Below are positions 1-64,000 of a stretch of DNA of 64,000 nt, one piece after another. Every line of letters begins with the position of its first letter. Positions within the stretch are counted from its first letter, which is position 1. The DNA lies in NCBI GenBank assembly GCA_902625325.1, contig CACOAW010000005.1, positions 41,997 through 105,996 on the forward strand, written 5' to 3'. The notes beneath the pieces were generated by a model. The model saw only the letters and a program-made list of their open reading frames with translations, had not been told where the DNA came from and ran no database searches. Both the position numbers and the translations under genes were made by a program. The stretch comes from an uncultured Candidatus Poseidoniales archaeon (GTDB taxonomy: Archaea > Thermoplasmatota > Poseidoniia > Poseidoniales > Thalassarchaeaceae).

Positions 1-62
1 TTGGAAATGGAGGGCAAATTGTCCATTCCACTTCTCTCCCTGAGTCTCCTGTTGAGGTAGAG

Positions 63-368
63 GTGGTCTTCTCATCGGTACTGGCGCTCAGCAGCATCGC
101 ACTGCAGATATACTCCAAGTTCTACAGGAGGGAAAGGAGAACCAAGAAAGAGAGGGCCCAGGCACGAGAGAAGAGGATGAGCCGGGGCAAGAAGGCCGGC
201 GACGTCATTATACTGAAGTGCCCCTCCTGCTCCGAGGAGGCACCACACCAGGTCATCAACAGGAAGGAGGGTGCCGGGGGGTTCGAGGTTTTGGTCAATT
301 GCAGAGGGATCAACCAGTTCGACGAGGTGTGCAACTTTCACCATACGGTAATCGAGGTCAATTCCTGA
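63..368 (+). CDS. small zinc-ribbon protein, frame open upstream to the window edge
   Basis: C-P-S-C ... C-x(8)-C pattern; frame open to position 3, so the true start may lie outside the window. Confidence 0.5.
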   Translation: MVFSSVLALSSIALQIYSKFYRRERRTKKERAQAREKRMSRGKKAGDVIILKCPSCSEEAPHQVINRKEGAGGFEVLVNCRGINQFDEVCNFHHTVIEVNS

Positions 369-689
369 CGCCTATGCAACCTCCAAGAGAAACAGGTGCT
401 AGAATCAGCACACCCAAGAGGGCACCAGACTTCATGGAAACACAAAGCAACGAGGCGGATTAAATCATCAACATAGGTGATTGGAGGATACCGAACTATC
501 GCTGCTTTGCCCTCTTCCTGGCCGCCTTACGCCTTCGGAGCTTCTTCTTTCGCCACTTCCATCGCTGCTTCCCCTGCTTCTTCCAAGCACGGGAACCTCT
601 CTTCATTAGCGAATCATCCTCCAGTTGTCGAGTCCTTCCGACCTGCCTCGCGTATATGAGCGATTCGCGTTTAACGCCTAGTTCGGTGG

Positions 690-763
690 TGGGCAATACA
701 GGATTCGAACCCGTGTCACCGGCTTAGAAGGCCAGCATGATATCCAGACTACACCAATCGCCC
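690..763 (-). tRNA. tRNA-Arg (anticodon TCT)
   Basis: Reverse complement GGGCGAT...CTGGC-CTTCTAA-GCCGG...GGTTCGAATCC...ATTGCCC-A, followed by CCA; cloverleaf folds by eye. Confidence 0.92.
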
Positions 764-798
764 GCGACCCTCTGCGGGAGCCTCACTTAGATGAACCC

Positions 799-1371
799 TC
801 ACTTCGCCTCAAACCTGCTCGCGCACTTCGGGCACCGTGTCGGTCTAGTCACTCTCCTCCTTTCCCAGGCATGGCCGCACTTCCCACAAATCCACTGCTC
901 CTCGGGGAGCTCCTGGAGGACCCTCTCTCTGAGTCTCATCAGGACCGGCGAGTCCCTCAGCTTTGGAGCAGGAGCAACTCTACTGACAATCTCTGCATGC
1001 AAACCATCGTGATCCAGAAGGCCAGCCGCATGGAGCAACTCATGAGTGAGAGTGTGCCTAAAGAGGGCTGCGTCATCTGAAAGAATGGGGTTCAGGGCTA
1101 TTGTTATGGGGCCCGGCGGAGCACCGAGCCTCCTCCTCCGATAGAGCTCGTGGTGGTCTAACTCGAATCTGGTGAAGCCAAGGCGAGACTCATTCTCGTC
1201 TAGCCACTTGAGCTCTAGTTCTTTGTCCAGGTGCTTGACAAATGGGGCATCCTCCCCCTCCAACTCTTGAATCAGCGTGGCCAGCAGCCCCTCCGTGATC
1301 TCAGGTCGTCCCTTGGAGTCCCGTGACGCCATGCCACTACCTCTCACGTCCTCCTTAAATGGGCGTCGCAT
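799..1371 (-). CDS. SprT-like zinc metalloprotease with C-terminal zinc ribbon
   Basis: HELLHAAG motif and C-x2-C ... C-x2-C tail; an internal Met may be the true start. Confidence 0.75.
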   Translation of the reverse strand: MRRPFKEDVRGSGMASRDSKGRPEITEGLLATLIQELEGEDAPFVKHLDKELELKWLDENESRLGFTRFELDHHELYRRRRLGAPPGPITIALNPILSDDAALFRHTLTHELLHAAGLLDHDGLHAEIVSRVAPAPKLRDSPVLMRLRERVLQELPEEQWICGKCGHAWERRRVTRPTRCPKCASRFEAK

Positions 1372-1385
1372 TTCGTAGGTCCATT

Positions 1386-1462
1386 GGGCGTGTGGCGCAG
1401 CTTGGAAGCGCGCTTCCTTGGCATGGAAGAGGCCCCGAGTTCAAATCTCGGCACGTCCACCA
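1386..1462 (+). tRNA. tRNA-Ala (anticodon GGC), CCA encoded
   Basis: GGGCGTG/CACGTCC acceptor with G3:U70 identity pair, CTTCC-TTGGCAT-GGAAG anticodon arm, TTCAAAT T-loop. Confidence 0.93.
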
Positions 1463-1479
1463 TCTAGAACCGGTCGTCA

Positions 1480-1676
1480 AGAACTAAATTTGCCAATGTT
1501 CATTTGAGCGGTTTTTTCATAAATTTCCGTTTAAATATGAACAATTGTATAAATTATATTATAAATAATGTGCATTATATTAGAAATATATATATTTTTA
1601 AATATTATATTCAAAATATACCAAATTATCTGTTCATGCGTTCAGACTATAAACTACCTTTACACGGCAAATTGCT
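1480..1676 (+). promoter_or_regulatory. very AT-rich leader upstream of glnA
   Basis: About 200 bp dominated by A/T runs (ttataaataatgtgcattatattagaaatatatatatttttaaatattatatt) between tRNA-Ala and the glnA start. Confidence 0.5.
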
Positions 1677-2690
1677 ATGGCAACTAAGTCGAAATTAGAG
1701 TACATATGGCTGGATGGATACGAACCGACACAGAACATGAGAAGCAAAACTATGGTTCGCGAGAACTTTTCGGGGAAAGTAGAGGATTGCCCGATGTGGT
1801 CCTTCGACGGTTCATCGACAAAACAGGCGGAGGGCGGCGACTCCGACTGTCTCCTCAAACCAGTATCCATCTTTCCAGATCCACAAAGGATCAATGGTTT
1901 CTTGGTAATGTGTGAGGTGATGAATGCGGATGGAACTCCACACGCCAGTAATGGTAGAGCGACAATTGAGGAAGATGATGATGATTTTTGGTTTGGATAT
2001 GAGCAAGAATACTTCATCATGGATGTCGATACACAACTCCCACTTGGATTTCCAGTAGGTGGATATCCTGGGCCACAAGGCCTGTATTACTGCTCTGTTG
2101 GGGGGAAGAATACGCATGGTCGCGACCTTGTCGAGGCTCATGCAGACATGTGTATTGAAGCAGGAATAAATTTCGAAGGAATTAATCAGGAAGTGGCTTG
2201 CGGTCAATGGGAATTTCAAATCTTCGCTAAGGGTGCAAAGCAAGCGGGAGATGAGCTATGGGTGGCCAGATACCTGCTGGATAGATTGACGGAGAACTAT
2301 GGATATTACATTGAGTATCATCCAAAGCCGATTAAAGGCGATTGGAATGGTTCTGGAATGCACGTAAATTTCAGTGATGGTACGATGAGGGATGAAGGAG
2401 GGGAGAGCCTATTCACAAAAATTTGTGAAGCCTTTGGTAGAAACATCGAGTCTCATATGTCAGTTTATGGCGCTCACAATGAACAACGATTGACAGGTCT
2501 ACACGAGACACAATCGATAGATCAATTCTCATATGGGGTATCTGATAGAGGTGCCTCAATTAGGATACCCATTGGGACAATCGAAGACGGGTGGAAGGGA
2601 CGTTTAGAAGACAGAAGGCCCGCATCTAATGCCGATCCCTACAAAATCGGTGCAGTTGTAATCAGCACAACAAAGGCTGCATACAGCTGA
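1677..2690 (+). CDS. glnA: glutamine synthetase, eukaryote-like GSII type
   Basis: LEYIWLDGY, WSFDGSSTKQAEG, GFPVGGYPGPQGLYYC, NEQRLTG, DRGASIRIP, EDRRPASNADPY. Confidence 0.95.
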   Translation: MATKSKLEYIWLDGYEPTQNMRSKTMVRENFSGKVEDCPMWSFDGSSTKQAEGGDSDCLLKPVSIFPDPQRINGFLVMCEVMNADGTPHASNGRATIEEDDDDFWFGYEQEYFIMDVDTQLPLGFPVGGYPGPQGLYYCSVGGKNTHGRDLVEAHADMCIEAGINFEGINQEVACGQWEFQIFAKGAKQAGDELWVARYLLDRLTENYGYYIEYHPKPIKGDWNGSGMHVNFSDGTMRDEGGESLFTKICEAFGRNIESHMSVYGAHNEQRLTGLHETQSIDQFSYGVSDRGASIRIPIGTIEDGWKGRLEDRRPASNADPYKIGAVVISTTKAAYS

Positions 2691-2695
2691 GAGTG

Positions 2696-3196
2696 TCAAC
2701 GTCCCGCGAGGAGCGTGCTCCAAACCAGGGCGAAGGAAGGGGACAGGCTCTCAGGATCGGTTTTCGCCAGGTGACTCACCTCGTCACTGGTGAACCACCC
2801 GATATCCGAGACCTCCTCCTCGTTCGGAGTGAACGGGCCTTCGGAGTGTGTTCTGTAGACCCAGGTGAACTCCTGGTCCGTCTCCTCGCAAGCATCGATT
2901 TTGAACAGCCTCTCAGGCGTGGCTTTCAGGCGTATCCCGATTTCTTCCATCGCCTCCCTGACTATGCATTGGTCGTATCCCTCGCCGCTATCGACGTGCC
3001 CGGACACCGAAGAGTCCCACCTCCCGGGAAATCTGTCCTTTGCCATCGACCTCTTCTGAAGCAGGACCCTCCCGGAGCCATCGAACACCAAGAGGTGGGC
3101 CGACCTGTGAAGCAGCCCATCTCGGTGCACCTCCTCCCGGCTGGCCTGGCCTATCACCGTGTCACTTCTATCGACAACGTCGAACGTCTCTTCCAT
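2696..3196 (-). CDS. Nudix hydrolase, IPP-isomerase/YfcD-like
   Basis: GHVDSGEGYDQCIVREAMEEIGI Nudix box; N-terminal VIGQASREEVHRDGLLHRSAHLLVF. Confidence 0.85.
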   Translation of the reverse strand: MEETFDVVDRSDTVIGQASREEVHRDGLLHRSAHLLVFDGSGRVLLQKRSMAKDRFPGRWDSSVSGHVDSGEGYDQCIVREAMEEIGIRLKATPERLFKIDACEETDQEFTWVYRTHSEGPFTPNEEEVSDIGWFTSDEVSHLAKTDPESLSPSFALVWSTLLAGR

Positions 3197-3204
3197 CGGG
3201 ATTC

Positions 3205-4137
3205 CTAACTTCCCTCTGCAATTGAAACTACTTCATCGGCGCATCCCCATGATAGGGTCACGCCGGCGCCTCCGTGCCCGTAGTTGTGAATTACGCGAAC
3301 CCCGCCTATCTCCTCTTCCTCAAGTCTGACCTCTGTTCGCGAAGGCCTAAGTCCAACCGTGCTTCCAACTATCTTGTCCCTGTCCAAGTCGGGCCAAATC
3401 GCCTCGACCTTGCTGAGTATCAGGTCGTTGTCCTCGTCCCTAATATCCAGGCTCCAGTCGTCGACCTGCGCAGTCCCACCGAGCACGGTCACATCGCTCC
3501 TGGGGATTGTGTAGGTCAGGGTTTCCGGCTGTTGGTCGAAGTGACCCACTCCCGGGTCCTGGTCAATGAAGAGGATCTGCCCCCTTGCCGGCCTGACTTC
3601 GAGGTCATCGCAAAGCTCTCTCGCACCTAGGCCGACACAATTGACTACGACGTCCCCGCCCAGATTGGACAGGTCCTCTATGAAACCATGCCTGAAAGTC
3701 CCGCCACCTTCCTCGACCTTGGACCTCAGCCATGGCATGTATAGGGGCATCTCAATAATCGGGGCCCTGAACTCCCAACCAAAAACGTAGCCCTCTGGTA
3801 TCTCGCCCTCGTCTAGGATCCTGAATGCCGCTATGGCATCGTTCCATGGGGGAAGGTCCACAACGTCCCTCAGGTATTCTCTTCCGTCCCTCATCGTCAC
3901 CCCAGCCTCGGGTGCTTCTGTGCATAGGCCCTCCAGGACGTCATAGGTCACTATGCCCCAGGTGTCGGCCCTATCTGCGGGCTTTACGAGGAAGGGGTAC
4001 CATACCGCAGCAGCCACGTCCGATACCGTCTCCGGGCTGAACTTGTCCGATACTATCTCGACTTCATGACCGCTCTCAAGGAGTCTGATTGCTGTGGTGA
4101 GTCCGGATACTCCTGCTCCGACAACTGTGCAGCGCAT
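3205..4137 (-). CDS. FAD-dependent D-amino-acid oxidase-like protein
   Basis: N-terminal GAGVSGLT Rossmann motif; C-terminal HNYGHGGAGVTLSWG hallmark. Confidence 0.9.
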   Translation of the reverse strand: MRCTVVGAGVSGLTTAIRLLESGHEVEIVSDKFSPETVSDVAAAVWYPFLVKPADRADTWGIVTYDVLEGLCTEAPEAGVTMRDGREYLRDVVDLPPWNDAIAAFRILDEGEIPEGYVFGWEFRAPIIEMPLYMPWLRSKVEEGGGTFRHGFIEDLSNLGGDVVVNCVGLGARELCDDLEVRPARGQILFIDQDPGVGHFDQQPETLTYTIPRSDVTVLGGTAQVDDWSLDIRDEDNDLILSKVEAIWPDLDRDKIVGSTVGLRPSRTEVRLEEEEIGGVRVIHNYGHGGAGVTLSWGCADEVVSIAEGS

Positions 4138-4231
4138 GCTACCCGATATCCCACTGCCTTATGATTAACTTCCCGAGCACATCACTACTCCTATCAGTCA
4201 ATTTCTTGAATCAGGACCCTTCTCACAGCTC

Positions 4232-4417
4232 GTGCCCAAGGTCAGACGCCCAAAAAAGGGATGGGCCGTTCCGAAGACTAGCAGGAGAAGGCCTCCAAGG
4301 GTCAAGGCACCAGGCAAGCGTCTACCTCGATGCCCATCCTGTGGGCAGTGGAGCGTGAAGAGGGACGAGAAGAGGAGTGAGACATACTGTACATCCTGCG
4401 GGGTAATCGGCAGATGA
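4232..4417 (+). CDS. small basic zinc-ribbon protein
   Basis: CPSCGQWSVKRDEKRSETYCTSCG with a Lys/Arg-rich N-terminus. Confidence 0.6.
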   Translation: MPKVRRPKKGWAVPKTSRRRPPRVKAPGKRLPRCPSCGQWSVKRDEKRSETYCTSCGVIGR

Positions 4418-4512
4418 CAAAGCCCAATATCGAAACCCCCGGCACATAGGATGCCACAGTGATGAGGAACCGCACCGGGTGCATCTGGCACCGCGAGTGA
4501 TGGGCGATCTGA

Positions 4513-6090
4513 GTGGCACCGGGTGAAGCCATGCAAGAAGGAAGGACATTCATAGACCAGATGGGGAGAATGTACCGGTTCAAGGAACCAGAGCCCCTTA
4601 GCGAGCCGCCAAGTAACCTAATGGTCGCCAGAAATAGCAGGCCATGGAGGGCATACCTCAGAATGCTCGGGACTGTCATTCCCGCCTTCTTTCTGATGTA
4701 TGTCCTGTTATTTTTAGTGATAGGCATAGTATACATAGAGCCAATCGCCGTATTACTCTCTGGACTGTGCAGCGCTCCACTGATAGCCCTCATTTTCAGG
4801 TTGCATAGGCCAAGACTCGTTCACGTCAGGCTACTCACTCCCGATGAGGGAGGATCTCAGGCCCACGCGCTTCCTGAGGGCGGGTCTCTTAGGACTCCTA
4901 TGAGGACGAGAATGAGTCGTTACTTGGTAAGAGACGACTCCGTCCTTGACCTGCCTCCTACTCGTCAGCTGTGGCTACTCTTCGGCCTTGTCGTCTCGGT
5001 CCTGGTTGGCCTGCTCCTGTTGATACTGCAGGACTTCCAGGAAGGCCTAGCAGAACTCGGCATCGTGCTGTTCCTACTGCTCGCGATTCCGACCTGGATA
5101 GTTGGATTCTCACTCCCGGTCCTCGCTTGGTGGGGGACTTCCGATCGGCTTCTGGGGATTCCTACTCGTAGGAGGGATGCGGAGGCCTGGCTGATGGCAG
5201 GAATGGCCTCTGCCTTCCCTGCATTTTTGTTCAATTCCCTCGTGGCACCCGAACTAATCCCTTTCGAACCAGACCACTGGACCTTCGAGTTCTCTCTCCT
5301 AGCCGTGGGCGCACCATTGTGCGAGGAGATTTTCAAGGCGATGGCAGTAGCATTATTTCTGCCCTACATCAAAGGGCCCAAGCACGGCTTCCAGGTAGGT
5401 TTCACAGTAGGCCTGGGCTTCGCTCTGATAGAGAACTTCCAGTACATTGGGGTATCGCTGTTGGGGGGTCCTTTCGCCGCCTCGTTCACAATTCTGGTCC
5501 GAGGTATCGGGTCAATCCCTGGCCACGCGGTCTGGACTGCAGTCGCTGGTACGGCGATAGGGTGGATGGCGACAGACAGGGAGTTGAAGGCCAAACTCTC
5601 TTGGAAGGCCAAGTCCGTGGCGATATCCGCGATAGACATCGCTGAGGGCGTAGGGATCGACACTGACGGAGATGGGGATCTCTCGGGGTTCGATGGCTCG
5701 AGGCCGACACTGGAGGAGGCCATCTCGCAGGCATCACAGGAAGCCGAGGAAGAGCCCCATCCATGGGTTATAGTCGGAAAGGACCCGGCATCGGCAGAGG
5801 AGCCTGAGTTCGGGAGCCAAGAGTTCCACTTCACGTACGGCGATAACCAGGTGATGAGGGCATCAACGGGAATCAAGACCCCCAAGTCGGTCTCGGCAGC
5901 GGTGACCCTGTCTATAGCGGGACACGCATTCTGGAACGGGTCCTCATTCCTCTCCTACTACCTGCCCGATGCCTATGGTATGGGAGACCCTGCAACAGTC
6001 GTTATCCAGTTCACGTGGACAGCCTTCCTAGTCTCCTCGGTACTGCTAATCGCCAGGGGCCTAATCAAGGGAGTCAACTCCCTCGAATAG
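4513..6090 (+). CDS. PrsW-like intramembrane metalloprotease with EF-hand-like insert
   Basis: APLCEEIFKA, GHAVWTA and GHAFWNG motifs, multiple TM helices; DTDGDGDLSGFD insert; likely ATG start at 4531. Confidence 0.82.
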   Translation: MAPGEAMQEGRTFIDQMGRMYRFKEPEPLSEPPSNLMVARNSRPWRAYLRMLGTVIPAFFLMYVLLFLVIGIVYIEPIAVLLSGLCSAPLIALIFRLHRPRLVHVRLLTPDEGGSQAHALPEGGSLRTPMRTRMSRYLVRDDSVLDLPPTRQLWLLFGLVVSVLVGLLLLILQDFQEGLAELGIVLFLLLAIPTWIVGFSLPVLAWWGTSDRLLGIPTRRRDAEAWLMAGMASAFPAFLFNSLVAPELIPFEPDHWTFEFSLLAVGAPLCEEIFKAMAVALFLPYIKGPKHGFQVGFTVGLGFALIENFQYIGVSLLGGPFAASFTILVRGIGSIPGHAVWTAVAGTAIGWMATDRELKAKLSWKAKSVAISAIDIAEGVGIDTDGDGDLSGFDGSRPTLEEAISQASQEAEEEPHPWVIVGKDPASAEEPEFGSQEFHFTYGDNQVMRASTGIKTPKSVSAAVTLSIAGHAFWNGSSFLSYYLPDAYGMGDPATVVIQFTWTAFLVSSVLLIARGLIKGVNSLE

Positions 6091-6170
6091 GGGGCCCCGG
6101 CAATTCGCCCTCATCCATGACCCTACTCCGAATCGTTCATGACCGCTAATGGTAACGACATACTGTCAAT

Positions 6171-6911
6171 ATGGTCGAACTAGGCAATGATCTCACAATA
6201 TCCATTGCGCTGGTATCGGTTCTACTTCTCGTATCCATGTGGAAGGATCTACTGGACAAGGGAGGAGTCATTGCCGCCCTAGTGGTGGGCCTGACGATAT
6301 CCCTGCTGGGGCACTGGACATGGCTGGTCGTACTAATGACCTTCCTGATCGTAGGGTCTTTCGCGACCAAATGGAGGTTTGAGGAGAAGGCGAAGATATC
6401 CGCCGAGGAGGCCAACGCAGGGGTAAGGGGTTGGAAGAACGTAATGGCAAACGGTGGGATGGCCAGCATGATCGCGATGGCGAACTTCTTCATCGGTGGT
6501 CACGAGTGGGCGTACTTCATGCTCTGCTCGTCAGTCTCTGTGGCTGCGTCAGACACCCTTGCCTCGGAGATAGGCAGCCTAGATCCCAGGACTCGGATAA
6601 TTACCACCCTCGAGGCCGTGCCGGCCGGAACGAACGGCGGGATGTCCCCAACCGGGACCCTGGCAGCCTTCTACGGGGCACTGCTGATTTCTGTGGTGTC
6701 TACGATTCTTGGGGCCATTAACGGGGACCGGACACCAGTAGAGCTGTTCTTCCCGTTCGTTATCCTAATCGGATGGCTTGGTTGCCAGATTGACTCCATA
6801 CTTGGCGCAATGCTGGAGAATCGCGGGTATTTGGGGAAGCACGGGGTGAACTTCATCGCGACCCTCTCAGGCTCTCTGATGGCCCTTTTCGTAGCTACGA
6901 GGCTCTTCTAA
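6171..6911 (+). CDS. DUF92/TMEM19-family membrane protein
   Basis: ASDTLASEIG, PAGTNGGMSPTGTLAAF and GCQIDSILGA signature segments. Confidence 0.85.
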   Translation: MVELGNDLTISIALVSVLLLVSMWKDLLDKGGVIAALVVGLTISLLGHWTWLVVLMTFLIVGSFATKWRFEEKAKISAEEANAGVRGWKNVMANGGMASMIAMANFFIGGHEWAYFMLCSSVSVAASDTLASEIGSLDPRTRIITTLEAVPAGTNGGMSPTGTLAAFYGALLISVVSTILGAINGDRTPVELFFPFVILIGWLGCQIDSILGAMLENRGYLGKHGVNFIATLSGSLMALFVATRLF

Positions 6912-6926
6912 CATGAATACAAAGGA

Positions 6927-9302
6927 TTGAACAACAGATTGGAGCAGATCCCTATGATGAGCAGCTTGAGTCAGGGACGCGCTCCTCTTTTTCTCATGGC
7001 TATATCCGCTCTGCTCATCCTGTCATCTTCCTCCAGCGTAGCCCAGAACCAGCTAGCATACGAGGGTCCCGGGGTAGACCAGTCCTACCCCGAGCAGCAC
7101 ATGTTGTTCCTAAAAGGGGTGGAGGACGGCCAGTACCTGGACCGCAATTGGACCACTGTGACCGGGCTACCATCGGGGAGTGTCTCCTTCTCCAAGAGCA
7201 GCTCGCTGACGCTACCAACCATTGTCGATGCACTCTCGGCGCCGACCGAGGAGCCATTCCGGTTCGAGGGAAACATCACGATCCTGCTCTTCGCCTCACT
7301 GGAATCGAACAGCGACATATGCTCGATATCCGACCTCCCCGTGGGAGGTCCACTGGGCGCCGAAACGCAGTTCTCGGTCTCGCTTACTATGGGGGGGATT
7401 GCCGCGTTATCCAGCATTGACACAGAGCCGATAGTGATGAACAAGGACAGGACAGACCCCCACATTTTCGAGGTGAGGGCCGAGAACGTCAACGTCTCGA
7501 TGAACTCCGGGGAGGAGATACGCTTGTCAATACAGGTCAGGCACGAGTGCGCTGTATCCGGGACTCTATGGTGGGGGACATACGATGCCAGGACCGGTGT
7601 GATTTTTGACGGGCACATGATAGAGGCAGAGCTGGACGTGATCGTGGACCAGAACAGGATGGCGAGGATCGAGCTAACTCCCTTCTCGCCATGGGGCGCA
7701 TCTGACTTCTCCGCTCAGTCGATAGAGCTGGTCGGGCCAGTCCAGTGGTCAGACATGAGGCACGACAAGCACGATGAGGACGTCTGGGTGGACCACTTCG
7801 AGATCCCGGACGGCTTCTCCAAAGGAGAGTCAAACAGGACCGTGCTGAACTGGATAACGGACAAGCCCCTTGCTCCTGGGAACTACATGCTGGATGCGTG
7901 CATGGTACTGACCGATCAGGACCCGGGGGAGACATGCCACTCATGGGTCCTCCTCAGGTTCAGCGTTCCACGGGATACCCCGCCTATACTGGGGTCGTTC
8001 GCGGCCGTGGCCTCAGTGTTCCTGGGGCTACTGGCATGGGCAGGTGCATCGATGAGGGGCTCGCAGCTACCCCTGCCAGCATACGGCTCCGTGCTCCTGC
8101 TAGCCCTCGCTTGCATGGGGACGGCAATTGGGCTGCCTGAGATAGACTCGGACAACTACCGCGAGGGTAGCGCCGCCCCGAGCTTCATCCTCCTCTCGCA
8201 CGACCCAGACTCCGGAGCGAAGTCCCTATCGGGATTGCTGGGCGAATCAGACGTTGCAGTCCTCGGTCTGTTCACCCCCGGATCCCCCAATGCCGAGAGG
8301 CAGATGGACGACTTCGACTCCGCATCCAAGGTGCTCGCGATGGAAGGGGGCCCCTCGGCGTCCTTCGTCCAGATCGCTACCGGGGAGGACGTCAAGGCGT
8401 ACAACCTGGACGACTTCTCCCTGGAGCTAAACGGCTCCTGGCCCCTGCTTCTGGATGACGGGACGGTGGGAAACTCCCTCCCGAGCGGGCCCACTGACTC
8501 GGTGTTCGTAATAGACTCCGCTGGATTCATCGTGGATTGGTCCCCGGGCTCCATGTCCCCCTCGGACATCAAGTCCTCCGCCAAGGCAGCGTCACTCGGT
8601 TCCGATCACTCACCCCTGAACATCCTGTCGATGGTTGCGGGGCTGTCCCTTCTTCCACTGCTGGTGGTCGCGATGCCATCGGAGAGGGACTACAAGGCCC
8701 CCGAGGAGGTACTGATCCCCGGCGTCGGGGTGTTCATGACAATGGGTGCCTCCCTATCCGGATTCATCGCATGGGCCTTGCCCGTGGCCCTCCTCTCAGG
8801 GTTGGGAATGGGCTCGAACTGGATGATGGTCGAGCTGGCTCTCTCGTGGGTCCTGGTCTACCACGGCGCTTCGATGCTGACGAGGGGTAGGATTGCGGAG
8901 GTGGAGATGCTCTCCATGGCCCTGCATTCCAGGCTCGACCAGAAGTACAGGGAATGGAGGGGGGAGCGGAGGTTCTCCGAGGATGTCTACCTAGGGCTTT
9001 GGCTTGCTTGGCTTATCTGGCTGGTCGAGCCCTCAATGATTGCCCAGGGGGTCGGTGCCACGGCGAGGTCCGGTCTTCTCGGCGCCCTACTTTCGCCGCT
9101 GATGCTGCTCGGCTACGGGGTGACCGCGGGGATTGCTGCCACAGTACTCCGATCCGTACCGCTACTCTTCGGACAGTACTCCTCCATCATCGGACTAATG
9201 AGCGTCGGACTGAGGCCCAGGGCGTGGGGCCTGGCAATCTCCATAATGGGCGTGTGGACCATGCTGAGCATCTCTCTGGGCCCATTGGCGTCGTCACTGT
9301 AA
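6927..9302 (+). CDS. large secreted/membrane protein with thioredoxin-like central region and polytopic C-terminus
   Basis: Signal-like N-terminus; redoxin-like segment (SAAPSFILLSHDPDSG...VLGLFTPGSP...DSVFVIDSAGFIVDWSPG); several TM helices. Confidence 0.6.
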   Translation: MNNRLEQIPMMSSLSQGRAPLFLMAISALLILSSSSSVAQNQLAYEGPGVDQSYPEQHMLFLKGVEDGQYLDRNWTTVTGLPSGSVSFSKSSSLTLPTIVDALSAPTEEPFRFEGNITILLFASLESNSDICSISDLPVGGPLGAETQFSVSLTMGGIAALSSIDTEPIVMNKDRTDPHIFEVRAENVNVSMNSGEEIRLSIQVRHECAVSGTLWWGTYDARTGVIFDGHMIEAELDVIVDQNRMARIELTPFSPWGASDFSAQSIELVGPVQWSDMRHDKHDEDVWVDHFEIPDGFSKGESNRTVLNWITDKPLAPGNYMLDACMVLTDQDPGETCHSWVLLRFSVPRDTPPILGSFAAVASVFLGLLAWAGASMRGSQLPLPAYGSVLLLALACMGTAIGLPEIDSDNYREGSAAPSFILLSHDPDSGAKSLSGLLGESDVAVLGLFTPGSPNAERQMDDFDSASKVLAMEGGPSASFVQIATGEDVKAYNLDDFSLELNGSWPLLLDDGTVGNSLPSGPTDSVFVIDSAGFIVDWSPGSMSPSDIKSSAKAASLGSDHSPLNILSMVAGLSLLPLLVVAMPSERDYKAPEEVLIPGVGVFMTMGASLSGFIAWALPVALLSGLGMGSNWMMVELALSWVLVYHGASMLTRGRIAEVEMLSMALHSRLDQKYREWRGERRFSEDVYLGLWLAWLIWLVEPSMIAQGVGATARSGLLGALLSPLMLLGYGVTAGIAATVLRSVPLLFGQYSSIIGLMSVGLRPRAWGLAISIMGVWTMLSISLGPLASSL

Positions 9303-9357
9303 CACAATGGACGACCGAGACCATCATAAGCGGGAAACCGCTCTCTGGCACACCCTT

Positions 9358-9546
9358 GGGGGTATAGTATAACCTGGTAGTACCGCGGGCTCCAGTTGCA
9401 CGGGAATGACGACGAGGAGGTATTCTGATGGATTTGATGACCAACTGGAGCACCGACCTGTCGCAAACCGAGAGCGTGCGCGATCCGGGTGCACGCTAAG
9501 CGGAAGAAACCCGCTGATCTGGGTTCAAATCCCAGTGCCCCCACCA
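9358..9546 (+). tRNA. tRNA-Trp (anticodon CCA) with a ~113-nt intron, CCA encoded
   Basis: 5' half GGGGGTATAGTATAACCTGGTAGTACCGCGGGCTCCAG; 3' half ACCCGCTGATCTGGGTTCAAATCCCAGTGCCCCCACCA; acceptor and GCGGG/CCCGC anticodon stems pair; intron about 9396-9508. Confidence 0.9.
9396..9508 (+). ncRNA. tRNA-Trp intron carrying box C/D-like guide RNA
   Basis: ATGACGA (C-like), CTGA (D'), TGATGA (C'), then antisense AACTGGAGC complementary to exon/intron sequence GCTCCAGTT; a degenerate CCGA follows at D spacing. Confidence 0.65.
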
Positions 9547-9628
9547 CAACTCCCACTCCTAGCGAACGCCCTAATCACCTCGCCGAACTAGGTTGGGTTG
9601 AATAGAAGCAGATGCGCGCAGGGGCACG

Positions 9629-11710
9629 ATGGACCGCAGGCCGCTCGCTATGCTGATGGTCGTGGTCATGATGGCCCCGCTGACAGGGAGCATCGCAGCC
9701 TCCAGCTCGGCGTCCACGCAAGAATGGAAAAGGCACGCAGAGGCGCAGATAATAGAGCCGGACCACCTGACCTCAGTACCAGAACAATCCGATATCTGGT
9801 GGGACCCGCATTCCAATTGGTGGGACGTGACCACCCTGGACATGGACAGGAACGGCATCCATGACTCCATCCAGGAGGCGGTGGGCCCTGTCAACGTCGG
9901 ACTATCGTTCACCAGAACCGTCACAGACTCCGACAGGCAGATTCTGCAATCGATGGGGTTCGAGATTCGACAGGAGCTGCCTGTGGTGGACGCCGTCCTT
10001 CTGGGCGCCATCGATCCGACCGAGGCAGGGGGCCTTTCCCAGATTGACGGAGTCGCCATGGTCGAGAGGTACGGCTCGCTGGTTTTCTACGGCGACGTCC
10101 AGACCCCCGCGGTGAAAGCAAGCAACTCATCCGACTACCCGATAGGCGCATGGGACCTGGGACTGTCCGGGAGTGGGATCAACATAGCCATGGTCGACAC
10201 CGGGGTGGATAACGAGCACCCCGGCCTGGTGGGCAAGTTCGTCGCAGGCTACGACGCAGTGTGCTACGTCCACAGCGATCCACAGTGCATCCTCGCAGGC
10301 GGCCGGGAGGATGACGGCTCCTTCGACCCCGATGACGGCAACCAGCACGGGACGGCCTGCATGGGCATGGCCAGCGCCACCGGGATGGAGGCGGACGGGA
10401 CCCAGTCCCAGTTCTACGGATCAGCCCCCGAAGCGGGCCTCGTGGATGTCAGGATAGGGACCGACGTGGGGGCCGGCCCGTTCGAGAACTACCTCCTCGA
10501 GCAGGAGTTCTACGAGTCAGCCATGAACGGACTTCAATGGATTATCGACCATCGGGACGACGCATGGACAGGGGTCGAAGAGGAGTGGCATGGCATCGAC
10601 ATCATCTCACTGTCTTGGGGGATTACCAGCCACGAGGACGGCGGCTCGGACGGCTCGGACATGCACAGCAGGATACTCGACGAGGCGATGGAGCTAGGCG
10701 TCGTGGTTTCGAACGCCGCAGGCAACTCCGGCGAGGACAACGACGGGCTCTCGGGCATGAGCGCGTCCTCCCTTTCTATCACGGTCGCTGCCACCGATGA
10801 CAAGAACACAGTCAACAGGACCGACGACGAGATCGCAGGCTACTCTTCCAGGGGGCCTCGCAAGGACAACGGCGACGGCAACCCCCTCAACGAGCTGATC
10901 CCGGAGATCAGCGCTCCCGGGACCAACATAGTCCAGGCCGAGGCCTGCGTAACCAGTGGCTCTTGCAACAACTTCCTCGGCGGCGACGCCTCGGAGAACA
11001 CGTACACAGGCAGGGGGAGCGGCACTTCGTACGCGACCCCCGCGGTCAGCGGCATCATTGCCCTGGTCATGGAGGCGAATTCCGGACTCACGCCACTTCA
11101 GATCAAGGAGGTTCTCAAGCACACCTCGGAGCTTAGGGGGGAGCCCAGCGCCCCCGACGTCGACCCCTACTGGAACAGGGAGTTCGGATATGGCATGGTA
11201 GACGCCCTGGCCTCGGTCAAGCTGGCGATTTTCCTTAGGGACTCCGGGCAGACGGGGTCCATCGACCCGACCCTGCAAAGCCATGGGCTAAACTTCACCC
11301 AGTCGGACTTCATCAACATCACTGGCCATGCATGGGGTCAGGCAGGCTCGGTCGACAGGGTCGAGTATAGGGTGGGCAGCGGCCCATGGCACGAGGCCAC
11401 CTACTCCGACCCCCCTGGGGAGTTGGGTGCACTGACCCCATTCCTGTGGCACGTCATCCTCGATCCCAGGGAACTGTCAGAGGGCCAGCACGTCGTCGAG
11501 GTGCACGCCTCATCGGGCGACTCACACTCCCTCCCAGTATTCTACGCGGTAACGGGGGAAGGGGGAGGGTCATCCTCCCCGGGCATACCTACCGCCGCCC
11601 TCGGGCTCGTCGTACTGGTGGCCATGGGGCGGGCGGGCTCGTTGGTCCTAGCGAGGTTGCGCTCCCCCGATGGGGAAGATGTCGCAATCGACGCGGAACT
11701 GGTGGACTGA
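9629..11710 (+). CDS. S8 subtilisin-like serine protease, secreted with C-terminal TM
   Basis: Catalytic motifs MVDTGVDNEHPG (Asp), NQHGTACMGMAS (His), GTSYATPAVSGI (Ser). Confidence 0.95.
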   Translation: MDRRPLAMLMVVVMMAPLTGSIAASSSASTQEWKRHAEAQIIEPDHLTSVPEQSDIWWDPHSNWWDVTTLDMDRNGIHDSIQEAVGPVNVGLSFTRTVTDSDRQILQSMGFEIRQELPVVDAVLLGAIDPTEAGGLSQIDGVAMVERYGSLVFYGDVQTPAVKASNSSDYPIGAWDLGLSGSGINIAMVDTGVDNEHPGLVGKFVAGYDAVCYVHSDPQCILAGGREDDGSFDPDDGNQHGTACMGMASATGMEADGTQSQFYGSAPEAGLVDVRIGTDVGAGPFENYLLEQEFYESAMNGLQWIIDHRDDAWTGVEEEWHGIDIISLSWGITSHEDGGSDGSDMHSRILDEAMELGVVVSNAAGNSGEDNDGLSGMSASSLSITVAATDDKNTVNRTDDEIAGYSSRGPRKDNGDGNPLNELIPEISAPGTNIVQAEACVTSGSCNNFLGGDASENTYTGRGSGTSYATPAVSGIIALVMEANSGLTPLQIKEVLKHTSELRGEPSAPDVDPYWNREFGYGMVDALASVKLAIFLRDSGQTGSIDPTLQSHGLNFTQSDFINITGHAWGQAGSVDRVEYRVGSGPWHEATYSDPPGELGALTPFLWHVILDPRELSEGQHVVEVHASSGDSHSLPVFYAVTGEGGGSSSPGIPTAALGLVVLVAMGRAGSLVLARLRSPDGEDVAIDAELVD

Positions 11711-11782
11711 AACCACCTCTAGGGACGAAATTGAGCATTTCTCTCCGCCTTGTTAAAATCCTAGGACGCTAGTCCGCAGGTC

Positions 11783-12931
11783 ATGGTGAGATTCTCCGAC
11801 CGCTCAAAGAGTATCCGTCCAACCGGGGTGAGGAGGATGTTCGACATGGCCGGAGACGACGCGGTGCAGTTCGGGCTGGGCGAGCCGGACTTCCAGCCCC
11901 CGGAACTCGCAGTCGAGGCGTTCGCACGGGCGATGAGGGAGGGGAGGAACAAGTACACCACCACCGCGGGACTCCCCCCTCTGAGGCAGAAGATAGCGGA
12001 GATGTGGCACCACTGCATCCCCACGCTGGACGAGTCCAACGTCTGCATCACCATGAGCGGGACCAATGCCCTTCTGGACATCTTCCTCGCCATTGTCAAC
12101 CCCGGTGACAAGGTGATGATCCCCGAGCCATACTTCCCCCTCTACCCCCCTGACGTCGTCATCTGCGGCGGTGAGGCATCTTTGTACCCATGCAGGTTCG
12201 AGAATGGCTTCGTCCCGACAATCGAGGACCTCGAGGAGATCGTCGACGACAGCACAGTTGCGATACTATACAACTTCCCGAGCAACCCCACCGGTGGAAG
12301 CGTGGACGAGCGGCAGAGGGACGCGCTTGTTGAGTTCGCCAGGGAAAAAGACCTGTGGCTTATCACCGACGAGGTCTACGACAGGATAGTCTACGACTCG
12401 CCCCACGTCTCATTCCTGGGAGCCGGCTACGACAAGCTGGTCATGGTCCAGTCGTTCTCCAAGACCTTCGCGATGACCGGGTGGAGGATAGGGTACTTGC
12501 TATCGCCTGACCCGGAGTTCATGGCCGAGCTGACCAAGATGCAGTACTACGTGACTGCATGCTCCAATGACGCAATGCAGCATGCCGTGCTCGAGGCGCT
12601 TGAGAAGTACCCGGAGTACCCCGAGGAGATGTGCGCGGAGTTCAAAGCTCGCAGGGACCTCATATGCGAGAGGCTCAACTCCATGCCTGGCGTCTCCTGC
12701 AACGTCCCCACGGGCGCCTTCTACGTCTTCCCGAAGGTCGAGGTGCCGGGCATGAGCAGCGAGGAGATCGCGCTAAAGCTCCTCGAGGGAGGGGTCCTGT
12801 GCTCTCCGGGTACAGCGTTCGGCGAGGCGGGCGAGGGGCACCTGAGGTTCGCCTACACGATCGGCCGCGATGACATCTCCAGGGGGATGGACAGGGTCGA
12901 GGCAGTGCTGAAGGGCCTGATGGGGCATTGA
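11783..12931 (+). CDS. PLP-dependent class I/II aminotransferase
   Basis: YNFPSNPTGG, ITDEVYDRIVYD, QSFSKTFAMTGWRIGY. Confidence 0.95.
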   Translation: MVRFSDRSKSIRPTGVRRMFDMAGDDAVQFGLGEPDFQPPELAVEAFARAMREGRNKYTTTAGLPPLRQKIAEMWHHCIPTLDESNVCITMSGTNALLDIFLAIVNPGDKVMIPEPYFPLYPPDVVICGGEASLYPCRFENGFVPTIEDLEEIVDDSTVAILYNFPSNPTGGSVDERQRDALVEFAREKDLWLITDEVYDRIVYDSPHVSFLGAGYDKLVMVQSFSKTFAMTGWRIGYLLSPDPEFMAELTKMQYYVTACSNDAMQHAVLEALEKYPEYPEEMCAEFKARRDLICERLNSMPGVSCNVPTGAFYVFPKVEVPGMSSEEIALKLLEGGVLCSPGTAFGEAGEGHLRFAYTIGRDDISRGMDRVEAVLKGLMGH

Positions 12932-13004
12932 CTGCTCCCAAACATGATCGGCTATTACCTCCTTCCGTGACAACATCTATTGTACCAATTACTCATAGTA
13001 CGCC

Positions 13005-13439
13005 ATGGGAGAGCGAAAATGTGCATTCGAGGGTTGCAATGCATTGGAGTTCAGAACCTCGGGGTATTGCCTGAGGCACAAGGAGGAGCCTCCTCCGGGG
13101 AGCAAGGGCAAAGACGAGGTTCCTCCGGAGAGCGTGGTTTTGTTCCCGGGATTCACCGAAAATCCGCAGGAATGGAAGTTGGACCTTGGTTTCTTCGCCG
13201 GACTCATATTGCCATATTCCCTGATCCTTCTGTCTGTATTGCTGGTTTCTTCCGGTAGCGGTTTTCCAGAAGATTGGTGTTGTATGATGTTGATTTCCCC
13301 CCCTGTTGTTTCAGCCCTAATCATGAATACTGCCGTTAAAGAGGGGAACCTTAGCGTGGAAAAGGGCGCAAAACTGTCACTTTGGATCTGGCTTGGCCTT
13401 GCTGGCCTTGGATTCCTGCTTATCGCATCATTATTTTGA
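13005..13439 (+). CDS. membrane protein with N-terminal CNxxxF..YCxxHK zinc-binding module
   Basis: CAFEGCNALEFRTSGYCLRHKEEP followed by TM helices; paralogous to 49415..49681. Confidence 0.7.
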   Translation: MGERKCAFEGCNALEFRTSGYCLRHKEEPPPGSKGKDEVPPESVVLFPGFTENPQEWKLDLGFFAGLILPYSLILLSVLLVSSGSGFPEDWCCMMLISPPVVSALIMNTAVKEGNLSVEKGAKLSLWIWLGLAGLGFLLIASLF

Positions 13440-13474
13440 CGAATGCATCGTTGTACTAGGGAGCACCTTATTCG

Positions 13475-13789
13475 CTACTCTTCTTGATCATCCGACCCCC
13501 ACCAGTCATTTCCTGCCTCACTTGCTCCTTGCTTATCCTTCGACATGCCGGCCGCAGCCCATTCCTCCTCAGAAATACGGCCGTCCCCATCCGTGTCTAG
13601 TTCCACTGCCTTGCCCAGGGCCTTCCTTCTCATGCGCAATCTTATCAAAGTGATAATTAGAAAAATAACAGCCGTGATAATTACGGTGAATTCTGCCTCG
13701 GATTCAGACATCCCTGCACTAACAAGAATAGCAATAATTGCTAGAACTAGTAACTCGAACAAAATCTGCCCACATACCTCATCCAACAT
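13475..13789 (-). CDS. small membrane protein with EF-hand and C-terminal DWW motif
   Basis: Two TM segments, LDTDGDGRISEEEW EF-hand loop, ends NDWWGSDDQEE. Confidence 0.7.
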   Translation of the reverse strand: MLDEVCGQILFELLVLAIIAILVSAGMSESEAEFTVIITAVIFLIITLIRLRMRRKALGKAVELDTDGDGRISEEEWAAAGMSKDKQGASEAGNDWWGSDDQEE

Positions 13790-13890
13790 TCAAATCATAG
13801 CCTAGTTATGGGCTGGGATTATTTGTTTTTCTCCGGCATCATCTATCTTAGGAATCAACCACTCGTCTTCGATAGTATGATAGATTCATT

Positions 13891-14301
13891 TTGCCCATTG
13901 TGTATTCAATGTTGCTCGAGTCGGTAGGGAGGCCCACTATGTTGGTTAATCTCTGGGCATCGCTCGCTTACGGGCTAGTTCTGATCCTAGCGCCAGACGT
14001 TTTCTGCGAGTTGCTTCAGGCGGATCCTGTAAACACTGCATGGCTGAGGACCATAGGTGCTGCCTTGCTGGGGACCAATGTTCTGGGTAGCTGGCTCTGG
14101 CTCAGAAATCCCACTCTCGACATGGGCCGAGTCCAGACGACGACCGCCGGCCTTGAGGCCGCAGCGATGGGGTCGTCACTCCTGCTCGGAGAATTCACGG
14201 CGGACAATATCTGGATGGTCCAGGCATCCGTTTTCCTGGCATTGATTGTGACGATCGGGCTTGTCCCCACCGCCAGGGGGGAATCCTACAATGCCAGATA
14301 A
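13891..14301 (+). CDS. four-TM hypothetical membrane protein
   Basis: Hydrophobic helices; in-series with the downstream primase gene. Confidence 0.6.
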   Translation: MPIVYSMLLESVGRPTMLVNLWASLAYGLVLILAPDVFCELLQADPVNTAWLRTIGAALLGTNVLGSWLWLRNPTLDMGRVQTTTAGLEAAAMGSSLLLGEFTADNIWMVQASVFLALIVTIGLVPTARGESYNAR

Positions 14302-15604
14302 GCCGCGATGGACCGAGTCAAGTCTTTCCAGGCATTACGACTCCCCTAATCCCTTCAAATTAGATTGGCTAGAAAAACCTAGTCGCCATCAATTCCGTTG
14401 GCGGACTCTTAGTGGTCCTTGGGTGACAGCAAGGAGGAGGATTGCATCAGAAAACCATCTCGTAAAGGAATTTCAAGGCTCAATGCCAACCGACGTTTAC
14501 GTATCCACATCATCTTGGTTGGACCCTGTTAATTTGCCACGATTGAGAGACAAAAACCGACCTACGCCAATATTGTTAGATCACCTCGTCGTTTTTGACA
14601 TCGATATGAGGCCATTTTGTAAGAGAAAACTAGAAGCGGCAAGGTTGGCAACACTAGAACTGAGAAATTGGCTGATCGAAAATACCGATTTGGCGATTCA
14701 ACATGTTTCGTTTTCCGGTAGCAAGGGATTCCACTTAGTCGCTAAAGATCCTAATAGAGACTTATTTGCTGAACCTGACCCCAAATTGAGGGAGCAAAAA
14801 GTCAGGGAACAAAGGAAAGAATTGCTGCAGAGTGTGTTGCTCGCGGGCCATCCAGTCGACCCAGTAGTAACTGCAGATACTCGTCGCATTATTCGACTGC
14901 CGGGAACCATTCACGGCTCCACAGGATGGATCTGTAGTACCATAGAGTACGATTGGCTCAAAAAACCGGTCAATGGTTGGATAGGCAATCTGCCAAGGCA
15001 CGAATCGGCAATCAACATGCCAAAGAATCCACCCCTTTCCCTGCCCAAATTATCACTGACAAAGAAATTGACCAAACTAAGAGCAGATGCCTCTTCAGAA
15101 CCCGAAGAATTCCTTAGCGTGGAGGTCAGTACACACGTCCACGGTACAAGAGACCGTTCTGCCTTGATCTCATATCTTCCGTTGAAGTGGGGGAGCCCAA
15201 AGCAAGCCATCTCCCTGGCTCAGAAACATTTCGAGGAATTGGATTTAGGCCCAGCGGCATATCTGGAGGACGGTAGAAACGTGCTAGCGATCATTCCCAG
15301 GGCTTTGCCCAGGGATTACCTGATTAGCAAATTGACAAAAGCCGGACTTACCGGATTCGCGAATGACCTAAGACGCTTTGAGCATGCATGGGTAAGGGTT
15401 TCAGGAAGAATGACAGAGGATAGCTGGGAGTCGGAATTAGAGCCTCTCACCGTCTTGGGCTATGAGGCGAGCTCAAGATGCAAATTCCCATGGTCCTCGT
15501 CCCATTTGGATTTATGCGAGCGTCTGGGTTTGCCCATCCGAGCCGATTCTTCGGACCTTGCTGGCTCAAAAGAAGCGGCGATCAGAATCGCCGTCCGGCG
15601 CTGA
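14261..15604 (+). CDS. priS: archaeo-eukaryotic DNA primase small subunit-like (PriS); probable start ATG 14291
   Basis: HLVVFDIDM (DxD), VSFSGSKGFHLV (SGxxGxH), VTADTRRIIRLPGTIHGSTG. Confidence 0.8.
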   Translation: MSPPPGGNPTMPDKPRWTESSLSRHYDSPNPFKLDWLEKPSRHQFRWRTLSGPWVTARRRIASENHLVKEFQGSMPTDVYVSTSSWLDPVNLPRLRDKNRPTPILLDHLVVFDIDMRPFCKRKLEAARLATLELRNWLIENTDLAIQHVSFSGSKGFHLVAKDPNRDLFAEPDPKLREQKVREQRKELLQSVLLAGHPVDPVVTADTRRIIRLPGTIHGSTGWICSTIEYDWLKKPVNGWIGNLPRHESAINMPKNPPLSLPKLSLTKKLTKLRADASSEPEEFLSVEVSTHVHGTRDRSALISYLPLKWGSPKQAISLAQKHFEELDLGPAAYLEDGRNVLAIIPRALPRDYLISKLTKAGLTGFANDLRRFEHAWVRVSGRMTEDSWESELEPLTVLGYEASSRCKFPWSSSHLDLCERLGLPIRADSSDLAGSKEAAIRIAVRR

Positions 15605-15670
15605 GTTTATGCCACATGCCGGTATGGACCAACTGTCCCAAAGAAGGAGCCCAAAGGGCAATGACAGCAG

Positions 15671-16477
15671 ATGCTACGCATCAAGGCAGGTACCTCACCG
15701 ACCTCGGCGCCGGGACAGCGCCGGGGTCATATCGGAAGTGTTTGGTTGATTGAGGGCATTTTGCTGATCTTCTTCTCAGTTGCATGGGCCACGGTAAAAT
15801 GGGTGGATGAGAGGACGGACTCTAAGCTCGCGTTCTTCCTCCCAGCAGGATTGCTATTGGCATTTTTACTGGAAGACCCCTCTGACTCCTTCTCCTACCT
15901 CGTACTTGCATTCCTAACTGCACCAATTATCACTATGCTGATAATTGTAGGTATACAGCAGGGGAATCCACTATTCCTGAAAGACCCAAATCAAACACAC
16001 GCGAAGCGTAGAAGGCCGGTAAACCGATCCCCGAGAAGGGACCTAAACAGGAAACTCGCACCTAGTTATGTCCGTGCCTATGACCGACTCATTGGTTACG
16101 TCCAAGCAAATGGCGGGGAGATAAAATCAAGACAAGACGGCATAGAGCGCCTGGAAAAACTAGGGATAGATAGTGCTGAGATTTTCTTTTCGAGTCCGTA
16201 CGTCTTGAAGGCACTAGGGCTTGAAAATGGCTCGCAAGTCAATGAGGGAAGTAGAGCCCCTGAGCAAGAGATCATCGGGGATGACTGGTGGGAGGAGGGC
16301 CATTATGCCGGGAAGGAAGCCAAACCATCAGCCAGCACCGGGGATGGAGAGTTGTGTGGCCATCCAGGATGCAATGAATCAGTGGGGGCATTCGATTTCA
16401 GGTGCTACACTTGTAGAGGCCGGTTCTGCCCCCAGCACGTCGGACCTAACATCGATTGCCAAGAATGCTCCAGTTGA
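15671..16477 (+). CDS. membrane protein with DDWW motif and C-terminal AN1-like zinc finger
   Basis: Two or more TM helices, GDDWWEEGHY, CGHPGCNESVGAFDFRCYTCRGRFCPQHVGPNIDCQEC. Confidence 0.7.
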   Translation: MLRIKAGTSPTSAPGQRRGHIGSVWLIEGILLIFFSVAWATVKWVDERTDSKLAFFLPAGLLLAFLLEDPSDSFSYLVLAFLTAPIITMLIIVGIQQGNPLFLKDPNQTHAKRRRPVNRSPRRDLNRKLAPSYVRAYDRLIGYVQANGGEIKSRQDGIERLEKLGIDSAEIFFSSPYVLKALGLENGSQVNEGSRAPEQEIIGDDWWEEGHYAGKEAKPSASTGDGELCGHPGCNESVGAFDFRCYTCRGRFCPQHVGPNIDCQECSS

Positions 16478-19291
16478 TCACAGGAATACATTCTTCTGAT
16501 TAATGTAAGACCTTGGAACCAGTCCTCGCTCCTTGATGGCGGAAACCATCTGTTTGCCGGATTTACTGCGGCCGTATGTGACTGCTCCGGGACTCACTCG
16601 CTCGTTCCAATGCCGTTGGAAGACGACAGCGTCCTCTTTGTTCTTGCAGAGCACCTTGGGAACCGAGTGGAACATCGCCAGCTTGTCCTTCTTGGAACGG
16701 ACGTACTTCGCCAGAACCTCCGGCAGCATCTTGCTAAGCCAATTGTCCGTGATTATCTTCACTTCTCTGGGAATGACGTACCTGGGATTATCCAGAGGGC
16801 CCATTATTTCCTGCATCGCCGATGCGAATATCGCTGACTCTCCCTCATTTGCGTCCTTCAGATACGCCCGCATCCAACCCCCATCTCGGGAACCTCCCCC
16901 TATTTCCGCAGATGAGTTGACCAATCCCAATTCCTTGAGAGACAAGACAACGGCTTCCCCGATAGAAAGCACCAGTGAATGGTTGCTTATTTCATTCGGG
17001 GCAATGCCGACCGCATGGAAGGCCCTCTGTACCCCTAGATTCACTTTGATTTCCACGGCCTCCTTGGGTTCAGCATTGAACGGTTGCCCAATGCCCCAAA
17101 GCTCCCTGGTTCTGGGCCTGTTCTTCGCTCTCAACAGCATCTCTTCATTGAAGATGTTCATGGTTTCCGATACGCCCTCGGGTTTTGCTTCTGTAAATGC
17201 GGCATGAACATGGCCGACCCCTTTCTCTATCGCCCCATCATCTCCTACGCCGTAGAGCTGCTTGTGCTTTCTTTGGAACCTGAGGTAATCATCAAATCCC
17301 TTCTCGTACTCATCTGCAAGGCAAACAATATCCCAATTATTTGCGACCTTCTCAGGCCAAAGGTCGTCCAACCTGAACGACCTGCCCCTCAGTTGATTTA
17401 TGCTCATGCTTGTGGTCACCGTGGTCAGATCTATCAGGACATTTATCCTGCTCGCGTCCCAGCCCTCTCCGAGAAGACCTCTGGTCCCTACAAGGCATTT
17501 CGTCACGCCTTCTTGGAACAAGTCTGTGATCATCATGGTGTAGTACCTGGGAAGCCAATCCTTGCCCTTGCCCCGAATTTCGAAATATTCCCCTCTTTCT
17601 ACATATTCGAATTTGATGTCCAAACCCCTCTCGTCCACCCACTGTTCGAATCGGGGGAATATCCTCTCCAGGAGATCATTATCGACCAGAACCGTGGTCC
17701 CAGTCATCAAAACGGGATCGAGCCTGTCCGTTGCCTCGGATTGAAGCACCGCTCTGTAAGCCGCGACTGCGCCACCGGCTTCCTTGTCCAGTACGTCCTC
17801 AACGATTGTGGTGGCGGATGTCTTCTCGAAGTCGGTGACGATAACCGCTCTGATATCGGGACCCAAAGCCTGCATTTCAGTGGTGAGAATTTCCCGAAGG
17901 GCGCCATATTTTGCGGATGCATATGCCATCACCCTACTTATCGGTGAGGCGCACAATCTGGCACCCGATCCTGTAATCTGGACCCCGAGCAACCTTAGTT
18001 TCTGCTTTGCCTCATCTGCCAACTCTCGGTCCTTCTTGTTGCTTGACCGCATTAACCCATTACGGACGTACCTGTCAAGAATAGTAATCATGTAGCCCTG
18101 ACTATTTCCGGAACGAACCACCTCTGGATCCGGGAGGGGGATGTTGTCCGGAAGGCTCCTTCCATTCACTACTAGAAAGCCTCGGGCCGAGTCTGCCAGC
18201 CCGGGATCCCTCTTGCTGAATGAGGACCAATCTGAGGCTTTTCCCGCAGGTAAATCTAGTTCTGACAGGGTTCTGGCAAGCCAAACGTCTAGTCCCGGAA
18301 CTCTATCCTCTGGATTTTCTGGGCCCTTCCTCAGAGTCTTGATCAATTCCCTGAAGTCCGTTGTTGCATTGGCAATATATCTCAGCTCCTTCTCCGAGGG
18401 TCTTACGAAATATGCTAGGTCTTGGTAAGGTGCTAGATTCCCATCCCGAACCAAGGCGGGAACCGGAACTTCATAGTCGACTTCCCCAAACAAATCAAGA
18501 TACATGTTTTCTTTTGGTTTCGAATCTCCTCCTTCGCCTACATCAGGTGGAGTTGCGGTGAGTCCCAAGACGATCGGATTGTCCAAAAACTCTACAATTT
18601 CCACTAAAACCCTGCCCCAGTGCTCCAATAGATGGTGGCATTCATCGAGTATGATCAGCCCCACTTCTGCGTCCTTGAGCCTCATCAGATTGGCTTTGGC
18701 AGAGTCATGCAATACCCAGAGGGCGTTCCCATGCTCGGACAAATCATCCCTAACCTTCTTCCTAAAGTGGCCCAATCTATCTGCGTAGTATTCTGGGTTT
18801 TTATCCGCCAAATCCTCTATCCAAGAAATCGCGCTTTCCCTATCTTCAGCCTCAATCCTGTCTACATCGGGAGTCATCAATTTACTGATCCAAAGCTCCA
18901 TGGCGGACTCTTCTAAATTGTCCCCGCCCCTCTTTGGAAGCGTGACAGATTGGTATGTCAATGAAGTCAGTATTCCAGGTTGCTTCGGATCCGTCCCTAT
19001 CTCGTCCCCCCTGCCGTCTAAATTGAACAATTGCTTCGCCCTCTCCACCCACTGAGCCTGTATAGCCGAATTCGGACTCAGCACTAGGGTGGGTAGCCTT
19101 ACCAAATCCGACCAGACATACAATCCAAGAACGGTCTTTCCCGAGCCTGGTGGGGCTACGATGAGTAACTCTTTGGAGTCATCATCTAGTTCCTTGCGGA
19201 TTATTCCTGACGACGCAATCTGGGATGGTCTGAGTTTCCCCGTAAAACCAATTTTTCCAAAATCTGAAGACATGGGATTCCCCCTACACAC
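16478..19291 (-). CDS. DEAD/DEAH-box superfamily 2 helicase
   Basis: APPGSGKTVLG (Walker A), LIILDECHH (Walker B), LTATPP, CLVGTRGLLGEGWD, NQLRGRSFR. Confidence 0.94.
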   Translation of the reverse strand: MCRGNPMSSDFGKIGFTGKLRPSQIASSGIIRKELDDDSKELLIVAPPGSGKTVLGLYVWSDLVRLPTLVLSPNSAIQAQWVERAKQLFNLDGRGDEIGTDPKQPGILTSLTYQSVTLPKRGGDNLEESAMELWISKLMTPDVDRIEAEDRESAISWIEDLADKNPEYYADRLGHFRKKVRDDLSEHGNALWVLHDSAKANLMRLKDAEVGLIILDECHHLLEHWGRVLVEIVEFLDNPIVLGLTATPPDVGEGGDSKPKENMYLDLFGEVDYEVPVPALVRDGNLAPYQDLAYFVRPSEKELRYIANATTDFRELIKTLRKGPENPEDRVPGLDVWLARTLSELDLPAGKASDWSSFSKRDPGLADSARGFLVVNGRSLPDNIPLPDPEVVRSGNSQGYMITILDRYVRNGLMRSSNKKDRELADEAKQKLRLLGVQITGSGARLCASPISRVMAYASAKYGALREILTTEMQALGPDIRAVIVTDFEKTSATTIVEDVLDKEAGGAVAAYRAVLQSEATDRLDPVLMTGTTVLVDNDLLERIFPRFEQWVDERGLDIKFEYVERGEYFEIRGKGKDWLPRYYTMMITDLFQEGVTKCLVGTRGLLGEGWDASRINVLIDLTTVTTSMSINQLRGRSFRLDDLWPEKVANNWDIVCLADEYEKGFDDYLRFQRKHKQLYGVGDDGAIEKGVGHVHAAFTEAKPEGVSETMNIFNEEMLLRAKNRPRTRELWGIGQPFNAEPKEAVEIKVNLGVQRAFHAVGIAPNEISNHSLVLSIGEAVVLSLKELGLVNSSAEIGGGSRDGGWMRAYLKDANEGESAIFASAMQEIMGPLDNPRYVIPREVKIITDNWLSKMLPEVLAKYVRSKKDKLAMFHSVPKVLCKNKEDAVVFQRHWNERVSPGAVTYGRSKSGKQMVSAIKERGLVPRSYINQKNVFL

Positions 19292-19376
19292 TCATTGCAG
19301 TCAACCCATCTAATAAGGATTAGAACCATCAGGGGAGGTTTCTATTCTAGACTAAATTGCCAATTCTGGCCATGGA

Positions 19377-20861
19377 TTGAAAAGAAGGGGATTGTCGGAA
19401 AACAATGACCAAGATATGACTGAGGAGGAAGATAAGTGGTGGTCTCCGGGCCATGTGGATACTGGAGATGACGAAACGCCACCAAAAACTGCGACTGATG
19501 ACTCTAGCAAAGAGGAGATTGTCGGGCGGAAGGAAATAGACAATTTCTTGGATCAGATAAGGGATCCAGAATTTGGGAATAAAGAGGCGAACTCAGAAAT
19601 AATTGTCCGTGAGGATGGCGCCCCCAGCCCCCAGCCTCCAGTGGTAAGTGGGGGCCGAGGATTCCTAGGATTGTGGTGGTTGACACGAGGTGAGGCCCTC
19701 TTCGTGGTTTCCGCTACGGTTTTCGCCCTGATAATCTCGGCCATATGGACAGCAGGGTTACTCAATGAGTCGACGTATGCGGAGGTCTCAGCCACCATCG
19801 TGGCGGAGGAAGATGAATACTGGATCCAAGGAACGGCGGAGATCATCGGGGACGGCACTAACGGGACCGGTTGGTTCATGGACGATTGGAGCGGTTATTA
19901 CGAAGATTGCTGGACCGAAGATGGTTACGATTACTGTGAAACCACCTATGTCGTCGAGTACGAGTGCTATGCCGATCTCTACCTCAGGTGGAATGTTAGT
20001 GGCGTCGAATACAGCGATTGGGTGTACACCCCGTCGATAAGAACGCCGTACGGATGCCTGGGGATACTGGAGGACTACTACCGAATTGGCGATATAGGGC
20101 CAATCTGGTACGCGGCCTCAGACCCTAGCGAATTTCAGGTATTCACCGTCGTTCTAGGCGCCCCGGAGTCTACCCAATGGTTCGAGACAATGTACCATTA
20201 TGCCGAGGGCCCTAACCTGTACACCGATTTCGAGTGTGAGGCGAGCCTCATCGTGACTTACCTCGACCCCACGGATAACTCCAGCCGAATCACCACCAGA
20301 GTTCTTGATGGATGGTATGGTGGCGCTGCTAACTTCTGGACCATTTCCGGTGACTCCTGCATCTCGGAAATGAAGGACGAATACGGTGGCGGGAGGACGA
20401 TTTTGGTAGATGTCGATTCGAAGGACGGGTCGAAAGCATACCAACAAGGAAACACGCCCGAGGGATTCTACAGGATTACTTGGTTCTGCTGCCTCGGACT
20501 GATGGTGATTCTGGTCATCGTCTCCTTCGTTGCTGTCAGATTCAGCAATACCCCGCCCGGATCCTACGTCACGAGAAACGGAGTGGTCCACCATGGCGGA
20601 TATGATGGGAACGACGTGACAATCATCAACCACAACTACGGTAACAGGTGGGGTTACAATGAGGGGCCGGGCGTTCACTACCGTAAGCCGAGCGGGAGAA
20701 TGAGATTCAGTCGTAACAGTGGCTCCGGAGGCGGAGGCCGCTCGAGCGGCGGTCACTCAACCCGAGGTCGGTCCGGAGGAGGGAGCAGCTCTGGCGGAGG
20801 AAGCCGCTCAAGCGGTGGCGGCAGATCCGGTGGTGGCAGACGCTCCGGCGGGCGCAGATGA
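19377..20861 (+). CDS. membrane protein with N-terminal KWW motif and Gly/Ser/Arg-rich tail
   Basis: EEEDKWWSPGH near N-terminus; two TM helices; C-terminal GGGGRSSGGHSTRGRSGGG... low complexity. Confidence 0.7.
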   Translation: MKRRGLSENNDQDMTEEEDKWWSPGHVDTGDDETPPKTATDDSSKEEIVGRKEIDNFLDQIRDPEFGNKEANSEIIVREDGAPSPQPPVVSGGRGFLGLWWLTRGEALFVVSATVFALIISAIWTAGLLNESTYAEVSATIVAEEDEYWIQGTAEIIGDGTNGTGWFMDDWSGYYEDCWTEDGYDYCETTYVVEYECYADLYLRWNVSGVEYSDWVYTPSIRTPYGCLGILEDYYRIGDIGPIWYAASDPSEFQVFTVVLGAPESTQWFETMYHYAEGPNLYTDFECEASLIVTYLDPTDNSSRITTRVLDGWYGGAANFWTISGDSCISEMKDEYGGGRTILVDVDSKDGSKAYQQGNTPEGFYRITWFCCLGLMVILVIVSFVAVRFSNTPPGSYVTRNGVVHHGGYDGNDVTIINHNYGNRWGYNEGPGVHYRKPSGRMRFSRNSGSGGGGRSSGGHSTRGRSGGGSSSGGGSRSSGGGRSGGGRRSGGRR

Positions 20862-20883
20862 GCCAATTGGGACCTGCACTGGA

Positions 20884-21075
20884 TTAGTTTACTCCGAACT
20901 CAGAGTCTAGTTTGCTCATTGTAGCCTGAATATCTTCTACAATTTCGAAAAGCGAACTATCCTTGGTCCAGACGAGTAGCTTTCCGCCACCCTCATTTTC
21001 TTGGTATGCACAAATGGCATCCATCCTTATTCTCGTCATTCCACCTTCTGTCATTGCCTTGATCCAGCCTGTCAT
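20884..21075 (-). CDS. small conserved-looking hypothetical protein (63 aa)
   Basis: Compact ORF with balanced composition; no competing ORF of note. Confidence 0.4.
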   Translation of the reverse strand: MTGWIKAMTEGGMTRIRMDAICAYQENEGGGKLLVWTKDSSLFEIVEDIQATMSKLDSEFGVN

Positions 21076-21202
21076 CGGCCGTGCGCCTCGCGAATTGGAT
21101 TTAGTCTATTCCCCAGTTTCTTACGCTTGATCGCGCAGGCATCAAAATCCCTGGCATGTGAGCGGTATCGCAGTTAGCCGGTATCTGCAATTCGCATTGT
21201 GG

Positions 21203-21544
21203 TCAGAGGGGGGCTCCCCTCTCCTCCCACCAACCAGGGCCGTCGGTTTCATGCCCCTCGCCGTCTTTGTGCTTCCAGCAGTATTCAGAATTCCTGAAGC
21301 TCAGCGAGTTGCAGTGTTCCATGGCACATTTCTCCAACTGCTTCCTTTGTCTTTCCGACGGGCCATCTTTCTTGCGAACCTTTGCCGGCCTCGCCTCCTG
21401 GTCCTCAGAGGATTCTTCATCCGGTGATGCGAACAATTTGCCATCGAAGAAAGCCCTGTCGATAATCCACGCCATTAATCCCACGAAAAAGATGAGAATG
21501 TCGATTTCTACGATTCCGGTGAGCATTGTGTCACTTGCTACCAT
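21203..21544 (-). CDS. single-TM protein with CNxxxF..YCxxHK zinc module and C-terminal WWEE
   Basis: CAMEHCNSLSFRNSEYCWKHKDGEG...DGPGWWEERGAPL. Confidence 0.7.
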   Translation of the reverse strand: MVASDTMLTGIVEIDILIFFVGLMAWIIDRAFFDGKLFASPDEESSEDQEARPAKVRKKDGPSERQRKQLEKCAMEHCNSLSFRNSEYCWKHKDGEGHETDGPGWWEERGAPL

Positions 21545-21581
21545 TCAGGGCCTGCATCAAGTTTGCCACTGCACGAGGGGC

Positions 21582-22019
21582 TCAGTCATCCCAAGATGAT
21601 GCCGTGACATCATCCAAAACGACTATGCCGATTATCTCTGTTCTCGGAGCCTCCCCTTGGAAGATGTACAATGCCTTACCGTGGAAATAGGAATCCCCCT
21701 CTTGGTTCACCCTGTGAAAATCCACCAGAAGCGTCCCCGATGTTTCTGCCACACTCGTAAAGCCAAGGTGATTCAGTTTGCTACCGACATATCCATCCAT
21801 GTCCAGTGAGCCTCTAAGAAGTGAGAATCCTTCAACGAGCTCCTCTCGATTCCCAAAAATTGTAGTTCCTGAGGGCGATGAGGCGAAGAAAGGCGTCCTG
21901 CATAAATCAGCAATACTGTGGTAGTCCTTATTCTCGAAAGCTCGTATGTAATCCATGTAAATATCCAGAGTCTTTTGCTCATTCATGGTGATCCCAATAG
22001 GGCGCCCTCTATCACACAT
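21582..22019 (-). CDS. NTF2-like/SnoaL-like domain protein; start probably the ATG of MNEQKTLD
   Basis: YMDYIRAFENKDYHSIADLCRTPFF and following beta-rich pattern. Confidence 0.6.
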   Translation of the reverse strand: MCDRGRPIGITMNEQKTLDIYMDYIRAFENKDYHSIADLCRTPFFASSPSGTTIFGNREELVEGFSLLRGSLDMDGYVGSKLNHLGFTSVAETSGTLLVDFHRVNQEGDSYFHGKALYIFQGEAPRTEIIGIVVLDDVTASSWDD

Positions 22020-22038
22020 GCGTCACAAATCAACCGAG

Positions 22039-23166
22039 TTACTCGGGAGTATCATCCTCATCGCTAAAATCAGAAATATCAGAATAAGCCAATTTCATCA
22101 AATCCAATGCGCCCCAGTCCCCATCAGTGCCAACGAGACTCAATTTTCTCAATATCATAACTAGAGCCCCTACAATGGCATAAACAGCTAGATGCAAAAA
22201 TACCCATGTAACGAGCAAAGCTAATACTCCGAGACCGAACATGCCATACGTACCGAATCTTCCATAAATCTTGTAGAAACCGAATTCAAAACCCAAGGCT
22301 ATAGCAATCACGAGAATCAATGGAATAGAAATTGCATATACTAACGTACTCGCCTCTTCAAGTTTCAAAGCATTCAAGTCTACGTCTTCCATTTGGTTAT
22401 GGATAAGCGCTGCCATTCCTGCGATAAGCAAGACAATCAGAGCGGGCCCCCCAAAGGAGATCACTGCGATTAACGATATTACTGCGGCAATAACAGGAGT
22501 GACCCTCGCAGAAACAAGACGCATATCTTCGTTAGACCAGGACCAGGGCCTCGCCAGAGCGATAAGCCCACATGGGAAAAGCGAGAGAGAGATCCACTTG
22601 CTCAAAACCGCTCCCGACCATAATGATTCACATGTATCGTTGCATGTTCCACCGGAGAATCCCAATCCCGGCCCAAATGACATTATTATCGAAATGAATC
22701 CCAAGAGAACCATGAGCGCGAACATCGCAATGCTACCGGAGATGAGGAGGAAACCAACCATTCGCGCTTTATCTCCTTCAGATTTTCCGATGGCGATTTT
22801 TTCTCGTACATACGAGGCGACCCCCCCGCCAATCGCAGAATTTGGGCCATCACTCTGCGAACCACTTGCAACAGGGACGGAACTATGTCGGGAGTTACCA
22901 GGCTCCCCGGTTAAGAAAACCGCCCTTTCCGACCTCATTCCCAATGCCAGTGAAAACCAGACGATTGAACTCAAGCATGATAAAATTGAGAGTAAACCCA
23001 TGCAACAAGAAGAAAACAAGAAATCAGGGTCAACAGTGTCTCCCTCAACATAGCGCATGTCGCCATAGGTGTTTACTGTCAAGAGAAGCAGTAAGGAGAT
23101 GCCAGCGAGAATTGCCGGTCCAGCGAATTTTTTCCAGGTCATCCGCACTAAGCACTGATGCATCAT
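22039..23166 (-). CDS. polytopic membrane protein, unknown function
   Basis: Multiple TM segments in a 375-aa ORF. Confidence 0.65.
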   Translation of the reverse strand: MMHQCLVRMTWKKFAGPAILAGISLLLLLTVNTYGDMRYVEGDTVDPDFLFSSCCMGLLSILSCLSSIVWFSLALGMRSERAVFLTGEPGNSRHSSVPVASGSQSDGPNSAIGGGVASYVREKIAIGKSEGDKARMVGFLLISGSIAMFALMVLLGFISIIMSFGPGLGFSGGTCNDTCESLWSGAVLSKWISLSLFPCGLIALARPWSWSNEDMRLVSARVTPVIAAVISLIAVISFGGPALIVLLIAGMAALIHNQMEDVDLNALKLEEASTLVYAISIPLILVIAIALGFEFGFYKIYGRFGTYGMFGLGVLALLVTWVFLHLAVYAIVGALVMILRKLSLVGTDGDWGALDLMKLAYSDISDFSDEDDTPE

Positions 23167-23213
23167 CCTTCAATGATGTGCCGGCATTTTCTTCAATCGG
23201 GAATTTGGTGCCC

Positions 23214-23636
23214 TCACACTATCCCATTGAAATTGATCGCAAACCAAGCATACATTAGTAACCAAAAGAACGGGACTAAGAACGAAATAATGTAGAATAT
23301 TGCAACATTTGTGGTGAGGGTCTTATCTCCTCTTCTCCGTCGAATTATCTTGAAAAGATAAAGCGCATAAATTGGCAGTAGTGGCACTAGGAACATGCTA
23401 CTGAGAATAAGAAATTCAAATCCAGGTAAAGTCTCATCAGGGGATCTGTAACCGTAAAACAACAATACAATGATCACAAATGGAACGTATCCCAAAGCAA
23501 TGCTGGGTATCAACAGAGAATCAGTTCTGATTACCTGTTCAGAGTCTCCCACACTCGTCAGTATGGCAGTCCCCGTATTACATCTGCGCCTTAAAGCCAG
23601 GAGATTAGGGGCCGTTCCTGAGTTTTTCCTCAGCAA
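23214..23636 (-). CDS. membrane protein, unknown function
   Basis: Four predicted TM helices. Confidence 0.55.
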   Translation of the reverse strand: MLRKNSGTAPNLLALRRRCNTGTAILTSVGDSEQVIRTDSLLIPSIALGYVPFVIIVLLFYGYRSPDETLPGFEFLILSSMFLVPLLPIYALYLFKIIRRRRGDKTLTTNVAIFYIISFLVPFFWLLMYAWFAINFNGIV

Positions 23637-23826
23637 TGTGCTCTTTCCAATAGTTTGTCTGAACCTCGATCAACCTTCTTTCGTAACATTTGGGACACAG
23701 TCTAATTTTGCTCCTTATCCCTGGACTTCTGGCATTTTGGACTGCCGCTAAGTTGAGACCGCCATTGTAGTCCCTTACATCATACCCATTACCACAGACA
23801 CTGCACTTTGTTTCCACAACCCCCAA
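23605..23826 (-). CDS. small zinc-ribbon protein
   Basis: CSVCGNGYDVRDYNGG...IRLCPKCYERRL. Confidence 0.65.
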   Translation of the reverse strand: MGVVETKCSVCGNGYDVRDYNGGLNLAAVQNARSPGIRSKIRLCPKCYERRLIEVQTNYWKEHIAEEKLRNGP

Positions 23827-23948
23827 CCTGCAAATGTGAGTTTAACACTTTGTCACGCCAATCTGATACTTTCTGTAGTATGAGTATGAAATCCAGACTG
23901 GCCTATGACTGCCACATTGCCCCATACCTTCTGTCAACCAGCTTCTTT

Positions 23949-24113
23949 CTACCTGTGGTTCATTTTTCCAGAAATTAGGAAAAGTAGGAGCCCCAATCCG
24001 ATAGCGAAGCATGCGTCTATAGGCGTCCATAGGTATCTCATTATCACAAAAAAAACCCCCAAGGAAGATAGGATCAGGAGGATTCCGGGTATAATCCCGC
24101 TTTGATGCATCAT
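23949..24113 (-). CDS. 54-aa two-TM microprotein (not in ORF track)
   Basis: Translated by eye: MMHQSGIIPGILLILSSLGVFFVIMRYLWTPIDACFAIGLGLLLFLISGKMNHR*. Confidence 0.5.
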   Translation of the reverse strand: MMHQSGIIPGILLILSSLGVFFVIMRYLWTPIDACFAIGLGLLLFLISGKMNHR

Positions 24114-25255
24114 AGTGCATCCATTAGCTTGGTCATTTCTCGGGAAATAACGATCCTCTGGATCTGGCTCGTACCACCAAATATCTGGTATATTTTGGCC
24201 CCTCTCATTCTCCTGGCAGCGGGGAACTCCTCCGAGTACCCATAACCTCCGAAGATCTGTACCGCGTCGGTGGTCACTTCCATCCCGATGTCAGCAGCGT
24301 ATCTCTTCGCGTGTGCGGATTCAAGGGTTGCCCTCTCTCCCAAATCTAGCTTTCTTGCCGAATTTCGGGCAAGTAGCCTTGCTGCTTCTATCTTTGTTGC
24401 CATATCTGCTAGCATAAATGATATTGATTGATGCTCTATGATTGGTCTGGAGAAAGCTTCTCTCTGAGTTGCATACTTCCAAGCTTCCTCCATTGCACCC
24501 TGGGCGTTGCCCAAGGCATGTGATGCGAGCATAGGCCTCGAACGGTCGAAAGCGATCATTGCCTGGATCCACCCATTTCCCTCCTCATGTCCCAACAGGT
24601 TCGACTTAGGAATCAAAACATCATCGAAACTTACTCCTCTTGTGTCAGAGGATCTCTGCCCCATTTTCTCTTCCTTCTTTCCTATGTTGATGCCTGGGGT
24701 GTCGGCATCTACTATGAAACCACTAAGAGATTCATGGGGGCCACCATCCCCAGTTCTGGCTAGGACGTAGAACCAGTCGGCATAACCGGCCCCGCCAATC
24801 CACATTTTCGACCCATTTATTCTGTAGTTTTCACCTTCTAATTTGGCCGAGGTCTTTATCGCTTTGACATCTGAACCGGCTCCCGGTTCAGTGACGCAAT
24901 AAGCAGATATCTGACCATCGGCAACCCGACCAAGATACTCTTTCTTTTGCTCCTCCGTCCCACTGTGAATTACCGGATGGCAGGCTAGCATTGTGACTCC
25001 TGTAATTGTGGCAAATCCCGGATCCCCCCTGCCAAGCTCCTCGTTAATTACTACCTCATCGAGAAAACTGAGGCCTGTTCCACCATACTTCTCGGGTATT
25101 GTGCAGTTTAGTAATCCGAGATTTCTCGCATTTTCAATAGCCATGGAGGGAAATGTCCCCTCCCTGTCCCATTCCTCGGCGTTCGGAATTAATTCTTGAT
25201 CTGCGAACTCCCTTGCCAGCGACTGTAGCATAACCTGATCTTCACTTAATTGCAT
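24110..25255 (-). CDS. acyl-CoA dehydrogenase
   Basis: YCVTEPGAGSD, RPMLASHALGNAQGA, QIFGGYGYSEEFPAARRMRGAKIYQIFGGTSQIQ. Confidence 0.97.
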   Translation of the reverse strand: MQLSEDQVMLQSLAREFADQELIPNAEEWDREGTFPSMAIENARNLGLLNCTIPEKYGGTGLSFLDEVVINEELGRGDPGFATITGVTMLACHPVIHSGTEEQKKEYLGRVADGQISAYCVTEPGAGSDVKAIKTSAKLEGENYRINGSKMWIGGAGYADWFYVLARTGDGGPHESLSGFIVDADTPGINIGKKEEKMGQRSSDTRGVSFDDVLIPKSNLLGHEEGNGWIQAMIAFDRSRPMLASHALGNAQGAMEEAWKYATQREAFSRPIIEHQSISFMLADMATKIEAARLLARNSARKLDLGERATLESAHAKRYAADIGMEVTTDAVQIFGGYGYSEEFPAARRMRGAKIYQIFGGTSQIQRIVISREMTKLMDAL

Positions 25256-25310
25256 AACTTTCCACCATACTTACCCCATGCCATGAAATTAAACTATTGT
25301 AGGTTTGTTT

Positions 25311-25326
25311 TTTAGGGTACCCTAAA
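25311..25326. promoter_or_regulatory. 16-bp perfect palindrome in divergent promoter
   Basis: TTTAGGGTACCCTAAA between the acyl-CoA dehydrogenase start (25255) and the M28-ZIP start (25356). Confidence 0.5.
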
Positions 25327-25355
25327 GGTATACAAACCGAAGTATTGGCGGATTT

Positions 25356-27677
25356 ATGGGCTTAGTGACCCCTTCCAGGATAGATTCCCTTGGTTTAGTT
25401 TCAATATTCGTACTCGGTGCTTCTCTCTACGCGGGTTTTTTTCTCCATGATGAAAGGGTAGAGTTCGACGTAGATGGTAGGGAGATAGTAGCCGACGCAG
25501 GCAACATCAGCAGCTTCGGACCGAGAGTCTCGGGTTCCCCGGCGGAGGCGGACGCTTCGACTATGATTGCTGAGATGTTTGTGGAGGCGGGTTTGGCGGA
25601 TGTTGAAGTCACTGAGTTCGAGATACCAGGTTCCTGGATACAACAACCGGAGGATGGAGAAGAGGGGATTCACATGCATGCTCAGATAGAGCAGGGGGCT
25701 CAGAATATACCCGGTTTCCCGGACGGGACTGCTGGTTCAGGGCGTGTGCAACTCTCCTCCACAGGAGATTTGGATCACATGAGTGCCTTCACCTTCCTCG
25801 GTTACTCGGGCGGAGCTCACAAGCACGACAGTGAGTTGGCAGATTTGGGCACCGGTACGGCTGAGGAGTTCTCGAATGCAGGAGACATCTTGGATAAAGC
25901 AATTTTAGTCAAACATGATTCACAGACCACTGGTAGGCTCCTATCGGACTACTACAAAGACGCAATTGAGGCAGGAGCCTCTGTCCTGATGATTTACGAA
26001 GATGGACTGGAGAATACATATTTTGAACCGGTCGTGGTAATACGCGATGACGGACAGATCGTTCCATTTCCCGTCGCATACCCAGAATTAGATTTGATAC
26101 CATATATTTTCATCACTCAAAGCACTGCTGATATTTTTATCGATTTCATAGAAGAGGCTGATTCAGACAGCACGAAATACGCCATCCTCGATGGAAACTG
26201 GGCAGCAGCACAGACCGGTCCAAGGGTAGTCAGCGTGGTGACTGGCGAGTTACCCGGAAAATCCTCCTCGACGGTCATGATTGGTTCTCATCATGATACT
26301 GCTTACTTCAGTGAAGGTCAACCAACTGAATCTTTGGGTGTTGCTCAGATTATCGAGATAGCCAGAGAGCTTGGTTCGCATGAACTAGAACATACCGTTA
26401 GGTTCGCCTCATGGGGAGGGGAGGAACTCGGGTTACTGAGCAGTCAGGCGTACGCGGACCAGCTGCAAGACAAATCAGAGATAGAGTTGTACATAAATTT
26501 GGACTCAGCGGTCCTGAGCGAGAGTCTTGGATTTAATTCGATAACGATAGAGGCATCTAGTGGGCAACTAGCCGAGAAAGCCAAGTCATCTGCCAGTAGG
26601 TCTCTGGAGGGGCACTCCAGTTATTCGGCTCTGGTCATCGCCAATGAGGGTCCGGACTCGATAATTCACGGTTGCAGCAGCCATAGGAGCTTCAATTTGA
26701 TTGGTTCCCAGAGTATCGGAATAGGCCCGCAGAGAGATCTCCCCACATCTAGCGAGATATGGCCTATGTGCGCTCACTATCGAGAGTATCAGCCTCCAGA
26801 TATTCAAGCAGGAGGGCTCGACGAGGCAGGCGCGGCATTGGTCCCCGACCTCGTGCTGAACATAATGGAGTCATATGGGGCGATAGGAAACGACGGGCCG
26901 TTGATAAAATTGGATGGTCTTGAGGGAAGTTCGGAAAATTGGGTTTTCCCGTTCACAATAGCGCTTTTGGCTGGGCTAGCTACCGGTCTTGGCGGATTGA
27001 TAGTTTTGTTTATCAGGGAAATCAGTCGGGAATTAATGGCATTCATGCTGGGTATGGCAGCGGGAGTTATGCTCCTAATTTCGATCCTAGATCTTCTGAT
27101 AGGGCAGGCCTCGGAATTTGGTTATTTCCCAGTCATAACCTCATTCGTGATTGGGGGCTTGCTGATTCTCTTAATCGGTAAAGTTGTGGTCAAGAGAGGA
27201 GAGGAGGATTTGATGACAGAGGAGAATAAGCTTTACTTTTCGGGAATTTTCACAGCCATCGCTTTGGGGATACACAATTTCCCGGAAGGATTGGCCATAG
27301 GTGTCGCAGTCCTGGAATCCGCCCAATACGGGGTTGTTCTCATGATTGCGATAGGACTACACAACATTCCAGAGGGCATCGCAGTCGCAGCTCCAATCAA
27401 GGCTGGCGGGGGAGGAAAAATCAAAACAATACTGATACCCATGGCAACTGGGCTCACGGAACCTCTCGGGGCCTTATTCGCTCTACTTATTCTGGGCTCG
27501 TTTTTGACCCCGTTGATGGTGGGCCTGTCACTAGCCTTTGTAGGGGGCATAATGGCAGTAATCAGCTTCACAGAAATTATCCCTCAGGCGATTAATCAGG
27601 ACAGGACTCGATACATGTTGGTGGGTATACTCTTTGGTGCAGCAGTAATGCAGCTGAGCTTAATCCTGCTTGAATAA
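25356..27677 (+). CDS. M28-family peptidase fused to a C-terminal ZIP metal transporter
   Basis: M28-like MIGSHHDTAYF ... FASWGGEELGLLSS ... INLDSAV; ZIP signatures GIHNFPEGLAIG and GLHNIPEGIAVAAP. Confidence 0.9.
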   Translation: MGLVTPSRIDSLGLVSIFVLGASLYAGFFLHDERVEFDVDGREIVADAGNISSFGPRVSGSPAEADASTMIAEMFVEAGLADVEVTEFEIPGSWIQQPEDGEEGIHMHAQIEQGAQNIPGFPDGTAGSGRVQLSSTGDLDHMSAFTFLGYSGGAHKHDSELADLGTGTAEEFSNAGDILDKAILVKHDSQTTGRLLSDYYKDAIEAGASVLMIYEDGLENTYFEPVVVIRDDGQIVPFPVAYPELDLIPYIFITQSTADIFIDFIEEADSDSTKYAILDGNWAAAQTGPRVVSVVTGELPGKSSSTVMIGSHHDTAYFSEGQPTESLGVAQIIEIARELGSHELEHTVRFASWGGEELGLLSSQAYADQLQDKSEIELYINLDSAVLSESLGFNSITIEASSGQLAEKAKSSASRSLEGHSSYSALVIANEGPDSIIHGCSSHRSFNLIGSQSIGIGPQRDLPTSSEIWPMCAHYREYQPPDIQAGGLDEAGAALVPDLVLNIMESYGAIGNDGPLIKLDGLEGSSENWVFPFTIALLAGLATGLGGLIVLFIREISRELMAFMLGMAAGVMLLISILDLLIGQASEFGYFPVITSFVIGGLLILLIGKVVVKRGEEDLMTEENKLYFSGIFTAIALGIHNFPEGLAIGVAVLESAQYGVVLMIAIGLHNIPEGIAVAAPIKAGGGGKIKTILIPMATGLTEPLGALFALLILGSFLTPLMVGLSLAFVGGIMAVISFTEIIPQAINQDRTRYMLVGILFGAAVMQLSLILLE

Positions 27678-27793
27678 GGGCTCCAATACCCTCTTTGACT
27701 TATGCAGGCATCACGTTCCCTAGCGTACCTTGTTTGATTCAGTCCGTCGGTGAGTGTGCGTTTCCCGAATTGAAATGGTTAACTCAGTACATC

Positions 27794-28516
27794 CTATTTG
27801 TCATTGGTCATTAATTTGGGTTTCAATAACATTCCCAACGAAAGTAGGATCAAAGTTGGTATGAAAAATATTATTCCATAAATTCCTGTGACACAAAAAG
27901 GCACAGATGCAACAATTCCTATTCGATACAAGGATTTTTTTTCAGGCGATGTGTTGTTGGCCTCGTTCAAAAAAGTAAGGGCTAATGGCGGGAAAATAGA
28001 TAGCCACATAATCGAAGTAAAAAGACCGCTGCTCCAAAACCAAGGATCCCCATGTATGTGTAGAAAAATAATCCAGATTACACATGCCATGGCATACGAT
28101 GCGGTGAATGGAATGGATTTCTCGATCATCCCACCCTGCAGCAAAAAATTGTGGCCCAAGAAGATCAAGTAAACGGGCGAAAGAATCACCCAAGCCCAGA
28201 ATAGATCATCGTCACCTGTTGTGAACATCATTGACCAAACTATCGTCATGATGATTGACATTCCGGCAAGCGCTGTCGGAAGCCTCTCTGCAGAGGCGGG
28301 GGAGGGTTCATGATCGGTAGTATGGTGAGTTCTTTCTGTCGTTGAAACCTGCCAAAACCTCCAAGCTCCGAAAGAAAAGAGTGAACCCCCGATGATCAGC
28401 ACACGCCCAAATGCATCGGTCGCTGGGTTCAATGCCTGTTGAATCCCAAACAGTGTCATTGAGACGCCCAACAACGCTAAGAAACCGTAATTGAGATTAT
28501 TCCGCCATTCCTCCAT
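27794..28516 (-). CDS. polytopic membrane protein, repeat-encoded N-terminus (copy 1)
   Basis: N-terminal ~85 aa identical to 31251..31856; distinct C-terminus. Confidence 0.7.
   Translation of the reverse strand: MEEWRNNLNYGFLALLGVSMTLFGIQQALNPATDAFGRVLIIGGSLFSFGAWRFWQVSTTERTHHTTDHEPSPASAERLPTALAGMSIIMTIVWSMMFTTGDDDLFWAWVILSPVYLIFLGHNFLLQGGMIEKSIPFTASYAMACVIWIIFLHIHGDPWFWSSGLFTSIMWLSIFPPLALTFLNEANNTSPEKKSLYRIGIVASVPFCVTGIYGIIFFIPTLILLSLGMLLKPKLMTNDK
28252..28508 (-). repeat. 257-bp perfect inverted repeat, left copy
   Basis: Reverse complement matches 31298-31554 base for base on manual alignment (ATGGCGGAATAATCTC...GGAATGTCAATCA). Confidence 0.95.
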
Positions 28517-28687
28517 ATTGCCTAGGTCGATAGTGCCCCTCTATGATGTATGCCCAATGATGAGGCCCTAGATTGTGGGGGCAAAAGCAAGGGTAACCAT
28601 TGAATTGTGTGCTAATCATAGAGCCCTGGTTTACAACAAATCTCAGGGAGAGAACTCATATCTTGATGGGGCGGGGGATTACCATCC

Positions 28688-29266
28688 ATGGAAGAAGGAC
28701 CATTGTGGCCCCCGTTCGAGGGCACCATCCCATCACTCTCTCACAAGAGGCTGATAGCTTACTCCGTGGGCCCCCAGAACGTCGATCTGAGCTTCAAAAA
28801 GAGATTGGCCCATGAGAACGGCTGGGATCTGGCGATGGCCGAGAGAGCTTTCCAAGAATACAAGAGGTTCGCGTACATGTGCGTACACAGCGAAAATCCC
28901 TGCACGCCCTCGGTGGAGGTGGACCAGGTCTGGCACCTCCACATGACATACACAAGGGACTACTGGGGCAGGTTCTGCCCGGAGGTACTGGGTTACGAGC
29001 TGCACCATGGCCCTACCGAAGGAGGCAAGGCAGAGGATGAGAAGTACCTGGAGCAATACGAGCGTACCCTACTCTACTACCGGGAGGTCTTCGGTAGGGC
29101 GCCTCCTGAGGACCTATGGCCATCCCCGGAGGTCAGGTTCTCGTCATTCCCCCACCTAAGGTGGGTCGATCTCTCCAAGAACTCCATAACCCCGAGGAGC
29201 AGGATACTAATCGGGATTGGAGCCGTCGCTGTGGTTTCATTTATCATGGGATGGCTGTTGACATAG
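28688..29266 (+). CDS. GRDP/DUF1399-like protein
   Basis: PSVEVDQVWHLHMTYTRDYWGRFCPEVLGYELHHGPTEGG; C-terminal TM. Confidence 0.75.
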   Translation: MEEGPLWPPFEGTIPSLSHKRLIAYSVGPQNVDLSFKKRLAHENGWDLAMAERAFQEYKRFAYMCVHSENPCTPSVEVDQVWHLHMTYTRDYWGRFCPEVLGYELHHGPTEGGKAEDEKYLEQYERTLLYYREVFGRAPPEDLWPSPEVRFSSFPHLRWVDLSKNSITPRSRILIGIGAVAVVSFIMGWLLT

Positions 29267-29270
29267 TCGG

Positions 29271-31094
29271 ATGAGGGCCGTTGTCATTCAACTCAGTCTG
29301 CTAGTCCTCCTCTCCTCCTCCATCGCCATTGGCGAGCACAGCCCAGAAGGTGCCGGGACGGTGCCATTGATGCCGGACCCCCCCGAGGGCGAGTGGTACG
29401 TCCATGACATGGCTGGCGTGATATCCGAGCAGACCGAGGCCGAGTACGAGAATGAGTTATCGAGGATTAACGACGAGAGGGGCGTCCTGGTCAGGCTGGT
29501 GACGGTGAGCAGCATGAAACAGGCCAGCAACGGAATCTGCATGGGCGTCTCCTACAACTTCTGCTGGGACACGGAGTACTTCTCCGAAGACAATGGCTAC
29601 GCGAGGCAAATGTTCAGGCACTTCGGAATGGAAGGCGGGGACCAGCCGAGCATGCTGATAGCCCTCTCTACCGAGGACCGCCAGTTCAAGTTCGTGATGC
29701 CGGGCCTGTCGAAGACGACCCAGCGAGTCTCCCAGGGAGTCTTCGAAGATGGGTCATACAGGCTCAGCGAAGCCGCGGACATGTACGACCGCGATGATTA
29801 CATCTTTGAGTGGGACGGTTGGCAACGGTACCCCGGTGAGTGCGTCTGGGAGGGGGCCGGCGCGGAGTGGGTCAACAACTCGTGGCACTGCTACATGGAG
29901 ACCGATATGGACGGCTATCCATATTGGGACGTAAATTGGTACTTGTGCGAGAGCCACAATGACAACTGGTGGTGCACCGACGAGTACGGCCAGGACCCTG
30001 CCCACGGTGACTCAGAGAATGCTAGCCTGATGGCTCCGCCGCCCGAACCAGAGGGGCACGACTACTCCCGGGGCAACCTGTGGGAGGAGGCCCTCTCCTA
30101 CTACGTGTACGAGTCAGGCAAGCTTGTCTCCATAGAGCCGTGGGCGCTTTCCGTGCACTTGGCCGTCTACGCCATCGGGGCGCTCGGGCTGATCGCCCTA
30201 ATCTGGACATTGGGAAGTAACTTCCTCGAGGTATCCAGACAAAGGGAGTATGACCTCGCGAGGGAGCGACTGACCTACGCCTACGCCAGGAGGAGGGCGG
30301 ACCTGTCCCTCAAGAGCCTGAAGGGAGACGAGGACGGGACGGTCTTCGAGACCATGGCAGACCAGATAGAGTCCCTCTCCATCGAGCTGAGGAAGGACCC
30401 CGAGGAGATTCTCGGTTTACTGCTTTCAGATAAAGACGACCATGATCGAGACCGGGACCTTGAGAAGATCTGCGCAGAGCTCAACAAGAGGGCCGACGAC
30501 GCAGGGGTGTCCGGTCAGGTCACCATCCCCGACGTGGACATGACCTGGGAGGTAGGCATGCTCAAGGAGGCAGGAGACAGGTGGGACAGGGTGAACAGGG
30601 TGGCAGTGCCCCTAGGCCTGGCCGTGCTGGCTACAGGCTTGTACCTCGGCCTCGGACTGAATGCGGGCGGACCCTTCTCCCTCGGCGAATGGGCCTTTGA
30701 AAACCCAGGATACCTATTCGAAGGTGGCGGATTCGGCACCATTTTGATGATTACAGCCATCTTCCCGTTCGCCGCGATGGTGCAGGGTCTGATGGACAGC
30801 GACGAGCTCGTCCGCGCCGTCGCCCCTCCCAGGAACCCCCTTCTCCCGATACGGAGGCCTTCCCCGAGTCTCAGGGTTGCCGACACTCACAACATGGTTA
30901 TCCCTGCCTCATTGGCCGGGGCCTTCGTCTCCTCACGCTACTTGGTCAGAAGCGCTGGGTTCGACGAGCACGGCAACGAGATCTACGAGACTGAGAGGAG
31001 CCACAGCGGTGGCGGTGGCGGAAGCGACGGTGGCGGTGGCTGCGGTGGCGGTGGCTGCGGTGGCGGTGGCTGCGGTGGCGGAGGCGGATTCTGA
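29271..31094 (+). CDS. TPM-domain membrane protein with Gly/Cys-rich C-terminal repeats
   Basis: WYVHDMAGVISEQTEAEYENELSRINDERGVLVRLVTV; TM helices; ends CGGGGCGGGGCGGGGCGGGGGF. Confidence 0.75.
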   Translation: MRAVVIQLSLLVLLSSSIAIGEHSPEGAGTVPLMPDPPEGEWYVHDMAGVISEQTEAEYENELSRINDERGVLVRLVTVSSMKQASNGICMGVSYNFCWDTEYFSEDNGYARQMFRHFGMEGGDQPSMLIALSTEDRQFKFVMPGLSKTTQRVSQGVFEDGSYRLSEAADMYDRDDYIFEWDGWQRYPGECVWEGAGAEWVNNSWHCYMETDMDGYPYWDVNWYLCESHNDNWWCTDEYGQDPAHGDSENASLMAPPPEPEGHDYSRGNLWEEALSYYVYESGKLVSIEPWALSVHLAVYAIGALGLIALIWTLGSNFLEVSRQREYDLARERLTYAYARRRADLSLKSLKGDEDGTVFETMADQIESLSIELRKDPEEILGLLLSDKDDHDRDRDLEKICAELNKRADDAGVSGQVTIPDVDMTWEVGMLKEAGDRWDRVNRVAVPLGLAVLATGLYLGLGLNAGGPFSLGEWAFENPGYLFEGGGFGTILMITAIFPFAAMVQGLMDSDELVRAVAPPRNPLLPIRRPSPSLRVADTHNMVIPASLAGAFVSSRYLVRSAGFDEHGNEIYETERSHSGGGGGSDGGGGCGGGGCGGGGCGGGGGF

Positions 31095-31250
31095 ATCGGG
31101 CAATATGGCGAGGATGATTAGTCGTTAGAATCGATAGAATGAATGACAATTGCATAACCAAGGAAGTAGGCTTCTGACGTATCGCAAAGGGGTCATTGGT
31201 TAGACGCTGTATTGTCAAAATGAGGTAGGTTAAACCCCCAATCGATTGAA

Positions 31251-31856
31251 GTGATAATAGCCTTTAGAAATGCCATGGCCATTGTTCAAACATTTTCATG
31301 GCGGAATAATCTCAATTACGGTTTCTTAGCGTTGTTGGGCGTCTCAATGACACTGTTTGGGATTCAACAGGCATTGAACCCAGCGACCGATGCATTTGGG
31401 CGTGTGCTGATCATCGGGGGTTCACTCTTTTCTTTCGGAGCTTGGAGGTTTTGGCAGGTTTCAACGACAGAAAGAACTCACCATACTACCGATCATGAAC
31501 CCTCCCCCGCCTCTGCAGAGAGGCTTCCGACAGCGCTTGCCGGAATGTCAATCAGGGATGGTTTCTACCTCCCTTTGAAGATTTACGCACCGCTTTCGAT
31601 TATATCCTACTTCAATGAGGTGCAGAATGGTTGCTTCGATCCTTTTACAAATAGTTGCCCACAACCGCCTTCATACTATTATTTGCCTCTGATTGCTGCT
31701 CTTATCCTTGCCCTGACTCTTCTGGCAAACGCCTGGAGGCTTAGGAGTCATGAGAGAGATTTTTCCAAGGGTTTAGCCTTAGGAACAGTCGTTGGTGCTT
31801 TCATCTTCTTCATATTCATGATGGGTGGTTTCTGGGGTTGGGATCTCTTCATTTAG
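31251..31856 (+). CDS. polytopic membrane protein, repeat-encoded N-terminus (copy 2); possible start ATG 31275
   Basis: N-terminal ~85 aa identical to 27794..28516; unrelated C-terminal half. Confidence 0.65.
   Translation: MIIAFRNAMAIVQTFSWRNNLNYGFLALLGVSMTLFGIQQALNPATDAFGRVLIIGGSLFSFGAWRFWQVSTTERTHHTTDHEPSPASAERLPTALAGMSIRDGFYLPLKIYAPLSIISYFNEVQNGCFDPFTNSCPQPPSYYYLPLIAALILALTLLANAWRLRSHERDFSKGLALGTVVGAFIFFIFMMGGFWGWDLFI
31298..31554 (+). repeat. 257-bp perfect inverted repeat, right copy
   Basis: See 28252-28508; spacer 2789 bp. Confidence 0.95.
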
Positions 31857-31917
31857 CGACCCTGGATTACGGAGGAACCAAGCGCCCCATCATTACACAT
31901 GGGTACGCTTTGTTTGG

Positions 31918-32364
31918 CTATTCCCTCACGTATAACTTGTAATCTCGAATATGTTTCAGTTGGTGTAGAATTCGTTTAAATTCCAATGAAAGTATCATCC
32001 AAGAGACCATTCCCAATCTACTAATCAGTAGGTTTACCGAACTCAAAATTCCCGGAGTTGTCGATCTTTCAAAACCCGCCTTTTCTAGCACAGACTGGAG
32101 TCTAGCGTCTCGTGTGTATGCGAAAAGCCGTCCATTGCCGCATTTTTCTAACAATTTATGTGATATTCCTTCACCTCTATGAGCTGGGTCTACTACCAGA
32201 CAATTGATTTCAGAGCCTCTCCACCTATTTGTTCTAGTTGCATGAGCAACTGGATTGTCGCCGTCATAGATAATTATGCTTTTTCCGGATATTCTTGCTA
32301 AAGACGGGGGCCTTAGATCCAACTCCTGGCGGAACATATCTTTCAACCAAAAAATGGCGTCCAT
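31918..32364 (-). CDS. GNAT-family N-acetyltransferase
   Basis: INCLVVDPAHRGEGISHKLLEKCG acetyl-CoA binding motif, VLEKAGFERS. Confidence 0.75.
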   Translation of the reverse strand: MDAIFWLKDMFRQELDLRPPSLARISGKSIIIYDGDNPVAHATRTNRWRGSEINCLVVDPAHRGEGISHKLLEKCGNGRLFAYTRDARLQSVLEKAGFERSTTPGILSSVNLLISRLGMVSWMILSLEFKRILHQLKHIRDYKLYVRE

Positions 32365-32400
32365 TCTAACTCCCCCGCATCCCGTAACATAGCCCCCTTC

Positions 32401-32584
32401 ATGATGTATGCGTCATTCAGGGTAGGGAATATGATGCCCCCGAGTACCACGGTTGCTTTGTGACGTATCCATAATCCAGGGGTCTACCTTCAGACCCATT
32501 GTGGTGGGCTCTGCCATTGAGGGGACCCGATGACCCTCGATGATGCCGGTGTATTCACGTTACCCTGAATTACGCATACATCAT
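32401..32584. mobile_element. MITE-like element with 24-bp terminal inverted repeats (family B, complete copy)
   Basis: ATGATGTATGCGTCATTCAGGGTA ... TACCCTGAATTACGCATACATCAT, 23/24 match; non-coding interior shared with other copies. Confidence 0.8.
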
Positions 32585-32608
32585 AGAGCGGGCCCATTAC
32601 CCCCCTAC

Positions 32609-34180
32609 ATGAGAAACAAGCCAATTCTGATTGCGATAGTAATGGTGTCTTCGTCGCTGGCCGGCTGCACAAGCGACAACTCCGAGAAGGATCTAAACGC
32701 GAGATACCAGGAGGGTTATGACGCCGGTTATGGGGATGCATACGACGCATCCTATGACGGCGTGGCCCAGCACCACTACAACGAGGGGTGGGATGACGGA
32801 TGGGGGATAGCCAACTCCGACTCCCAGACCGAAATCATGGAGCTTCGGGCTGAAATCATGGAGATGCAGGTACTTGCATCCAGCCTTAACGAGACTATCC
32901 TATCACTGCAAGATACAAACTCCGACTCCCAGGCTGAAATCATGGAGATGCAGGTACTTGCATCCAACCTCAACCAAACAATTCAAACACTGCTAGATGA
33001 AATTGACGCTGGTTTTGACGGTGCTGCCCAGCACCACTACAACGAGGGGTGGGACGATGGATGGGAGATAGCCAACTCCGACTCCCAGGCTGAAATCATG
33101 GAGCTTCAGACTGAAATCATGGAGCTTCAGGAACTGGCCTCCGGTCTGAACCAGACGATTCAATCACTGCTAGGAGAAATTAACGATCTGCAGGGACTAA
33201 CGACTAGCCTGAATGGAACAATTCAAAGCCTGCAAAACCAATTGAATGCGGCACTTATCGATTGCGGAATCGGCACAACTCTCTCGAACTTAGTTTGTGT
33301 GAGTGACAGCGTAGTTTGGGGGAGGCTTCCTTTCGAGCAAGGCACTAACCTCACCATTAACCAGGCTTTCATGGGTGGATTCACTCACCATGGAGATGGG
33401 ATGTATGCAGTAGACTTCAGTATGGATGAGGGGACCCCAGTCGTGAGTTTCAAACCCGGAGTTATCATGGACATAAAGGAGGATTCAGATACCAACTGCA
33501 TAGATGATGGAATAGAGTTAGAGGATTGTACCCACGCTAACTTTGTGAAGATAGATCATGGTGACTTCACATTCTCTACCTATCACCATCTCAAGCAGTG
33601 GTCCGTAGAAGTCGAAGTCGGAGAAATTGTAGGGTGGGGGCACCAGATAGGAAAGGTAGGAAACACCGGCTACAGTACCGGTCCGCATCTCCACTTCGAA
33701 GTCTTCAGCGGTTTTGCACTTGGGAACTCCAAGATCCCCCTCTTCGAGGAATTGGTCGGGATTTCCAACGGAATAGCATTCTCCGGACTGGAAGTTGTAT
33801 CAAACAACTCGAACACATCTTCAACCACACAAATAGCCCCATCCAATTGCCCCTCCGAAGCCTTCCTTTTCAGGGGTTTAGTGATCTCAAGTGAAATTCC
33901 GTGCTCTATGGCGGAGTATGATGTCCAATACAATTTGACCGGACACGTAATTTCTCCTGGAATGGACCTGCAAGTTGCTCAATATGTTCAGAATTCAGAG
34001 GGGAACTACTGGGCATACGATTGCATCGACACGGACAGCAATGGAAACTTCTCAACAGTCTTGGAGTGGGAGTCTACATTCCATAACGAAACTAGCTTCC
34101 TGATGATTTCAGTAACTCCAGATGATGATTGCCAGGCCTATGACGGATGGTGGACTAGCGTAGTGATTGAGTTAGTCTAG
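32609..34180 (+). CDS. lipoprotein with coiled-coil repeats and M23/LytM peptidase domain
   Basis: Lipobox SSLAGC; repeated AQHHYNEGWDDGW and AEIMEMQVLAS units; THHGDGMYAVDF and GPHLHFEVF M23 motifs; ATG 32609 preferred over 32540. Confidence 0.85.
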   Translation: MRNKPILIAIVMVSSSLAGCTSDNSEKDLNARYQEGYDAGYGDAYDASYDGVAQHHYNEGWDDGWGIANSDSQTEIMELRAEIMEMQVLASSLNETILSLQDTNSDSQAEIMEMQVLASNLNQTIQTLLDEIDAGFDGAAQHHYNEGWDDGWEIANSDSQAEIMELQTEIMELQELASGLNQTIQSLLGEINDLQGLTTSLNGTIQSLQNQLNAALIDCGIGTTLSNLVCVSDSVVWGRLPFEQGTNLTINQAFMGGFTHHGDGMYAVDFSMDEGTPVVSFKPGVIMDIKEDSDTNCIDDGIELEDCTHANFVKIDHGDFTFSTYHHLKQWSVEVEVGEIVGWGHQIGKVGNTGYSTGPHLHFEVFSGFALGNSKIPLFEELVGISNGIAFSGLEVVSNNSNTSSTTQIAPSNCPSEAFLFRGLVISSEIPCSMAEYDVQYNLTGHVISPGMDLQVAQYVQNSEGNYWAYDCIDTDSNGNFSTVLEWESTFHNETSFLMISVTPDDDCQAYDGWWTSVVIELV

Positions 34181-34384
34181 GCATCATTTAGGGTACCCAG
34201 TGATACAGATACGAATCACAGGGGTACCCAGCCAACCCTATGTTTCAGATGCGGGTCAATGGGTACGGAGATCATCGACACTAGTTGCTTGGGTTTTCAC
34301 ATAGACGGAATACACCAGTATTGATGGATTGGGACTATCTTACGGATTAGTTGAATTAATCAATCCATACCTTCTGGTAAATTT

Positions 34385-34960
34385 ATGACCGACGTCTATG
34401 TTCTCAAACTAGCAAATGGTAACTACTACGTCGGGAAAACCGATCGCGGGGAAAAACGCCTCAAAGAACACGTGGCAGGGCGTGGTGCGGAGTGGACAAA
34501 ATTGCACAAGCCGAAGGAGATTCATGCCTACTATCGTAACTATGGTGACTCAGGAGAGAAGAAGGTGTTCAATCAGATGGTAAAAAAATACGGAGCGAAG
34601 AAAGTCCGAGGGGCCCACTTCACGAAAAGGAAGGCTTCCCCTGCTGAATTGAAGAAAATGAATGAGAGAGTCGGACTCAAAAAAAGGAGCACCAAGAGGA
34701 AGGCAACAACGAGGAAGGACCCTGCAAAGAAGACCACTAAGAGGAAGGCAACAACGAGGAAAGCCCCTGCAAAGAAGACCACCAAGAGGAAGGCAACAAC
34801 GAGGAAGGCCCCTGCAAAGAAGACCACCAAGAGGACAAAAACAAGTTCAAAGAAAAGTTACAGAAAGCCTGTGAAGAGCTACAGGAAGCCAGTGAAGAGC
34901 ATCAAAAAACCAAGCCCCAGAAAATCCAACAGAAGACCTTCACCGAGAAGAAGGTACTAG
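34385..34960 (+). CDS. GIY-YIG nuclease-like domain with Lys/Arg-rich histone-H1-like tail
   Basis: VYVLKLANGNYYVGKTDRGEKRLKEHVAG; tail of TKRKATTRKAPAKKT repeats. Confidence 0.8.
   Translation: MTDVYVLKLANGNYYVGKTDRGEKRLKEHVAGRGAEWTKLHKPKEIHAYYRNYGDSGEKKVFNQMVKKYGAKKVRGAHFTKRKASPAELKKMNERVGLKKRSTKRKATTRKDPAKKTTKRKATTRKAPAKKTTKRKATTRKAPAKKTTKRTKTSSKKSYRKPVKSYRKPVKSIKKPSPRKSNRRPSPRRRY
34691..34825 (+). repeat. three tandem 45-bp coding repeats
   Basis: acc aag agg aag gca aca acg agg aag gcc cct gca aag aag (x3, near-identical). Confidence 0.85.
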
Positions 34961-35778
34961 ACCTCCTGGTTTGGTGAAATAATCTCGTCTCTATGCCAAG
35001 GCTTTGTGTTCCAGTTGGCAGGTCTTTTGAACTGATTCCTTGAGTCGTGGAAGTCATTGTAAGTCGCATTCAGGACTCCCGCTGCCTGCCAAGCCCCTCC
35101 CTCCTTGCCCTTGATGCCCCTGACGTTGAGGGACCTAGCGACTGCAGTGGCGGAGATGTCGTTTTCCTCCATCTGCCAAAACATGTAGTCGATCCTGTCC
35201 TGCTCATTCCAGTTCGGGACCAGCTTGCCGTCGTCCCTCACGTTCCACCCGTATAGGGACCGGGTGAACCTCAGGAGGTTCCTCTTCAGGTATGCCATGC
35301 CGTCCCTCGTCCTCTCGGATATCAGGCCCCTTTCCATCTCCGCGAAGACGGCCACGACCTGCAGCATGGCCCTCCCGGTAGCCGTCCCCGTGTCCAGTGC
35401 CTGCCCGTCGAAGTCGAGGAAGTGAATCGCGATGCCCATAGAGTTGAGGTCGTCTATGGTGGTAATCGCATCGGCCACGTTCCGGAACATCCTGTCCACC
35501 TTGGTGGATATCACGTGCCTGTATCGGCCCGTCTCTATCCTCTTTAGGAACAGGCCTCCCGCGGGCCTGTCGAATAGCGGGATTCCCCCGCTGACGCCTC
35601 TTTCATGGATTATGTCCCTGCTTCTGATGGTCAGGCCGCGGTACTCTGCGTAGCTCTGTATCCTTCGGGTCTGCTGAGCGAGGCTGTTGCCGTCCTCCTC
35701 CTGCGATCCGGTGGAGACCCTGACGTAGGCGAGCGCCCTTTTGCTGGCTCGGGGTTCGGACATCACGCCTAACCCCAT
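34957..35778 (-). CDS. serine recombinase (resolvase/invertase family)
   Basis: LAYVRVSTGSQEEDGNSLAQQ, STKVDRMFRNVADAI, AEMERGLISERTRDGM. Confidence 0.93.
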   Translation of the reverse strand: MGLGVMSEPRASKRALAYVRVSTGSQEEDGNSLAQQTRRIQSYAEYRGLTIRSRDIIHERGVSGGIPLFDRPAGGLFLKRIETGRYRHVISTKVDRMFRNVADAITTIDDLNSMGIAIHFLDFDGQALDTGTATGRAMLQVVAVFAEMERGLISERTRDGMAYLKRNLLRFTRSLYGWNVRDDGKLVPNWNEQDRIDYMFWQMEENDISATAVARSLNVRGIKGKEGGAWQAAGVLNATYNDFHDSRNQFKRPANWNTKPWHRDEIISPNQEV

Positions 35779-35829
35779 CCACCTACAGATTATAAGAAGT
35801 TCGAAATGCCGCGCAGTACAACGTTTTTG

Positions 35830-35861
35830 TCTATAGATTCATGTGGCTTAATCTATAGATT
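35830..35861. promoter_or_regulatory. paired 10-bp repeats in divergent intergenic region
   Basis: TCTATAGATT at 35830-35839 and 35852-35861, start-to-start 22 bp; second lies in palindrome AATCTATAGATT. Confidence 0.5.
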
Positions 35862-35880
35862 AAAATCCAAAAATGCATAG

Positions 35881-37470
35881 ATGTTTTTCCCTATTTTCTA
35901 TATACGTATAATTAACCCAATATATGTGAGAGGTGCAAAACTAGTCGATGTCTACCCAGAGTTAGCTGAGCAAATAGACCTCTCAAAACTCACGGTCAAT
36001 GTATCCTCAATCACTGTCAAATCACATCTCAAAATAGACTGGTCCTGTCCAATAGACCTAGACCATAGATGGCCAGCTGCCGTCTCTAATAGAACTACGA
36101 CGTATGAGAAGCGAGGTGGCCTCACTAAGGAAGATGGCACGACATGGGGGTGTCCTTTCTGCGGCAAAGTGAAGCCTTCCAAGGGTTACAATTTGAAACT
36201 CAAACTCGCTGAAGTAAATCTAACTCACAAATGGCTAGGTAAGGACGCAGATGGCGAAGAGGTAGATTTCGAACGAATCATGCCATACACTCCAACTCAC
36301 TACGCTTGGTTATGTGATTCCTGTGACAACGAGTACTTGTCACAACCCAAGGATGTCTTCAGGGAGGGCCGTCGAAGGAGGAAATACTGCTCAGATTGCA
36401 AAAATATTGAGAGGGGGAAAAAATATCAGAAGAGTCAACTGAAAAGGGCAGGAAGTTTGTTAGATCATAGGCCCGATGTTGTAAATCACTGGGACTATGA
36501 AAAAAACGATGACAAGCCCGAGGACGTATCGCCTCAGGCGCACCAAAGTAGATATTTTATCTGCAAAGTTGGACATGGAAGCTATCCAATCCTGATTTAC
36601 AACTGGTACAGGGGGGTTAGATGTCCAGATTGTAGTACCCAAACCAGCGTACCAGAAATTAGAATCTTCTCTGAGTTAGCCAAGGTTACAAAAAATGTAA
36701 GATGGAGAGATAAAATAGGCGGTAAAGAGATTGATATTATCTTGGACGATGAAAAGATTGGTATCGAAGTTGACGGTTACCCATGGCATAAAGACAAACT
36801 CGATGAAGATATAAAGAAAGACGAAGTTCTGAAAAATCAAGGTTACAGTTCCTTACGCGTCAGGGACATACGCCTAGAAAGGTATCCAGGAAATTCAATC
36901 GAGGTCGACCTTTCAAAGTTTGATTATTCCGATTTTCTCACCTTACTATCGTCTCTCATCGAAATAACAGGTGATAGGAATTGGATAAGGTCCGCGATGG
37001 AAAGAAGCGATTTCTCTGCTGAAGATGAATTCAGGAAGATAACGGAAAGACTCCCAAGACCCGCCCCGGAGGAGTCCCTTCTTGCAGAATTTCCTGAGGC
37101 ATCAAATTGGTGGGACTACGAGAAAAATCATCCTCTGAAGCCAGAATACTTCACTACTGTTTCTAATCGGGAGTTTTTCTGGCAGTGTAAGGAGGGCCAC
37201 ACATTCAAGAGAAAAATCAATCGACAATTTAGAAGGGAGAGGAAGGGCAATGAAAGAGGTGGCGTCGGCCTATGTCCATATTGTCCGAAACCAAAGATAG
37301 TGAAGATTGGCCAGGAGATAGAAATTGAAGGTGAGAAGTTCACCAGCCTTACGGCAGCATGTCGTCATTATGGAATATCAAGATCAGCCTGCTATCATTA
37401 CTCAAAATACCATAATGTCCCCTTAGAACAAGTCATTAAGGATAGAATAGAAGACCGAATTTCGCAATAA
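35881..37470 (+). CDS. Zn-ribbon (PF14311/DUF4379-like) protein with PD-(D/E)XK/Vsr-like nuclease region and terminal HTH
   Basis: Multiple CxxC ribbons; KEIDIILDDEKIGIEVDGYPWHKD; repeated NWWDYEKNHPLKPEYFTTVSNREFFWQCKEGH; FTSLTAACRHYGISRSACYHYSK. An in-frame GTG near 35926 is a plausible alternative start. Confidence 0.75.
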   Translation: MFFPIFYIRIINPIYVRGAKLVDVYPELAEQIDLSKLTVNVSSITVKSHLKIDWSCPIDLDHRWPAAVSNRTTTYEKRGGLTKEDGTTWGCPFCGKVKPSKGYNLKLKLAEVNLTHKWLGKDADGEEVDFERIMPYTPTHYAWLCDSCDNEYLSQPKDVFREGRRRRKYCSDCKNIERGKKYQKSQLKRAGSLLDHRPDVVNHWDYEKNDDKPEDVSPQAHQSRYFICKVGHGSYPILIYNWYRGVRCPDCSTQTSVPEIRIFSELAKVTKNVRWRDKIGGKEIDIILDDEKIGIEVDGYPWHKDKLDEDIKKDEVLKNQGYSSLRVRDIRLERYPGNSIEVDLSKFDYSDFLTLLSSLIEITGDRNWIRSAMERSDFSAEDEFRKITERLPRPAPEESLLAEFPEASNWWDYEKNHPLKPEYFTTVSNREFFWQCKEGHTFKRKINRQFRRERKGNERGGVGLCPYCPKPKIVKIGQEIEIEGEKFTSLTAACRHYGISRSACYHYSKYHNVPLEQVIKDRIEDRISQ

Positions 37471-37593
37471 ATATCCCACTAAATCTGTCAATCGACTATC
37501 TATTTCGCACTATTTTACAGGGGCCTGTAAACCCTCCCAATATATCACAATGGAATTGTTGTGACCGAGGGACTGTGCGCAATTACATACCCT

Positions 37594-37716
37594 AGGGAAC
37601 ATTCCATGGACATCAGCTTGGGGTTTTACTAATCTCATCATTACAACCTAGGGGCCTACCTTGTGCCCCCTGATGATGGATGGATAGCCATCATCCGTCT
37701 TTTTCATCGATAGATA
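37594..37716 (+). repeat. family A intergenic repeat with GATGATGG/CCATCATC hairpin, copy 1
   Basis: AGGGAACATTCCATGGACATC...CATCATTACAACCTAGG...GATGATGGATGGATAGCCATCATCCGTCTTTTTCAT. Confidence 0.75.
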
Positions 37717-37721
37717 ATATC

Positions 37722-38336
37722 CTACCCTCTTCGAATAAAATTAACCATCAGGTCGACCAATGAATTCTTGTGCATTGGACCTCTACTGGGGCCCTTCCCA
37801 AGAATTTCACGAAAGTAGTCAGTTTCGCCATCTAAGACGAAAAATTTCTTTCTGTTTTCGTACAGATATGTCGTGTAGATTGTAGTTGTCTCATTATAAT
37901 TCGCATCAGTCACGTTCGCATTGAAGTAGTCACGAGTCTTTCTTTTTTTTACCCAATATGATAAATCCTCGACGTTAAACTCCCTTCTTGCATATGTGAA
38001 ATAGGGAGTAATTTGTTTCCAAAAATGGACTTTATCCTCATCTTCTCTCTTCGTGAATACAGCCTTGTGCTGGTATGATATGGTAGCGACCAAAACTAGT
38101 GCAACGGCAAGGTAGTATGTACTATCGATTCCAAAGAACTCTGTCCTCGGCAGATGCAGAATATCTGTTATACCCGAAACATCTTCGCCCTCGAAAAAAA
38201 TTGAGCCAACAAATAAGCCTAACATCCCAAGTAATGAAAAGATAAAGAGTAATTTAGAAATAATATTCCCTGGAAATGTTTTCTTGGCCTCTTTCATTCC
38301 TATCAATCCTGAGTGTGCTGTATTATGCGTCGGCAT
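37722..38336 (-). CDS. two-TM membrane protein, unknown function
   Basis: TM segments near N-terminus; C-terminal DGETDYFREILGKG...NSLVD. Confidence 0.6.
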   Translation of the reverse strand: MPTHNTAHSGLIGMKEAKKTFPGNIISKLLFIFSLLGMLGLFVGSIFFEGEDVSGITDILHLPRTEFFGIDSTYYLAVALVLVATISYQHKAVFTKREDEDKVHFWKQITPYFTYARREFNVEDLSYWVKKRKTRDYFNANVTDANYNETTTIYTTYLYENRKKFFVLDGETDYFREILGKGPSRGPMHKNSLVDLMVNFIRRG

Positions 38337-38426
38337 TTATTCTTTCTTCCATCACATCATTATCGGTAGGGATTATGATGCTCGCAAAGGCTAGGGTAAA
38401 TATGTCCGAACAAAGTATTTGGCCTA

Positions 38427-38969
38427 GTGATGCGTGTTTTGCATATGACTAGTAAGACAATATCAAATAAATCTGGATTAACAAGCCTATTTGGAATATT
38501 TATTGGTCAAGGATTCCTTGTCGGACTGATATTGATTATACTCGGATTAACAAAAACGATAGATCCATTTGTACTAACTTCCTATGAATATGGTCTTGTT
38601 TTAGAAGGGTTAGCAGTGACCGTCTTCGGTACACTAGGAGGCGTATTCATGCCAATCGTCATAGGCCTAATTATGAAAGACCCTATTAGATTCATTATCG
38701 ATGACGATTATATCGAAGCTGTACAATTCGGAGGCCTAATTATAAAATCTCCTAGCTTTGTAGAAAGACATCCAAGGGAGGGAGTATCAAGCATCGAGCT
38801 GAGCGAAGTAGTGAGAACTAACGATGAAGGCATGGATACTACAACTTACTCTGCTAAACTTATCCGAAACGACGGAGTAACTATCGGGACGCTGAGGGGC
38901 ATATCCAGCACAGGGGTCGCCGAGGAGATAGCCGAAACGATCAAAGTCGATTTATCTAGGAATTTTTGA
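38427..38969 (+). CDS. two-TM membrane protein; probable start ATG 38448
   Basis: Two TM helices and a soluble C-terminal domain. Confidence 0.6.
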   Translation: MMRVLHMTSKTISNKSGLTSLFGIFIGQGFLVGLILIILGLTKTIDPFVLTSYEYGLVLEGLAVTVFGTLGGVFMPIVIGLIMKDPIRFIIDDDYIEAVQFGGLIIKSPSFVERHPREGVSSIELSEVVRTNDEGMDTTTYSAKLIRNDGVTIGTLRGISSTGVAEEIAETIKVDLSRNF

Positions 38970-38998
38970 TTAAATTTTCAAAAATTTTCTATCTTTCG

Positions 38999-39141
38999 TA
39001 ATGTGAATTCCACTGGCATCATCGAGGGTCTACTGAGCGACCCCTGAATGACAGAAGCCATCATCATGGGCCTACAGGTAAAACACTGGATTACGTATAC
39101 GTCACAAAGTAACCCTTAGACTGCTGGGCATCAATTACCCT
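38999..39141 (-). repeat. family B repeat, inverted copy
   Basis: GTGAATTCCACTGGCATCATCGAGGGT...GGGCCTACAGGTA...TTACGTATACGTCACAAAGTAACC...TACCCT. Confidence 0.7.
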
Positions 39142-39262
39142 AGGGAATCTGATGGATAGCAATACAACGGTTACTTGGTGACGTATTCATCATCCTAGGT
39201 TCTACCTACAGACCCATTATGATGGTCCGTACAAAGGAGGGTTCATTGAGAGGCCCCTGAAT
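39141..39262 (+). repeat. family B repeat, direct copy head-to-head with previous
   Basis: TAGGGAATCTGATGGATAGCAATACAACGGTTACTTGGTGACGTATTCAT...CTACCTACAGACCCATTATGATGGTCCGTA. Confidence 0.7.
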
Positions 39263-39317
39263 GAAAGTTTCCCTCATTCTGTTTCTAACGGTAGAGACCA
39301 TTCATTCCAATCGATGG

Positions 39318-41027
39318 TTAACCTTGGCGGGCCATGGCATCGCTCTCGTAGAGCCTCGAGACCAGATCAGCCTTCCGACGGCCTACCTCGAGGCCTCTGC
39401 CTCGGGCTTCCTCCTTCAGCTGCTGGAACTTCATCTCCTCGTATGGCCTAGTAACGATGGGTATCCCGATGGCGTCCGCGATACCCATCGCGATTCCCAT
39501 CGCCACGGATCCCTCCTCAACGACATCGCCTCCGCGAGCTCTCTGGGGCAAGAGGTACTCGAGATCGTACTCCCAGGCCGGCCCCCATTCGCCCCCCCTT
39601 GAATTTACTCCCACCAGGGTGAACCACTCCCTGTTGGTTCCAGAGGGGGGCCTCTCGCCTCCTACGACAATGTGCGACGCCTCCGCTATCGGCCACCCCT
39701 CTCTCGGCCCCACTCGCCCGAAGGACACGCCCTCAACAACGAGCGACCCCTTGGTGTGTAGGACCCTCAGAACCGGTCGACGGAAGGACCACGAGAACAT
39801 CCTCCATATCACCCACAGACCGAGTCCAGTGGCCAGCAGAGCGCCCGCGTCGGAGCCGAGTGCGAACCCTAAAAATCCCGAGAGAATGAGAATGAAGAAC
39901 CACACAAACGTGCTGAGGAAGAACGCCCCGTACGGCCTCCTGCGGTCCCGATAGCCTTCAAAATCGGAGTCCTGAAGGGCTTCTCTGGGCCTGCTCCCTG
40001 ACATGTCGCCCTGCTTCACGTAGAGGTCGGCTAGGTTCGGCTCGGTCTTTCTGAGCTCGAGCCCGAGTAATTCGCAGAGCTGTCCTGCATTACCATGTAA
40101 TGGTACTCTCAGGACGTCCCATCCAGCGATGATGAAAGCATCTGAGGGGGGACCGGCCCATGATGGGTGGGTCGTCTGGTGGACGGCAGTGATCTCGCTA
40201 GCCTCCAAATGGACTACGTCCACGAGGCCCCTCCATCCCACGTAGTGGATTTCCATAACGCCCCCCCTGCTCGCGAGAACACACTTGACCTGCCGGCGGA
40301 GCAAAGTCGCGGATGATACATACACCGCGTAAAAGGGAACTGCTAGGAAGCAGGCGAGGAAGGTAAAGGTTAACACAAGTAATTGAATGGAGAAAAGCGC
40401 TTCCCCGAACTGGTCAACTTGCCCAATCATAAACGCGGCAATGTCGAGTTCAACAACCAATACTAGGACAGCGAATCCCACAAACGGGGGGATGAACAAG
40501 ATCGCTACTGCCACGGCCAAGAGCAACTTTCCTCTAATCACTCCCGCGGTACTGTTCTTGATAACCAGGTCGACCTCGCCCCACTCCAACCGTGACTTCG
40601 GGTCCCACCAGTCCTCCGGGTCGTCGGGAGGGGTGTCGCGCGCAACGGTGTCCGAGGTTTGGAGGCGCCGGTCCTCGAAAAGAAGCAATACGAGTGCGAC
40701 CGTGACTAGGCTGAGGAAGGCCCCGATGAGGGTGGATAGTGATGGAAGACCCCAAGAAAAAAACAAATCACCATCCGACCCAGAACCGGTTGAAGCAATG
40801 TATAGCTCAGATACGCCGACGATCAGGAAGGAAACGCCGAAGACTGACGTAAAACCCAGGATAACTATACTGTCGACCAAAGAATTCTCATCTTCTTCTC
40901 GCTTGACGGTGCCCTTCACAACGATTTCACGAAAGTGGTCATCTTCACCATCAGTCTCACCTCGTACTTTTTGCCTATCTCCTTGCATTCTTATCGCACT
41001 CGAATAATGGCGGGGTATCGTCGTCAA
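39318..41027 (-). CDS. polytopic membrane protein with DWWD motif and C-terminal SAP-like domain
   Basis: DDPEDWWDPKSRLEW; C-terminal MKFQQLKEEARGRGLEVGRRKADLVSRLYES. Confidence 0.7.
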   Translation of the reverse strand: MTTIPRHYSSAIRMQGDRQKVRGETDGEDDHFREIVVKGTVKREEDENSLVDSIVILGFTSVFGVSFLIVGVSELYIASTGSGSDGDLFFSWGLPSLSTLIGAFLSLVTVALVLLLFEDRRLQTSDTVARDTPPDDPEDWWDPKSRLEWGEVDLVIKNSTAGVIRGKLLLAVAVAILFIPPFVGFAVLVLVVELDIAAFMIGQVDQFGEALFSIQLLVLTFTFLACFLAVPFYAVYVSSATLLRRQVKCVLASRGGVMEIHYVGWRGLVDVVHLEASEITAVHQTTHPSWAGPPSDAFIIAGWDVLRVPLHGNAGQLCELLGLELRKTEPNLADLYVKQGDMSGSRPREALQDSDFEGYRDRRRPYGAFFLSTFVWFFILILSGFLGFALGSDAGALLATGLGLWVIWRMFSWSFRRPVLRVLHTKGSLVVEGVSFGRVGPREGWPIAEASHIVVGGERPPSGTNREWFTLVGVNSRGGEWGPAWEYDLEYLLPQRARGGDVVEEGSVAMGIAMGIADAIGIPIVTRPYEEMKFQQLKEEARGRGLEVGRRKADLVSRLYESDAMARQG

Positions 41028-41242
41028 AATTTATCTTTACTTCCGTCACATCATTATCTGCGCCATTTGTATCGCCCAAGGAACATAGGGGTAGCACAGA
41101 TCTCGATATTATCACAAATCTTCTCATGAGAATTTAAGATAAGAATTCACATTACCTATGTTTGCATCATTGAAAAAAAGGAAGCCTTCTATCATCAAGA
41201 TTATATCATTAGTTTCCTTAAATCAATTTAGGAGAAAACGGA

Positions 41243-43000
41243 ATGAACAGAGGGTATCGGACGGAGATTTGCAACGTTCTAGTAATAGGCTCTGGAGGTG
41301 CGGGTTTACGAGCTGCTATTGGAGCCCATGAGAAAGGCTGCGAAGTTATGGTAATAGGGAAGAGAGTCAGAAATGATGCTCATACTACATTGGCTGCTGG
41401 AGGCATAAATGCAGCTTTAGGAAATGTTGATCCCAAGGATGATTGGGTTCAACATTTTGTTGACACATATCAAGATGGGTATTTTATCGCAGATCCTGAA
41501 ATCGTGGAAACCCTCGTAAAAGAGTCTCCCGATAGGGTCAATGAATTGGTCGATTGGGGTGCATCCTTCGCGGTTAATGATGAAGGTAAACTAGACCAAC
41601 GATTCTTTGGGGCGCACACATACAGAAGAACATGTTACGCCGGCGATTATACCGGCCGAGTAATCCTTACCACGCTGCTGGATAAGGTTTCCGAGCTTGG
41701 TATTAATATCAAGGATATGATGTATGTCGCGAATTTGTTAGTGAGCGAAAAAAACGGACAAAAACAATGCTTTGGTGCACTTGCATTTGATATTGTCACG
41801 GGAGAAAGATGCGTCTATCTTGCGGATTCGATTATCTTAGCTGCTGGGGGCCATACTAGAATATGGAGAAGGAGTTCATCAAGACGCGATGAAAATACCG
41901 GAGATGCTATGAGACTGGCTTTGAATGCAGGCTGCCAGTTATCAGATATGGAAATGGTTCAGTTCCACCCAACAGGCATGGTTCACCCCGAATCATTAGC
42001 GGGAACACTGGTAACAGAAGCAGTCAGAGGGGAAGGCGGAATTTTAACGAATTCAAATGGTGAAAGGTTCATGGAAAATTATGACAAGACTAGAATGGAG
42101 CTTTCCACCCGAGACAGGGTTGCTTTGGCAAATTACTCTGAAATCATTGAGGGCCGTGGTACGGACAATGAGGGTGTTTTGTTGGATATTAGCCATTTAG
42201 GCAAGGAAAAAATAATGGAAAAACTTCCAAGAATGTATAGGCAGTTCATGGAGTCGCAAATGTTGGACATATCCAAATCCCCAATGGAGGTTGCACCAAC
42301 AGCACACTACAGCATGGGTGGAGTCGTAGTAGATCCGAAGACCCAATCCACCCGCGTATTGGGCTTGTATGCTGCCGGAGAATGTACTGCAGGATTACAC
42401 GGAGCCAACAGACTGGGTGGTAATTCATTGGCCGAGTTACTGGTGTTTGGGAAGATAGCAGGAGAGGAAGCAGCTGATTTTTCGGATAGTCTTGAACTAC
42501 AAATTAGAGATAAAAGTACCATAGTAGAAGCAAATAACGAACTCGATTTACTGACCACTGAAGGGGAAAATCTAGCAAGGCCACTCCAAAGGAAAGTCAG
42601 AGATATAATGTGGAAATATTGTGGTGTAGTAAGATCGGGTGATGGATTAAAAATTGGTCTTAAAAAACTCGAAAAAGTAAGAAAAGCGTCTAATGAAATT
42701 GATGTAAGGCCTTCCGCCGAAGGGTACATTGATCTGGCTCTGGCTCTAGATTTACTCGGCTCAATTGAAAGTGCTGAGGCAACAATAAGATCCGCCCTAC
42801 TAAGAGAAGAAAGTCGAGGTGCACACCAAAGGACCGATTATCCAGATTTATCCAATGAAGAAAATGTGAATTATCTAGTTGAGTTAGAAAAAGGAGAGCA
42901 AAAAACTAGCACAAGGAAAGTCAAGGGCGTGCGTTCTGAATTGATAGAACCATTATCAAAATTTTCCGATTTAGGTGTAGATGGTAGGCTTTTAGAGTGA
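41243..43000 (+). CDS. FAD-binding succinate dehydrogenase/fumarate reductase flavoprotein (SdhA/FrdA/NadB superfamily)
   Basis: VIGSGGAGLRAAIGA, QFHPTGMVHPE, RGEGGILTNSNGERFME, APTAHYSMGG, LGLYAAGECTAGLHGANRLGGNSLAE. Confidence 0.92.
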   Translation: MNRGYRTEICNVLVIGSGGAGLRAAIGAHEKGCEVMVIGKRVRNDAHTTLAAGGINAALGNVDPKDDWVQHFVDTYQDGYFIADPEIVETLVKESPDRVNELVDWGASFAVNDEGKLDQRFFGAHTYRRTCYAGDYTGRVILTTLLDKVSELGINIKDMMYVANLLVSEKNGQKQCFGALAFDIVTGERCVYLADSIILAAGGHTRIWRRSSSRRDENTGDAMRLALNAGCQLSDMEMVQFHPTGMVHPESLAGTLVTEAVRGEGGILTNSNGERFMENYDKTRMELSTRDRVALANYSEIIEGRGTDNEGVLLDISHLGKEKIMEKLPRMYRQFMESQMLDISKSPMEVAPTAHYSMGGVVVDPKTQSTRVLGLYAAGECTAGLHGANRLGGNSLAELLVFGKIAGEEAADFSDSLELQIRDKSTIVEANNELDLLTTEGENLARPLQRKVRDIMWKYCGVVRSGDGLKIGLKKLEKVRKASNEIDVRPSAEGYIDLALALDLLGSIESAEATIRSALLREESRGAHQRTDYPDLSNEENVNYLVELEKGEQKTSTRKVKGVRSELIEPLSKFSDLGVDGRLLE

Positions 43001-43203
43001 TATTAAACAAAAATTCCATCCACCTAACAAAGCAACCGTTGTATTCGTGGCTGTCATCTTAACTAACCATCATTACGCATAAATGATAGAGTCATATTGT
43101 TCGCATATGAAATCATCTACCCAAGAGTGGATAGGAATCGGGACCTTTGTTGTGTGACTAAAGTGTTTGATAGGCTACACTACGCGATATCGGAGTCATA
43201 CGG

Positions 43204-44106
43204 TTACAGTGAACCCGTATTCACCACAGGCGTCGTGTCCGTCTCTGAGCACAGTACAACTAGGAGATTACTGACCATTGTTGCTTTCTTTTCCTCATCC
43301 AGTTCGATGATGTCCTTCTCGCTCAGCTGCTCGAGCGCCAACTCAACCATTCCGACAGCCCCGTCCACTATCTCACGTCTAGCAGCTACCACAGCTGAAG
43401 CTTGCTGTCGCCTCAGCATGGCCTGTGCAATCTCCGTCGAGTATGCCAAGTAGCTGATCCTCGCCTCTAAGACCTCGATACCGGCTCGAGAAAGGCGAGA
43501 CTCCACGGAAGTCTCGAGCTCCTCGGCTACGATGTCCTGGTGGCTTGAGAGAGTGGTCCCCCCTATGTCCTTCTCCTCTATTGCATCGTATGGATACTTA
43601 GTGGCCATCGCACGGAGAGCAGCCTCGCTTTGGATTTGCACATAGTGGTCGTAGTTCTCGACCTCGAAAAGTGCCTCGGCAGCATCGTAAACTCTCCAGA
43701 CGACTACCGCAGCGATATCGATTGGGTTCGCGTTGACGTCGTTGACCTTCAATTTGTTAGACTCGAAGTTGTTGATCCTCATTGAAACCCTGGTCTTGTA
43801 GTAGAGGGGATTTGGGAAGAACCGAAATCCCTCTTGCTTGAGTGTGGCTACATACTTGCCAAAGAATTGTACGGCGACCGCCTCATTAGGGTTTACGATC
43901 ACGTAGCTGTTCCACATCAGGAACCAGAGGGGCCCGGTAATTATCAGCAAGATCGCCCCTGGGCCGCTTACTGCAAGTAAAATGTTGAGTATAGGGAGCA
44001 GGATTAAGTGTATTCCAATGCCCAGGAATCCATTGATTGACTTCGCCTCAATATCTCGATACAAAGGCTCATCCTTGTTTCTTGATTCTATTAAGTTTTC
44101 TTGCAT
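43204..44106 (-). CDS. SPFH/band-7 family membrane protein
   Basis: N-terminal TM helices, VNPNEAVAVQFFGKYVATLKQEGFRFFPNPLY, VVWRVYDAAEALFEVENYDHYVQIQSEAALR. Confidence 0.92.
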   Translation of the reverse strand: MQENLIESRNKDEPLYRDIEAKSINGFLGIGIHLILLPILNILLAVSGPGAILLIITGPLWFLMWNSYVIVNPNEAVAVQFFGKYVATLKQEGFRFFPNPLYYKTRVSMRINNFESNKLKVNDVNANPIDIAAVVVWRVYDAAEALFEVENYDHYVQIQSEAALRAMATKYPYDAIEEKDIGGTTLSSHQDIVAEELETSVESRLSRAGIEVLEARISYLAYSTEIAQAMLRRQQASAVVAARREIVDGAVGMVELALEQLSEKDIIELDEEKKATMVSNLLVVLCSETDTTPVVNTGSL

Positions 44107-44225
44107 AATTCCGTTGGAAGGGATTTTTGATTTAAGTTAGTCTGTAACAAAAATGACAATGATGCATATGGATCATTCCCAACGATAGTTTATGCATACA
44201 TCGTAGAGGTCCCAATGCAGGGAAT

Positions 44226-44513
44226 ATGCTTGAAAGTAATAGTCCCAATTGGGGAGCAATGGCTCTGACTGGAAGCGATGAAGTAAGGCCTTGGTGGGAG
44301 GACAATACAAAACTTGTTTCCGTGATCATAGGACTTCCTGTTGTTGGTTTAACAGTAATCGGAGTATCAACTCTGATTGGAATCAAGACACCGGATTTTC
44401 CCTACATGATTAGTGCAGATTTTTTTGTGGCGGATTTCTTCCTAAGATTGCTTACTCTCCCAATTGGGTTTATCGCGATTAGATCTTTCTTACGAAGTAA
44501 GGACAATGAGTAA
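44226..44513 (+). CDS. small membrane protein with PWWED motif
   Basis: GSDEVRPWWEDNTKLVSVIIG then TM helices. Confidence 0.6.
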   Translation: MLESNSPNWGAMALTGSDEVRPWWEDNTKLVSVIIGLPVVGLTVIGVSTLIGIKTPDFPYMISADFFVADFFLRLLTLPIGFIAIRSFLRSKDNE

Positions 44514-44572
44514 GACTCTATGACATGTGCAAAAAACAAGGGCTCCTATGTTACAAATAACCCTGATTAAGA

Positions 44573-45538
44573 TTAATTTAATTCTGTGGAGGATGGGTTA
44601 GAAAATTGACTCATAAAATCCCAGACTATCTGCACGGTGTTTACATTTGTAGGATTGTCAATAAAATACGAGTTCGAAGGATACGGAGCGTGCGCGGCGA
44701 AATTCAATGTTATTAACTGAACCTCCGTATCGCCATCGCAATCATCGTAGCCCATGATTGAGTAGTCGTAATACTCCTCGAAAATCGTGGGAAGGGTGCC
44801 GCCCGAGCAACCATTCATTTCTCCCCAGTCCATGATATTCTGGATTGCACCTTCCTCCCCATCTAGTGATAGATCGAAGTATAGCGATGACGGGTATGAT
44901 GCGCCATACGGAATAATCTGGTCAAGTAGCCCGTGAACCTCAATTAGAGACACGGGGGTGTAAATCGGCGATGGGTTTTCCAGCAAGTACAACGCCATAC
45001 AACCCACTGCAGCAAATACCTCACTTGCCTCATTTGCTAACTTATGAGTCATCGCACAGCCATTCGAATGTCCAGAAGAATAAACCCTCGAGCTGTCCAC
45101 TGAAAAATTGCTGCTCACGTGCTCGATAAGGTCAATTATGAATCCGACATCATCAAGCCCCTCGTCCTTGGCGTCTCCGCAGCACCATCCAGCATTCCAA
45201 GAATCCTCATAGCCTTGGGGATAAACTACAATCACGTCATTCTCCTCCGCAATTACATCAAAATGGGAGTAGTCGTAAAGTGCATTTTTGTTACCTCCAA
45301 AACCGTGAAGATTGACAATTAAAGGATGATTTTGAGCCTCATCATAACCAGTAGGGACGTGGATCAACCAACACCTTTCCATTTCCGTGAATGTCATACA
45401 TTCTTCAATCAGAGCAGGTGTTTCAATATCCGGGGTGATTGGTTCCGAAGAGTTTTCTGATTCATCGTACTCGCTGCTTAAACACCCACTCATCGATGAT
45501 GATATGAGTAGGATGGCAACGATTATCTTAGTAACCAT
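44573..45538 (-). CDS. lipoprotein esterase, PHB depolymerase/feruloyl-esterase-like alpha/beta hydrolase
   Basis: Lipobox SSSMSGC; HPLIVNLHGFGGN, YPQGYEDSWNAGWCCG, YSSGHSNGCAMTH. The track start 45643 overlaps a family A repeat, so ATG 45538 is preferred. Confidence 0.85.
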   Translation of the reverse strand: MVTKIIVAILLISSSMSGCLSSEYDESENSSEPITPDIETPALIEECMTFTEMERCWLIHVPTGYDEAQNHPLIVNLHGFGGNKNALYDYSHFDVIAEENDVIVVYPQGYEDSWNAGWCCGDAKDEGLDDVGFIIDLIEHVSSNFSVDSSRVYSSGHSNGCAMTHKLANEASEVFAAVGCMALYLLENPSPIYTPVSLIEVHGLLDQIIPYGASYPSSLYFDLSLDGEEGAIQNIMDWGEMNGCSGGTLPTIFEEYYDYSIMGYDDCDGDTEVQLITLNFAAHAPYPSNSYFIDNPTNVNTVQIVWDFMSQFSNPSSTELN

Positions 45539-45595
45539 GCTAATTCTATGTTTTTTGGACTTAAAACCCTTGTTGACTAACCCATCGACAAGGGT

Positions 45596-45716
45596 AGGGA
45601 AAATTCCATGGACATCGACATGGGATTTCAGTGATCCCATCATTACAACCTAGGCCCCAAGCTGTGCCCCAATATGATGTATGGATAGCCGTCATCCGTC
45701 GCTTTCATAGATAGAG
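45596..45716 (+). repeat. family A intergenic repeat, copy 2
   Basis: AGGGAAAATTCCATGGACATC...CATCATTACAACCTAGG...ATATGATGTATGGATAGCCGTCATCCGTCGCTTTCAT. Confidence 0.75.
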
Positions 45717-45899
45717 GCGTGAGAAGCTCCGCCCAAGAATGAATAATCCGAACAAGATGATTGCCCACTGCCAAAATACCAAGCCCGGATTTTCCGATTC
45801 CATTTCCTTTATTTCCTCATTTGAAGGTGAAAAAATGCCCAGGAGATACTCAAAGGCCAAGATAAGAATAATTCCTCCCAACAGTTCTTCCATGGCCAA
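45705..45899 (-). CDS. small two-TM protein
   Basis: 64-aa ORF with two hydrophobic segments. Confidence 0.45.
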   Translation of the reverse strand: MAMEELLGGIILILAFEYLLGIFSPSNEEIKEMESENPGLVFWQWAIILFGLFILGRSFSRLYL

Positions 45900-46007
45900 A
45901 AGAAAGGACTTTGCTTTATGATTAATCTGTAATATTCCCTAGGGAAGGCGATTCAGGCACCAATTAGGGGCATCACATTCCCCACCCTGGGGCCGAATCG
46001 TTGGAAC

Positions 46008-46496
46008 TCATTTTGGATTGGATAGTTTGTAGTCGGCAGTTCCTTCCACCAGTCTTCCAAGAACTATATCCCCATACCTATCAAATAGTAGGGAATCAAC
46101 AGTCTTACCCAACAATTGTTCCCTGGTTTTCTCAACCGGGGTCCCAAGACCATCCTGAGCCTCTAATCTCCTGAGCATTCTGTTAATTAAAGATTTAAAT
46201 TCAGAAGTATTTAGGTTCCCGTCTTTATCTGAGTCGAATTTAGTGAATTTCTTGTCAAGCCATTTTTGCCATTTTTCACTATCGTAGAAATATTTTATCT
46301 TGAACATCTCAAATTCATCTTTTGAAATGACTCCATCTCCATTTTTGTCGAACTCTTTGACAGCAATGTCTGCAATGGCCATAAAATTGCCGAAATATTC
46401 CATAGCGAATCTCAGGAATTTGTATGAGGCATAGAGAAACAATGAAAGAAAGAATAGCTGGATCGCAGAACCAATAACACCCACATCCCCATACAC
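46008..46496 (-). CDS. membrane-anchored EF-hand protein
   Basis: TM N-terminus; DKNGDGVISKDEFE and DSDKDGNLNTSEFK EF-hand loops. Confidence 0.85.
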   Translation of the reverse strand: MYGDVGVIGSAIQLFFLSLFLYASYKFLRFAMEYFGNFMAIADIAVKEFDKNGDGVISKDEFEMFKIKYFYDSEKWQKWLDKKFTKFDSDKDGNLNTSEFKSLINRMLRRLEAQDGLGTPVEKTREQLLGKTVDSLLFDRYGDIVLGRLVEGTADYKLSNPK

Positions 46497-46567
46497 GATA
46501 GCCGTATTGGGAGATTAAGCATTAAATTTGCCACGGATTGCAATTTCTAGGGTAGCGAAGATTATGG

Positions 46568-47011
46568 TCACTTCCAACCGTAGAATTGGATTCTGAATCT
46601 CAATGTGTCTCCGTTTTCGTTACCTCTCGAATTTTCCACGACTAAATAATATCCATCGTTGGAATCTACACTGAAAGGACCTTTGGTCACATTTCCATCC
46701 ACAGATATCCATGAGCCATTTACAAAGTACTCAGCATTTAATTCACCATCCTCAAATAGCTGAAAATTTGATGTGTTCATAAAGAAAACATTCCAACTAA
46801 AATTACTACTTTCACCCTCAGTTGGAATGTGAGTGAAATTCCACTCAAATTGTTCATACCCTACTGCAGGACCTAACCTAAAATAATCCCCATCGAGAAG
46901 AGTTACTTCCTTGTCTGTGAGTTCTGTTTTGGTAGGTTCAGTTAATTCATCCAAGCATCCCGTAAATGGTACAAGGAACATAGCCAAAGAGATCACAACT
47001 ACGTTTTTCAC
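46568..47011 (-). CDS. small lipoprotein, unknown function
   Basis: MKNVVVISLAMFLVPFTGCLDE lipobox. Confidence 0.7.
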   Translation of the reverse strand: MKNVVVISLAMFLVPFTGCLDELTEPTKTELTDKEVTLLDGDYFRLGPAVGYEQFEWNFTHIPTEGESSNFSWNVFFMNTSNFQLFEDGELNAEYFVNGSWISVDGNVTKGPFSVDSNDGYYLVVENSRGNENGDTLRFRIQFYGWK

Positions 47012-47092
47012 AATTAATCTTCTTCGTGTAGCGAAATTAAGCTTTCCACGACCACCCCCTTACCTAACATGAACTGTAACGATATCATAGAG

Positions 47093-47240
47093 AGCCCGAT
47101 GTGTATGCGGGCGTCATCTAGGGTACACTGAGTAACCCCTCTAGTACAGAGGCCATCATGATGGGTTAGTAGGTAGAATCCATGGTTATGTTTACGTCAC
47201 AAAGTAACCGTTGTACTCGGGGGCATCATGTTCGCTACCG
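47093..47240 (-). repeat. family B repeat, inverted copy
   Basis: GTGTATGCGGGCGTCATCTAGGGTA...CATCATGATGGG...TTTACGTCACAAAGTAACCGTTGTACTCGGGGGCATCATG. Confidence 0.65.
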
Positions 47241-47437
47241 TTGTAAACAGTCTTCAGTCAATCCTTTTTTGTTTCAAAGCCTCAAAAGCAATAATAGTTA
47301 TCACGACTTGAAGATTATATCATCAAATAAGCCTTAGTGGAGTTTTCCGATGTTGCTCGGTGGGCGGAAACTATCCAAAAATAACAATTTAGACTCTAGA
47401 TAATAATATCAATTAATCGAGAGCTTTTCGAAAGAAT

Positions 47438-47845
47438 ATGTCTGAAACGGACAAATGGTGGCAAATTGACAAAGAGGAAGAAATTCCGATTACCAAGATG
47501 GATGTTCACATATGTACTATATGCTCAAAAGAATTTTCTAGTGATAGAGCGTTGAATCAACATCTTAGAGATAAGCATGGACATGAAGAGGAATTTAAGA
47601 ATAAGAAGGGAATCATGGGTCCGAAGCAGAATGGTAGAATAATTAATTACATTCTTGGGGCGTTCTTGTTCTTTTTCGGATTGCCTTTCACATTGGTCCC
47701 ATTCATGATGCTCAGTGATGGCGTCATTGATCCAGATTATCCATTTGAATCATTATTCATTATAGTTTTCTCAATACCATTCTTGATGGCAGGGCTCTTT
47801 GTCCAAATATTAGGCCTGAAAGTGATAAGGGGGAAAGCCAGATGA
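47438..47845 (+). CDS. membrane protein with N-terminal KWW motif and C2H2 zinc finger
   Basis: MSETDKWWQIDKEEE; CTICSKEFSSDRALNQHLRDKHGH; two TM helices. Confidence 0.8.
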   Translation: MSETDKWWQIDKEEEIPITKMDVHICTICSKEFSSDRALNQHLRDKHGHEEEFKNKKGIMGPKQNGRIINYILGAFLFFFGLPFTLVPFMMLSDGVIDPDYPFESLFIIVFSIPFLMAGLFVQILGLKVIRGKAR

Positions 47846-48005
47846 AACGATCATATTACTATTATCTATTCCTGTCGCGATACTATTCCTGATGTTTGGA
47901 CTCTTTATCCAATATCAAGGCCTAGTAGGAATGATGGGGCCCTGTATGATGCATCTACCATGTTTGACGGGGCAAACTTGAATATTTTTTCCATGATGCA
48001 TTTCT

Positions 48006-48251
48006 ATGGCCGTCGGTGGCACTTGCGCTGTGGAGGGGTGCAACAGAACCCACATGCACAATAGCCTGGTTTGCTACAAACACAAGGACAACGCAGAAGG
48101 CATATGGTGGGCAGAAAATGATGATAGCTTTGAGCCCGAAGACTCATCCAAATCCGTCCCGCCGCTTGTTTTCTTTGTGGATCTATTTTTTCCTTACTGG
48201 AAATGGAGCTTGGTACTTGTTCTGATGTTATCTGTTTCTGACCAATTCTGA
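48006..48251 (+). CDS. small TM protein with zinc module and WW motif
   Basis: CAVEGCNRTHMHNSLVCYKHKDNAEGIWWAENDDS then a TM helix. Confidence 0.65.
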   Translation: MAVGGTCAVEGCNRTHMHNSLVCYKHKDNAEGIWWAENDDSFEPEDSSKSVPPLVFFVDLFFPYWKWSLVLVLMLSVSDQF

Positions 48252-48327
48252 AAGGGGATGATGAGGAGGGCATCCTCAACCGAAAGTGGATTCATACCTC
48301 GTAGAGGGTCATTTGGCGCCTCATTAG

Positions 48328-48507
48328 TATGCGGGCATACATCAGGGTAGGGATTATGATGGATAGCAATACAACGGTTACATTGTGACGTATACGTAAT
48401 TCTGGGTCTTACCTACAGGCCCATTATGATGGTCCGTATAATAGAGGGGTGGCTCAATTAACCCTCGATGATACTGGTAGAATTCACGTTACCCTTGATC
48501 CATATTC
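48328..48507 (+). repeat. family B repeat, direct copy
   Basis: GCGGGCATACATCAGGGTAGGGATTATGATGGATAGCAATACAACGGTTAC...TGACGTATACGTAAT...CTACAGGCCCATTATGATGGTCCGTA...GAATTCACGTTACCCT. Confidence 0.75.
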
Positions 48508-48565
48508 GTGAGTTAGAGCAACCTCGAAAGGGAATCTTTGTATTCAACAATCATTACAAAAATTC

Positions 48566-48766
48566 ATGGAATGGTTGGGGTCATATTTGATTCTCGAACT
48601 GTTGTGTTTTTGCTTTTTGATCCTTTTTTTCCCAGGATTTTTTAAGCAACAAGGAAAGAACATGACAAATTTTGAGTTCACTGTAGGGTTGTTCGCACTT
48701 GTATTTCTTATCCTCATTTTCTTTTTTCCAGACCTTATCGAGGAAATTATTTGGGGAGGATCATGA
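48566..48766 (+). CDS. small two-TM protein
   Basis: 66-aa hydrophobic ORF. Confidence 0.45.
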   Translation: MEWLGSYLILELLCFCFLILFFPGFFKQQGKNMTNFEFTVGLFALVFLILIFFFPDLIEEIIWGGS

Positions 48767-48817
48767 TGTCTGCTTCCAGAAAAAGGCCGATCTAAATCTC
48801 ATGATCCCTAGGGAAGT

Positions 48818-49321
48818 TTGTGCCGGGCTAGTATTGAAGATGCCCCCTCGAATCTTGATGACGTGCACAAGTCCGCATTCTCTATCCTGGTGGTTGGGTT
48901 CATGGGGCTGATGATCAGTGCTGGTTCGATATACTTCGGCAGTCAGAGTGAAATTGAGGATGTACCGAACATTAACTATGGGGGTCAGTTGGTCGGATTG
49001 GGTTGTATTGGTACTGTTTTCTCGTGCATGGCTTTGTTCGTTGGCACCATCCTCGCCTTAACACTCAGAGGGAATCAGGCAACCTCAGGACAGGCCATAC
49101 TCGTTCCTGGTTCCCCTAGCCCGGGGGAACAGAATAGCTGCTTCCCCAACAACGAAACGGAACATATTGATAGGCGTAAAACTATGAATACAATCCAAAA
49201 AGGAGGAATCTTAGGTATTGTAATAGGACTAATTTTAGTAGCGTCTCTTTTGATTTTGTACTTCTTATTTAGATATCTGATTTGGTACTTTGACACGTAC
49301 ATAGGCCCCGCTTGGTTATAG
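48818..49321 (+). CDS. membrane protein, unknown function
   Basis: Three TM helices; start uncertain. Confidence 0.55.
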   Translation: MCRASIEDAPSNLDDVHKSAFSILVVGFMGLMISAGSIYFGSQSEIEDVPNINYGGQLVGLGCIGTVFSCMALFVGTILALTLRGNQATSGQAILVPGSPSPGEQNSCFPNNETEHIDRRKTMNTIQKGGILGIVIGLILVASLLILYFLFRYLIWYFDTYIGPAWL

Positions 49322-49414
49322 CAAAGGGATGGATCAGTTTGCGATTAGAACAATCCCTAGGCAATATGTTGGCGACGTAGCAATGACTATGTTTGAAGTA
49401 GCCAGTGATTGGAT

Positions 49415-49681
49415 ATGGGTGACAGGAAGTGCGCTTTCGAGGGCTGTAATGCGCTGGAGTTCAGGACAACTGGTTACTGCCTTCGTCACAAAGGAGGAAT
49501 GCCGGATGTTAACGTCATTGCCCCCGGGGAAAAGGATTCAAGAAAATCAGATTCCGATTTTACACAAGTTGCTCTTGTTTTGCTAGGGATAATAGGGACA
49601 ATTGAATTGATACGAATTATATGGATTTTCTCTACTGGACAATGGACTCCTTGTATTGGTTTTGGTCAAACTAATTGTTAA
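49415..49681 (+). CDS. small TM protein with zinc module, paralog of 13005..13439
   Basis: MGDRKCAFEGCNALEFRTTGYCLRHKGG. Confidence 0.65.
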   Translation: MGDRKCAFEGCNALEFRTTGYCLRHKGGMPDVNVIAPGEKDSRKSDSDFTQVALVLLGIIGTIELIRIIWIFSTGQWTPCIGFGQTNC

Positions 49682-49842
49682 TCCAACAGGTTGGCTAGGG
49701 TTGGTTGTAACAAAGGAACCCTTGTGTATGCATACGCCATAGAAGGTTAGTAGGACGCCCATGTGTGTGCGGGCATACGTCAGGGTAGAGAAGATTATGC
49801 CGGCGTAACAATGCCTATCTCCACCAGAGGATTGTAACGAAT

Positions 49843-50040
49843 ATGGTAGATGATAGAGGGAGTACAAAGGATCGATTTTATGGCTGGATAATTGTTACTA
49901 TTTTAGTGATCATTTTTGTGTCGATTCCGCTCTACGTATACTCGGAGAAGGGAAGTATGGGATTCTTGGACTGGGCGTTAGAAGGCCTAATTATGATGTT
50001 TATTTGGTTCGGAGTAATTGCATTTTTCAAAAAACAGTGA
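49843..50040 (+). CDS. small two-TM protein
   Basis: 65-aa ORF with two hydrophobic segments. Confidence 0.45.
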   Translation: MVDDRGSTKDRFYGWIIVTILVIIFVSIPLYVYSEKGSMGFLDWALEGLIMMFIWFGVIAFFKKQ

Positions 50041-50108
50041 GCTACTTGGTTACGTCAATGTAATCATAGGAACCCTAGTATACGCAGGCATACGCCAGGG
50101 GCCCAGGA

Positions 50109-50966
50109 TTACGATAATTTAGAAACAAAGATATCCGGAAACCAACCTAATGTCTGGATAATATCTATCTCGGGGATAATCACTCCAACAGAATCAAACG
50201 GGCATGTGGAGGTTCCTGCTGCTTCAGAAGCAATGCTATCTGAAATGAAACACTCGGCTTGCCCCAAATTCACTTCTACTTGCTGGAACGAATAATCCCA
50301 ATATGATGTTCCATTCGGTGTTTCATGCCATATCCTATTCGTCCCTGCAGTGAATGTGTTGGGGATGCCGGATCTAACCTCATAACTGTAAGCCGAGGAA
50401 TCGCCAGAATCTACTTCACTGCTGGCAATCTTTATTCCAGTAAAACCCAGATTACTAATTTCAAGATTGATATAACCTTCGAAAACATTCCAATTCAATA
50501 GTTTCAATGTGTCTGCCAATAGAGAATTGGATGTATAGAACTCCAAAGCATAGTAATTGTTGTCCACCCCTTCGCTATCAATACCGATTGCATTCGGCGC
50601 TTCGATTTCAATCAATACTTCTCCCTGGAAGAAATCAGCTTCTAACAGACTCCAGCTCTCGCAATAGAGAGAAGTTATTGCTACCGCTACTTCATCATTT
50701 GAATCACTTTTTACCTCATAACCATCAGGTAGGAATGAATTCACAGATTCAGAATCTGCTTGTATTTGTGCTACACCTTCGCTGCAACTAATTCCTTTCG
50801 CTTCGATTGTAAAATTATAATCGACCTTTATTTCTTCAAGAGTAGAAGGAGCAGGAAATTCAGGATTATCTGATTCGTCGATAATTGTAGATTGTCCCCC
50901 TCCCACACAACCAGTCAAGGTTTGTGCTAAAATCAAGAAAATAATCATTGATGGAATTAAGCGCAC
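50109..50966 (-). CDS. lipoprotein, unknown function
   Basis: MRLIPSMIIFLILAQTLTGCVGGGQ lipobox. Confidence 0.7.
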   Translation of the reverse strand: MRLIPSMIIFLILAQTLTGCVGGGQSTIIDESDNPEFPAPSTLEEIKVDYNFTIEAKGISCSEGVAQIQADSESVNSFLPDGYEVKSDSNDEVAVAITSLYCESWSLLEADFFQGEVLIEIEAPNAIGIDSEGVDNNYYALEFYTSNSLLADTLKLLNWNVFEGYINLEISNLGFTGIKIASSEVDSGDSSAYSYEVRSGIPNTFTAGTNRIWHETPNGTSYWDYSFQQVEVNLGQAECFISDSIASEAAGTSTCPFDSVGVIIPEIDIIQTLGWFPDIFVSKLS

Positions 50967-51041
50967 ACCTTCTCTGAGAGGCTCTAAAATATCAACATAA
51001 TCACAATCTCATCGTTGAAAGTCGCCAGTGTTACCCGCATA

Positions 51042-51104
51042 AACCTAGGTAGCGAGGATGATGGATGGATAGCCATCATCCGTCGCTTTCATGGACCGGG
51101 AAAA
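51042..51104 (+). repeat. family A intergenic repeat, copy 3 (shorter)
   Basis: GATGATGGATGGATAGCCATCATCCGTCGCTTTCATGGA. Confidence 0.7.
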
Positions 51105-51153
51105 TCCTAGGGTGGATGATGCCGGAGAAATATCCTTGTGATTTACATTTTTT

Positions 51154-51501
51154 TCAAGCTTCAACGTGGAAAAGCTTGCTGTAAATTGACCATTTGTCGC
51201 CTTCTTTGACTAAGGACAAAGAGTCCAAGAAAGATATTCCTAGGTACTTGTCTCTGACCTTCGCTGTCGCCGTGTCGCCATTCACCTCGCAGGAAAGAAT
51301 TTCAAACTCAACTGACCCAGGCTCCTGGGCTGAAACAAAACCCGCAAAATCAGATGTTGAAAGCTGTAGGAAATCCCCATTTAGATAACCCACAACTTTA
51401 GCATTCTCGTGGAATGCCTCCGTGACCATGTCGCCACTTGACTTCTCCATACTTTCAATGTACATTGCTATGACTTTCCTTACTGCTTCTTCTGCTGCCA
51501 T
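51154..51501 (-). CDS. NTF2-like (lumazine-binding-like) protein
   Basis: MYIESMEKSSGDMVTEAFHENAKVVGYLNGDF ... LSLVKEGDKWSIYSKLFHVE. Confidence 0.75.
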   Translation of the reverse strand: MAAEEAVRKVIAMYIESMEKSSGDMVTEAFHENAKVVGYLNGDFLQLSTSDFAGFVSAQEPGSVEFEILSCEVNGDTATAKVRDKYLGISFLDSLSLVKEGDKWSIYSKLFHVEA

Positions 51502-51553
51502 GAGTAACTTATGGATTACTTTGAAATAATCTTTTTCCCGGCATTTGAATTAA

Positions 51554-51757
51554 TTATTCTTCTCTATTAGCCGCAAAGGGAATCTTTCCAGAAGTCCAAA
51601 GCCATATGAGATACAAAATCAGAAACGACCAAGGAATAGCTATGGCGATAACCTGACCAAAATACTCCAGTGAAATGAAGTAAAGTAATGGCTGGATGAT
51701 AGCTACGAAGAACCAGAATGCTTTGTTTTCCGTTATATTCGCCATAGAATTGTCCAC
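51554..51757 (-). CDS. small two-TM protein
   Basis: 67-aa hydrophobic ORF. Confidence 0.5.
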   Translation of the reverse strand: MDNSMANITENKAFWFFVAIIQPLLYFISLEYFGQVIAIAIPWSFLILYLIWLWTSGKIPFAANREE

Positions 51758-51792
51758 CTACCAATAAGCTGCAACCAAGGATAATTCGGTGC

Positions 51793-52545
51793 TTACATTA
51801 CCGAGGTGCCGGGCATGAGGGATTGGATTTTCAGTTCGGCCAAAGTTTCTCCTCCACCATCGACCACGACCCTCAAGTTGAGGGTCTGTCCCACACCTGC
51901 CTCCGCATCACAACCAACAGGGGTCGATGTGGCGAAATCCTCGTCCTCGATATCCTCATTCACTCCCCCTTCAACGTCAACATTGGTTGGATTCAGGTCT
52001 ATCTCGAATCTGAAGCTGGTCCCAGCGGTGATCTCGGTCCCATCGGCTATTGCTGTGCCATCCATCTCGGTTGCCGATACTAGTTCTGAGTCGACTGTGG
52101 CAACGGTCTTCCCAAGTACCTCTGTGGGGACTCCTGGACCATCAAGTTGGGAATATGTAACACCACACGTGATGTAGTAGGTAATATCCCCTTGCTGAAC
52201 GTTCAACGAGCCAGAGCCAATCCTTGCTATAACCTCGAAAGTAGACACATCGGTACGACAGTCAGCGCCGGTACCCGGGCCACAGTCCTCTCCAACTCCC
52301 GCAATTCCGGTCCCTCCGCCGCCACTATGGTCAAAATTCATCGGATTGTCCGTATCCTTCACGTAGACGTCAGTTATGGAGACCTTTCCTGAGATCTGCT
52401 GCCTGGTGTCAGAACTGGTGTTCTCTGCATTCTGCTGCAGCTCCTCCGCTGTCTTGATGATGATCGTGGAGGCAACCGCAGCAACAAGTATCAGCGCGAT
52501 GAAGACGATCATCGCCCCGATTCCTATTGACCCCTCATCCTCCAT
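51793..52545 (-). CDS. archaellin/type IV pilin-like protein
   Basis: Short leader then GSIGIGAMIVFIALILVAAVASTIIIKTAEELQQNAENTSSDTRQQI, typical of archaellins. Confidence 0.85.
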   Translation of the reverse strand: MEDEGSIGIGAMIVFIALILVAAVASTIIIKTAEELQQNAENTSSDTRQQISGKVSITDVYVKDTDNPMNFDHSGGGGTGIAGVGEDCGPGTGADCRTDVSTFEVIARIGSGSLNVQQGDITYYITCGVTYSQLDGPGVPTEVLGKTVATVDSELVSATEMDGTAIADGTEITAGTSFRFEIDLNPTNVDVEGGVNEDIEDEDFATSTPVGCDAEAGVGQTLNLRVVVDGGGETLAELKIQSLMPGTSVM

Positions 52546-52598
52546 GGAGTATCGTAAGAAGCATTATTATCAAAATTATCCCTGATAATTGCCCTAAA

Positions 52599-52625
52599 GT
52601 GAATTCTACTTGCATCATAGAGGGT
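52599..52625 (-). repeat. family B end fragment
   Basis: GTGAATTCTACTTGCATCATAGAGGGT, compare GTGAATTCCACTGGCATCATCGAGGGT at 39003. Confidence 0.5.
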
Positions 52626-52682
52626 ATCCAAAATAGGGTTGGCATAAGATAGCATTTTTTACTTCCTAGTTTAGAAAACAGC

Positions 52683-53705
52683 ATGAAAAAATTGGTATTG
52701 GTGTTGGCCATTACCCTCCTTCTCGCCCCAGTTGACTCAGTTACCGCAGGGGATGAAAATGAAACATCAATAATAATACACGAAATCGGAGCTTTTAGGA
52801 CAGATAATGAATCATTCACTCAGTCAGACGGAACGCAATATCCAATTCTGTATTCCATGGAGGCTTTTCACATCAAAGGGTCTCTTTCCTTGGACGGTGG
52901 AGAGGGATTAACAGGCAAATGTCTCAATATATATGTCAATCCAGATATCAATGACATCCCGATTTCAACGACTATATCCGACGAAAACGGTAATTTTGAT
53001 TGGTATGTGCCGACTGAAGTTAGGATTGAGGAATTGGAAGGTTTCCACGTAGTTAGAATAGAATTCGAACCGGAAAATTCTGTCGCAGAGGGATGCGAAT
53101 CGGATGCCGGGGGAGGTTTCGAAGGATCAGCTCGTGACATCAGAGTACTAGTTAGGAGCAATGTGGACATAATCATCAAGGAAAACTGGCAGAATCCCAG
53201 TGGATATGCCGAAGGAGAAATCGTAGAGGGTGAAGTTGTAATCCTGAGAGATAGATTAGATTTGACTGTTGAAGGAGGGATTGTGGAGTTTCACAAAATG
53301 TTTTGGAATGATTCAGAATGGAAGACAGCATCCATAGACAGGGATGTTACAGATGTGGATGGCTCTGCTAACTTTTCGTTCGAATATACTCAATTTAATG
53401 TTCCACAACACCATGAGTATACCGCAGAAGAGGGCAAGTGGGCCGTTTTCGTTCGCTTCGAAAACACAAATGATTTGTATCCTTTGTTTGTTGAAAAGTG
53501 GCTCAATAGTACTCCCATTATCATGCCCTGCACCCCTAGTCTTCTGGAGTCTGCCTGCGAATCTACATCAGAGGAAACTGTGGTAACGACTCCAGTCAAT
53601 TCTGGAAATGAGGTTCCCAGCATTGGGTTCACTCATCTGATTGCAATCTATTTTTGCGCGGCGTTCTCTTATTCACGCAGAAACAATACATCATTACAGT
53701 CCTAA
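52683..53705 (+). CDS. secreted protein, unknown function, with C-terminal TM/sorting-like segment
   Basis: Signal peptide MKKLVLVLAITLLLAPVDSVTAG; C-terminus VPSIGFTHLIAIYFCAAFSYSRRNN. Confidence 0.6.
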   Translation: MKKLVLVLAITLLLAPVDSVTAGDENETSIIIHEIGAFRTDNESFTQSDGTQYPILYSMEAFHIKGSLSLDGGEGLTGKCLNIYVNPDINDIPISTTISDENGNFDWYVPTEVRIEELEGFHVVRIEFEPENSVAEGCESDAGGGFEGSARDIRVLVRSNVDIIIKENWQNPSGYAEGEIVEGEVVILRDRLDLTVEGGIVEFHKMFWNDSEWKTASIDRDVTDVDGSANFSFEYTQFNVPQHHEYTAEEGKWAVFVRFENTNDLYPLFVEKWLNSTPIIMPCTPSLLESACESTSEETVVTTPVNSGNEVPSIGFTHLIAIYFCAAFSYSRRNNTSLQS

Positions 53706-53798
53706 GGTCAATCTTGTATATGCAGGCATCACTTCCATAACCAAACTGATCAGTGGGTGCAGGGTAAACATTGAATTCCTATATGCGGACCTTGGTAA

Positions 53799-54419
53799 GT
53801 GGTTGACGAATGGTGGGTTACAGAGGAACCGCCTCAACCGGTGAAGGATGCCACTGAACGCCTCCCTCCTCCTCCGGCCCCCCCTATTATAGACAGCCCC
53901 GCATCCTCTAGATGGAACTTCGAAGAAGCTCTGACCGAGGAGTTATTGGCTCCACATTACACTCGTCTCAAAATCATAGTCATAACACCATTCGCGATAG
54001 TGTTTTCATCGGCCATCGTCCCATTAGCCATTTTATTGATACTGCCCTATTTCCTGTATGTCATCTATTCCATCATTTCCGCCTTGTATCGTCTCAGAGG
54101 GACTGCGTTCAAGTGGGGCTTAATGATAGTGGTAGGACTCTCAATACCCGCGGCAGTTTCTGCTTACAGGTACAACGCTCTTTACGATGGTTGTATAGGA
54201 TTTGGGGGCTGGGTATGCAGAGACAATACCAACTACGGCCCCTCCTTCAATCCTTTACTCCTGGCACTCCCCTTGGCAGGAGGTATAGTTCTCCTGCCAT
54301 CGATGTCCGAGCTAAGGCAGGGCACAATCTTTCTGGGAATGATATACGGGTTTGTCGCGAGCGTGCTCATCTGGATTGCTTCTGTGTTCGTGGGGATCGG
54401 CGTGTACTATTCTAATTGA
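53799..54419 (+). CDS. polytopic membrane protein with N-terminal EWW motif (GTG start)
   Basis: MVDEWWVTEEPPQPV then TM helices. Confidence 0.65.
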   Translation: MVDEWWVTEEPPQPVKDATERLPPPPAPPIIDSPASSRWNFEEALTEELLAPHYTRLKIIVITPFAIVFSSAIVPLAILLILPYFLYVIYSIISALYRLRGTAFKWGLMIVVGLSIPAAVSAYRYNALYDGCIGFGGWVCRDNTNYGPSFNPLLLALPLAGGIVLLPSMSELRQGTIFLGMIYGFVASVLIWIASVFVGIGVYYSN

Positions 54420-54485
54420 TGTGGGCATCTCATTCCCCACCCAAGTTGACGGACTCATCATAAAGAAGAATGAGAGGCGAACAAT

Positions 54486-55193
54486 ATGAAGTCCGGCGCA
54501 CTAAATTTATTCTTACTGATGTTCATTTCTACCCTTACAGGATGCACTGGCTCGGATGAAGACTCGGTCGAGGCAGGTGCTCACACTGGGGAGTTCAAGA
54601 TACTTGCTTTGCATGGAGGGGGGGAGAGTCCAGAGAGTCTAATGGGCCAGCCTGGAATGCAGGCCCTGATGTCCGATCTCCCGGAGTTCGAGTTCTTCTT
54701 CGCAGATGCTCCTGACCACGAAAGCATGTGCCATCAATGCTGGTACGCTGACCCTCCAGGGGGGAAGGGGGAGCCTAATGAGGATAGGAACTGGGCGGAG
54801 ATATCGATAGAGTACCTAGACGGAATAGTGGAGGAGCATGGTCCCTTCTCCGGCATCCTTGGATACTCACAAGGGTGCACGATGGCGACTGTTTACATCG
54901 CCAACTCCAATACATCCTTCGAGAAAGCGTTACTTTTCAACGGATACCTGCCAACGACTCACTCCGGGCTCAACGACACCATCAACGAAGCAGCTCCTCT
55001 GGATGTAGATGCGCTTGTTTTCGGCGGAGACAATGATGTTTTCATGTTCGGGTTGGAAGAACTCGCAGGTGTTTATGAGGAGCCGACGATACTCATCAGC
55101 AGCACTGCGGACCACCATCTGCCATTTTCAGACGATGAGACATATGGGGACGTACTGGCATTCTTCAGACGAGGAACAAATGGAACCCTCTGA
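54486..55193 (+). CDS. lipoprotein serine hydrolase, FSH1-like
   Basis: Lipobox STLTGC; ILALHGGGESPESL, GILGYSQGCTMA, TADHHLPF. Confidence 0.82.
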   Translation: MKSGALNLFLLMFISTLTGCTGSDEDSVEAGAHTGEFKILALHGGGESPESLMGQPGMQALMSDLPEFEFFFADAPDHESMCHQCWYADPPGGKGEPNEDRNWAEISIEYLDGIVEEHGPFSGILGYSQGCTMATVYIANSNTSFEKALLFNGYLPTTHSGLNDTINEAAPLDVDALVFGGDNDVFMFGLEELAGVYEEPTILISSTADHHLPFSDDETYGDVLAFFRRGTNGTL

Positions 55194-55258
55194 GATGCCA
55201 CCATCATACCGTCCGGTGGAAATAATGTTCGTTCTGTCATTTAATGCTGAATTCTGGC

Positions 55259-57211
55259 TTAAATCAACTTGTCAATTTCCCACCAAGGGACAGCCGTTTG
55301 ATCGCTGTCCTCATCTTCTGGCGGAGCCTTGCGTATGGGAGCCTGGATGCTGAGGTCGCCCTGACTTGCAGGGTGATGATCCGATTGATCGCTTGAATCG
55401 GACCCTTTGGGTAATCGCGTAACGAGGTAGACTGGCCCAGCGAGTAGTAGGAATGGGGGGAAAATGAAGCAGGCGAACCAGACAACGCCCCAAAAAGAGG
55501 ATGTAGATTCTTGGGGCCCTGGAGATTCCTCGATATTCCCCTGCGTCGATAAATCGACCGACAGTGGAACGGGTTTGTCTTTCCCTTTCACCGAAGGCCG
55601 AACATTCTCGGCCGGTTTCCCCTTGTAAAACACCGTCATGAAAACAAAGAGTATGGTTATTGCAAGAATCGCCAGGAACAATAGGATGGGAACTATTCCA
55701 TTTACTGCGGCGGAGAACTTCACCGTATTTGTCATTCTTTCGATAGTATTCCCGCTCTGGCCCATGGTGAACTTCGCGTTGTCAATGATCTCCTCAATCG
55801 CCGTTATTCCTGACCTCGTGAGGCACTCACCAATTATCCCAGAGGTGAACTCCGTGCCTCCTTTACTCAAAACCCACTCAATGAAGACGTAGTCATGCTC
55901 TGCACCAGTCAGCATCTGTTCTAGGTTGATGCCGACGACTGTGCCGGTTTCGTTGGATTCCAGAAGTTCCGAGAGATTGAGAAGTTGGGAGCTAACGCTC
56001 TCCCCCCATGAGTCCTCGGAGAAACTGTATCCGTGGACCACTATATCGGCCTGCCAAATGTCTGGAGGAGGTACGTTACCCTGGTAATTAGGGGTGAGTA
56101 TGTAGTCTATCGAATTACTAGGGCATTCCGCATCGTCCCAGTGGCCGGCCCCCATGTCACTTATCTCAGCCCCCATTTCTCTGTCGTCAAAACCCGCGTG
56201 GAGCATAAGGGCCCGGTCCAATTCACTCGACGAGAACAAGTGCTGCCACGAGGAATCTATGCTTGGCTCACAAGTCGTTACCCACTGTCCACTCCCCCAT
56301 TCCGTTCCCATTTGGTATTCTGGCGGGCCGTATTTTTGTTCCGTGCTACAGAATTCCCATAGATTTGAGAGGTGAACGTACTGGTCCAGGCCTCCCAACT
56401 CAAGGTTGCAGTCCGCAATCTGACTCGAAGGGGAATATGCCACCGAATAGTGGTAGCCACAATGTAATCCGTCTTGGGAATATCCGCCATCCCAATCTAT
56501 CTTCCACCATGAGCCGAGCTCGTGTTTCGATGGCTGAATAATCGTGGAGCAGGAGTCCGGGCATTCCAAGTCACCATCCCCGTATTCTGTGACTTTTGCC
56601 GATATGTCGATACTGTGGATTCCAGGTGGCATAGAAGCCACTCCCGCTCCGAGACTAATAGACCAGTTTTGCTCGACCATCTCGAAGGGTTCCAATTCGA
56701 ATTCAAAATGCCCGCCGTCGACGATCAACCACCTTCCATAAGTGCAATAGCTAGGCCAAAACCAGTATTCGTTCGAATACACTTGGCAGTTGACGTGATC
56801 AAGGTCATACACGCTCAACACAGAAGGGGCGCTAACTTCGACGGTAATGTTGTAGTCATTTGGGTTCCAGATCCAACAATAAGCCTCCTTCTCCATATCT
56901 CCAGAAGGCATATCTGCCCTGTGGTTTGTTGGCTCTTGCCTGATTAGCTGGCTGTTCTGGCCAATGGAGGAGGAATCGCCAGGAGGAATGAATACTCCAG
57001 AATTTCTCGGCTCTTCTCCGATGCATGTGAATTCAAACTCTGGCCCCTGATATGCATTTTCTTCGCCTTCTTCAGACCCTCCTGAACCCCCTGCATCGGC
57101 AGCAGAGGCATTGGGCGCAAGCAGGAGGAAACACAAAGATACCGCAGAAAGGAGGCCCAGAACATATCTGCTAGAGTGGACTGGCGAGGGCGGTTCCACG
57201 TTTGGTTTCAA
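55259..57211 (-). CDS. secreted protein with TM segments and C-terminal PWWEIDK motif
   Basis: Signal peptide, Cys-rich exterior, two TM helices, ends TAVPWWEIDKLI. Confidence 0.7.
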   Translation of the reverse strand: MKPNVEPPSPVHSSRYVLGLLSAVSLCFLLLAPNASAADAGGSGGSEEGEENAYQGPEFEFTCIGEEPRNSGVFIPPGDSSSIGQNSQLIRQEPTNHRADMPSGDMEKEAYCWIWNPNDYNITVEVSAPSVLSVYDLDHVNCQVYSNEYWFWPSYCTYGRWLIVDGGHFEFELEPFEMVEQNWSISLGAGVASMPPGIHSIDISAKVTEYGDGDLECPDSCSTIIQPSKHELGSWWKIDWDGGYSQDGLHCGYHYSVAYSPSSQIADCNLELGGLDQYVHLSNLWEFCSTEQKYGPPEYQMGTEWGSGQWVTTCEPSIDSSWQHLFSSSELDRALMLHAGFDDREMGAEISDMGAGHWDDAECPSNSIDYILTPNYQGNVPPPDIWQADIVVHGYSFSEDSWGESVSSQLLNLSELLESNETGTVVGINLEQMLTGAEHDYVFIEWVLSKGGTEFTSGIIGECLTRSGITAIEEIIDNAKFTMGQSGNTIERMTNTVKFSAAVNGIVPILLFLAILAITILFVFMTVFYKGKPAENVRPSVKGKDKPVPLSVDLSTQGNIEESPGPQESTSSFWGVVWFACFIFPPFLLLAGPVYLVTRLPKGSDSSDQSDHHPASQGDLSIQAPIRKAPPEDEDSDQTAVPWWEIDKLI

Positions 57212-57303
57212 TCAACCGAAATAAATAAATTCAATCCCGGCATTATTTTCGTTTTTATAACCAGCCTTATTTTTTTGGCTCCTGTAACATGCCCGTGATA
57301 ATA

Positions 57304-58260
57304 TCAAATTTTGCGGGTTCGATTTCTGCTCTTCCAAACGATTATCGAAGAGGACAGAATTAGGATTGCCAATATGAGAGGCACAAGCAGGCCCATTGAC
57401 CCAGTCGAGCCAAAGCCAAGAAGGGATTTCTCTATTTTTATTAGATTTGAAGAGCAGAACTCGGGTTCCTTTGCACCGTCTAATTGGATTGCAAGGCAGA
57501 CATTCAATGCCGACAGAGAATGGGACTGGGATTCGGCCACAAACGTGCAATAATGCGTGCTGAAACCTATTTCGGCTGTTACCTCGCAAAGAGGGCTCCT
57601 GTCCTCAAATCCATCTGGCCAATATTTGGCTCCATAATCTCCAGAATCGACAACGCCCCTCTCCATCAGCACAAAGTGAACGTTGACTAAGTCCTCGAGG
57701 TTGCTGCTGCAGTCTAGGGCAACTGCAAACTCGATTTTCCTATCGGAGCCGATCCTGATTTCGTCAGGCGTACTGAATACGTCACAGTTTGTATACGGGT
57801 CTACCGTTAGCGTGATTTCATCAGAGTCGGATTGGGCTAATGCTCCCGTAGGCACTCCTTGCACCCGTCTGACCACGGCTGTTATCGTAGAGTCGTAATC
57901 TCCTGCTTCCATATGAACCGGTGCTCTTGCCTGCACCGTCACCGTCTGTGAGTTACCGGGCCCAAGAATTATCGGGCTAGGGCCGATAACCGATAATTCC
58001 GCCCCACTGTACTGCATCTCTATCTCCTCAGTAGCGGTAGATGTGTTCCTTACTTCACACTCGAAGTAAGTCGATCTGGTCGGATGGGAAGGTGAGGAAT
58101 CTATGTGCTCAGCACTATCTTGGCACTCAATCTCAACTCCGGGCAATACCTGACTTGACTGAACAGGCATGCTGACTAGGCACAGAAAAAGCAGCGGGAC
58201 AATCATTACCCGATTGTTCATTCTGTGCATGCCTTGGTTACCCCGGGATGCATTCATCAT
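57304..58260 (-). CDS. secreted, C-terminally anchored protein, unknown function
   Basis: Signal-like N-terminus and C-terminal LLVPLILAILILSSSIIVW. Confidence 0.65.
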   Translation of the reverse strand: MMNASRGNQGMHRMNNRVMIVPLLFLCLVSMPVQSSQVLPGVEIECQDSAEHIDSSPSHPTRSTYFECEVRNTSTATEEIEMQYSGAELSVIGPSPIILGPGNSQTVTVQARAPVHMEAGDYDSTITAVVRRVQGVPTGALAQSDSDEITLTVDPYTNCDVFSTPDEIRIGSDRKIEFAVALDCSSNLEDLVNVHFVLMERGVVDSGDYGAKYWPDGFEDRSPLCEVTAEIGFSTHYCTFVAESQSHSLSALNVCLAIQLDGAKEPEFCSSNLIKIEKSLLGFGSTGSMGLLVPLILAILILSSSIIVWKSRNRTRKI

Positions 58261-58364
58261 CCTTCCTACGACATTCTAAGCCCTTAGGGAATCACCTTCC
58301 CTAACCTCTAGTCGTGTGAAATCCATCGGAAATAAATGATATACTAATCTCATCACACACGTCT

Positions 58365-59228
58365 ATGGAGCCAAGAAAGGTATCAGTTGCTGCACACTAC
58401 AAATTACCTTGGTTTCTGACTTATTTTGTAAGGATATTAGATTTCAGTTCTAAAGCCCTAGCAACTCGTTTCCTCTGGAGAATTTTCTGTGGGCCAATCA
58501 AATTCAAGACACCCTCCAGAGAGGCTGATTTTTACAAAAGGACCGAACAGGAAAAGATGCAGACTAAATCAACGAGCAAGGAAATCATGCTTTATCGGAT
58601 TCCAAACGATGGTCATAAGTTACTCTTTGTGCATGGTTGGAATGGAAGATCAAGTCAATTCTACCGAATTATCGAATTGCTTTCTGATGGGGGTTTTGAT
58701 ATTACAGCTATTGATCTGCCTGGTCATGGAAGGTCAACTAGGAGCACCACAACCCTGCCAGAAATTACAGACTTGATATTTGAGGTTACGAAATCAAGAG
58801 GCCCTTATCATGGAATTGTCTGCCACTCGTTTGGGGCTGTAGCAGCACTAAATGCCGTAAGACTCGGAGCTAGCTTCGAGAAATTAGTTCTGATATCTCC
58901 GGGAATCTATGAAATTAAACCGATGTTCAAGACCTTCGTCGGCCTTTTTGGTTTGGATGAGGAATACTATGCAGATAGGCTGTTTGACATCGCTGAGTCG
59001 CTATACGGTGCCAGTCCTGGGGAGTTTGGTCTAGACCGGTTCTCCAAACAAATCAAGACGGAGACGCTGATTATTCATTGCGAGGATGACAAGGAGGCGA
59101 TGAAAGAAATTGCACTCACTCTGCACAGTGACATGAAAAATTCTGTATTACACTTGACCGAAGGTCTCGGGCACAGGAGGATCCTTAGAGATGAAAAGGT
59201 TGCAGAGAAAGTATTGAATTTCTTGTAG
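58365..59228 (+). CDS. alpha/beta hydrolase
   Basis: LLFVHGWNGRSSQFY, AIDLPGHGRS, GIVCHSFGAVAAL, LTEGLGHRRIL. Confidence 0.9.
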   Translation: MEPRKVSVAAHYKLPWFLTYFVRILDFSSKALATRFLWRIFCGPIKFKTPSREADFYKRTEQEKMQTKSTSKEIMLYRIPNDGHKLLFVHGWNGRSSQFYRIIELLSDGGFDITAIDLPGHGRSTRSTTTLPEITDLIFEVTKSRGPYHGIVCHSFGAVAALNAVRLGASFEKLVLISPGIYEIKPMFKTFVGLFGLDEEYYADRLFDIAESLYGASPGEFGLDRFSKQIKTETLIIHCEDDKEAMKEIALTLHSDMKNSVLHLTEGLGHRRILRDEKVAEKVLNFL

Positions 59229-59362
59229 ATTCAAACCTATGCCTTTGGAATTATTGTAATGTTCTGCCTGCATCATTATGCATAATGAGTATGTCCCCCT
59301 AACTATTACTAACGAGCATGACTTTCAGGAAAACCATAATTAGACTAGATTTAGAGTAAAAA

Positions 59363-60103
59363 ATGTTAGAGACGGTTAAAATGTCTGAAGAAGGTCATGA
59401 TATGGTTGCTGATACTTCTCGAAATTCTGATATCGAGAGCACGGGCAAAAAAAACATACTAACTGTGGAGGAAGAAGGTGAAATCAAGAGGCTCGAATGG
59501 CGCCACCACATAGAGATAGGAGATTTGTTGACAGAAGGGGAATGGAATAAGAAGCATCAGGATAAGATTGCCTCTTGTATCCCCTCCGATCTCCAAGGGA
59601 AAACGGTCCTGGACATCGGATTCAACGATGGTTACTTTTCCTTCCTCTCAGAGGAACGGGGCGCTGAGAAGGTTACAGGGGTCGAAATAAATTACCGAGA
59701 AACGGCAAAACTAGCACACAAACTCAAACAGTCAAAAGTAGAATTCTATGAAAAAAGCATGTTAGATTTCAGACCGGATGAAGGGTTTGACGTAGTTCTC
59801 TACCTTGGGGTATACTACCACGTCGTCGATATAATAGACGCATTCCAGAGGGTGTATTCCCTAACGGCACCAGGAGGGGAGGCTTACATAGAGGGGTCAC
59901 TGCTGTTTGGAAAGTTGAACAGAGTGATGAAACTGCCCTCTTGGATGAGGCTTGCTAAGATCCCAAAGGAACCTCCAAATCCAAATTTCTGGATACCAAC
60001 ATTAACGGCATTGAAGAAGATGATTCGCTTTGCGGGATTCGTGGATGTCGAGGTCCTATCTTTTGTGGGGAGTAGAGTAGTGGTCAGGGGAAGGAAGATT
60101 TAG
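59363..60103 (+). CDS. class I SAM methyltransferase, CmoB-like
   Basis: GKTVLDIGFNDGYFSFLSEERGAEKVTGVEI, VVLYLGVYYHVVDIIDAFQRVYSLTAPGGE. Confidence 0.82.
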   Translation: MLETVKMSEEGHDMVADTSRNSDIESTGKKNILTVEEEGEIKRLEWRHHIEIGDLLTEGEWNKKHQDKIASCIPSDLQGKTVLDIGFNDGYFSFLSEERGAEKVTGVEINYRETAKLAHKLKQSKVEFYEKSMLDFRPDEGFDVVLYLGVYYHVVDIIDAFQRVYSLTAPGGEAYIEGSLLFGKLNRVMKLPSWMRLAKIPKEPPNPNFWIPTLTALKKMIRFAGFVDVEVLSFVGSRVVVRGRKI

Positions 60104-60162
60104 GCTGGAATTCGATTCTCCATTCCATACTAGCGCTCGACATTACGGCTCGATACGGCATT

Positions 60163-60405
60163 ATGCTCCCTGCCCTCTCATGCGATGACTCCTTCAACCC
60201 ACAGCGAGTGGGCGGCTTGATGGATTACAAGATGGTGACTGTGGGAACCCGCATAGACGGGAACCAAGGGGTGATAGAGGATAGTGAGGAGCTGGTGGCA
60301 GCGTTGGACGCCAAGGTCAAGGACGCCATCAGACTCGGATGGCGACCGGTCGGCGACGTAGTCACGGGCCCGGATGGCAGGATGAGCCAGGCGATGGTCA
60401 GATAG
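60163..60405 (+). CDS. small DUF1737-like protein; start may be internal (MDYKMVTVG)
   Basis: MVTVGTR...ELVAALDAKVKDAIRLGWRPVGDVV. Confidence 0.5.
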   Translation: MLPALSCDDSFNPQRVGGLMDYKMVTVGTRIDGNQGVIEDSEELVAALDAKVKDAIRLGWRPVGDVVTGPDGRMSQAMVR

Positions 60406-60418
60406 CGCCAATCCAAGG

Positions 60419-60832
60419 TCAGGTTTTCGTACCGTTTTGGTCCGCGCAAACTATCGCGCTTGCCTCGATTTCAACCAACAACCTATCATCTACCAGTGCG
60501 CCAACCTCTACGCCTGTAGAGGCTGGTCTAATTTCACCAAAGAATTTACCGTGCACTTTTGCAACCTCCGTCATGTACTCCCTATCGGTGACAAAAATCC
60601 GAGTGCGGACAACATCAGACATGGTGCCTCCTGCCTGTTCTATGGCCCACTGGATTTTCTCAAGGACATACTGTGTTTGGGCGACAACATCCCCCTCGCC
60701 AAGGAAATTTCCCTTCGCATCCACGGCAGTTGTTCCGGCGACCTCTATGAATTGGCCTACTCTGACCGCGCGCGAGTATCCGGCAATAGGCTCCCAAGGA
60801 GCACCTGAATAAATATTGATTCTTTCACTCAT
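60419..60832 (-). CDS. RidA/YjgF/YER057c family protein
   Basis: GYSRAVRVGQFIEVAGTTAVDAKGN, VVRTRIFVTDREYMTEVAKVHGKFF, VEIEASAIV. Confidence 0.95.
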   Translation of the reverse strand: MSERINIYSGAPWEPIAGYSRAVRVGQFIEVAGTTAVDAKGNFLGEGDVVAQTQYVLEKIQWAIEQAGGTMSDVVRTRIFVTDREYMTEVAKVHGKFFGEIRPASTGVEVGALVDDRLLVEIEASAIVCADQNGTKT

Positions 60833-60873
60833 GTAAAGGAGCCGTTCCTTAACGGCCTGAAATAATTCCTCTC

Positions 60874-61953
60874 CTAGTCATCGCTGAATAGGTCAAATGG
60901 GGTGTCGATCATCCTAGAAGGGGACTCCTCATCTTCTTCTCCAGACTCATCGTTCAAGATGGCTGCTGGTTCGTCTTGGTCCGGTTCCTGGTTCTCCGCC
61001 CCATCCCCCAGCTCCTTGGTCCTCAGAGACTCGAGGGAAGACTCCTGCCCGAACATCCAGTCGGGCATCTCCTGTGACCCCCCCAGTACTGAGACAGTGG
61101 TGAACGTGGCCATGGGAAGGACGGATATGGCTACTATGAAGTCGAGTATAGCGGTCTCTGGGACCTCGGCCCCCGGAGCTATTGTCTCTAGGATGATTTT
61201 CTCCAGTTGCATCTCGTGCCACTGCTCGTAATCTACGTTCAGGACGTCTAGGGAGACCAGCAGCACAACCCTCGCGACGAGCCAGTAAAGGAAGACTGGC
61301 AACACCCAGGAGAGCCTCGAAACTCTCCAGACTACGTTCCTGAACATGGCAGCTATGCCCACGAGCTGGTGGGAGACCAAGGGGTGAACTCTGACGGCTA
61401 TCCAGAGAGCTACCAAGTAGCCCGCCATACCAAGGTCGAAGGCCCTGCTTGGCCTGACCAGCGAGTCGGGCACTCCCTCCATTATCGCCAGAGGGACCGC
61501 GATTAGGATGACCTGCATCGGCACTGCCAGTAGCTGTAGCCCGCCGTGGACTGCCATGAGATCGTACTCCCCGCCACTGGTCTTCGAGTTCACTAGTCTG
61601 GCCATCCTCCCATAGGGGGTGCCTTGGAGGTAAAGTCTGGCCCTATCTACTAGCTCAGGATCGCCCGTCCTGGGACTCATGTTCAATGTGGGCAGTATGC
61701 CTCCGCGGTTTGCGACGAAGAACGGTCTGAAGCCTCCCACGACTAGGGCCAGAGCTATCGATATGAGTCCGTACGTGAGTCCAGCGGATACCACCCAGTG
61801 GATTAGGTCGGTTCTGATGCTGACTTGCGCGGCCTCGTAGTCTATGTGAATCAGGTAAGTCAGAGAGAACAGAATCACCGGTGCCATGGTTATCTGCAGA
61901 ACGACTAGCAGAACCAACACCAACTGCTTCCCAACTTTCCCACGGTCAACCAT
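60874..61953 (-). CDS. polytopic membrane protein with acidic C-terminus
   Basis: Multiple TM helices; C-terminus rich in D/E. Confidence 0.7.
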   Translation of the reverse strand: MVDRGKVGKQLVLVLLVVLQITMAPVILFSLTYLIHIDYEAAQVSIRTDLIHWVVSAGLTYGLISIALALVVGGFRPFFVANRGGILPTLNMSPRTGDPELVDRARLYLQGTPYGRMARLVNSKTSGGEYDLMAVHGGLQLLAVPMQVILIAVPLAIMEGVPDSLVRPSRAFDLGMAGYLVALWIAVRVHPLVSHQLVGIAAMFRNVVWRVSRLSWVLPVFLYWLVARVVLLVSLDVLNVDYEQWHEMQLEKIILETIAPGAEVPETAILDFIVAISVLPMATFTTVSVLGGSQEMPDWMFGQESSLESLRTKELGDGAENQEPDQDEPAAILNDESGEEDEESPSRMIDTPFDLFSDD

Positions 61954-62102
61954 GCCTCATTCGGCTCTGCATACCACCATAAGCGCTTCATTCGATAAGT
62001 GCCTCGAAATGCCCGTTAGGAGCCAGTACCATCGGGACCGCTACCCTTTCATCTACGCACTGCATTCCCCAACCTTCTTACACGGTTCATTTCCGCATTT
62101 TG

Positions 62103-64000
62103 ATGACAATGAGTTCGGTACGCGCACTCCTGGTTTCCTTCCTGCTCCTGGCGGTTAGCATCTCCCACGTTGCGATGGAGGTCCCACAGGGGCCTTCAAC
62201 GAAGTCGGAAATCGGCCCAAGGAACAACCCAGTTGACTTCGAGGTCACCGGTATCGAGGTGGGCAACTCGACAGTGTCTCCGAAGGTTTGGGACCAACCT
62301 GACTCGACTACCCTCGAGTACATGACCAAGGGAGAGACCATCCAGGTCAATGTGACATTCCAGCAGATGGGTGTCGATCCATCTCCAGTGACTGCCGATG
62401 CCAAGCTGGAGATATGGCACCCAATCGGAGTCATCATCCAGGAGTGGACGTTCAACATCACCCTAGCAGCGGGACAGACAGTCAGAGTACCGTTCGTCTG
62501 GACTCCAACTATCGCCCACAGCAGCTTGAGCGATGACGGCTTCCTCTCCGGCGGAGTGACTTTCCGCGGGGTCGTCGACGCCGGAATAGGGATCGATGGA
62601 GATGTTTCGAACGACCTCCTAGACAGGGATGTTCCCATCGCTTTCTGGTACGACCCTCTTGAGAATGGCTTCTGCGAGGACGAGGCGGATGAGGGGAAGT
62701 ACTGTACTAACAACGCAGTGCCGTACGGCGTTCCGACATGGTATGCAGCGGGATACACAGATGGGTATCAGCCTGATACAAACAACTTCCCGACCGGTAC
62801 TTGGAGAATGGAGAACGAGTCCAGTGCCACCGGGGATTGGCACTGGAAGGTCTCCGGGGACAACGACAACTACGCATCAAACCGCTATGACAGGCTGAGG
62901 TGGGCGTGGCAGAGGTTCAATTCTAACGACGGGTGTTCCGACCAGGTCTTCGACCCCAGTCACGGCCTGGGGTATGGGGAGCACGACCCTATAGTCTCAT
63001 CCATACACGGGGCCAATCTGTGCCTAGTCAAGGTCAACAGCCCCCTGCTTTACTCCATCCAGATAGCTACCGATGCATGGGGTGTGATGGGAGCCGGTGA
63101 CACGATTATGATGGAGACAGACTCTGGAGCAGGCGGTGGCGTGGAGTACCTCAACTACTCCTCGCAGAACCTCTCTTCGGCAGAGGGAGACTGGAAGAGG
63201 ATAGTCTGGAACGCCACCGGATTGCATCAGAACGAGGGCTTCACTCTGTCTTTCCTGTTCCGCTCTAACTCATCGTTCTCGGACGAGGGTATCCACATCG
63301 ACTCGTTCATCATATTTGCGATCGAGCGTGGGGATGAATACACCCTCGATGCGGACTGCCGGTTCCCCGATAACTTCGGCGGGACATCTCAGTACGACCC
63401 CGAGTCCGAGGGTGGCAACACCATACTGGTGGAGGCGGCCGATCCCGAGCCCCCCTCGCTACACTGCAGGATATTCAACAAGGGTTACATCGACACAACC
63501 CTCAGGCTGTTCACCGAGGTTTCCAACAGCTCTTGGATGTCTGAATTCCCTCTGAGGATCGACTCCAATAACTTCAACGATCACGACAACGAGGTTAAGA
63601 CGAACACGGTCAAGGCCAGGACTTACACCAACGCCTGGTTCAACCTCTCGATTCCCGATGGAGCACCAGTTCAGGACCTATTCTGGTACACATGGATCAA
63701 CGATGGAATACTAGGCTTCCAGGAAACGAAGTACTACATCGAGCTCCCCGTGAGTGTTGAATCCACATACAGGATGACCCTGAAGCAGGAGACTCTCGCA
63801 AACCCCGCTGCCGTGATAATGCCCGGTGGGAAGGCCAACATAACGATGGATCTCAAGAACACTGGCAACCAGTACTCTTCATGGTCCCTAGGCGGTGCGT
63901 TCCAGGACCCAACTCTCTCTCCAGACAACCTGAAGTGGTACGATCTTGGTGGGGAGGAGATGTCCATGGTCAATATGACGCCGGTGGAAGAGATATCCCT
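62103..64000 (+). CDS. large secreted protein, partial (runs off the right edge, not in ORF track)
   Basis: Translated by eye: MTMSSVRALLVSFLLLAVSISHVAMEVPQGPSTKSEIGPRNNPVDFEVTGIEVGNSTVSPK...; no stop seen to 64000. Confidence 0.75.
   Translation, partial: MTMSSVRALLVSFLLLAVSISHVAMEVPQGPSTKSEIGPRNNPVDFEVTGIEVGNSTVSPKVWDQPDSTTLEYMTKGETIQVNVTFQQMGVDPSPVTADAKLEIWHPIGVIIQEWTFNITLAAGQTVRVPFVWTPTIAHSSLSDDGFLSGGVTFRGVVDAGIGIDGDVSNDLLDRDVPIAFWYDPLENGFCEDEADEGKYCTNNAVPYGVPTWYAAGYTDGYQPDTNNFPTGTWRMENESSATGDWHWKVSGDNDNYASNRYDRLRWAWQRFNSNDGCSDQVFDPSHGLGYGEHDPIVSSIHGANLCLVKVNSPLLYSIQIATDAWGVMGAGDTIMMETDSGAGGGVEYLNYSSQNLSSAEGDWKRIVWNATGLHQNEGFTLSFLFRSNSSFSDEGIHIDSFIIFAIERGDEYTLDADCRFPDNFGGTSQYDPESEGGNTILVEAADPEPPSLHCRIFNKGYIDTTLRLFTEVSNSSWMSEFPLRIDSNNFNDHDNEVKTNTVKARTYTNAWFNLSIPDGAPVQDLFWYTWINDGILGFQETKYYIELPVSVESTYRMTLKQETLANPAAVIMPGGKANITMDLKNTGNQYSSWSLGGAFQDPTLSPDNLKWYDLGGEEMSMVNMTPVEEIS

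Follow-up and report, generated by a model that had tools for sequence, protein, structure and literature searches.

A perfect 257-bp inverted repeat and apparently exchanged 5′ ends at two membrane-protein genes of a Poseidoniales archaeon

How did two oppositely oriented genes come to carry the same 257 bp at their 5′ ends, and could the DNA between them still flip? The locus lies in a 64-kb stretch of DNA (the window) from an incomplete 33-contig draft genome of the order Poseidoniales (1.42 Mb, 79% complete). A sequence-only reading of the window had reported a perfect 257-bp inverted repeat with a 2789-bp spacer, lying within two membrane-protein genes (here P1 and P2) that bracket two inner genes, and all of these elements were recovered with the extents that it had given (Table 1). 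The segments 28252-28508 and 31298-31554 are reverse complements at 257 of 257 positions, with a spacer of 2789 nt, and the arms sit inside P1 on the minus strand and P2 on the plus strand. No other exact inverted repeat of at least 22 nt exists in the window, and only two copies of the 257-bp sequence are present in the 33 contigs of the host genome. A chance origin of the repeat is excluded. Searches of Rfam and of viral contigs returned no match. The spacer is GC-richer than its flanks, as had been noted from the sequence (58-61% versus 45-48%).

Table 1. Positions of the features of the locus within the window
Feature	Position	Strand	Description
P1	27794..28516	-	ORF, 240 aa; polytopic membrane protein
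P1 body (C-terminal part, downstream of repeat)	27794..28251	-	Identity to G195 58%, G286 55%, G191 64%
Left repeat arm	28252..28508	-	Codons for P1 residues 4-88 (WRNN...GMSI); 257/257 match to 31298-31554
Left 5′ flank, now in front of P1	28509..28590	-	ATG GAG GA; promoter-like GCATACATCATA at ~28542-28553
Native GRDP-like upstream region	28601..28687	+	28601-28765 92% identical to G182:C42:3840-4004
GRDP-like (DUF1399-like) protein	28688..29266	+	192 aa, one C-terminal hydrophobic segment; other genera of its family have ~70% identical orthologs
TPM-domain protein	29271..31094	+	607 aa, Gly/Cys-rich tail; PF04536 at 7.8e-08
Right 5′ flank, now in front of P2	31217..31297	+	P1 orthologs have a similar native 5′ end; ATG at 31275 (MAIVQTFS)
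P2	31251..31856	+	ORF, 201 aa
Right repeat arm	31298..31554	+	In frame, at the P2 start; first bases ATGGCGG, last ATCA
P2 body	31554..31856	+	In relatives, a stand-alone 111-112-aa gene without the repeat-coded module
Serine recombinase	34957-35778	-	3.4 kb right of the repeat

Comparison with relatives assigned the repeat to P1, since full-length P1 relatives (G195, 58% identity; G286, 55%) join the repeat-coded N-terminal part and the P1 C-terminal part in one gene. An alignment-based search of named genomes returned three P1 relatives from marine group II archaea, recorded as Poseidoniales or Euryarchaeota: an ALOHA MAG (JAKUNX010000124.1), UBA10 and isolate AG-404-K16, which, judged from its name alone, reads as a single-cell genome. 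They share the order of the window genome and belong to a different family. The search of named genomes with the P1 sequence alone gave no match. An AlphaFold model of P1 was set aside (mean pLDDT of 50). At one further locus (L037 119-604, G188:C9), the P1 N-terminal module is fused to a different C-terminal part, which may be a further sign of module exchange.

The relatives of P2 have a different structure. The closest ones are stand-alone genes without the N-terminal part: that of G083 encodes 112 aa starting MEKWRAMIKG... and matches the P2 body at 69% protein and 73% DNA identity, and that of G173 encodes 111 aa starting MGQLRALGNG... (57% and 69%). The P2 protein of the window is thus a P1 segment fused to a P2 body, and P2 has gained approximately 85 residues as an in-frame copy from P1. 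The common N-terminus with unrelated C-termini, which had been described from the sequence, held on comparison, the C-terminal parts of P1 and P2 falling in different families. The start of P2 was revised: the ORF has the reported extent, but the start that fits the relatives is the ATG at 31275 (MAIVQTFS...) and not the GTG at 31251.

The two genes also appear to have exchanged their 5′ ends across the GRDP-like/TPM pair. Full-length P1 relatives start with MAIAQE(S/P)Q; P1 of the window starts with MEEWR, which resembles the MEKWR start of P2 in G083, and a P1-type start (FRNAMAIVQTFS) precedes the right copy, ahead of the P2 body. In DNA comparisons, the right flank matched the P1 DNA of G195 with a score of 46, which was reached by none of 5000 shuffles (in an independent run, a score of 49 against a maximum of 38 in 2000 shuffles). 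The left flank matched the P2 DNA of G083 with a score of 33, again reached by none of 5000 shuffles, the first seven bases of the repeat being included; a longer left flank without the first repeat bases gave a weaker match (61 of 3000 shuffles). The reciprocal comparisons were not significant, neither for the left flank with the P1 orthologs G195 and G286 (score 16 against G195; 2383 of 5000 shuffles) nor for the right flank with the P2 orthologs (score 15 against G083; 3764 of 5000). The DNA match of G286 was partly out of register, so G195 was used for DNA and both for protein. At the protein level, the P1 orthologs scored higher when P1 was given the opposite 5′ end (696 versus 688 and 665 versus 651). 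The match of the left flank to a P2-type 5′ end comes from one ortholog only (G083). The 5′ region of P2 in G173 was rejected as proof of the origin of the left flank, as it shared a common promoter-like motif only. Motifs like GCATACATCATA were present upstream of several genes (window positions 28542-28553, 32574-32585 and similar) and are perhaps a promoter element of the group.

The DNA between the arms is not a new element. The sequence-only reading had described a GC-richer two-gene cassette; the two genes are indeed there, but the GRDP-like/TPM pair occurs across the order, in many genomes of both families, and P1, P2 and the repeat are absent next to it in the stretches read. The same pair with the Gly/Cys tail was found in relatives such as G051, G067 and G153. 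The TPM assignment was confirmed. The GRDP/DUF1399-like label fared less well: the window protein had no significant match in Pfam, and a 70%-identical ortholog matches PF07173 at 0.0037, below the cut-off. The GRDP-like gene's own upstream DNA, similar to G182 from approximately position 28601, stops close to the left arm. At its left end, the spacer thus has native upstream DNA of this gene and then some 80 bp resembling a promoter and start of P2.

Taken relative to the relatives, the exchanged position of both 5′ ends supports an inversion, and the 257-bp segment, which is part of P1 in relatives and absent from native P2, is now paired in inverted orientation at both ends. We consider it probable that a real and recent rearrangement joined P1 and P2, in which the segment between them was inverted with 257 bp copied, and that ordinary recombination could flip it again. 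Most likely, a single rearrangement was the cause, either an inversion whose 257-bp break was staggered or an inverted copy made by templating, after which the arms recombined. The order that we infer for the ancestor is P1 body, repeat, P1 start, TPM gene, GRDP-like gene, P2 start and P2 body; it was found in no genome compared. In that ancestor, P1 (starting MAIVQTFSWR...) would have been oriented leftwards, preceded on its own strand by the TPM and GRDP-like genes; on the far side of these two genes, P2 (starting MEEWR...) would have been oriented rightwards. The P2 start would then have received an in-frame, inverted copy of 257 bp of P1 coding sequence, and the intervening segment would have been inverted. 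This would have left P1 under the promoter and start codon of P2, and P2 under the P1 promoter, carrying the first ~85 residues of P1. The first route could give this outcome in a single step, if P1 was broken in a staggered manner over 257 bp and the segment inverted; in the second, P2 would first receive the templated inverted copy, the arms would then recombine, and the product would be identical.

The junctions bear on how the pieces could have been joined. When P2 of the window is compared with that of G083, both internal junctions lie only a few codons apart, and common sequence is present at the repeat start. This start, ATGGCGG (Trp-Arg), may be common to both genes in their native form; at the ATCA of the repeat end, an Ile was probably present in native P2 as well. 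Such short common sequence would point to short-homology joining, though it is compatible with several repair routes. When the repeat was left out and the left flank joined straight to the P2 body, the frame was broken, which requires the loss or replacement of a few codons. Inversions 2h and 2q of Drosophila mojavensis carry inverted duplications at both breakpoints, explained by a staggered-break model (PMC3355041). As in that case, single-copy DNA has become an inverted pair, here bracketing a segment that was probably inverted, and a duplicated gene fragment yields a new gene. The archaeal locus differs in its domain and size (2.8 kb), in that both breaks lie in coding sequence and in its two in-frame reciprocal fusions; end joining, as in staggered-break inversions, is only a candidate route here.

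That the orthologous 5′ end of P1 is located exactly where the opposite orientation would put it also fits an unlikely alternative, in which the repeat and the in-frame P2 copy are genuine but the assembly gives the spacer a false or arbitrary orientation, so that P1 is native and only P2 is chimeric. The repeat is longer than usual short-read k-mers (257 bp), and the genome is in 33 contigs. In addition, P1- and P2-family genes lay close to contig ends far more often than control genes, an indirect sign of unstable loci, which would mean that these loci assemble badly: 6 of 11 P1-family genes (expected 0.97) and 9 of 29 P2-family genes (expected 2.0) were at most 500 nt from a contig end, versus 3 of 17 GRDP-like (expected 1.3) and 4 of 29 M28-ZIP genes (expected 2.0), with no clear excess in these controls. 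The excess suggests that the P1 and P2 families occupy repeated or strain-variable loci. Matches to these families were found in G195, G191, G188, G173, G144, G177, G314, G071, G294, G089, G238, G086, G310 and others. Against a wrong orientation stands the contig itself, which is unbroken through both arms and would usually require read-pair or long-read support; this is an argument and not a measurement. Even with a mis-oriented spacer, P2 would still contain its in-frame inverted copy.

That copy would be nonexistent if the inverted junctions were an amplification or assembly chimera made in vitro, for example by multiple displacement amplification, which we regard as extremely improbable. 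The order includes single-cell genomes, and most chimeras that arise when single cells are amplified are inverted, span short distances and are primed where short stretches match (PMC1855051). However, a chimera would require two separate junctions, at sites 250 bp apart in P1 yet only a few codons apart in P2, and both would have to be in frame and dominate the assembly.

The sequence-only reading had taken the perfect identity to imply recent duplication, gene conversion or ongoing inversion; a recent or homogenised copy is supported, but ongoing flipping is not. Its claim that a flip would swap the upstream DNA and the first residues of the two proteins was borne out, and both frames are open in either orientation (proteins of 245 and 188 aa). 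With perfect arms, ordinary homologous recombination could flip the segment, exchanging the promoter and the first 3-8 residues, and such passive flipping between 257-bp arms is plausible. A reversible two-gene switch, in which recombination between the arms would alternate promoter usage and the gene downstream of the GRDP-like/TPM pair, is improbable. Very improbable is a working switch, in which homologous recombination or a recombinase would turn the segment back and forth within the population and alternate the expression of P1 and P2. The identity of the arms, the open frames, the promoter-like DNA ahead of the left copy and the non-ancestral position of the 5′ ends speak for it, but no second orientation was seen, and no relative carries the repeat or kept the arrangement, which gives no sign of selection for it.

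The serine recombinase, found where it had been reported, lies close enough to be counted in favour of a switch, but it is outside the segment, and no site for a recombinase was found in the arms. It scored far below the cut-offs of the resolvase and large-serine-recombinase models, and indeed of every invertase or excisase model (30.6 versus 272 bits for the Mpi-type invertase model). No positive evidence pointed to it as the agent of inversion.

Known switches offer partial parallels. Invertible promoters (recombinase invertons such as those of Bacteroides) combine short repeats with a recombinase. A flip at the archaeal locus would likewise exchange the promoters of the flanking genes, but its repeats are 257 bp long and lie inside genes, and the segment holds two unrelated genes. 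Gene-altering programmed inversions were reportedly described by Milman and colleagues in 2023, and intragenic invertons reportedly by Chanin and colleagues in 2024; both are cited in PMC11892184. The archaeal locus resembles both in that the inverted repeats lie inside coding sequence and a flip changes which end is paired with which gene; unlike either, it was seen in one orientation and is not conserved, its nearby recombinase is at most a candidate, and a flip would mainly change the promoter and 3-8 residues.

The arrangement of the repeat was absent from all other sampled genomes of the genus and order. P1 and P2 were absent from 27 genomes of the same genus, with one weak P2-family match in G006. 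In two genomes matching the left flank of the locus (G157, 96% DNA identity; G078, 89%), the contigs end inside the M28-ZIP gene, just before P1. The acyl-CoA dehydrogenase and M28-peptidase/ZIP fusion genes at 24104-27589 have 96% DNA identity to G157, which belongs to another genus, and the fusion gene gave only weak partial matches in same-genus genomes; recent exchange of this region between genera is likely, judging from these identities. A dispersed intergenic repeat of approximately 100-150 nt (74-77% alike) was also observed, at 32420-32563, 38998-39225, 47110-47239 and 48342-48495; within its own genome, it occurs on this contig only, and it is also present in same-genus G006.

On the favoured reading of a real and recent rearrangement, the locus would present a gene fusion caught soon after its birth, in which a small gene gained a copied 85-residue module while the frames of both genes were kept, and one short rearrangement would have exchanged the promoters of two genes. 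Small membrane-protein families of marine group II archaea may recombine modules in such a manner. If the flipping continues, recombination would make the locus a simple switch, in a group without a cultured member.
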